Source: Gammaproteobacteria bacterium
GTDB taxonomy: Bacteria; Pseudomonadota; Gammaproteobacteria; SZUA-152
NCBI GenBank assembly: GCA_022627515.1
Contig: JAKEGK010000075.1
Span: 1 to 34,509, forward strand
Reading direction: 5' to 3'
Length of the DNA stretch: 34,509 bases
This document shows positions 1-34,509 of this stretch, piece by piece. Numbering within the stretch: position 1 is the first letter of the stretch; each line of letters starts with the position of its first letter. The notes beneath the pieces are model-generated. The model was not told where the DNA came from. It searched no databases and was given only the letters and a program-made list of their open reading frames with translations. The translations under genes and the position numbers were made by a program.

Positions 1-18
1 AGATAGCGACTTCATGGA

Positions 19-106
19 ATATAACAATGCCATCAACACGGACGGTGTAAAGCGGCGCTCCTTTGTCGCACCGCTTTACACCGCCGGTTATGGCGAACGT
101 TCGGCG
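19..106 (+). other. attC-like integron recombination site 1
   Basis: The sequence folds into a long imperfect hairpin. The left arm starting ATAACAATGCCATC pairs with the right arm ending TTATGGCGAACGTTCGGC, around a strong GGTGTAAAGCGG/CCGCTTTACACC stem. The right core GTTCGGC (99-105) resembles the GTTRRRY consensus, and the left ATATAAC resembles RYYYAAC. Unpaired bases in one arm are typical of attC sites. It would close a cassette whose gene lies left of the window. The cores are degenerate, so this is less certain than sites 2 and 3. Confidence 0.6.
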
Positions 107-130
107 TCTCCATAAACTAGGCCGCATACG

Positions 131-784
131 ATGATCGGATCAAGAACCCGCCATTCGCTTGCTCAGTTTCTCGCACTCCACGAAACAGACTTTGTCGTGG
201 TATTGGTGAGCAAACATGGCATACGCATTTCTGTTGAAAATGGAAGTGTGCTCTTTGACCTTAACAACTGCTTGCGCTCTGCAAGCGATGGGCACTTGCT
301 GGCTCTAATCGAGGAAATCGCCCGAACGAGTGGAGACCTTCGTTCTCGCGTGAATCCAAAGTACCGGCACGACGAGCGATTTTCCGATCTGTGCCGTTGC
401 CTTCAACTTGATGGGTATCTTCTGGAAGCCAAGACGCTCACACAGACTGATCCGTCCACCGGTGACGCACCACCGCTCGATGATGACCTTCTCAAAGAGC
501 TAAAGGCTACTGGCCTCCCGGTCGCAGAAGAGATTGCGGGGAAGATCAATGCCTCGTCAGAGTCATTTCGGTCATCACCGCCAAACTACAACGCGTGCCT
601 CAATGATGTCCGGGTGGCTCTCGAAACACTTGCTCGCGCTATCGCCGCTACGCAAGTAAAGCCTGATTCGCCGCCCTACGAAAATACGAAATGGGGTTCT
701 GTGCTCACGGGCATACCTTGGTTGATCGGTACCGGGCAGGGGATTTGCAAACCAAAGCGGAATTCAAGGCCGTCAGTGACCTGA
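131..784 (+). CDS. Hypothetical cassette protein with its 3' end replaced
   Basis: I do not recognise this protein. It starts about 30 bases after the inferred attC1 crossover, which is the usual place for a cassette gene. The first ~190 residues look like a soluble, mixed-composition domain. The reading frame then runs into sequence that, in another frame, encodes a RAYT-type transposase (from about base 707). The last ~25 residues are therefore probably not native, and the real C-terminus and the cassette's own attC are missing. No strong ribosome binding site is visible before the ATG. It is most likely a non-functional or altered remnant of a gene-cassette protein. No function can be assigned. 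Confidence 0.5.
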
Positions 785-1493
785 TAGAACTTTGGCACAG
801 CCGGTTGATGGACGTGAGTTGGTTTATGAGATGTTTAAACGAGTCTATTGCGCGGGAGGCGAATCAGGAAGACAACTGTAAAGGACACTTCTGGGAGGGC
901 CGTTTCAAAAGCCAGGCCCTGCTCGACGAGGCCGCGTTATTAACCTGCATGATGTATGTGGATCTTAATCCCATCCGAGCCGGTATTTGCGATACACCCG
1001 AACAATCGGATTTTACGTCCATTCAGGAGCGCTTGCGAACCTATGCCAATGCCAGCCAACGCGCAAAAACGCAACCCGATGAAACGCCGGCCAGCAAGCG
1101 CAAAACCGTAACACTACTCAACGTCAACAACAAAACAAACATTTCGCGCCCGCCGCATTACTGCCTTTTGGTGGCAACGAACATCACGACAACACCTGCG
1201 CCGCCATTCCGTTTTCGGCCCAGGATTACTTTGTCTTACTGGAATGGACGGGCCGGGCGATCCGCGATGACAAAAAAGGTGCGATACCATCCCATCTCGC
1301 GCCGATACTGCAACGGCTCAACATCAATGAAATGCAATGGCTCACGAACATCAACTACTTCGGTCACCGGTTTTATAAAGTCATCGGCACCGTAGATGCA
1401 ATCCGCCATTACAGCCATGCGTTAAAACAATCCTGGTGCCGGGGATTGTCGCAATGTTCAACGCTCTATCGAAACAAACCCCATCCGGCCTAA
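707..1493 (+). pseudogene. Truncated, frameshifted RAYT-type (Y1/IS200-like) transposase
   Basis: The frame-1 translation from about 707 gives [50 protein letters not shown] and [11 protein letters not shown]. These are hallmark blocks of REP-associated tyrosine transposases (TnpA_REP, Y1 superfamily), including the downstream [10 protein letters not shown] block. About the first 100 residues, which should carry the HUH metal-binding motif, are absent. Between roughly 1040 and 1140 the homologous frame shifts. The third forward frame then continues with [20 protein letters not shown] and IRHYSHALKQSWCRGL to a stop at 1493, the C-terminal extension typical of this subfamily. The gene is therefore 5'-truncated and frameshifted, and cannot encode an active enzyme. 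The 5' break coincides with the broken end of the upstream cassette ORF. Confidence 0.85.
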
Positions 1494-1770
1494 TCATTTA
1501 TCTCTCTGGTTTTTTACTCAGTAGTTAAAAATGCTCTGGATGACAGGGAAAACATTAAACCCATTCCGGTGCTTTTTTTGTCAGGCAAGTATCTGGTTTT
1601 TGGACCGATTTGATCATGACATTTCCTATGTTAAGCATCGCCGTAAATATCATGGAAATAGATCTATAATAAGCGGAAGTGGTGGATGTCCTTTTTTGTC
1701 TTTTTATCTTTTTCCGGTTTCTGACCTCTGCTGTAGTCGTTATAAATTCCTCTAGCCGTACCGCCTTCGC
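1494..1770. other. AT-rich spacer with no gene recognised
   Basis: This stretch lies between the transposase remnant and the toxin-antitoxin operator. Short ORFs (for example 1531-1755) have no recognisable content and low-complexity T-rich translations, so I treat them as chance. A TATAAA at about 1741-1746 could be a -10 element for the toxin-antitoxin genes, but no convincing -35 is paired with it. An attC would be expected before the toxin-antitoxin cassette and none is visible, so the cassette boundary has been lost. Confidence 0.4.
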
Positions 1771-1777
1771 TGTACTA

Positions 1778-1792
1778 ATATGTAATACATAT
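1778..1792. promoter_or_regulatory. Palindromic operator candidate for the toxin-antitoxin operon
   Basis: ATATGTA-A-TACATAT is a perfect 7-bp inverted repeat with a one-base centre, 21 bases before the antitoxin ATG. Ribbon-helix-helix antitoxins commonly bind short palindromes overlapping their own promoter, so this is the likely autoregulatory site. The palindrome is directly visible. Its role is inferred from position. Confidence 0.55.
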
Positions 1793-1813
1793 CACTACAC
1801 TGAGGTTGGTTTC

Positions 1814-2080
1814 ATGAGCATTACAAGTATTCGGATTGCTGACGATGTGGAAAAACCCCTGGAGGCCCTTTCCAAAAAGCTTGATAGAAGCAAAAACTAT
1901 CTTATAAATCAAGCTATTAAAGAGTTTCTTGCGAGGCAATCCCTGGAAGACTCAAGGTGGCAAGATACCCTCGAGGCACTTGAATCCATAAAAGCAGGTA
2001 AATCCATTGATGAAGAGGATGTGAATGCCTGGCTGAATAGCTGGGGCACCAATGATCGTAAAACGCCTCCTAAATCATGA
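1814..2080 (+). CDS. CopG/ParD-like ribbon-helix-helix antitoxin
   Basis: This 88-residue protein begins MSITSIRIADDVEKPLEALS and continues RSKNYLINQAIKEFLARQ. That is the beta-strand plus two-helix pattern of RHH DNA-binding antitoxins, in which the N-terminal strand contacts the operator. The acidic, flexible C-terminus (about residues 50-88) would wrap the toxin. The internal ATG at 1814 is preferred over the longer ORF from 1679, because the RHH fold starts exactly there and the palindromic operator lies just upstream. The stop overlaps the toxin start by ATGA, giving translational coupling. It should neutralise the downstream ParE-like toxin and repress its own operon. Toxin-antitoxin pairs are common in integron arrays, where they are thought to stabilise the cassettes. 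Confidence 0.85.
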   Translation: MSITSIRIADDVEKPLEALSKKLDRSKNYLINQAIKEFLARQSLEDSRWQDTLEALESIKAGKSIDEEDVNAWLNSWGTNDRKTPPKS

Positions 2081-2364
2081 AGGTAAGATACTCGCCGGAG
2101 TCTATCGATGATCTCCAAAGAGTGTTGGAATTTGTAGAGGTTAAGAACCCATTCGCAGCTCGTCGGATAGCGATAGACCTACAAGAGGGTGTCGATAAGC
2201 TAAAGCTATTTCCAAAAATTGGTCTACCCGTATTGAAAGCTTCCGACCCGGAGCAAATCCGCGATCTTTATATTGGCAACTATACAGTACGTTACCTCAT
2301 CGGTAATGATTTCATTTATATTTTAAGAATTTGGCACAACAAAGAGAATGAAAAGAATTTATAA
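2077..2364 (+). CDS. ParE/RelE-superfamily toxin
   Basis: This 95-residue basic protein begins MKVRYSPESIDDLQRVLEFV, contains AARRIAIDLQEGVDKLKLFP and ends with IRDLYIGNYTVRYLIGNDFIYILRIWHNKE. That order of N-terminal strand, two helices and C-terminal sheet is the ParE/RelE toxin fold. ParE members poison DNA gyrase and RelE members cleave mRNA on the ribosome. The VRYLI...ILRIWH ending is more ParE-like, but the target cannot be settled from sequence. The start overlaps the antitoxin stop by four bases. The stop is immediately followed by attC site 2, the compact arrangement expected for a gene cassette. Confidence 0.85.
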   Translation: MKVRYSPESIDDLQRVLEFVEVKNPFAARRIAIDLQEGVDKLKLFPKIGLPVLKASDPEQIRDLYIGNYTVRYLIGNDFIYILRIWHNKENEKNL

Positions 2365-2430
2365 CAAAGCGCCTCACACGGACAAATTACTCGCTGCGCT
2401 CGTTATTTGCCGGTGAGCGCAGCGTTAGCG
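2359..2430 (+). other. attC integron recombination site 2
   Basis: The left arm ATAACAAAGCGCCTCACACG pairs with the right arm GGTGAGCGCAGCGTTAGC. The two arms match apart from a few unpaired (extrahelical) bases, the signature of attC recognition by an integron integrase. The inner stem CAAAT/ATTTG closes a loop. The right core GTTAGCG (2424-2430) is close to GTTRRRY. The site overlaps the last codons of the toxin gene and ends the toxin-antitoxin cassette. Confidence 0.8.
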
Positions 2431-2471
2431 AACAGAACCCATAAACATACAGTCGACTGCAGGTCGAGCCT

Positions 2472-2738
2472 ATGAAAAAAAAGGCGATATCAGGTGGAGT
2501 CGTTCATGATCTTCCAGAAGACGTTGAGCAAAGGATCATGAAAGATAAATTGGTTCACGAAAACTGGGAGGACATTACTCCATTAGCGCGCAATGAGTGG
2601 ATTTGTTGGGTGGAAGACGCAAAAAAGGCGGACACAAGGAATAAGCGTATCGATAGGCTGTTGGAGGACCTTAAGAATGGAAAACGTCGGCCGTGTTGCT
2701 GGCCAGGTTGCGCGCATCGAGAAAAAAACACCAGATAA
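2472..2738 (+). CDS. Small YdeI/OmdA-like cassette protein
   Basis: This 88-residue protein contains the block ITPLARNEWICWVEDAKK, then TRNKRIDRLLEDLKNGKRRP. This matches the C-terminal helical region of the YdeI/OmpD-associated (OmdA, bacteriocin-protection) family, in which a TP...R..Y/W..W...AKK motif is followed by R..RI......L..GK. The tail CCWPGC is cysteine-rich and could bind a metal, but that is inference. It sits as a single gene between attC sites 2 and 3, so it is a complete one-gene cassette. It probably depends on an outside promoter, since none is obvious. The biochemical role of this family is poorly known. Confidence 0.7.
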   Translation: MKKKAISGGVVHDLPEDVEQRIMKDKLVHENWEDITPLARNEWICWVEDAKKADTRNKRIDRLLEDLKNGKRRPCCWPGCAHREKNTR

Positions 2739-2769
2739 AAAGTGTTCTATATAAGCTCACGAAATCAAT

Positions 2770-2896
2770 CGCTAACATAGCGTTGAAGTTCGCGCGCCGG
2801 ACCAGTGTGGCTACGCGGCTTTTGCCCATTCCGCTTCGCTCCATGTTCGCGCAAGAGCCGCTCCCCCACACTGGGCGCTTAACGCTGCGTTAGGCG
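2770..2896 (+). other. attC integron recombination site 3
   Basis: The left core GCTAACA (2771-2777) and right core GTTAGGC (2889-2895) fit the RYYYAAC/GTTRRRY consensus. The arms GCTAACATAGCGTTGAAG and CTTAACGCTGCGTTAGGC are complementary, and a further CCAGTGTGG/CCACACTGG stem closes the fold around a ~50-base variable loop. This is the clearest attC in the window. It ends the OmdA-like cassette and precedes the VOC cassette. Confidence 0.88.
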
Positions 2897-2922
2897 ACAA
2901 CCCGAAAAGAGGAGGCTTACCC

Positions 2923-3384
2923 ATGTCCAAAGTGACACCGTTTCTGATGTTCAATGTCCAACTCGAAGATGCAATGGCGTTTTACACCGCCACGTTCCCC
3001 GACTCCGAGTTTAAGCACGTTGCCCGCAATGGCAAGGACGGCCCGATAGGGTCTGCCGAATTCACCATTGGTGGTCAGTCCTTCATGGGCTATAACGGTG
3101 GCCCGTACTTCAATTTCTCTCAAGGTTTCTCGCTCTTCGTCGACTGCGAAGACCAGGAAGAGGTTGATGAGTTCTGGAACAAGCTTGTCAGCGCTGGTGC
3201 CACGCCGTTGCAATGCGGATGGATTACCGATCAGTTCGGCATTACTTGGCAAATCGTTCCGCGCCGTTTCATGGAACTCATCAGCGCCAACAACCCCAAG
3301 AAGGTACAGGCAGTAATGGAAGCTATGATGACGATGGTCAAACTCGACGTGTCAGTGCTTGAGAGAGCCTACAACGACGCATAG
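2923..3384 (+). CDS. PhnB-like VOC superfamily protein
   Basis: This 153-residue protein begins MSKVTPFLMFNVQLEDAMAF and continues with FYTATFPDSE, SAEFTIGGQSFMGYNGG, SLFVDCEDQEEVDEFWNKL and DQFGITWQIVP. This is the PhnB/3-dmu-9_3-mt subgroup of the vicinal oxygen chelate fold: beta-alpha-beta-beta-beta modules, the W/F-based DxFGxxWQI motif, and a C-terminal VQAVMEAMM helix. Members of this subgroup often lack a proven reaction. Some relatives confer drug or electrophile resistance, but nothing here identifies a substrate. An AGGAGG ribosome site precedes the ATG. The gene lies between attC3 and the broken attC4, so it is the next cassette. Confidence 0.85.
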   Translation: MSKVTPFLMFNVQLEDAMAFYTATFPDSEFKHVARNGKDGPIGSAEFTIGGQSFMGYNGGPYFNFSQGFSLFVDCEDQEEVDEFWNKLVSAGATPLQCGWITDQFGITWQIVPRRFMELISANNPKKVQAVMEAMMTMVKLDVSVLERAYNDA

Positions 3385-3442
3385 CAGACCATGCCGCCGA
3401 CTCTCTCGACTGATAGAAAGCAACTTTCGGCTCCGATTGATC

Positions 3443-3497
3443 GCCTAACGATCGGTTACAGCGGACGGCGCTACGCGCCGCCGCTGATGCTGAGCGT
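3443..3497 (+). other. attC site 4, truncated in its right core
   Basis: The left core GCCTAAC (3443-3449) is perfect. The arm AACGATCGGTTACAGCGG pairs with CCGCTGATGCTGAGCGT, and GGCGC/GCGCC closes the stem. The right core should continue GCGTTRGGC, but after GCGT the sequence changes to GTGTGCCGGGC, which looks like the start of a group II intron. The site is therefore interrupted inside the integrase core sequence. Confidence 0.7.
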
Positions 3498-3569
3498 GTG
3501 TGCCGGGCATGGCACAGTACTCGTCAGGTGCAAGTCCTGACACCAGGTGTTCGCAAAGCCGAAGGTTAG
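3498..3569 (+). mobile_element. 5' fragment of a group II intron
   Basis: The fragment starts GTGTGCCGGGCATGGCACAG, which has the GTGYG 5' end of bacterial group II introns and a GTGCC/GGCAC hairpin. It continues with GTCAGGTGCAAGTCCTGAC, a hairpin with the GTGCAAGTCC segment characteristic of domain I. GAAGGTTAGC follows, also like domain I. The match stops after about 70 bases, so no catalytic domain V or reverse transcriptase remains. Assignment rests on recognised primary motifs and stem pairing, not on a model search. Confidence 0.55.
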
Positions 3570-3829
3570 CAAGTAAGCCCAATGGAACGCTCTACATAGG
3601 TGTTACTTCGGATCTGGTGAAGCGTGTTTGGGAACACAAAAATGACCAAGTAGAAGGTTTCACAAAAAAATACCAAGTTCACAATTTGGTTTGGTATGAA
3701 CAACACGACGAGATGGCGTCAGCTATTCTTCGTGAAAAGCAAGTAAAAAAGTGGAATCGTCAATGGAAAATTGAACTAATAAATGAATTCAATCCAGGGT
3801 GGAAAGATTTATATCGAACGATTCTCTAA
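3570..3829 (+). pseudogene. GIY-YIG endonuclease lacking its GIY motif
   Basis: From 3570 the frame reads ASKPNGTLYIGVTSDLVKRV, then WEHKNDQVEGFTKKY, LVWYEQHDEMASAILREKQV and KKWNRQWKIELI. This is the standard ~90-residue YhbQ-like GIY-YIG family, normally starting MxYYVYILASK. The initial strand with the GIY-equivalent tyrosines is gone and has been replaced in frame by translated intron-like sequence (ORF start 3500). The YIG motif, the catalytic-region arginine (LVKRVWEH) and the E of REKQVKKW are still present. Loss of the first catalytic tyrosine should inactivate it. A REP-like palindrome follows the stop. Confidence 0.8.
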
Positions 3830-3837
3830 AACATGGA

Positions 3838-3855
3838 TTCCCGCCTTCGCGGGAA
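3838..3855. repeat. REP-like palindrome
   Basis: TTCCCGC-CTTC-GCGGGAA is a perfect 7-bp stem within ATGGATTCCCGCCTTCGCGG...GAATGACG, a dispersed extragenic palindrome found in many proteobacteria, often near GIY-YIG and RAYT genes. It lies 9 bases after the GIY-YIG stop and may also act as a weak terminator. Confidence 0.7.
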
Positions 3856-4216
3856 TGACGAGCGAAAGCCCGTTCCAGATTAAAAGCTGACACTAACAAT
3901 AATTTTATGAACTCCCGCTACCGCCGCAAAGCCGAAATTCGATCATCAAACATTTAATGACGGTTTGTGGCCGAGCCTGGCCATTTGCGATCTGACACTG
4001 CCTTACGGATTAGGTAAGAGTGATTTCAAGTGAGGGTGTGTAACTTGAGGGCCCCACGTCATGTTTCAAATTCAAGTAAATTTACAGGACGGTTACTTTT
4101 GTCAACACCTTTACAAACACAACGCTTTTACATTACAAGCAGATCTGCAACACACACTCCCTGACCTGAATCAGGGAATGCGGCGATGCGACCTGCGCTA
4201 TCTTCGGTTGGTTTTG
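3856..4216. other. Intergenic stretch with no gene, one small hairpin
   Basis: No supported gene is present. The 4061-4246 ORF has no recognisable features and overlaps a real gene. TCCCTGA (4158-4164) and TCAGGGA (4171-4177) form a 7-bp hairpin just beyond the end of the minus-strand lipoprotein gene. It could act as its terminator, although no T-run follows on the minus strand. Confidence 0.4.
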
Positions 4217-4738
4217 TTATTTCTTGGGTGGCGGAAAACTCTTTAAGATTTTTTCCACAGCTTCGGTGATGCGCTTCTGGCGTCTTTCAAAATCCGTGCT
4301 GCCCCGGTCCATTTCCGCGGAAACAGTGGCGCGGTAAATAATATCCTTTGCTTTGGCATCCACGAAATCCACGATCAGCGTGCCTTCTTCATACTGATAT
4401 ACTTCGATGCCGCCATACCAGCCGGGGTACCGGTATCCCCAGTTGGTGACATCCACCTTGCTTTGCACATCGCCATGGTATGCAATAAGAAAATCCGGAT
4501 TGTTATCGTCGACACTGTAGCCCCTGGCTGCGAGTTTTTCATCCATGATTTTCCGGAAGTGTTTATCGAACAACTCGTTGGCTTGTTCTATTTGCGGATT
4601 GGGAATCCAGCCATAAGTTTTCAGCGTTGAAAAATCATAAACGGGATCATAGTCGATATTGGTCCGCATGGAGGAGCAGGCTGCCAGCGTCACGGCAACC
4701 ATCGTTACTAACAGGACTAACAGGTTCTTTGCACTCAC
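4217..4738 (-). CDS. DUF4136 family lipoprotein (copy 1)
   Basis: This 173-residue protein starts at a GTG preceded by AAGGA. The N-terminus MSAKNLLVLLVTMVAVTLAAC is a lipoprotein signal with lipobox LAAC, so the mature protein would begin at Cys21 and be anchored in a membrane, probably the outer one. The mature part reads YDPVYDFSTLKTYGWIP, then FRKIMDEKLAARGYSV, DFLIAYHGDV, EEGTLIVDFVDAKAKDIIYR and ITEAVEKILKSFPP. This is the DUF4136 layout: a YDF/SxxxTY start, a helix, a D-L-V-x-Y-H strand, GTLxIDxxD and a C-terminal FPP. Function is unknown in the family. It is last in a minus-strand run with another DUF4136 gene and a coiled-coil lipoprotein. Confidence 0.85.
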   Translation of the reverse strand: MSAKNLLVLLVTMVAVTLAACSSMRTNIDYDPVYDFSTLKTYGWIPNPQIEQANELFDKHFRKIMDEKLAARGYSVDDNNPDFLIAYHGDVQSKVDVTNWGYRYPGWYGGIEVYQYEEGTLIVDFVDAKAKDIIYRATVSAEMDRGSTDFERRQKRITEAVEKILKSFPPPKK

Positions 4739-4841
4739 AATTCGATTCCTTTTGGTTGGCTGTCTGGAATATAGTCTGGTAACTTTTCCTTTTTATATCA
4801 TATTGCGATTTACTATTTTAGTATACCTGGACTGAAGGTTT

Positions 4842-4936
4842 GCGCTGTAAGAGCCTGTGCTGATCCTGCTCAATTTTTAGCAGTGCGGGTCCTTTTCCCG
4901 CGAACCGCATTTGTCCTTAAGGAATTTTTACAGCGC
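4842..4936. repeat. Structured intergenic inverted repeat
   Basis: GCGCTGTAA (4842-4850) and TTACAGCGC (4928-4936) form a 9-bp perfect outer stem. Inside lie CTGCT...AGCAG and CGGG...CCCG stems. The element fills the 204-base gap between two DUF4136 genes. It may be a repeat element or an mRNA processing/terminator structure, and no T-run supports simple termination. Confidence 0.4.
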
Positions 4937-4942
4937 CCGTTT

Positions 4943-5503
4943 CTAGCGTGGAAATTGCTTAAAAATTTGTTCCACGGCCTTTCTGATATTCTGCTCCCGT
5001 TTTTCCCGCTCGGTTTGTTCCCGCACCACCGTATCCGCGGCGCCGCGCCAGACAAACTGCTTGTTCTGTTTGTTCACCACGTCAATGACCAGGGTTCCTT
5101 TGTTGTAGGCGATTTTCCGGTGTGCCGGCATGGCGGCTGACGGGTAGGCGCTGTATTGATAGTAATTGCTGTAGTAGTTGTCAATGACGATGGTATCAAC
5201 CGTCATTTCGACGACCACATAGTAAGACACGATAACTTGCGCCTGTTCCGGATTTTCGGTTATGCCCTTACTGGTCAGCGTATCCCTGATGGCGCCTGTG
5301 ACTGTTTGACTTAGCCACTCTTCATCAACTTGCAGGTTTTCGATTTTATCCTGCTTGTTCTTTATAATTTCGAAACTCTGGATCTGGCTGAAATCATAAT
5401 TGGGGTTGGTTTTATGCGTTACCCTGAATTGCATGCAACCGGTTATTGCCGCAATTAACACGCATCCCGCAATTAATTTGAGAACACATTGAAAATTAAA
5501 CAT
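4943..5503 (-). CDS. DUF4136 family lipoprotein (copy 2)
   Basis: This 186-residue protein has the signal MFNFQCVLKLIAGCVLIAAI followed by TGC. The lipobox ITGC places the acylated cysteine at position 23. The mature portion has NPNYDFSQIQSFEIIK, IRDTLTSKGI, AQVIVSYYVVVE, NKGTLVIDVVNKQNKQFVWR and IRKAVEQIFKQFP, the full DUF4136 pattern. A tyrosine-rich insert (DNYYSNYYQYSAYP) lies before the GTLVID strand. It starts 35 bases after the coiled-coil lipoprotein gene on the same strand, so the two are probably co-transcribed. Like copies 1 and 3 it should be a membrane-anchored periplasmic protein of unknown role. Confidence 0.85.
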   Translation of the reverse strand: MFNFQCVLKLIAGCVLIAAITGCMQFRVTHKTNPNYDFSQIQSFEIIKNKQDKIENLQVDEEWLSQTVTGAIRDTLTSKGITENPEQAQVIVSYYVVVEMTVDTIVIDNYYSNYYQYSAYPSAAMPAHRKIAYNKGTLVIDVVNKQNKQFVWRGAADTVVREQTEREKREQNIRKAVEQIFKQFPR

Positions 5504-5538
5504 CTTGTTGTGGCCTTATATTGCAGTGTGGTTAGCGC

Positions 5539-6582
5539 TTAGAACAGTGTTTTTGTCCCAAGTTGAAATAGCTGGGCGGGAGCGTTTTCTATATCGAACC
5601 ATTCGGCGGGATTGCTTACACCGGACGCCATTTTCTGATGAGCCCTTGACCAGACAATAATGACAGCGCGTATCCGGTTTAATCCCTGCCTCATTTCCCT
5701 GTACAACTCATCCAGCTCGTTATGCGTGGCGCGATACAATTCCCAGTCCGGTTCGATTTCCTGCCAGATTTTATGGGTGATGTCCAGGCGTTTTACCAAA
5801 TGCTCGGTAATCGCGGTCAAATCCTCATCCGACGGATTGCCTTTGGGTAATAATGCCTTGTTGCGAATCACGTTGCTTTCACGCAGCTTCTGAAACGCGT
5901 CCGGATCGCCTTTATACGTATTATATAAGTAGCCAAGCGCTCTTAAGATGGCATATTTTTCCTGTTCCAGCGCATGCTGGTAGGCAATGACTTCCGCAAA
6001 ACGCTCGTCGATTTTGCGGTCGATTTTGGCTTCCAGCGCCTTTAGTGACAGTTCAATTTTATCCATGACTTTCTGGTAGGCGCGTCCTGAAGCATTCAGC
6101 AAGGGTTGCGCCTGCTGTAACGCTTCATAAAATTTTTCCTGGCTGCGGACTTTTTCCACGATATCATCGTAGTAGCCTGGATCAATTTCCAGTTTATCCT
6201 CGGCGGTTTTTTGCAGCTCTTTAAGAAAGTCCGCGTACTTTTGGACTTGTTCAGCTTCTGTTTTACTGGTTTCAGCAATGTCCACCAGGGTAATGGAGTA
6301 CTTAACAAGTCTCAGCAGCCGCACTTCCAGCTCCTTTTCAAGCGCGGTGAATTCCTGCTCCTCAGGCTCCGACGCGGTGATATATTCACGCACATAAACC
6401 GACTTGCCGGTAGGCAATCCAAATTCCGCGCCCGTCAATGTGGCAATCGTCTGATCCGCAAAAATTCCGATATTGGCCTGTTTGGTGCCGGTGAATTTGC
6501 CTTCGATGGAGGCGCAACCGGATGACAGGAATAGCAGGAAACAGATTTTTGCGGCTGTGATGTATTGGTTGATGCGGTCCAT
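5539..6582 (-). CDS. Helical lipoprotein of unknown function
   Basis: I do not recognise the family. The 347-residue protein starts MDRINQYITAAKICFLLFLS followed by SGC, a lipoprotein signal with lipobox SSGC (Cys23). The mature protein is almost entirely helical, with long charged heptad-like stretches (ALEKELEVRLLRLVKY, QVQKYADFLKELQKTAEDKL, LKALEAKIDRKIDERFAEV), implying coiled coils from about residue 75 to 215. Two shorter helical blocks follow, ending FQLGTKTLF. It is the first gene of a three-gene minus-strand lipoprotein run, divergent from the MipA-like barrel. A periplasmic scaffold or envelope-stress role is possible but only inferred from location. Confidence 0.7.
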   Translation of the reverse strand: MDRINQYITAAKICFLLFLSSGCASIEGKFTGTKQANIGIFADQTIATLTGAEFGLPTGKSVYVREYITASEPEEQEFTALEKELEVRLLRLVKYSITLVDIAETSKTEAEQVQKYADFLKELQKTAEDKLEIDPGYYDDIVEKVRSQEKFYEALQQAQPLLNASGRAYQKVMDKIELSLKALEAKIDRKIDERFAEVIAYQHALEQEKYAILRALGYLYNTYKGDPDAFQKLRESNVIRNKALLPKGNPSDEDLTAITEHLVKRLDITHKIWQEIEPDWELYRATHNELDELYREMRQGLNRIRAVIIVWSRAHQKMASGVSNPAEWFDIENAPAQLFQLGTKTLF

Positions 6583-6956
6583 GAATGTGGTCCGGTTGTG
6601 TGACTTATCCGTGATTGATGTGACTTCTAATTATTTTGCAATAAGTGATTATCCTGAATCTTAGACCTAATGCCAATGAAAGTAAAAATCGAAAATGAAA
6701 CTTGTACGATTTTGCATCAACGCCGGGTTTCAAACTGCAGTGTAAGTACATCCTGCATGGCACGCCACTCATTCCCAGTAAACAAAAAGTTATCCGGCGG
6801 TTTGCTGTGGCTGATGTAACATTCCGTTTAATATAGTGCTGATCTGGAGTTCACCAAGTGTCTTATTTGTCTTTGAGTGATTAGACTCATACGGCATTTT
6901 TTTATTTTTCATTACGCAATACCACGCCGGATCGCCCGGTTAAAACATTTAATTCA
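6583..6956. other. Divergent intergenic region
   Basis: No gene was found in these 374 bases. The region separates the minus-strand lipoprotein operon from the plus-strand barrel gene, so it must hold promoters for both. AT-rich segments around 6826-6840 (TTTAATATAGT) could be a -10 region for the plus strand. No paired -35 or operator can be defended. Confidence 0.35.
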
Positions 6957-8432
6957 TTGCGCCTTAAAACCTGTGACTTAAAAAGTGTGATTGAGAATCC
7001 ACGGAATCTTGCACCGTTTAACCGGCGCCGGGCGCGTTTCCGGTGTTGGTTGATCCTGTTCATAACGTCTTTATTCTTTCAAGGCTATGCTTTAGCGGAT
7101 TCCGAAGTTTCCCGGATACCGATACTGGATGCGCCGCCAGGCACCGTTGGCCTGGGTGTTGGGGTGCGGCTGGAAACCACGCCTTACAAAGAAGACGAAA
7201 GTTCTTCCGGTATAGGCGATGACATCAATCAAGATTGGGTGCCCATGTATCTCTATGAAGGAAAATACCTGTTTGCGCACGGCACTTCCGTTGGTGTTCA
7301 TATGTACCGGAATGATTTTTTCAGCGCCGACGCGCTGGCGCGTTACCGTTTCGATCAACTGGATCCGCAAACGAGTGATTTTTACGAAGGCATGGAAAAG
7401 CGCGAACAGACCGTCGATGCGGGTTTCTCGTTTTCGTTCAAAGGCGCGTTTGGCTCCGTTAAGTTTGAATGGGTGACGGACACGTTGAACAAGCATAACG
7501 GTGAAGAAGTGGATGTGACTTACCGCTATCGCCTCGATGAAGGCCGCTGGATCTATTCGCCTTTTTTCAGCGTTATATATCAGGACGGGCAACTCAGTAA
7601 TTACTATTTCGGTGTGAGTGAAGCGGAAGCCCGGCCCGGCCGGCCCGCATATGAGCCGGGTTCCGGCGCTTTTGCGCGCATCGGGCTCAACACGTCTTAT
7701 CAATTGACGCGGCGCTGGTTGTTGTACGCAAACATCGCCTTTGAAGGGATGGACACCGGTCAAAGAGAAAGTCCACTGGTTGAAGAAGATTATCTGGCGG
7801 CGGTTTTTATGGGCGCCAGTTACCTGTTCGGCGATATCTATGTGGCGGACGTCGCGGATCTGAAGCGTAAAAAAGAATGGTCATGGCGCATCAACTATGG
7901 CTACAACGCCAAGGAAATCTTCAATCACACTATCCGCGGTGATTTAAGGCCCGATAATGAAATTGACACTGAAGTACTGGGCTTCACCTTTGGCAAGCTT
8001 GTTACCGGCGGCCCACGGATTGATGTATACGGACGGCTGGCATTGTTCCGGCGCCTGGAAGAACCGTTTCAGGACGATTTTTGGGACTACGTGGCATATG
8101 TGATGGTGATGGGTAAAGGCTATAAACCATGGTCGGATCAATTGGCATTCCGCTGGGGTGTTGGTTACGGCGTATCATACGCGGAAGAGGCGCCGGCCGC
8201 GGAAAAAATCGAACAGGCGGAAAAAGGCCGTGACACTTCGCGGTTCCTTAATTATCTTGAAATGCAGGTGGATTTTCCTGTCGACAATCTTGTGAAGACA
8301 AAATCCTTGCGCAACTGCTTCGTGGGCATGACCGTGGCTCACCGCTCCGGTCTGTTTGGGTCATCCGATCTTTTCAACAATGTGTCTGGCGGATCCAACG
8401 CCATTACCGGACACCTGGAGTGTTTGCGATGA
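6957..8432 (+). CDS. MipA/OmpV-like outer-membrane protein with long C-terminal extension
   Basis: This protein of up to 491 residues has a signal-like segment RFRCWLILFITSLFFQGYALADS, with probable cleavage after ALA at about residue 47. The next ~250 residues resemble the MipA/OmpV barrel: GTVGLGVGVRLETTPY, YLFAHGTSVGVHMYRNDFF, a long run of amphipathic strands, and YLAAVFMGASYLFG. MipA proteins are usually about 250 residues. Here a second half of ~190 residues follows (WSWRINYGYNAKEIF, VTGGPRIDVYGRLALFRRL, VGMTVAHRSGLFGSSDLF), with more alternating strands and possibly a second barrel section. The track start is a TTG with no ribosome site, and a GTG at 6987 is equally possible. The stop overlaps the next gene by ATGA. 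Confidence 0.6.
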   Translation: MRLKTCDLKSVIENPRNLAPFNRRRARFRCWLILFITSLFFQGYALADSEVSRIPILDAPPGTVGLGVGVRLETTPYKEDESSSGIGDDINQDWVPMYLYEGKYLFAHGTSVGVHMYRNDFFSADALARYRFDQLDPQTSDFYEGMEKREQTVDAGFSFSFKGAFGSVKFEWVTDTLNKHNGEEVDVTYRYRLDEGRWIYSPFFSVIYQDGQLSNYYFGVSEAEARPGRPAYEPGSGAFARIGLNTSYQLTRRWLLYANIAFEGMDTGQRESPLVEEDYLAAVFMGASYLFGDIYVADVADLKRKKEWSWRINYGYNAKEIFNHTIRGDLRPDNEIDTEVLGFTFGKLVTGGPRIDVYGRLALFRRLEEPFQDDFWDYVAYVMVMGKGYKPWSDQLAFRWGVGYGVSYAEEAPAAEKIEQAEKGRDTSRFLNYLEMQVDFPVDNLVKTKSLRNCFVGMTVAHRSGLFGSSDLFNNVSGGSNAITGHLECLR

Positions 8433-8992
8433 GGCTTTTTTCCCAAGAAAAGTTATTTGTGCTGATCATGCTCGGGACATTGTGCGCATGTTCCTCGCAG
8501 CCGCTTAAACACAGTGACTTGCCAGAATCCGCAATCGCGGATGCGCATGAAGCACTGGTCATGTTACAGAAGGAGGAGAAACTTGCGCCCTATTTCGAGC
8601 ACGCTGTGGCTTTTGCTGTTTATCCCGCGATGGGAAGGGCGGGACTGGGTTTTGGCGGCGCCCATGGAACCGGTATGGTGTTCAAAGACAATCAGGTTAT
8701 TGGAACAACATCGCTCACCCAGGTTAACGTGGGATTTAACGCCGGTGTTCAATTTTACCGCCAGATTTTATTCTTTAAATCCGCCGAAGTGCTGGATCAT
8801 TTTAAAAGAGGCAACCTTGAACTGGGCGGGCAGGTCAACGCCGCCCTGATTACACTTGGCGGCGGTGTAACGCCGGCGTATCTTGATGACATCGCCATAT
8901 TCACCCAGTTGCGCGGCGGATTGCTGATCGAAGTCTCCATTGGCGGGCACTATTATGGTTTTACGCCGTTAATTACTGAACAGGATAACTAA
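8429..8992 (+). CDS. SYLF/Ysc84-domain lipoprotein
   Basis: The ATG at 8429 is preferred over the GTG at 8420, because GGAG sits eight bases before it and it overlaps the upstream stop as ATGA. The N-terminus MRLFSQEKLFVLIMLGTLCAC is a lipoprotein signal. The rest follows the SYLF (Ysc84) order: AHEALVMLQKEEKLAPYFEH, AVAFAVYPAMGRAGLGFGGA, GTGMVFKDNQVIGTTSLTQV, FNAGVQFYRQILFF, and a glycine-rich barrel end with YYGFTP. SYLF domains bind phosphoinositides and actin in eukaryotes. Bacterial members are periplasmic or outer-membrane lipoproteins of uncertain function. Tight coupling with the MipA-like barrel suggests that the two act together in the outer membrane. Confidence 0.85.
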   Translation: MRLFSQEKLFVLIMLGTLCACSSQPLKHSDLPESAIADAHEALVMLQKEEKLAPYFEHAVAFAVYPAMGRAGLGFGGAHGTGMVFKDNQVIGTTSLTQVNVGFNAGVQFYRQILFFKSAEVLDHFKRGNLELGGQVNAALITLGGGVTPAYLDDIAIFTQLRGGLLIEVSIGGHYYGFTPLITEQDN

Positions 8993-9002
8993 CGAGATAG
9001 GG

Positions 9003-9060
9003 CTAGCCCGCATTTCTCATCTTGGCTTTTGGTGGCCGCCTGGTGAGAAATACGGGCTAG
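9003..9060. repeat. 17-bp inverted repeat between convergent genes
   Basis: CTAGCCCGCATTTCTCA (9003-9019) pairs with TGAGAAATACGGGCTAG (9044-9060), with 16 of 17 bases matching, around a 24-base loop containing GGTGGCCGCC. It lies 10 bases past the SYLF stop and 4 bases beyond the hipA end. It could serve as a bidirectional terminator, although neither side has a clear T-run. It could also be a dispersed repeat. Confidence 0.7.
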
Positions 9061-9064
9061 TATT

Positions 9065-10372
9065 CTACATTATTCGAAGATTAGCTTTTATTTCACTCAT
9101 TATTTCCGGCTTTAAGCCCGCCGTTTTCGCAAACTCCGGCCATTGCCTGACAGCGTTTGCCACGCCGTCAATTATTTCTTGCGGTCTGGGCAGGCTGATC
9201 GATTCGCCGATGTAAAGCAAATCTTCCCGTGTAAAATGATCGCGCTTGCCGTTAATGCTCATCTGGTGCTGATTGGTCCATTTGCCCTTGGGGTTGTGGG
9301 AGTAGACCACATCATACGCTGGAGAAAGTGTCCATTTGCCATCGGGCTCCATCAGGAATGAAATATTTTTGGTGTGATCGTCCAGGTCGCGCGCCATTAT
9401 ATTGAATACCATGCGCCGGTATTGTTCGGCGGCATCGGCTTTGCTCAGCCGCAGCTTGCGCATGATCGTAAACGCCTGCTCATAGCTATAGACGCCGCTC
9501 TGATTAAAATCGAAGTGGGCAATACCGCACAACGATTGCAGATGCAGCTTGCTGCCGTTAACGCGGTCAAAACGTTTTGTCATGAAATGCGCGCGCCCGT
9601 TTTCTTCCAGCAGCCGGCATTCAGACATGTGAATTCCCGCCGCCCTGGCCATAAGGTGGTATGCATATTCCAGCCGCCCGAAGCCTTTGGGTTCGCCAAG
9701 CTCCAGGTCGGTGACACCATCGAATTTCACAATCCAGTAATCATATCCCGGCGGCGCTGCGGTTTGACCCGACCTGACGTTGCCGTTTGCGTCCATGGCA
9801 ATCACGGCCTTGGGCCGCGCGCCGCCGGCCGAGGTGCCGACGCGCAGGATATCCATAATCGCCTCCGCGTTATCTTTTTCGGAGCCGCCGAGCCGCACAT
9901 CGAGTGTCTTGCGCTCCTGAATGATTTGTTGCGCCAGCATAACCAGTTCGGAAATCTCAACGGGTACTGAAGCGTCATACTTATCTATGGTGGCCGGGGA
10001 AAATTCCAGGGCGCCCAAGCCGCGTTTGCCGATATAGCACAACCGCTCCACGGGACTGAATCCGGCGCTATCGCGGCCCTGGCGCGCCAGCCAGGTATCA
10101 ATGATGGCGTTGCCGAATTTATCCGGCAGGGCGTCGGCCAGCATGCCGGGCAATCCAAGAAAGGTGTCTTTGTTTAACGCGGGGAAAGTGAACTTGCCGT
10201 CGCCTTTACGCGCATCGTCCAGACTCATGTGGACGGGGGAGACATCCAGGCCGGATTTCAGAAAATCGGGATCATATTCAAATACGCCGTAGCCGCGGTC
10301 ATCCAGCCATGATACGGCGCCGGCGGTTTTACCCCAGAGTTTTACTATCGCGGTATCGACTTTTTTTACCAT
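9065..10372 (-). CDS. hipA: HipA-family serine/threonine kinase toxin
   Basis: This 435-residue protein is full length for the family. The N-terminal HipA_N barrel includes GYGVFEYDPDFLKSGLDVSP and LPGMLADALPDKFGNAII. The kinase part has the GTSAGGARPK loop (about 179-188), FDRVNGSKLHLQSLCGI, the catalytic NIMARDLDDHTKN (about 324-336) and the metal-binding SPAYD (about 350-354). All the residues expected for kinase activity are present. HipA of E. coli phosphorylates glutamyl-tRNA synthetase and causes growth arrest and persistence. The target here is unknown, since related kinases hit other proteins. It overlaps the upstream antitoxin by seven bases, so the pair is an operon on the minus strand. 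Confidence 0.92.
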   Translation of the reverse strand: MVKKVDTAIVKLWGKTAGAVSWLDDRGYGVFEYDPDFLKSGLDVSPVHMSLDDARKGDGKFTFPALNKDTFLGLPGMLADALPDKFGNAIIDTWLARQGRDSAGFSPVERLCYIGKRGLGALEFSPATIDKYDASVPVEISELVMLAQQIIQERKTLDVRLGGSEKDNAEAIMDILRVGTSAGGARPKAVIAMDANGNVRSGQTAAPPGYDYWIVKFDGVTDLELGEPKGFGRLEYAYHLMARAAGIHMSECRLLEENGRAHFMTKRFDRVNGSKLHLQSLCGIAHFDFNQSGVYSYEQAFTIMRKLRLSKADAAEQYRRMVFNIMARDLDDHTKNISFLMEPDGKWTLSPAYDVVYSHNPKGKWTNQHQMSINGKRDHFTREDLLYIGESISLPRPQEIIDGVANAVRQWPEFAKTAGLKPEIMSEIKANLRIM

Positions 10373-10698
10373 TCCGGTTCATCCTTTGATTTTTCCTTGA
10401 GCCGCGCGCGCGAGGCTCTTTCGCGCACCTTGCCTTGCATTCTGGCAAGTTGTAATGGGCTGACCGTTGTCTGCGGAATAAAATTATCCAGTTGATCCAA
10501 AGCGCCCAGTTCGCGCAACACGGCAATCAGAGTCGACAGTTTTGCGCTGCCGGCCTCCAGCGCTTTAATGGCGTTCAGCGACAACATCACCGCATCGGCC
10601 AGTTCTTTCTGGGTAATGTTTTTGCGCAGCCGCAGCGCCTTGATGCGCTGGCCGAGTTCTTTCTGGATTGCCTTATCTGAGAGCGTATAGAAGTCCAT
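10366..10698 (-). CDS. hipB: HipB-like helix-turn-helix antitoxin
   Basis: This 110-residue protein has a Cro/C1-type helix-turn-helix at about residues 12-65 (LGQRIKALRLRKNITQKELA, AVMLSLNAIKALEAGSAKLS, TLIAVLRELGALDQLDNFIP). The pattern R...RK..TQ.ELA......S...I...E.G is the classical XRE motif. A basic tail (RERASRARLKEKSKDEPEW) follows. It precedes and overlaps hipA, the standard HipBA order, and should both bind HipA and repress the operon. The four AGGCTGTTAT-type sites directly upstream are the likely targets. Confidence 0.9.
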   Translation of the reverse strand: MDFYTLSDKAIQKELGQRIKALRLRKNITQKELADAVMLSLNAIKALEAGSAKLSTLIAVLRELGALDQLDNFIPQTTVSPLQLARMQGKVRERASRARLKEKSKDEPEW

Positions 10699-10862
10699 AA
10701 CAGCCTTATTATAGGTTTTTATACCATAATTAAATCTAAAACAGCCTTTAATAAGGCGATTATAGGGTATCGAATTGAACAGTCAAGAAAATCACATAAG
10801 AGTCTTATTACAGGCTGTTATATTGATAATAAAGTTTAAATATTCTTTTTTAAGGCTGTTAT
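10697..10862. promoter_or_regulatory. Four-copy operator array upstream of hipBA
   Basis: The 10-mer AGGCTGTTAT or a one-base variant occurs four times: reversed at 10697-10706 (ATAACAGCCT) and 10738-10747 (AAAACAGCCT), and forward at 10812-10821 and 10853-10862. Extended copies share CTTATTA-A/C-AGGCTGTT. Centre-to-centre spacings are about 41, 74 and 41 bases, so the array is symmetrical. The first site touches the hipB start codon. Multiple spaced operators are known for HipB autoregulation, so this array probably mediates repression by HipB-HipA complexes. AT-rich sequence between the sites would contain the promoter. Confidence 0.65.
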
Positions 10863-11206
10863 CACTTGCCAGTGCCTGGCTTCTCCTCCAACTGGCCTGA
10901 CTTATTTATAGCCATATCTAATACCAGCTATCCGCCCAACTGCGAAAGCCGCTTCAGTTAAGCAGTCTGCTTGATGCTGGATGATTTGAAACAATATGAA
11001 TTTGAGCGTGGCCGTCAACCAAAATGAGAGACCTGATCCTGATGGCGGGAACCGCGCAGGCGGACCTGCTTCTATCGCCCACATGAGATCGCGCTTGGGT
11101 TGATTACCGTCATGTTATTGCTGGTATGTCAGGGACTAAAATTTTTCTAATCCCAAGCCGGTGGAACCGGCAAACGCCGTTAATTCGAACCCGGTCAAGC
11201 AGGCGA
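10863..11206. other. Intergenic stretch with no gene recognised
   Basis: Apart from the hip operators at its left edge, this region holds no supported gene. The short minus-strand ORF 10902-11084 has no family features. The 5' extension of the DUF4136 ORF from 11126 is also considered non-coding, because the lipoprotein signal starts at 11207. Confidence 0.4.
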
Positions 11207-11758
11207 ATGAAACAGTATCTTTTTTATGGTCTGACAGTTGCGTTGTTGTGGTCTTGCGCCAGCAAGCCCGCGATTGATTTTGATACCTCGGCTGATTTTA
11301 GTGCTTATAAATCCTACGCCTGGTCAGATCAAACCGATGAACAGACAAAAAAATCGCAAGCCGATGCGTCACTGGTGCATAAACGCATTCGGGAATCCAT
11401 CGAAGCAACATTGCAAGCGAAAGGAATGCAAAGCGTCGATACCGCACAAGCGGATGTATTGGTCACCTATCATCTTTCCATGCATATAAGCGGGTATTCG
11501 GGCAGCAGCGTGTTCTTTGGCCTTGGAAGTTTTAGCCACCATTCGGCTGTGGGGGTGTCGGTTGGCGTGCCTGTCAGTCAACAGCCGATCGAAGAAGGCA
11601 CGCTGGTGATTGACATCATCGATGCGAAGAAAAATTCCCTGGTATGGCAGGGCGCCGGTGCGAGGACTTTGTCACGCAGCGTATCACCGGAGAAAGCCCA
11701 GGCAATGATCGATGAAGTGGTGAAGGAAATTTTGGCGGGCTATCCGCCCAAAAAATAG
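11207..11758 (+). CDS. DUF4136 family lipoprotein (copy 3)
   Basis: The start at 11207 gives MKQYLFYGLTVALLWSCASK, a clean lipoprotein signal with the acylated cysteine at position 17. The longer track ORF from 11126 adds a charged leader that would bury the signal. The mature protein has FDTSADFSAYKSYAWSD, IRESIEATLQAKGM, ADVLVTYHLSMH, a GYSGSSVFFGLGSF glycine/serine segment, EEGTLVIDIIDAKKNSLVWQ and MIDEVVKEILAGYPPKK. This is DUF4136, with the same closing PPKK as copy 1. The ribosome site is weak. The stop codon TAG lies at the edge of a foldback element whose flanking ATAG repeats include it. Confidence 0.85.
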   Translation: MKQYLFYGLTVALLWSCASKPAIDFDTSADFSAYKSYAWSDQTDEQTKKSQADASLVHKRIRESIEATLQAKGMQSVDTAQADVLVTYHLSMHISGYSGSSVFFGLGSFSHHSAVGVSVGVPVSQQPIEEGTLVIDIIDAKKNSLVWQGAGARTLSRSVSPEKAQAMIDEVVKEILAGYPPKK

Positions 11759-11956
11759 TTCTACTTTGTTACTTTAATTTATGTTAATGAACAATCCCGC
11801 ACGGGAAGCAAAGGCGTCTGGCAAGACACGCCGTAAACACCTCCATTCTTGTTTTCAAGAGAATGCTCGATGGCGGCATCCCTGCCGCCAACGGTCTTGC
11901 CAGACGCCTTTGTTTCCCGAGCTGTGCACGCGGCTATTTAATGTAACAAAGTAGAA
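11759..11956. mobile_element. MITE-like foldback element A
   Basis: Terminal repeats TTCTACTTTGTTAC (11759-11772) and GTAACAAAGTAGAA (11943-11956) are perfect 14-mers. Inside, the 25-base arms at 11803-11827 and 11894-11918 pair with one mismatch (core AAGGCGTCTGGCAAGAC). ATAG flanks both ends (11755-11758, 11957-11960) and could be a target-site duplication, with TA as the minimal alternative. There is no ORF, so it is non-autonomous. The centre contains GGCGGCATCCCTGCCGCC and matches the centre of the foldback element at 27292-27474. Confidence 0.75.
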
Positions 11957-12030
11957 ATAGATAAGCGTGAATTTAACATTTAACGGAGAAGACAGCGGCG
12001 TGCAAAGTCACCGCTGGATTGGAATGGAAC

Positions 12031-12939
12031 ATGCTGACAATGCCTGATCATCGATTAAAAACCAATGTTATCGCGGGTATGCTATTTTCTGCATTCCTCG
12101 TATTCTCTCAAGTCAGCTTGCCGGCGCCGGTATTACCGCCATTAACTGAATTAAAAACCGGTGAGCAGCTCACCGGAAAGTTTGTCTGGTTTGATCTGGC
12201 GACTACGGAGCTTGAAAAACAACAAGCCTTTTACGGCGGTGTGTTTGGCTGGAAATTCCGCGCGCTCGAAAATGCGGAAGATCAATATACCCTGATATTA
12301 AACAATGATCGAAACGTGGCTGGCATGTTCCTGGCTAAACCCAGGGAAGATATACCGGCCGGCGCGTTATGGATTGGTTTGATGTCGATTAACGATCCGG
12401 TAAAAGCCGTGTCCGCCGTAGAACAAGGCGGCGGCGTGGTTCATACGCAATTAATGACGGTAGCGCAGCGCGGCACTTATGCGCTGTTTCGCGATCCGGA
12501 TGGCGCATTATTTGGAGTTCTGAAATCCGACAGCGGGGATCCGCCGGATAATGCCACCGCGATAGGGGATTTTTTGTGGGTGGATCTCTTTGCGGACCAA
12601 CCTGAAAAGGCCGCTGGATTTTATCAGCGATTGGCCGGCTATGAATTAAAGAAAAATGAAGAAAAAGCCGGCGTTGAGCGCATTATTCTTTCTTCACAAG
12701 GGCATTCCCGCGCCGGTGTTGTGCCACTGCCGAAAGATGCTAATCGTGCCGGCTGGCTGCCCTATGTCAGGGTTGGTGATGTCAACGCAACGCTTACAAA
12801 AGTGACGGAAGCCGGCGGTTATATCATGGTGCCGCCCGCTGAAGATTTACTCGACGGCAATCTCGCTATTTTTAGTGATCCGCAAGGCGGTGTTCTGGGT
12901 ATTGTGAAATGGGATGAACCCGTAACGCACAAGGAGTAA
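12031..12939 (+). CDS. Exported two-domain VOC (glyoxalase-fold) protein
   Basis: The ATG at 12031 is chosen over the upstream TTG at 12019. The protein has about 302 residues. An N-terminal hydrophobic segment (VIAGMLFSAFLVFSQVSLPAP) acts as signal peptide or anchor. Two VOC modules follow. The first contains GKFVWFDLATTELEKQQAFY, FGWKF and ALFRDPDGALFGVL. The second contains GDFLWVDLFADQPEKAAGFY, YVRVGDVNATLTKVTEAGG and AIFSDPQGGVLGIVKW. The paired LF-x-DPxG strands are typical of the glyoxalase/bleomycin-resistance fold. The reaction cannot be predicted. Export to the periplasm is unusual for this mostly cytosolic superfamily. The YPPPV lipoprotein gene follows after 8 bases, so the two are likely co-transcribed. 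Confidence 0.8.
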   Translation: MLTMPDHRLKTNVIAGMLFSAFLVFSQVSLPAPVLPPLTELKTGEQLTGKFVWFDLATTELEKQQAFYGGVFGWKFRALENAEDQYTLILNNDRNVAGMFLAKPREDIPAGALWIGLMSINDPVKAVSAVEQGGGVVHTQLMTVAQRGTYALFRDPDGALFGVLKSDSGDPPDNATAIGDFLWVDLFADQPEKAAGFYQRLAGYELKKNEEKAGVERIILSSQGHSRAGVVPLPKDANRAGWLPYVRVGDVNATLTKVTEAGGYIMVPPAEDLLDGNLAIFSDPQGGVLGIVKWDEPVTHKE

Positions 12940-12947
12940 GGGTTGCC

Positions 12948-13421
12948 ATGAACGGACAAAATATTTCACACCGCTCAATATTTACAAACATAGCGGTTAC
13001 GTTGCTGTTTCTACTGCTGTCCGGATGCGCGACGACAAATGGCGGATACGTCGGCGGATCAGTCTACTACCGTTATGATTACTACGATCCATGGTATTGG
13101 GGTCCCTACTACTATCCACCCTATTATCGCCCGCCGTTGTATCCGCCACCAGTGTATCCGCCACCAGTGTATCCGCCACCAGTGTATCCGCCACCAGTGT
13201 ATCCGCCACCAGTGTATCCGCCACCAGTGTATCCTCCGCCAGTGTTTCCACCTCCGAAACCGCCAAAACCTCTTCCCCCTCCACCCAGGCCGGGGAAGCC
13301 GTTGCCTGTGCCACCGGTTGGCGTTCCTCCGGCGCCACGGCCGCCGGTAGCCGGACCTCCGCGGTCAATGCCGCCAGACGCGAGACCACCAGCTCCCTGG
13401 CCGGCGCCTCGCGCGCGATAA
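12948..13421 (+). CDS. Proline-rich YPPPV-repeat lipoprotein
   Basis: This 157-residue protein starts after AAGGAG. The signal ends LLFLLLSGCATT with lipobox LSGC. A tyrosine-rich segment (YYRYDYYDPWYWGPYYYPPY) is followed by seven tandem (Y/V)YPPP-type units, then by a proline-rich tail (PPRPGKPLPVPPVGVPP) to the C-terminus. It has no catalytic features. The extended polyproline arm on a lipid anchor suggests a surface or periplasm-spanning spacer, by analogy with other proline-rich lipoproteins. That is inference. It is coupled to the exported VOC gene upstream. Confidence 0.7.
   Translation: MNGQNISHRSIFTNIAVTLLFLLLSGCATTNGGYVGGSVYYRYDYYDPWYWGPYYYPPYYRPPLYPPPVYPPPVYPPPVYPPPVYPPPVYPPPVYPPPVFPPPKPPKPLPPPPRPGKPLPVPPVGVPPAPRPPVAGPPRSMPPDARPPAPWPAPRAR
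13140..13244 (+). repeat. Tandem 15-bp repeat encoding YPPPV
   Basis: The unit TATCCGCCACCAGTG occurs six times exactly (13140-13229) and once with two changes (TATCCTCCGCCAGTG, 13230-13244). Near identity at the DNA level implies recent expansion and likely length variation between strains. The unit is a multiple of three, so copy-number change keeps the frame. Confidence 0.95.
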
Positions 13422-13467
13422 ACGTTAGCGATGTTTTGCCAATAGGGAACGCAGTGTCAAAACACGA

Positions 13468-13602
13468 ATGAATAAAAATCCTCAACAAAATGTTGTAGCT
13501 TTATGGTTGTTGCTTTTCCCCTTGTTAACATGCGCGGTTTCTTTTATGGGTCGCCTCATTGATCCTGACGATGATAAACACGTTGGTGATTGCAAGCCTT
13601 AG
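13468..13602 (+). CDS. Possible 44-residue small membrane protein
   Basis: The ORF from ATG at 13468 encodes a short polar start, a hydrophobic stretch (VALWLLLFPLLTCAVSFM) and an acidic tail (RLIDPDDDKHVGDCKP). This is the look of a single-pass small membrane protein. No clear ribosome binding site is visible, and it is too short to be certain. It lies between the YPPPV lipoprotein and the convergent lpxC. Confidence 0.3.
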   Translation: MNKNPQQNVVALWLLLFPLLTCAVSFMGRLIDPDDDKHVGDCKP

Positions 13603-13616
13603 CGATCCTGTTTGGC

Positions 13617-14591
13617 TCAGGCATTACCGGCGTTTTGAGTCTGCTGACTATATTCTTCCCCATCCTGTTCCCACTCGTTGCGGCGGCCCACCAGGGTGTT
13701 GTACTCATCGATGGTGATATAGGACCAGGCATCGCGTTCTTCGAACAATTTATGCAGTAACGCATTGTTGATGGTATGCCCCGGCTTTTTTCCATAGTAG
13801 CTGGCGTAGATGGGTATGCCAATCAGCGCCAGGTCACCCAGGGTGTCCAGAATTTTGTGCCGGACAAATTCATCTTTGTATCGCAATCCTTCTGCGTTAA
13901 CGATGCGGTCGCCATCGACCAGGATGGCATTGTGTAATGATCCACCCCTGGCAAGCCCCAGTTTTTGCAATCGTTCGATATCTTTCGCAAAGCCAAAAGT
14001 CCTGGCGCGGGAAATATCCGCGCGAAAAGCTTCGTTGACCAGTTGCACCGTATAGGTTTGTTTACCCACCGCGGAATCAGGAAAATCTATGTCGACGGTA
14101 ATCGAGGGTATTGAGCTTGGTATTAACGCCGCCTCCTTGTCATTATCCTTGACAGAAATCCGGCGCTGCAACCATATCGCTTTGCGCAAGGCGGGCTGGT
14201 TAACCGTGCCTGACTTTTCAATCATGGTAACAAACGGGTGGCTGCTGCCGTCCATGATTGGTATTTCAGGTCCGTCGATTTCTATCAGCGCGTTATCCAC
14301 GCCGCAACCGTGCAATGCCGCCATCAAGTGCTCCACGGTACTGATCGTGACGCCGTACTGGTTGCCAAGCACGGTGGACATGTGAGTTTCCACGACGTCA
14401 TACCAGCGCGCCGCGATGAAGCCTTTTCCCGGAGGCGCGTCCTTGCGCAAAAAGTTAATACCGGAATCCGGCTCAGCCGGCCGCACCACCATGGCGGCTT
14501 TACATCCCGTATGCAGTCCTATGCCAACATAGGTGATTGGCTGGCTGAGTGTCTTTTGCGTGATTGAGGCCAGATCGTTTTTGATAGTCAT
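13617..14591 (-). CDS. lpxC: UDP-3-O-acyl-N-acetylglucosamine deacetylase
   Basis: This 324-residue zinc amidase catalyses the committed step of lipid A synthesis in the cytosol. Visible motifs are GIGLHTG, STVEHLMAALHGCGVDNALI with Glu87 and His88, GPEIPIMDGSSHPF, ISRARTFGF, RHKILDTLGDLALIG with His245 and Asp249, and GHTINNALL with His272. These correspond to the E. coli Glu78, His79, His238, Asp242 and His265, so all zinc ligands and catalytic residues are present. A strong AGGAGG precedes the ATG. It is about 20 residues longer than E. coli LpxC, mostly at the C-terminus (EWEQDGEEYSQQTQNAGNA). It is not in the usual cell-division cluster, so a second copy may exist elsewhere. Confidence 0.93.
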   Translation of the reverse strand: MTIKNDLASITQKTLSQPITYVGIGLHTGCKAAMVVRPAEPDSGINFLRKDAPPGKGFIAARWYDVVETHMSTVLGNQYGVTISTVEHLMAALHGCGVDNALIEIDGPEIPIMDGSSHPFVTMIEKSGTVNQPALRKAIWLQRRISVKDNDKEAALIPSSIPSITVDIDFPDSAVGKQTYTVQLVNEAFRADISRARTFGFAKDIERLQKLGLARGGSLHNAILVDGDRIVNAEGLRYKDEFVRHKILDTLGDLALIGIPIYASYYGKKPGHTINNALLHKLFEERDAWSYITIDEYNTLVGRRNEWEQDGEEYSQQTQNAGNA

Positions 14592-14665
14592 ATTTATTCC
14601 TCCTGGACGCCGTGTTATTGGGATTTGCGTTACTGGTCTTTTTGACTATCAAGCAACAATTTGGG

Positions 14666-14674
14666 TGTTATAAT
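14666..14674 (+). promoter_or_regulatory. Extended -10 promoter candidate for the AraC-type regulator
   Basis: TGTTATAAT fits an extended -10 element (TGnTATAAT), 93 bases before the regulator ATG. TTGACT at 14642-14647 resembles a -35 but is 21 bases away, longer than optimal. The TGn extension could compensate. Confidence 0.4.
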
Positions 14675-14767
14675 TTGTTGTCCCAACGCGCCAACACGTT
14701 ATCCTTGGATGCACTTTTTGGCCGGCCAATAGATAGCCGGAACAAGTAACTTAAGCAAAGGGAAAGC

Positions 14768-15766
14768 ATGCATATCACAACCATTTCTTCCTGGGTGTTG
14801 TTAATCGCGGAAACACTGAAGTCTTATGGCGTGGACTATCGTCAATTGTTCAGGCAGGCGGGAATGGATGCAGCTCACTTAAGTGACCAAAATGCCCGGT
14901 TTGATTTCTTTTCGGTTACGCGTTTATGGGACCTGGCCCTGGAAAAAACCCAGGACCCGTGTTTCGGTCTGGTTGCGGTGAATCATTGGCATCCCACTTC
15001 GCTGCATGCCTTGGGATTTTCCTGGATGGCGAGCCCCAGTTTGAAGGATGCGTTCGAACGCTTGCAAAGATATATCCGCATTGTAAATAACGCGGCCGCT
15101 GTGGATATCACTACGCGGAATTCCGTTACCCGAATTGTTATTTACAGCGCGGCCGAACCGTTAAAAACCTCAATTGCTTCCATGGATGCGGCGCTGGCGG
15201 TGCTGCTTCATATGTGCCGGTTGAATTATGGCAGGGAGTTGGATCCCGTGCGTATCCGGACGATGCGGCCGGAACCCACGCCTGCTTGTGTAGACCGGTT
15301 TAATGCGTTTTACCGGGCGCCAATCGAATTTTCCAGCGGCGAAAACGCCATCGATTTTAAGAGAGATGTCCTTGAAAAACATTTACCGGCTTCCAATATT
15401 GATCTGGCGCGCGCGAATGACAAGATCATCGATGAATATCTTTCGCATCTGGACGGCGTATCGGTGGGAATCCGGACCAGGGTGAAAATTACCGAATTAT
15501 TACCGTCCGGATCGGTAACCGAAGAAAAAATCGCGTCACTACTCAATTTAAGTGTGCGCAGTATGCAGCGTAAACTTAAGGAAGAAGGCGCCAGTTTTAA
15601 GGAATTGCTGAATCAAACACGCCAGGAACTGGCGGATCAATACATTGAAAACTCACGGTTGTCGATTAACGAGATTACGTACTTGTTGGGATTTTCCGAT
15701 CCGGCGAACTTTTCGCGGGCGTTCAAGCGCTGGCACGGTGTTTCGCCAAGCCAGTACCGCGGCTAA
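14768..15766 (+). CDS. AraC-family transcriptional regulator
   Basis: This 332-residue protein has an N-terminal Arabinose_bd-type domain (about 20-200, with YGVDYRQLFRQAGMD, LWDLALEKTQDPCFGL, HPTSLHALGFSWMASPSLKD) of the OruR/ArgR-like subgroup. A C-terminal AraC double helix-turn-helix follows (about 230-332): EEKIASLLNLSVRSMQRKLK, LNQTRQELADQYIENS, INEITYLLGFSDPANFSRAF and RWHGVSPSQYR. The second half is an excellent match to the family signature. The ligand is unknown. It is divergent from lpxC across 176 bases, so it may regulate lpxC, itself or the next lipoprotein gene. None of these is shown by the sequence. Confidence 0.9.
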   Translation: MHITTISSWVLLIAETLKSYGVDYRQLFRQAGMDAAHLSDQNARFDFFSVTRLWDLALEKTQDPCFGLVAVNHWHPTSLHALGFSWMASPSLKDAFERLQRYIRIVNNAAAVDITTRNSVTRIVIYSAAEPLKTSIASMDAALAVLLHMCRLNYGRELDPVRIRTMRPEPTPACVDRFNAFYRAPIEFSSGENAIDFKRDVLEKHLPASNIDLARANDKIIDEYLSHLDGVSVGIRTRVKITELLPSGSVTEEKIASLLNLSVRSMQRKLKEEGASFKELLNQTRQELADQYIENSRLSINEITYLLGFSDPANFSRAFKRWHGVSPSQYRG

Positions 15767-15824
15767 GATGAAATTGGACGGATTAAAATCCGGTTTATTA
15801 ATTTGAATACAGGTGTAGATCGCC

Positions 15825-16322
15825 ATGAAAATGTTGCTGCGTTTTTTGCTGTTCATAGATATGTTAACGATTGTTGCCTGTGTGTCCACGACACCCGATG
15901 GCAAGATTATTGAAGATGAAAAAAAAGAAGTGATTGAGGATATTAAAATAATCCAGAATTGGAGTGGTGATTTTCCGGTGGCGAAATTGAATGTGTTGCC
16001 CAGGGGGCAGGAACGGTTGCCGGCGGGTTATGTCAGCGATGCGGCCACGTTCAAAAGTGTCTGGGAAATTTTTTCTCCCGCCACACCGGTTCCGGAAGTT
16101 AACTTTGAAAACAACATCGTCGTATTTGGCCGCAACACGCAATATTACAACCGTACAACGATTTTCAAGGTAACATTAAAGGATGGTGTCGCTGAAATAC
16201 TGGCGATGGCAACCATGTCGGCGAATCCCATTCAGGATAAAGTCGCAATCTCCATGGCGGTTATTCCCAGGGAGGGGGTAAAATATATTTTTACCGCAGG
16301 CACTAACCTGCCGGTAAAGTAG
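15825..16322 (+). CDS. Hypothetical lipoprotein
   Basis: I do not recognise the family with confidence. The 165-residue protein starts MKMLLRFLLFIDMLTIVACV, with a lipobox-like IVAC (Cys19), so it is probably an acylated periplasmic protein. The mature part has an acidic, lysine-rich linker (KIIEDEKKEVIEDIKIIQNW) and then a beta-rich domain with LPRGQERLPAGYVSDAATFK, WEIFSP, ENNIVVFGRN and AVIPREGVKYIFTAGTNLPV. The layout vaguely recalls PrcB-like domains, but I would not assign it. It follows the AraC-type regulator by 58 bases on the same strand and might be co-expressed. Confidence 0.6.
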   Translation: MKMLLRFLLFIDMLTIVACVSTTPDGKIIEDEKKEVIEDIKIIQNWSGDFPVAKLNVLPRGQERLPAGYVSDAATFKSVWEIFSPATPVPEVNFENNIVVFGRNTQYYNRTTIFKVTLKDGVAEILAMATMSANPIQDKVAISMAVIPREGVKYIFTAGTNLPVK

Positions 16323-16338
16323 CTGGCGGAATCCAAGT

Positions 16339-16423
16339 TCATTGCGAGGCTTGCGTTAGCAAACCGTGGCGATCCAGTGTTGATTGATATATAAGATCGC
16401 TGCGTCCTTTGGACTCGCAATGA
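16339..16423. repeat. Dispersed extragenic repeat with TCATTGCGAG ends
   Basis: TCATTGCGAG (16339-16348) and CTCGCAATGA (16414-16423) form a perfect 10-bp inverted repeat. The intervening CGTGGCGATCC and AAGATCGCTGCG resemble the widespread proteobacterial 'CATTGCGAGG...GCAATC...' intergenic element. It lies between convergent genes. Confidence 0.65.
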
Positions 16424-16456
16424 CTAATTGACTAACAACTAATAATGGTATCGTGC

Positions 16457-16981
16457 TTAGAACGTTAGTGATGCTCCGACTGATATCATTTCCACAGTGT
16501 CAAAATCACTGATATCAAAGTATTCATATTCGGCGCGCACACTGATTGATCCGAAGCTGAGACCTGCGCCGATACCATATACCGGATCAGTGCCGTCCTC
16601 ATTGACAGAGGCGCCATTGGTCAGATCCGAATCCCAGGAAAACACGCCGACTTTGCCGAACAGATCCACCGGCCCAATCCCAATATTCACCAAACCAAAA
16701 AGATCATAGCCGGATAACTCAACACTGATATTGTTTTGTTCCGGTTTACCAAAATCGACATAACTGGCTTCTATTGCGAGTAGAGTAAATTTAAACCCGC
16801 CAAATACTTTGTAACCCGTATCATCTGAATCGAAATCGATGCTGGTAGAGGGTTCGCCGGAAATGGATGCGTTGCCAGCGCTGGCGCCAATATAAAAGCC
16901 ACTGTCAGCGTGCGCGGAAGTCATAACGATTGCGGAAGCGATCAATGCTGCGGAGCCAATAACTTTGTTTAGTTTTTTCAT
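16457..16981 (-). CDS. OmpA-like eight-stranded outer-membrane barrel
   Basis: This 174-residue protein has a signal peptide MKKLNKVIGSAALIASAIVM ending at about SAHA-DS. It then shows alternating strands typical of small barrels: SGFYIGASAGNASISG, TGYKVFGGFKFTLLAIEASY, YDLFGLVNIGIGPVDLFGKV, DPVYGIGAGLSFGSISVRAE, and a final strand MISVGASLTF with C-terminal phenylalanine, the BAM recognition signal. Size and strand count match the OmpA-N/OmpW/Opacity-like group. Its role is unknown and no peptidoglycan-binding domain is attached. Confidence 0.8.
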   Translation of the reverse strand: MKKLNKVIGSAALIASAIVMTSAHADSGFYIGASAGNASISGEPSTSIDFDSDDTGYKVFGGFKFTLLAIEASYVDFGKPEQNNISVELSGYDLFGLVNIGIGPVDLFGKVGVFSWDSDLTNGASVNEDGTDPVYGIGAGLSFGSISVRAEYEYFDISDFDTVEMISVGASLTF

Positions 16982-17405
16982 AGCGTGGGTTCCAGTTTGA
17001 AAGTAGTTAATTTCATGATACTCGTAGATTAAATTTACACCTAATTTATTAACTAATAAAGTTTCCGGTTTAAAATTCTGATTTATAGTTCATCGGCTGT
17101 GTAGTCCAAAATCATTAACTTGCGTTTGCAAAGTAAACGCCAACCAATGCACATTTTATGAACAGCGAGAAACCTAGCTGTGCTTGAGTGTTTACTGCTG
17201 CTACATAATTAGCAGAATTGTGAATTAATTCGAAAACATAATGTGAAATTAGAGACGTTTTTGGTCATGTACGATACAATCCCGCGACATATTGGAGCAT
17301 GGCAATAGGGAAACAGCTTTTTCAGGTAGGCGCGCCATGCCCACCAAATGAAATTGGATGATTCCCAAATAGTATTACCGGACGAAAAACAAGAGGAACG
17401 AATCA
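16982..17405. other. Divergent intergenic region
   Basis: No gene was found between two divergent outer-membrane barrel genes. The sequence is AT-rich, consistent with promoters for both. The ORF 17209-17433 on the minus strand is judged to be chance, because it overlaps the start of the plus-strand barrel and has no features. Confidence 0.4.
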
Positions 17406-18371
17406 ATGAAGAAAACACTGATAGCAGGTTCACTGATGATAACCACGCTGACCATCGGACAATCCGCTGTTGCCCTGGATATTAAACCTACCGGTTTTGT
17501 CGACATGGTATGGACTTTGTCTGATGGCACGGATTTGGGCAAAAACGGCGCGGAAGGCCGCTTCGATACTACCGGTGAACTCGATGTAGAAGCCGGTTTG
17601 AAAGAAGGCATCAGCATGCGCTTTGATGCCGATATCAATCCCGGCAGCGCGGGTGGTGATTCCGGCCGTTTGGAACAAATTTATCTGAACTGGGCGATCG
17701 ATCCCAGGATGTCGTTAAAGGGCGGCGTGTTTAATAACAACCTCAGCTGGGAGCGTGAAGACGCGCCGGACATGTATCAGATTACACACGGCCAATTGTG
17801 GGATATCTGGAACTTTTCAACAGCGGAAGACGGCAACAACCTGGCGGGTGTGGAATTCAATTACCAGATTGACAAAGTTAAACTCATTGCCGGTTTCCTG
17901 AATGATCTGGGTAATGTCCCTGAAGAAAATTCCGTCAAGATCGCCGGCGAAATTAAAGCGATGCCGGATCTGGACATTACCCTTGGTTTGATTACCCAGG
18001 ATCAATTGTTTGAAAATATAATTGATATCAACGCCACATGGAAATCAGGTAAGTTCCTTGTGGGAGGCGAGATTCTCTTTGCCGATGAAGGTGTTGATAG
18101 CGCTTTTATGGCGATGGTGAACTATAAATTTAACGATAAACTATCCGGCACAGCGCGTTATGACTTAGTTTCCTATGACAGCGCTTTTCTCGCCGAGGAT
18201 ACTTCTTCCATGACCGTCGCGGCGCTTTACAGCATTTCCAGCAACTTGTTTTTCAACGCGGAAATCCGGTTTAATGATGATAGTAACGTACCGCCTGCTG
18301 CAACTGCACCTTTGTCAATTGGCGAAGGTGATGGCACCACCGGGCGGCTGGAATTGCTGGCAACTTTCTAA
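17406..18371 (+). CDS. Outer-membrane beta-barrel, porin-like
   Basis: This 321-residue protein follows an AGAGGAA ribosome site. The signal peptide MKKTLIAGSLMITTLTIGQS...AVALD is followed by a barrel with many amphipathic strands: KPTGFVDMVWTLSDG, ISMRFDADINPGSAGG, LEQIYLNWAIDPRMSLKGGV, NLAGVEFNYQIDKVKLIAGF, FLVGGEILFADEGVD, MVNYKFNDKLSGTARYDL and LFFNAEIRFNDDS. It ends GRLELLATF with the terminal phenylalanine of outer-membrane proteins. It resembles the OmpL/bbp2-type putative porins that carry a YLNWAID...LKGGVF block. Substrate is unknown. A strong rho-independent terminator follows. Confidence 0.75.
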   Translation: MKKTLIAGSLMITTLTIGQSAVALDIKPTGFVDMVWTLSDGTDLGKNGAEGRFDTTGELDVEAGLKEGISMRFDADINPGSAGGDSGRLEQIYLNWAIDPRMSLKGGVFNNNLSWEREDAPDMYQITHGQLWDIWNFSTAEDGNNLAGVEFNYQIDKVKLIAGFLNDLGNVPEENSVKIAGEIKAMPDLDITLGLITQDQLFENIIDINATWKSGKFLVGGEILFADEGVDSAFMAMVNYKFNDKLSGTARYDLVSYDSAFLAEDTSSMTVAALYSISSNLFFNAEIRFNDDSNVPPAATAPLSIGEGDGTTGRLELLATF

Positions 18372-18410
18372 AATACCAGCCACCAAAACCTGGTTAAGTT
18401 ACAAATGAAA

Positions 18411-18446
18411 ATCCCGCCGGACCTTTGGTCCGGCGGGATTTTTTTA
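18411..18446 (+). terminator. Rho-independent terminator after the porin-like gene
   Basis: ATCCCGCCGGACC-TTT-GGTCCGGCGGGAT is a perfect 13-bp GC-rich stem followed by seven T residues. It starts 40 bases after the stop codon. Confidence 0.95.
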
Positions 18447-18618
18447 TTGCAGGGTGTGTTGCGCGCACGTGTTGTTATAACCGGGGATTTAATTTAGCGG
18501 CATGTAAGGTCTGTTGAATGCAATGAAAACCGGCGGATAAAGCCATGCTTGCGACTATATTCTTTTGCTATTCGTTTGTTTCCTCCCGTGCTGCAATGAA
18601 ATGTATTAAACGCGGCGG

Positions 18619-19158
18619 TCACCGGTCGTGGTGCTTACTGAAAAAATAATAAGTCAATCCAAGCGAAAACGCGCCCAATTCCATATTGCTTTTATCAAGG
18701 TACTGCGTGTAATCACCGTTGACCGCAAGGTGTTTTGAAAAACGGTAATTGGCGCCCAGGCCATACGAAAAGCCGTTCTCTCTGCCGGAAAACGTGTATC
18801 CGGCGAATTCGCGCGATGAGCGGACGCTGGAAAGGCCAATGATACCGTACAGGTTTGCTTTTCCTGTGGGATAAACGCCCTGCACCATAAAGTTATATAA
18901 ATTCTGAAAATCCACGCTGCCGCCACTGCCGGATTCCTTGCTTGGCGCCGCAAACTGTGTTTCCACCACCATGTTTTGCGAAACAACAAATCCCAATCTT
19001 GCTCGCGCGCTGGCGCCCTCTATTTTGTCAGGAAGATTTTCATCGTCAAACCGCCAGTTAAAACCATCGAGACCAAGATACCATTCCAGGGCGTGCGCAT
19101 TACCGGCAAACCACGCAAAACAAACACCGGCGAAAGCAAGTTTTTTGAGCAGTTTCAT
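18619..19158 (-). CDS. Small outer-membrane beta-barrel protein
   Basis: This 179-residue protein has the signal peptide MKLLKKLAFAGVCFAWFAGN...AHALE. Barrel strands follow: WYLGLDGFNWRFDDENL, ARARLGFVVSQNMVVETQFA, LYNFMVQGVYPTGKANLYGI, ENGFSYGLGANYRFSKHLAV and GAFSLGLTYYFFSKHH. The pattern YGLGANYRFSKHLAVNGDY is typical of the OMP_b-brl / OmpA-like eight-strand group. The last strand carries an unusual basic tail SKHHDR after the aromatic YYFF. It is convergent with the porin-like gene, beyond its terminator. Function is unknown. Confidence 0.75.
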   Translation of the reverse strand: MKLLKKLAFAGVCFAWFAGNAHALEWYLGLDGFNWRFDDENLPDKIEGASARARLGFVVSQNMVVETQFAAPSKESGSGGSVDFQNLYNFMVQGVYPTGKANLYGIIGLSSVRSSREFAGYTFSGRENGFSYGLGANYRFSKHLAVNGDYTQYLDKSNMELGAFSLGLTYYFFSKHHDR

Positions 19159-19384
19159 TTTATGTACATCCCTGAATGGCGGTTAATTAATAATATATTA
19201 TTATAGATTGCCGCATCGCTGATTGGCTAGCGGGCTGTTTGGCGCGAATATTTTACGGATGTTATTGCCGGTTGATGGCCGTCAATGCAGTCAAATTTTC
19301 TTGCTGCAATATGACTTCTGCATGGCCGTTGTTGTAAAGTGTGCGTTATTGTCAACTTAAAATGATCGTTCACGCGAGACTGTT

Positions 19385-22035
19385 ATGCCGCCCGGAATGC
19401 CGAAACACAGATACCTTCATTTTCTGCTATTGTTGATACTGGCAATGCTGACCACGATTGGCAGTGTTCACGATGATGATGACGGCGCCACCATTAATAC
19501 GGTGAACATCAGCGGCGCCATTTCCGTGAACAGTGACTCCCAGGTTGATTCTGATGTTAACGACCCACTTGCATCTTACCTGCCTAATGATTCCATCCAG
19601 CAAGCGCAAATACTGAAAAATCCGGTTACTTTGGGCGGCTTTGTCGCGGTCCCCGATTCGGTGCCTTTCGGACGCCTGGCAAATGGCGGCGGTGATGTGC
19701 AGGACTATTACCACATTTCGCTGGTTGCGCAGCAGATTCTTTATTTTTTCCCGGTGATGAGATAGGCGCCGCGGGAAGTCCGTCAGCTTGCAAAGTTTTT
19801 GATGTGCAGATTCTCGGGCTGTGTGTCGCGCTGGAAGACGCCAACGGCAGTGCCGTGACTGTAACGCTGGATGAGAGTAATCCCGATTTTATCACGATCA
19901 CTCCGCAAAATAGCGGTAACTATTATTTGCGCGTGCAGGCCGAACAGGGCGCGCGGAATTATATCGTGGCGACCGGATTGCCTTCGGCCAGCACGCTGCA
20001 ATCCCGGAACAGCGGCGCTGAAATGAGTGTTGACGAAAATTTTATTCCCGGCGAAGTGATTGTGAAATTCAAAAACAACTTTGTTTCAACGGCGGGTGTA
20101 ACAAGGCAAAGTCTGGCGGCATCAGTAGGCCTTACCGCCAAAGCAGGCGCGCCAGGCCGTTCCATGTTAATGAGCCTGGGGGATATAAGCGCACGGCCAC
20201 AGACTTTTAATACGCTCGGCATTGCAGCGGTGGTGCAGCATTCCGATCCCGCGCTTCAATTGAAACAGGAAACCATCGAAGTCGTAAAAGCGCTGCGCAA
20301 AAGAGCGGATGTGGAATACGCGGCGTTGAATTATCTTCGCCAGCCTTTATTGGAGCCCGACGATACCTATTACGGTCTGCAATGGCACTATCCCAAAATA
20401 AATTTGCCGCTGGCCTGGGATGTGACCACCGGAGTCGCTGACGTTGTGGTTGCCGTTATCGATTCCGGAAAATTGGATCACCCGGATTTGCAGGCATCAT
20501 TGGTGCAGGGTTATGACTTTATCAGCAGCACGGCTAACTCCGGTGATGGTGACGGCATTGACAGTGATCCCACCGATCCGGGTGACAGCGACGGCGTGAC
20601 GCCCAGCAGCTTTCATGGCACGCATGTGGCCGGTACCGTGGCGGCTGAAACCGGCAATGCCACGGGTGTGGCCGGTGTTGCCGGGAATGTCAAAGTCATG
20701 CCGTTGCGGGTATGCGGCACACTGGGATGCGCGGATTATGATATACAACAGGCATTGCTTTACGCAGCGGGGCAGTCTAACGATTCCGGCACGGTGCCTG
20801 CTCAGGCAGCGGATATTGTCAACCTTAGCCTGGGTGCGCCAACCAACTCAACGATAGCTCCGCCGGCTTATGTCACCGCGCGCAATGCGGGGGTTATCAT
20901 TGTCGCCGCCGCAGGCAATGAATCATCCACTGAACTGTTTGCTCCCGCGGCTTATGACGGAGTTGTTTCCGTCAGCGCCGTGGATTTTGCCGGTAATCTT
21001 GCTTATTACTCCAACCGTGGCGCCACCATTGATGTGGCGGCGCCCGGCGGGGATATTACCGCGAATTTGAATGGCGACAGTTATCCTGATGGCATTTTAA
21101 GTACCGTAGGTTCCGATGCATCCGGCGCCCTCCGGCTGGGTTACGGATTTTATCAGGGAACCTCGATGGCGGCGCCGCATCTGGCGGGTGTGGCGGCATT
21201 GATGAAGTCCGTCAATCCGGGCATGTCGCCGGATCAGTTTGACCAATGGCTGGCAAACGGTGATTTAACACAGGATCTTGGCGCTGCCGGGCGGGACGAC
21301 TTTTATGGCTATGGGCTGATAGATGCCGCTAAAGCCGTCTCCATTGCAAGCGGCACACCTATCGAACCGGAACTACCCCCTGATCCATTGATACGAATCA
21401 CTCCGGACACGCTGGTTTATGATGTTTCAACCGATACCCTGCAATTCACGATATCCAACGGCGGACTGGCTGATTTAATTATTGCATCGGTCAATAATGA
21501 CTCCGGCGGCTGGTTAACGGTTAATGCGGGCAGCGTCGACGCGAATGGCGGGGGTACTTACACCGTAACCGTGGATCGTAGCCAAATCGCCGGATTCGCA
21601 ACGGCCGGCGCGGTGATAACCATTGAAGCCAATGCCACCAATTCGCCGTTGACTGTGCCGGTGATGGTGTATAACCAGGAAATCGCCAGTGATGCGGGTT
21701 TCCACTATGTGTTGTTATATAACATTGACAGAGACCTCTTTGTTGATCAGTTTAATGCCGCTATTGTTAACGGCCAATATCAGTATTCATTTCTTAATGT
21801 TCCCGCGGGCAATTACTTTATTGTTGCCGGCAATGATTTCAATTCGGATGATCATATATGCGGTAGCGGTGAAGCATGCGGCGCTTACGCCACGTTGGGG
21901 AACATGACAAAAATTGTGATCGACAACAACACCGGTAATCTGGCCGGAGTCAATTTTGCGACAGGATTCAATCCGTTTATTGCGGAATTTCAGGGATTGC
22001 TCGCCTCGGCAAAAGAGAGAGTGCTACTGCCCTGA
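19385..22035 (+). CDS. Subtilisin-like S8 serine peptidase, split by a frameshift
   Basis: The first part (19385-19765) encodes a hydrophobic signal (HFLLLLILAMLTTIGS) and DSDVNDPLASYLPNDS...NPVTLGGFVAVPDS...DYYHISL, a pre-peptidase-like domain. It runs to a false stop after a six-T run near 19743-19748. One additional T would give YFFPGDE and join it to the second frame, which continues without interruption to 22035. There a prodomain-like VPGEVIVKF-type block (IPGEVIVKFKNNF) precedes the catalytic domain: VVAVIDSG (Asp220 of the second ORF), HGTHVAG (His271) and QGTSMAAPHLAG (Ser454). A C-terminal beta-rich region (about 510-743) is Ig/BACON-like. It is probably exported to the envelope. 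The break may be a real mutation, slippage or a sequencing error. Confidence 0.85.
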
Positions 22036-22248
22036 ACGCAATGTCTGGCGCCTTAGCCGAATCGCTGAAAAAAGCAGGAATGTTTTACAGATAGGTATGC
22101 GTATCATGGATTGTGATAAGTATTTTGCCTCAATCTTGCCAAGAGCAATTATGTATAAAAATTCAGGCAGGCTCGATCGCGCGATGTATATCAAAATGAT
22201 GCGGTTTTCCGCTATGATGAATATTGATTAAAAAGCAGTAATAACTTC

Positions 22249-22785
22249 ATGCAAAATTTACCAGGAAAAATCCTGCGCCCGGAAGCGATCGCGCTTATAG
22301 CGGCTGTCATTGTCCTGTTGCTGGGCGTGTTGGTATATGCAATTGACCGGCAGCCGGGCACGGTTTATTTCATGAGTGATTGGATGCGCCTTGGAGAAGG
22401 CCGCGGTTCCGTGTTTGGATTGTTAGGCCGGCATCTTCCGACTTTTGTTCATGTCTACACCTTTATTCTGTTAACCATGGCGCTGGTGGTGCCTGCCGGG
22501 CATTATCGCCATTATCTTTTACCGGTGTGTCTAGGCTGGTTTGTTATTGATTGTTTGTTTGAAATCGCGCAGCTGAATTTTATCGCGCATGTGATCGCTG
22601 GCTGGGCGCCCGCCTGGTTTGCCGGTATTCCGTTTCTGGAAAATACCGCGAATTATTTTCGTCACGGCAGGTTTGACCTGCTGGATTTGTTTTCCATTGG
22701 GCTGGGCGCGCTCGCCGCTTACCTGACCATGCAGCTCATTATTAAAAGGAGTGCTCATCGTGCGGTATCTGTTAATCAGTCGTAA
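22249..22785 (+). CDS. Multi-pass inner-membrane protein, possibly VanZ-like
   Basis: This 178-residue protein has about four hydrophobic helices: IALIAAVIVLLLGVLVYAID, TFVHVYTFILLTMALVVPAG, LLPVCLGWFVIDCLFEIAQL, and LLDLFSIGLGALAAYLTMQL. The arrangement of a cytoplasmic start, HVYTF helix, CLFEIAQ helix and a final D(L/V)xSxxLGALxAY helix recalls VanZ-like proteins, but the match is loose. It has no obvious catalytic motif. Its end overlaps the start of the Big_2 protein, so the two are probably co-transcribed. Confidence 0.65.
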   Translation: MQNLPGKILRPEAIALIAAVIVLLLGVLVYAIDRQPGTVYFMSDWMRLGEGRGSVFGLLGRHLPTFVHVYTFILLTMALVVPAGHYRHYLLPVCLGWFVIDCLFEIAQLNFIAHVIAGWAPAWFAGIPFLENTANYFRHGRFDLLDLFSIGLGALAAYLTMQLIIKRSAHRAVSVNQS

Positions 22786-24547
22786 TATCGCTTTCCGCTT
22801 TATATATTTGTTTGCGTTGTTGATTGCCGGCATGGCGGGCATTACCGGGTCGGGCGGTGGTGAAGACATCACTGGCGGCGGAGAAGGGACGTTGACCGGT
22901 ATCACGGTGACACCGGCAACTGTGGCGGGCGGCTTGCCCGTGGGCATGACACAGCAATATACCGCGATTGGTACTTACTCCAATGGGTCGCAACAGAACA
23001 TTACCAGTAGCGTTATCTGGAGTTCGAGCGCCATCACTATAGCGACAATTAACATCAGCGGTTTGGCGGCAGGTGTCGCCGAGGGCAGCAGCAACATCAC
23101 TGCGTCCTTGTCCGGCATAACCTCCACGCCAGTAGTACTTTCCGTCATCGCCGTGGAGCTGACCAAGATTGAAATCACCCCGGCCATACTGCCCAATGAT
23201 CTGCCGCTGGGACTCAGCCAACGATTTACCGCCCTCGGCACCTTCAGCAATTACCGCTCGTATGACATTACCGGCAATGTGAGTTGGAATTCGAGTAATA
23301 CCAGCGCCGCAACGATTAATAGCAGCGGCGTGGCCACCAGCGTTGCCGCCGGGACTACGCTTATTACCGCCAGTTCCGGAGTAACCTCCAATACGGTTAA
23401 CCTAACGGTTGTTAATAACAAAACCGCGGAGGAATTAATAGTGGAGCCGCAATGGGTCGGCGCCTTGCCGGTCAACCGCAGCGTGCAGCTCAAAACCTTG
23501 TTGCGTTATTCGGATAACAGCACGTTTGATATTACGGACAGAGTCAGTTGGTTGTCCAACACGCCGGCGGTGGCTACGGTGAGCAATAGTGTTGGATCGA
23601 AAGGACTCGTGACCGGCTTATCGGTGGGCCGGGTAACGATCACGGCGGACGACAGCGTAACACTCGTTGCGAATGCTACTGCAACCATTGATGTCACTAA
23701 CGCCACGATTGAATCCGTCAGCATCAACCCCGGTGCGGTAAGCGAATTACCGGCGGGCTATTCACAGGACTTCACCGCCACGGGATTATTTTCGGATGGT
23801 TTTAACCGGCCATTGACCAACGCTGCGTCATGGAGCTTGAGCAATTCCAACGCCACGCTGGAGCAAACCGGCGCGGTGGCGCGTGTGCGGGGGCTCGCGT
23901 CCGGCAGCGTCACTTTAACGTATACCGATCGGCTGGCAAATGGCGCCACCAGTGGTGAAGATGACAGTGCGTCAATCACTGTTACCAATGCTGTTCTGGA
24001 GTTGATTACTATCAACCCGAACATCGCGTTCAGCTTACCCGTCGCAACACAGCGGCAGTTCTCCGCCCTCGGTACTTTTACAGGTGGATTGCTCAGGGGT
24101 ATCACCAACGATGTGGCGTGGGACGCCGATATCAATACCGTGGCGGTGTTTGGCGATAGCAGAGGTAACCTCACCGCAACAGCAAACGGCGCCACCAGCG
24201 TTTCGGCCGGCAGCCTGAACAGCAGCGATGCAGTAAAAAGCTGGTTAGCGATTACGGTCACTGTAACTGATCCTGACCTGGAGTTTATTACGATTACTCC
24301 CGATCCTGGTTCAGTGGCTGTCGGTGAAACAGTTCAATTTACCGCAACGGCCACGTTCATCGGCGGCATTACGGCCGACTATACCGAACGCGTGTTATGG
24401 GAATCCAATTCTGTCGAGACCGCAACGGTATCGACCGCGGCGGGAACCAAAGGCCAGGTGACGGGCATACTGGCTGGATCAGTGACGCTTACGGTCACGG
24501 TTCCGGCTACGGCAACAACCGACACATTGTCAATTAATGTTCAGTAG
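22760..24547 (+). CDS. Surface protein with six Big_2 (Ig-like) domains
   Basis: The GTG at 22760 is preferred over the track start at 22751, because AGGAG ends eight bases before it. The N-terminus has a hydrophobic segment (FIYLFALLIAGMAGI) and a glycine-rich linker. Six repeats of about 90 residues follow, each starting with a variant of L..I.(I/V)(T/N)P and containing (Q/R).(F/Y)(T/S)A.GTF, then V.W.S and G.(V/A)TG...G...(I/L)T. Examples are LTGITVTPATVAGGLPVG, KIEITPAILPNDLPLG, ESVSINPGAVSELPAG and FITITPDPGSVAVG. Big_2 arrays are found in adhesins and cell-surface proteins such as intimin. No enzymatic domain is attached. It overlaps the upstream membrane-protein gene. Confidence 0.88.
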   Translation: MRYLLISRNIAFRFIYLFALLIAGMAGITGSGGGEDITGGGEGTLTGITVTPATVAGGLPVGMTQQYTAIGTYSNGSQQNITSSVIWSSSAITIATINISGLAAGVAEGSSNITASLSGITSTPVVLSVIAVELTKIEITPAILPNDLPLGLSQRFTALGTFSNYRSYDITGNVSWNSSNTSAATINSSGVATSVAAGTTLITASSGVTSNTVNLTVVNNKTAEELIVEPQWVGALPVNRSVQLKTLLRYSDNSTFDITDRVSWLSNTPAVATVSNSVGSKGLVTGLSVGRVTITADDSVTLVANATATIDVTNATIESVSINPGAVSELPAGYSQDFTATGLFSDGFNRPLTNAASWSLSNSNATLEQTGAVARVRGLASGSVTLTYTDRLANGATSGEDDSASITVTNAVLELITINPNIAFSLPVATQRQFSALGTFTGGLLRGITNDVAWDADINTVAVFGDSRGNLTATANGATSVSAGSLNSSDAVKSWLAITVTVTDPDLEFITITPDPGSVAVGETVQFTATATFIGGITADYTERVLWESNSVETATVSTAAGTKGQVTGILAGSVTLTVTVPATATTDTLSINVQ

Positions 24548-24717
24548 CGCGATTGCCGTTTGTATATTATTGTTGCAAAACTAAAACGCTTGAATAAGTC
24601 GCATAAATGCGCCGCCGGCGGTGTTTCTTATGCAATATGTTCTAATCAGAATCGAAAATACGTTATTCCTGCACTTCAACACTGTTGAGTTGTAGTGTCA
24701 ATTACTGAAACCCCGGC

Positions 24718-25689
24718 TCACAACCAATCCGTCAACAAGATGCCTACGCCGATGCGGTGTGAGTGGTGGTTATAGTCAATCAGGCTTTCACCGTAACCAT
24801 TAAAGTACTGGGCGATGCCCTTCAGCCTTATGTTAATGGGAAATGTATAAGTTAATTCAACGGTATTGCGGTTGTCGTCAAAATCCAGGTTGTTTCTCAA
24901 CATGACAGTTGTTTGATGTTTCTTGTATTTGTATAACGCAGCCAGTTCACCGTAACCCATATATTTGTGGATGTCCGGATTGTCATCATCTTCTTCGCTT
25001 TCGGGTATGCGGTACCAGGGCCGAAATGAGAATACATATTTATCCTTGTCGAAAATAAAATTGGCGATGATACGGTTCCAGCTGCGTGACAATGGCTCGG
25101 CGCGGCCGTTGGACTGATGGTTTAGCGAAAAAGCAATGACTGAATTTCTCATCCCGAATATTTCATTGTCCGTGCCTAACGCCCACATTAGCTCCGGCTC
25201 ATAGTTGGTTTCCCGGAACGGTGAGGAAATATCGCTGTTGTAAAGTTGCCAGAATGACAGTTGCGAATAAGCAAACCACAAATTGCCGTTGCTGGTGATG
25301 AACTGTTTCGCGAGGGGAACTTTCAGGCTTAATTGAAATTTAACTTCAACTTTTTGAAGATCGCTTTCGCCAGGTAAAGGAGACGTGGTGTAGTTGGATG
25401 CGTCAAGTTTGTCATTGTAAGTTAAGGGAAGTATGTAGTTGGGTTTGTGCGGCGTAATGACAAACTCATCAAAACTGGATTCCAGCTCCCTCGCAAAACG
25501 TTCTTCAACAATTGATTCCGGCTGTACGATAGGTTGCTGTTGTTGTTCGTCATAGCATTCAAGGCGTTCGGTATCGTTGTCAATCAGGAGACATTCATTG
25601 ATCGCATGCGCCGATGCCACCGGGAACGGCGCAACATAAATAACAATAAAAACCAAAATGGTTTTAAGTGAAGCATACATTAATTTCAT
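24718..25689 (-). CDS. pldA: Outer-membrane phospholipase A (OMPLA)
   Basis: The ATG at 25689 is preferred over the TTG at 25698. A signal peptide (LKTILVFIVIYVAPFPVASAHA) precedes a ~290-residue barrel. The active-site segment reads AFSLNHQSNGRAEPLSRSWN, with His194, Ser196 and Asn208 (track numbering) in the same spacing as E. coli His142, Ser144 and Asn156. Further OMPLA landmarks are FRETNYEPELMW, FSFRPWYRIPES and AQYFNGYGESLIDYN. The enzyme hydrolyses phospholipids in the outer leaflet and is activated by calcium-dependent dimerisation when membrane asymmetry is lost. An N-terminal Cys/Glu-rich segment (ECLLIDNDTERLECYDEQQQ) resembles those of many proteobacterial PldA proteins. Confidence 0.92.
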   Translation of the reverse strand: MKLMYASLKTILVFIVIYVAPFPVASAHAINECLLIDNDTERLECYDEQQQQPIVQPESIVEERFARELESSFDEFVITPHKPNYILPLTYNDKLDASNYTTSPLPGESDLQKVEVKFQLSLKVPLAKQFITSNGNLWFAYSQLSFWQLYNSDISSPFRETNYEPELMWALGTDNEIFGMRNSVIAFSLNHQSNGRAEPLSRSWNRIIANFIFDKDKYVFSFRPWYRIPESEEDDDNPDIHKYMGYGELAALYKYKKHQTTVMLRNNLDFDDNRNTVELTYTFPINIRLKGIAQYFNGYGESLIDYNHHSHRIGVGILLTDWL

Positions 25690-25801
25690 GGTTCGCAAGA
25701 TGTTTTGGTTGTTGTCTTTTTCGGATTATTTGATTGCGTTGTTTCCCGGCGCGGGCAGTTGGAAAACTCCCCCGGTTTATATGGTTGGAAACTATTAAAT
25801 T

Positions 25802-26158
25802 TCAATAAGAAGCATAGCGGGCGTAGCCTTTTTCAACCAGCAGGTCGTTCACGTTAATCCACTCATTGGGTGACTGTTCCAGCCATACTTCCGCAATATA
25901 CCGGCCGTATTTGCCTTTTTCATCCTTGAAAGTCTGCAGGAAGATTTCCTTGCCTTCGATTAATCCGCGCAGATAGTCGCGGGATTTCAATCCCGCTTCA
26001 CGCTCATCATTCTTCAGTTCGGGGGTATTGATGCGGGCCATACGGATTTTTTCATCGTGCATCCATGCGTGCAGGCCAAGGTCAATATCAACCGTAATGG
26101 TGTCGCCATCATAAACATATTTCACCAGCGCGCGGTAATAATAGAGATGTGATTTCAT
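25802..26158 (-). CDS. Thermonuclease (SNase)-like protein
   Basis: Translation most likely starts at 26158, where AAGGAG lies five bases upstream. The track start at 26212 adds 18 unrelated residues. The 118-residue protein has the SNase OB-fold sequence: YRALVKYVYDGDTITVDIDL, KIRMARINTPELKNDEREAG, RDYLRGLIEGKEIFLQTFKD, KGKYGRYIAEVW and NVNDLLVEKGYARYA. Catalytic counterparts of staphylococcal nuclease Asp21, Arg35, Asp40, Glu43 and Arg87 map to DGD, R.ARINTPE and GRY. The usual Asp of RL..IDTPE is replaced by Asn here (RINTPE), which could alter calcium binding. No signal peptide is visible, so it is probably cytoplasmic. Confidence 0.82.
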   Translation of the reverse strand: MKSHLYYYRALVKYVYDGDTITVDIDLGLHAWMHDEKIRMARINTPELKNDEREAGLKSRDYLRGLIEGKEIFLQTFKDEKGKYGRYIAEVWLEQSPNEWINVNDLLVEKGYARYASY

Positions 26159-26452
26159 GGGCTCTCCTTGTTCGGTGAATCGGGCCACCTTTCTCGATTG
26201 ATATAACGTCAAAATTATTGTGCTCTATATAACGTGAGAACCACCTTATTCAAAGTAAGTTTAGTGGAAATTTTTTCGAATTGCTGGTTGAGGTATGACC
26301 ATGGTGGTTTTAAACGAAGCAGGTTGGAACTATAATGCATTCCTGATTTTAAGTCTGCGCACTTTTACATGCAGGCAGCGGTTTTAAATTCCACGGCTCT
26401 GAAATCGACGTTTGTAATATGCAATATTGTTATAAATAACGGAGGTAACATC

Positions 26453-27007
26453 ATGGTCAGACTGGAGACACCGGTATGTGAATTCGGCAAACCCGCCATT
26501 GATTTTTCATTGCCAGGTGCCGATGGCAAAAAATGGACGCTGCAGGATTGCAGGGGAAAGAACGGTTTGCTGGTGATGTTTATCTGCAATCATTGCCCCT
26601 ATGTGAAAGCGGTTCGTGAGCGCATTGTGCGGGATACCAAAGAACTGAAAGCGTTGGGTGTCAACAGCGTCGCCATTATGTCAAACGACCCAGGTTATAA
26701 CAGTGAGGATTCGTTTGAGAACATGAAAAAAGCCGCGAAACAATATGGTTTTGGTTTTCCTTATTTGTTCGATGAAACCCAGGAAGTGGCGAAAGCCTAT
26801 GGGGCGGTTTGCACCCCGGATTTTTTTGGTTATAACGCAAATCTGGAGTTACAGTATCGCGGCCGCCTGGATGCCAGCCGCAAGGAAACGGCGCCACCGG
26901 ATGCGCGGCGTGATCTTTTTGAAGCTATGGCCGAAGTGGCCAGAACTGGTAAGGGGCCGAGAGAGCAAATACCCAGTATGGGCTGTTCCATAAAGTGGAA
27001 GGAATAG
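26453..27007 (+). CDS. Thioredoxin-fold (AhpC/TSA-like) protein
   Basis: The ATG at 26453 follows a strong GGAGG. The 28 residues upstream in the track ORF are considered untranslated. The 184-residue protein begins LETPVCEFGKPAIDFSLPGA, then GLLVMFICNHCPYVKAVRER (active-site region with a single CP-cysteine pattern NHCPYVK), VAIMSNDPGYNSEDSFENMK, FPYLFDETQEVAKAYGAVCT, PDFFGYN and LQYRGRLDAS. This is the 'thioredoxin family protein' related to AhpC/TSA and ResA folds, with the conserved NHCPYVKA box. The second cysteine of a CxxC is absent, so a peroxiredoxin-like or one-cysteine mechanism is more likely. No export signal is visible. Confidence 0.85.
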   Translation: MVRLETPVCEFGKPAIDFSLPGADGKKWTLQDCRGKNGLLVMFICNHCPYVKAVRERIVRDTKELKALGVNSVAIMSNDPGYNSEDSFENMKKAAKQYGFGFPYLFDETQEVAKAYGAVCTPDFFGYNANLELQYRGRLDASRKETAPPDARRDLFEAMAEVARTGKGPREQIPSMGCSIKWKE

Positions 27008-27041
27008 ATAGCTTCCGTTATTTTTAAAAAAATGGATCTCC

Positions 27042-27171
27042 CCCCAGTTGTAGTGGGTAAACTCATCCAGGACGATCGCTTGCACAAGTCAACGTACCGG
27101 GAACATGGACTTAACTGCGAAAAGCTTACAAATACTTGGCCTGCGGCTTCCCTCACAACAGGGTGATTCTA
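27042..27171. repeat. Left arm of a large outer inverted repeat
   Basis: Blocks in this arm are repeated in inverse at 27475-27576. CCCCAGTTGTAGTGGGT (27042-27058) matches the reverse complement of 27560-27576 at 16 of 17 bases. GAACATGGACTTAAC pairs with GTTAAATCTATGTTC. The innermost 21 bases (27151-27171) match the reverse complement of 27475-27495 at 20 of 21. Between these blocks similarity is lower, so the arms look like diverged copies of one sequence. Confidence 0.75.
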
Positions 27172-27289
27172 ATTGCCGGCACAACGCGCATCCCTGCGCG
27201 GTGCGCCTAAACTCGCCGGTCGCTTCGGTCATCCATGGCCTCTCGCGACACTAATACATCCTGTACGGCGTCCCTGGCGAGTTTACAAT
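27172..27289. mobile_element. TA-bounded foldback element B
   Basis: The 118-base element is bordered by TA at 27170-27171 and 27290-27291. Its ends are ATTG and CAAT (TAATTG/CAATTA with the flanks). The subterminal arms AAACTCGCC and GGCGAGTTT pair perfectly, and GCGCATCCCTGCGC forms an internal palindrome. It has no coding capacity. Confidence 0.65.
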
Positions 27290-27291
27290 TA

Positions 27292-27474
27292 GAACCTATC
27301 TCAAAATTGATAAGTTAGCGATTTCGGGGGACGCATTTCAAAACCGTCGGCGGCATGGATGCCGCCGTCGAGCTTACAGGGATGTATTTACAGCGTGTTT
27401 TGAAATGCGCCCCCGGAGTCGATAACTTGGTTTCCGCGGCGTTCTTTGCTGAATTGTAATACTGAGATAGGTTC
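27292..27474. mobile_element. TA-bounded foldback element C (MITE-like)
   Basis: The 183-base element is bordered by TA at 27290-27291 and 27475-27476, as expected for Tc1/mariner-IS630-type insertion. The termini GAACCTATCTCA/TGAGATAGGTTC are perfect 12-mers. Inner arms at 27312-27344 and 27397-27428 pair over ~30 bases (GCATTTCAAAAC/GTTTTGAAATGC). The centre has GGCGGCATGGATGCCGCC. The inverse of the centre shares ACACGCnGTAAA and GCTCGAnGGCGGCATCC with element A at 11.8 kb. Confidence 0.75.
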
Positions 27475-27576
27475 TAGAATCATCCTGTTGTGAGGCAAGT
27501 ATTGAGTAATCTTTCCGCCGTTAAATCTATGTTCTTCCAAACCTGCAACACTATGCCCAACCCACTACAATTGGGG
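27475..27576. repeat. Right arm of the large outer inverted repeat
   Basis: This is the inverse partner of 27042-27171. It starts TAGAATCATCCTGTTGTGAGG, the inverse of the end of the left arm, and ends with ACCCACTACAATTGGGG. Elements B and C sit exactly at the TA centre between the arms. Confidence 0.75.
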
Positions 27577-27583
27577 AAGAGCC

Positions 27584-28012
27584 TTAAAAATAAACGCCGG
27601 CATTGACAACAAATCCGCTCCAGCCAAAAAAGATATATTTTAATTCTCCGTATCCTTTGCGCGCTGCGTTGTAGTTGAAATTCATTCCGATGCCGAAGTT
27701 CAAACCCGTATCGGAGTCCGCGTAATTGATTCCTCCCAGACCATAGTAGCGGGTGCCGGGATTCAGAATCTGAAAATCCAGGTCCAGCACGACTTCCTCC
27801 AGATCAAAATCAAACGCGATCGCGGGTGCGATGCGGGTTTTGGGGGATACCGGTTTGACATGGCGTCCCTGTACCATGAGTGAAGAATTCTTGAAGTGAA
27901 ACGCGCCACTGGCGCCATATTGTCCTGAACGCTCGGCATGCGCTGACGTTCCGGCGCAGATTAATGTAAGCGCAAGCAGGGAGCTTGTTCTTGTTAATAT
28001 GTTTCTGCTCAT
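27584..28012 (-). CDS. Small exported beta-rich (barrel-like) protein
   Basis: Start at 28012 gives MSRNILTRTSSLLALTLICA...GTSAHAE, a clear signal peptide. The longer track start at 28051 would add 13 polar residues before it. The mature ~115 residues contain alternating strands: YGASGAFHFKNSSLMVQGRH, RIAPAIAFDFDLEEVVLDLD, RYYGLGGINYADSDTGLNFG, GIGMNFNYNAARKGYGELKY and GFVVNAGVYF. The terminal phenylalanine suggests an outer-membrane protein with about eight short strands. No family was recognised. A GGGGGA stretch precedes the ATG. The gene ends immediately next to the nested repeat cluster. Confidence 0.65.
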   Translation of the reverse strand: MSRNILTRTSSLLALTLICAGTSAHAERSGQYGASGAFHFKNSSLMVQGRHVKPVSPKTRIAPAIAFDFDLEEVVLDLDFQILNPGTRYYGLGGINYADSDTGLNFGIGMNFNYNAARKGYGELKYIFFGWSGFVVNAGVYF

Positions 28013-28348
28013 TTTTGTTTTCCCCCGGTTGATTAACCGTTCTGGACACAACGGATATTATTGATGGCTCTTTTAGGTTAGCCGCAACCACGTCCGTTTC
28101 CGGCGCTGCGGAAGCCGCGGCAACGTCTGTGGCGGTTTCGCGGTATCGTTTAACAGACGGTTGTTGTACCCAAGCGGCCAATCATAACTGCGAATATAGC
28201 GAAAAACTCGCGATCGGCTAATTATCTGACTGATTTTACAGGAAATATATCTTAGGTGGTAGAGCTATTGCCCATTGCATTGTGATGAGAGAAAATACGC
28301 GGTTCCATGTTGCTTCAGATATTACAAAGGCAAAAGTACTTAATTAGT

Positions 28349-28372
28349 AAGAACATTTGAAAAAATGTTCTT
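28349..28372. promoter_or_regulatory. Perfect 10-bp palindrome, operator or hairpin
   Basis: AAGAACATTT-gaaa-AAATGTTCTT is a perfect inverted repeat with a four-base centre, followed by TAAGAAC, a partial third copy of the half-site. Its position upstream of the carbon-metabolism genes and the repeated half-site suggest a regulator-binding site, but no regulator can be named. Confidence 0.4.
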
Positions 28373-28561
28373 AAGAACAACTAGAGACGGAATCGGTGGG
28401 AAGGGGCCTATCTCGATCGCGCATATTCAAGTTTAACCAACTGATAGAATAATAAAAATTTCACGCGCTCAAATTTTGTTCCATAAAACTTGCTCCATAA
28501 ATAACAAGGAAAAATTCTGCAAACTTGGCCTGTTTAGGAAGTGTTAATGGTCTGAAGTGTA

Positions 28562-28567
28562 TATAAT
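28562..28567 (+). promoter_or_regulatory. Candidate -10 element for tkt
   Basis: TATAAT lies within GTGTATATAATTCCC, about 224 bases before the tkt start. No good -35 hexamer is found at 16-18 bases. It may be a TG-assisted or activator-dependent promoter. Confidence 0.3.
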
Positions 28568-28790
28568 TCCCCCAATTTTCGGATTAAAAAGAAAATGCGA
28601 GGGTAAACGAACCGGCAATCTTTGTTCACCCGGGCCTCACAGCAGCAGATAATGGGACAAGTAATAAGTATTCAGTGCATGGAAAAGAATAAGTAAAAAA
28701 GCAACAGCTTTCAATTGACAGTCAACGGATGATTTTTAATTACGGGTATTCGATTTTTCATTTTTGTTTTTAGGTGAGGAGAAGAGATAA

Positions 28791-30785
28791 ATGACATCGC
28801 GTAGAGAACTGGCCAATGCGATCCGTGCCTTGAGTATGGATGCGGTTCAAAAGGCAAACTCGGGACACCCGGGAGCGCCCATGGGTATGGCGGACATTGC
28901 CGAGGTCCTGTGGAATGATCACTTGAAGCATAATCCAACCAACCCGAAATGGGTGGATCGTGATCGTTTCATTTTATCCAATGGTCATGGCTCCATGCTG
29001 ATTTATTCATTGTTGCACCTGACCGGCTATGACCTGCCGATCGAAGAACTGAAGAACTTCCGCCAACTGCATTCTAAGACCCCGGGCCATCCGGAATACG
29101 GTTACGCACCAGGGATTGAAACCACCACTGGTCCCTTGGGGCAGGGCATCACGAATGCTGTGGGTATGGCGATTGCGGAAAAAGTGCTGGCCGCTCAGTT
29201 CAACCGCGATAAACACCACATTGTTGATCATTACACATATGTATTCCTTGGCGACGGGTGTTTGATGGAAGGTATTTCCCATGAAGCCTGTTCGCTGGCG
29301 GGCACCCTGGGTTTGGGCAAGCTGATCGCTTTCTGGGATGACAACGGTATTTCCATCGATGGCCATGTGGAAGGCTGGTTTACCGATGATACGGCGAAAC
29401 GTTTTGAAGCCTACGGCTGGCACGTCGTGCGTAATGTTGACGGCCACGACGCGGACGCGATCAGTAAAGCCATTCGTGAAGCCAAGTCAGTGAATGACAA
29501 ACCCAGCATGATCTGCTGTAAAACCGTGATTGGTTATGGCGCGCCTAACCTGTGCGGCAGCCATGATTGTCATGGTTCCGCGTTGGGAGTGGACGAAGTG
29601 GCCGCTACCCGGGAAAACCTGGGCTGGAAATACGAGCCGTTTGTAATCCCCGGTGAAATTTACCAGGCCTGGGACGCGAAAGCCAAAGGCGCGGAAGCGG
29701 AAAACCACTGGCACGAAAAGTTTGACGCGTATAAAGCGGCGTATCCTGATCTCGCGGCCGAGTTCGTGCGCCGCACCTCCGGTGAACTGCCCGCCAATTG
29801 GGAAAAAGACGCCAGCAAATTTATCAAAGCCACCATCGAAGCCGGCAAAACCATGGCCACCCGCAAGGCATCGCAAGCGGCGCTCAATGGTTTTGGTCCC
29901 TTGCTGCCGGAATTCCTGGGCGGTTCCGCCGACCTGACCGGTTCCAACAATACCAACTGGTCCGGTTCCAAAACCATATCGAAGACGGTGTGGGACGGTA
30001 ACTATATATCCTACGGTGTCCGCGAGTTTGGCATGTCGGCCATAATGAACGGCATGGCGCTGCATGGCGGATTCATTCCTTACGGCGGCACCTTTTTGAT
30101 GTTCTCCGAATATGCGCGTAACGCCTTGCGCATGGCCGCGCTGATGAAAGTCCGCAGCATTTTTGTTTACACCCATGACTCGATCGGCCTGGGTGAAGAC
30201 GGCCCCACGCACCAGGCCGTGGAACAAACTGCGACGCTGCGCCTGATGCCCAATATGTCGGTGTGGCGCCCGTGTGACACCGTTGAATCAGCCGTTGCCT
30301 GGAAAGCCGCTATCGAAAGAAAAAATGGTCCTTCCAGCCTGATATTTACGCGTCAGGATCTGCCATTCCAGAAACGCACACCGGAACAAGTCGCTGCAAT
30401 CAGCCGCGGCGCATACATCATTAAAGACGGCGGCGACGCGCCTGACGCCATCATTATTGCCACGGGTTCTGAAGTGCCGCTTGCTATCGATGCGGCGACC
30501 GCATTGGAAGCCAAGGGCAAGAAAATCCGCGTGGTCTCCATGCCTTCAACCGACGTGTTTGATGCGCAGGACGAAGCGTACCGCGAATCGGTTCTGCCAT
30601 CGAAAATCCGCGCGCGGGTTGCGGTGGAAGCGGGCGTTACTGACTACTGGCGTAAGTATGTCGGACTTGACGGCAAGGTGGTTGGTTTGGACCGCTTCGG
30701 CGAATCGGCACCCGCAAAATTGCTGTTCAAGCATTTCGGATTCACCACGGAAAATGTCGTGAAGTCAGTGGAAGAACTTTTATAA
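28791..30785 (+). CDS. tkt: Transketolase
   Basis: This 664-residue protein is the usual length of bacterial transketolase. It transfers two-carbon ketol units between sugar phosphates in the pentose phosphate (or Calvin) pathway using thiamine diphosphate. Visible motifs are SGHPGAPMG with His26, [32 protein letters not shown], the ThDP motif [13 protein letters not shown]...WDDN starting at 154, and [20 protein letters not shown] holding the catalytic glutamate. Also present are [14 protein letters not shown] and a C-terminal domain with ATGSEV. GAGGAG precedes the ATG. It starts the tkt-gap-pgk-pyk cluster, and only 73 bases without a terminator separate it from gap. Confidence 0.97.
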
Positions 30786-30825
30786 CTTAAAAACGCTGTT
30801 CACAACATTTTCCTGCAAATATTAA

Positions 30826-31863
<1,038 letters not shown>

Positions 31864-31970
31864 CCAGTGAGTATCCCGTTGGTTCGTGGTCTGGTGTTGC
31901 GCGGTATTTTAAAAACATTCCACATCTGCGCCCTGAAACCAACGCTTGTTGCGTTTAAGTGATCGAAAAC

Positions 31971-32008
31971 GGAATAAAGCCCGGCCTGCGAAGACCGGGC
32001 TTTATTCC
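31971..32008. terminator. Terminator-like hairpin after gap
   Basis: GGAATAAAGCCCGG and CCGGGCTTTATTCC form a perfect 14-bp stem with a 10-base loop. The GC-rich core followed by TTTATT resembles a rho-independent terminator, and the symmetrical A-tract on the other side would work in both directions. Confidence 0.8.
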
Positions 32009-32073
32009 AGCAACAACACGGAATTAGACAGAAGTAATACGCTTATAGCAGAAATGGTTCATGGCTATAAAAG

Positions 32074-32130
32074 AACTGTTTGTTAAGTTTAAGCGCGGGT
32101 AATCACAATTGCATTTAACAAACAGTTTTT
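32074..32130 (+). promoter_or_regulatory. Hairpin with T-run in the pgk leader
   Basis: AACTGTTTGTTAA (32074-32086) and TTAACAAACAGTT (32115-32127) form a perfect 13-bp stem with a 28-base loop, immediately followed by further T residues (TTTAAATTT). It ends about 30 bases before the pgk start. It could be an attenuator, a second terminator, or two half-sites of an operator. TATAAA at 32066-32071 just before it may be a -10 element, which would place the hairpin in the 5' leader. Confidence 0.5.
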
Positions 32131-32158
32131 AAATTTAAGTCATTTTCGGGAGAAGCAT

Positions 32159-33340
32159 ATGTCATTCATAAAACTGACTGATCTGGATCTGGCCGGCAAG
32201 CGCGTATTAATTCGCGCGGACTTGAATGTGCCGGTCAAGAACGGCAAGGTGACCTCCGATGCGCGCATCACCGCGTCCATGCCGACCGTCGAGCACTGCA
32301 TGAAGGCTGGCGCCAGCGTTATCGTCATGTCGCACCGCGGCCGTCCGACCGAAGGCAAGATGGATGAAGAAAACTCCATGCAGCCCATCGCTGAAAATAT
32401 GTCGGCAAAGCTGGGCAAAGAAGTACGCCTGATTAAGGAATATCTCGACAAACCGCTCAAGGTGGCGGCCGGTGAAGTGGTTCTGCTGGAAAACGTGCGC
32501 TTTAACGTGGGTGAAGAGAAAGACGACGAGTCGCTGTCAAAGAAATATGCCACCCTGTGCGACGTGTTTGTCATGGACGCGTTTGGCACCGCGCACCGCG
32601 CCCAGGCATCCACGCATGGCGTGGGAAAATTCGCGCCGGTCGCGTGCGCCGGATTGCTGGTCGCCGAAGAACTGGATGCCCTTTCCAAAGCGTTGGCCAA
32701 GCCCGCCCGTCCGATGGTGGCCATCGTCGGCGGCTCCAAGGTTTCCACCAAGCTGACCGTGCTGGAAGCCTTGTCGGAAAAAGTCGATCAACTGGTGGTG
32801 GGTGGCGGTATCGCCAACACGTTTCTCAAGGCTGCCGGTTTTCCCATCGGCAAGTCCCTCTGTGAACCTGATCTGGTGGACACCGCAAAAGCGTTGATGA
32901 AAAAAATGCAGGCCCGCGGCGCCAGCATCCCGATTGCAACTGATGTTGTGGTAGGCAAAAACTTCTCTGAAAATGAACCCGCGGTATTGAAAAAAGCCGG
33001 CGATGTCGCTGCTGACGACATGATTTTTGATATTGGTCCGGAAAGCGCGAAAGTGCTGGCTGGTATTATCTCCAAAGCCGGCACCATCGTCTGGAACGGG
33101 CCGGTTGGCGTATTTGAGTTTGACCAGTTTGGTGAAGGCACCAAGGCGGTATCCATGGCGATCGCCAATGCCTCCGGTTTCAGTCTGGCCGGTGGTGGTG
33201 ACACAATCGCCGCCATTCAGAAGTACGATATCTATGACAAGGTATCCTATATTTCCACGGCTGGCGGCGCATTTCTGGAATATCTGGAAGGCAAGACCTT
33301 GCCAGCGGTTGCCATGCTGGAAGCGCGCGCCAAAGACTAG
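32159..33340 (+). CDS. pgk: Phosphoglycerate kinase
   Basis: This 393-residue protein transfers the acyl phosphate of 1,3-bisphosphoglycerate to ADP, or the reverse in gluconeogenesis and carbon fixation. Motifs are [12 protein letters not shown] (substrate-binding, near residue 20), SHRGRP (about 58), [63 protein letters not shown] and GGGDTIAA near the C-terminus. All are standard. GGGAGAAG precedes the ATG. It is followed after 33 bases by pyk, so pgk and pyk are likely co-transcribed. Confidence 0.97.
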
Positions 33341-33373
33341 GCGCCAGTCATTTACGTAACATGGAGTAACACT

Positions 33374-34509
33374 TTGCAAAGAAGAACGAAAATAGTTGCG
33401 ACCCTTGGGCCGGCAACGGACGATCCTAAGGTCCTTGACAGGTTGATCGAGGCGGGTGCCGACGTGGTGCGCCTGAATTTGTCTCACGGTTCACACGAAT
33501 CGCACCGCGAACGGGCGGAACGGGTGCGCAACCGCGCGCGAGCGCATGGCCGTCAGGTGGGTGTGCTGGCAGACCTGCAGGGGCCGAAAATCCGCATTGA
33601 CAAGTTTGTCGACGGCAAGATCACTTTAAAGGAGGGCGATACTTTTATTCTGGATGCGGCCCTGGATCCAAATGCAGGTACGCAGGAAAGAGTCGGTATC
33701 ACCTATAAAAATCTACCCAAAGATGTCGAACGCGGCAACACGCTGCTGCTGGATGACGGGCGCATCGAGCTGTGGGTCGAAGAAAGCAACGGCACCGAAG
33801 TCAAGTGCCGTGTGGTTTCGGGTGGCGAGTTGTCTGACCGCAAAGGCATTAACCGGCTGGGTGGCGGTTTGTCCGCGCCATCGCTTACGGAGAAAGACCG
33901 GGAGGATATTAAATTGGCCGCCGATATACAGGCGGATTATCTCGCCGTGTCCTTCCCGCGCAGCGCGAACGATATCAATGCGGCGCGTGATTTGTTTCAT
34001 CAGGCGGGAGGTTTGGGCGGTATTATCGCCAAGATCGAGCGCACCGAAGCCCTGGAGGCTATCGAAGAAATTATTGCCGCATCCGATGCCGTGATGATTG
34101 CCCGCGGCGATCTGGGTGTGGAAATCGGCGATGCTGCTTTGCCCCCGGTGCAAAAACGGATTATCCGCCTGTCTCGTGAGATGAACCGTGTGGTGATTAC
34201 GGCCACGCAAATGATGGATTCCATGATCCATAGTCAGATTCCCACGCGCGCCGAGGTTTTTGACGTGGCCAATTCCGTGTTTGATGGCACCGACGCGGTA
34301 ATGCTCTCCGCGGAAACGGCATCCGGCGACTATCCGGATAAAGCGGTAGCGGCGATGGACCGGATTTGCCGGGAAGCGGAAAAACAGCCCGTCACCATAA
34401 AATCCGACCATCGGATCAATACGGTATTCGGCCGGGTCGATGAAGCGATTGCGATGGCGGCGATGTATACCGCCAATCACCTCGGGGTGAAGGCCATCGC
34501 CGCGTTGAC
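33374..34509 (+). CDS. pyk: Pyruvate kinase, cut by the window edge
   Basis: This gene is missing from the ORF track, because it starts with TTG and runs off the window. The TTG at 33374 has GGAG seven bases upstream, and the translation begins [20 protein letters not shown], exactly where bacterial pyruvate kinases start. Further motifs are [25 protein letters not shown], the small B-domain (about 70-170), [17 protein letters not shown] with the catalytic lysine, [26 protein letters not shown] and [15 protein letters not shown]. About 378 codons are visible and roughly 100 should be missing. It makes ATP and pyruvate from phosphoenolpyruvate at the end of glycolysis. A serine of the usual TRAEVSDVANA is phenylalanine here ([11 protein letters not shown]). 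Confidence 0.96.

Follow-up and report, generated by a model that had tools for sequence, protein, structure and literature searches.

A dispersed hairpin repeat with predicted CsrA-type loops on a putative IS5-type MITE inside an older intergenic hairpin

TA targets, which flank MITEs of the IS5 subgroup that we take to be named IS427, are typical of IS630 elements as well. The SELEX consensus of CsrA is RUACARGGAUGU, and the repeats of CsrB read CAGGA(U/A/C)G (PMC7652899). TwoAYGGAY (RF01731), placed by Rfam in clan CL00106 together with E. coli CsrB, has been proposed as a CsrA binder (PMC4333381). Ysr224 (RF02770), described as a single Yersinia sRNA, is among the most prevalent bacterial sRNA annotations (PMC9029176). 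Among short chromosomal repeats, CGTC-tagged REP dimers are reported inside 41-bp palindromes in H. neapolitanus (PMC3733652). Here we analysed a 34,509-nucleotide stretch of a gammaproteobacterial genome (contig JAKEGK010000075.1; the whole stretch is called the window). In the reading that we consider probable, an old hairpin with arms A and tip B received one insertion of an IS5 (IS427-like) MITE, C, that bears a further hairpin, D, and the tips of B and D are predicted CsrA/RsmA decoys.

As the original prediction had stated, the region 27042-27576 is built of nested inverted repeats. Inverted pairs are present at 27042-27058/27560-27576 (94%), 27147-27171/27475-27499 (92%), 27290-27308/27458-27476 (89%) and 27324-27344/27397-27417 (90%), and the fold of the region has a z of -13.3 against dinucleotide shuffles. 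Once C is excised, the outer arms reach about 27015 and about 27600, past the limits of 27042 and 27576 first given to them, and align with a score of 116 compared with 30 +/- 5 (maximum 58) in 500 shuffles. Because the left gene ends at 27007 and the right gene, on the other strand, at 27584, the outer repeat occupies the gap and just touches the end of the right gene. The diverged, locus-specific left arm A (27015-27175), delimited by alignment to the right arm without C, is followed by tip B (27176-27285, minus strand) and by the tip-proximal end of the right arm (27286-27291), which closes with the target TA of C. The rest of the right arm occupies 27477-27600.

Removal of C alone (27292-27474 plus one flanking TA) gives an unbroken stem, GATTCTAATTG/CAATTAGAATC, with B at its tip. 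The C-less sequence reads ...CACAACAGGGTGATTCTAATTG-[B]-CAATTAGAATCATCCTGTTGTG..., the stem is identical at 21 of 22 positions up to B, and the ends of B, ATTG...CAAT, prolong it further. Since the stem is continuous up to B without C, the outer hairpin has B as its natural tip, and it follows from the same arrangement that the TAs at 27170 and 27290 are complementary to each other. TA dinucleotides are indeed present at 27170, 27290 and 27475, as predicted, but they do not all count as insertion footprints: the first mirrors the target TA of C and is no footprint, and only the copies at 27290-27291 and 27475-27476 form the putative target duplication. Likewise, of the two TA-bounded foldback insertions originally proposed, C stands, with its TA target and its relatives in the genome, and B, the ends of which continue the outer stem, is unsupported as a second one; equally unsupported is the sequence in which two elements would have entered the outer centre, as removing C already makes the stem continuous. 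Solo copies tell the same two parts apart, in that the host genome holds relatives of C, no full copy of B elsewhere (partial ones only, up to 59 bases, on contig C45) and no other copy of the outer arms.

On its minus strand B forms short hairpins with the words CAGGGATG, CATGGATG, CAGGATG and CAGGGACG, four words of the CsrA-site loop type. A loop scan of B returned GTACAGGATGTAT at 27258 and CGCGCAGGGATGCGCG at 27190; the exact D motif is absent from B, and the D covariance model gives no match to it.

Element C (27292-27474, plus strand) is a short, 183-bp multi-copy element with inverted ends GAACCTATCTCAAAATT, TA on both sides and no ORF of its own. A 561-base query gave 71 matches in the host genome (E <= 10), nearly all to C. 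When a single mismatch is allowed, its end motif TAGAACCTATCTCA occurs there 31 times, compared with 0 for the reversed control. In 12 other C copies found by homology, TA adjoins 14 of the 24 ends, against a TA background of 4.6% in the window; the remaining 10 ends are presumably decayed. The description of C as a MITE with a TA target, bounded at TA, is thus borne out by its homologous copies. The nesting is real as well, with C sitting inside the outer hairpin, in its right arm. C appears to be a single later insertion into that arm, with TA duplicated. One C-family copy without the hairpin suggests a GATAA repeat, a single event that may be a deletion.

Exact C-type ends are present in 14 of 370 genomes of the class. 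In other genomes such ends enclose unrelated interiors, and elements down to 29-46 bp occur. One genome (G037; loci L110-L129 and L150-L157) has 85 C-type ends and 264-bp elements, and where its contigs break off behind C-like ends (L119, L127) they share an identical element that is readable for 132 bases only. In a further genome, G311, GAACCTATCTCAAAAT ends bound an 833-bp element, with TA on the right side only, that contains a 265-aa ORF for an IS5-family transposase with DUF4096 and DDE_Tnp_1 domains (NF033580, IS5, 203.9 bits; cut-off 110). The same ends follow the 3' ends of IS5 transposases at several contig ends of another genome (G062). The sole complete transposase found between C-type ends is therefore of the IS5 family (IS427-like), not of the Tc1/mariner-IS630 type originally proposed. 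An IS630 parent of C was rejected, the only host DDE_3 (IS630-type) gene, on contig C35, having no such ends within its locus. On this evidence C is assigned to the IS5/IS427-like group and not to IS630, which corrects the family assignment of the MITE. No match to the G311 transposase and no C-family transposase was found in the host genome, and the mobility of C is therefore historical at best; we infer that an IS5-type transposase, no longer found in the host genome, once mobilised C.

Within C, the D hairpin (27317-27423, plus strand) consists of a stem and a tip that displays a pair of ANGGAN hexaloops, CGGCGGCATGGATGCCGCCG and TACAGGGATGTA. A covariance model built from 55 other-species loci, none of them from the host, matches 27289-27428 with 101.8 bits (E 1.9e-25) and also 11796-11949 on the minus strand (E 1.5e-19). 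The latter match lies in a second MITE of the window at 11756-11959, which belongs to family F, has ends TAGTTCTACTTTGTTAC (also given as TTCTACTTTGTTAC) and carries another D hairpin. Elsewhere in the window, at 10697-10862, an inverted repeat with 67-base arms (70% complementary) and a loop of 32 bases adjoins two ORFs named by eye, one HipA-like and the other short and HTH-like. D is carried by unrelated MITEs: outside the C family it occurs in families E (ends CACTGCTGTCCCACAAA) and F and in several hairpins with other arms, and in a distant relative (G243) with 282 D matches it is embedded in repeated palindromic elements whose ends again differ. The hairpin is missing from six F copies and present in two, which makes its addition to F the most likely course; the two hairpin-bearing copies show a 5-base repeat, GCACG (GCACT in one), as a single event. 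At L059, L074 and L078, C-family MITEs are adjoined by F-family MITEs at a common TA, and adjacent insertion of the two families therefore recurs. On host contig C35 (L158), a truncated IS630-type transposase is joined directly to a D/F fragment.

The D tip motif GAGCNTACAGGGANGTATTYACRGCGTG, with two mismatches, was found in 46 of the 370 class genomes, with none for the reversed control, at up to 282 copies per genome. At least 117 D loci are present in public genomes. Among the matches listed, titles were all Gammaproteobacteria or had no rank below Proteobacteria, and the hosts include Marinobacter, Rheinheimera, Microbulbifer, Halopseudomonas, Luteimonas and Stenotrophomonas. E. coli genomes gave no D match; plasmids and phages gave weak or partial matches only, none convincing and, in phages, none as hairpins. 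Searched in the literature by sequence string, the D tip had no match and the C ends had unrelated matches only, and no account of a dispersed D family turned up in open papers queried with sequence strings and a small number of terms.

In 88 of 107 D loci an inner hairpin shows an ANGGAN hexaloop with three or more closing pairs, compared with 24 of 2340 random windows. The 88 inner hairpins sit on 59 different stem-loops, and several of the remaining loci have CAGGAYG. The apical loop ACAGGGANGU fits both the CsrA SELEX consensus and the CsrB repeats; it is invariant by design, as it was part of the search pattern. At many D loci a GGA-rich stretch lies immediately 5' of the outer stem (alignment A1, L279-L395; of 67 loci, 36 have A at -1, 29 have G at -2 and 28 have G at -3), possibly a third GGA site. 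D aligns over its full length with Ysr224 (E 1e-4 for the window copy, 1.5e-4 for L307) at 29.7-36 bits, below the gathering threshold of 70, and that model represents the strand opposite to D, on which the loops read CAUCC and not GGA. The TwoAYGGAY model scores 18.7 bits in the window, over B, and 33.9 bits at best (L316), compared with a gathering threshold of 43. Since D falls below both thresholds and the Ysr224 model lies on the other strand, binding of the D tips by CsrA is a prediction from sequence, to which we give about equal chances of being right or wrong. csrA was not found in the approximately one quarter of the host genome searched.

Most D tips sit on a stem; where found, these stems have a median length of 27 bp and are mostly 25-33 bp long, with a different sequence at each locus. 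Double-sided changes were seen in 26 of 32 predicted pairs in the 55-locus alignment; because these loci were chosen for their clear hairpins, the fraction of paired positions is overstated, though not the diversity of pair types. Orthologous D pairs show a hairpin at the same site in which the stem sequence has changed yet remains paired, with tip-anchored arm identities of 22/28, 12/30, 14/25 and 14/23, and at L303/L367 the tip points the other way with respect to its flanks. No target duplication above chance was detected around D hairpins in other species, and no enzyme linked to D was found; the interspecies empty-site pairs L303/L311, L319/L311 and L290/L292 are strongly diverged in sequence. 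The four orthologous sites, the inverted tip and the lack of a general target duplication would all suit a neutral D, neither mobile nor regulatory, with stems kept by replication template-switch correction and a tip spread by gene conversion or by riding on MITEs. This is a serious possibility, held at less than even strength: it does not account for an ANGGAN loop that persists on 59 different inner stem-loops, nor for a tip that is invariant across the class.

Alternatively, D hairpins could be REP/REPIN-like repeats moved by a RAYT (REP-associated tyrosine transposase). A degenerate RAYT-like ORF lies at 691-1395 of the window and scores 32.3 bits with NF047646, for which the cut-off is 80. 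RAYT matches occur in 19 of 46 D-bearing genomes compared with 49 of 324 D-free ones (odds ratio 3.9, p 1e-4), and D has the chromosomal distribution of such repeats, which in H. neapolitanus are reported to lie within palindromes (PMC3733652). We nevertheless regard a RAYT origin as unlikely. Several D-rich genomes lack this RAYT subgroup (G235 with 84 D copies, G097 with 62, G382 with 56 and G058 with 44), whereas G305 and G329 are rich in it yet have no D; no RAYT-like ORF was found in the 8-kb D loci, and D stems, unlike REP stems, are not common between loci. With an association that is weak only, the RAYT was rejected as the mover of D.

That the hairpins are transcription terminators or stabilisers of mRNA ends accords with the position of the window copy between convergent genes, but is quite improbable given the mixed gene orientations around D in other genomes (+ + 18, - - 23, + - 18 and - + 16 by rough ORF calls), apparently divergent pairs included. 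At L299 (about 2811-2839), a D hairpin lies within a 711-codon open frame and is read through in frame. Finally, the idea that B and C are both IS630/Tc1-mariner-type MITEs, inserted in either order at the central TA of the outer palindrome, agrees with the three TAs, with the TA targets of IS630 and with the GATTCTAGAATC left when B and C are both taken out, but is very improbable because taking out C alone gives the longer continuous stem, B has no full copies and only ATTG/CAAT as its ends, and the one complete transposase found inside C-like ends belongs to the IS5 family.

The favoured reading, an old hairpin entered by one IS5-type MITE, would have the following course. A locus-specific hairpin of arms A and tip B would long have occupied the gap between the convergent genes. 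The 183-bp non-autonomous C would then have entered a TA of the right arm, duplicating it, and would have brought in D with its conserved two-hairpin ANGGAN tip on a site-unique, still-paired stem. Transcribed by read-through, the B and D tips might act as RNA docking sites, or decoys, for CsrA/RsmA, a step that we put forward more cautiously than the others. Extended to the whole class, dispersed hairpins at up to 282 per chromosome, with pairs of CsrA/RsmA-type loops on fast-changing but paired stems and partly borne by MITEs, could tentatively be viewed as a mobile, distributed CsrA decoy system, a proposal that we rate as speculative. If D tips do bind CsrA, a large, shifting collection of repeats would determine how heavily a global regulator is loaded in many Gammaproteobacteria, and the common sRNA annotation Ysr224 would correspond to one face of the D family. 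Even if CsrA does not bind, D clearly exemplifies a conserved loop module whose stems diverge quickly while staying complementary, and it permits selection to be tested against template-switch correction in palindromes.

Compared with known systems, C resembles the IS427-like MITEs of the IS5 family in its inverted ends, its TA flank and the DUF4096 and DDE_Tnp_1/NF033580 transposase found between like ends; it differs in being a 183-bp element without an ORF that bears a foreign D hairpin in a host without the transposase. D resembles REPs, REPINs and CGTC-tagged repeats in being short, chromosomal and present in many copies on both strands, but it conserves the loop tip, whereas its long stems vary from site to site and covary. 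To the single Yersinia sRNA Ysr224 it is related at about half the gathering cut-off. With TwoAYGGAY and the CsrB clan D shares two AYGGAY/ANGGAN loops on a long stem, the paired ANGGA(N) hairpin loops of that clan being found in D at the 88 of 107 inner loops counted above; TwoAYGGAY is one sRNA gene, whereas D is a dispersed, multi-copy repeat with locus-specific stems.
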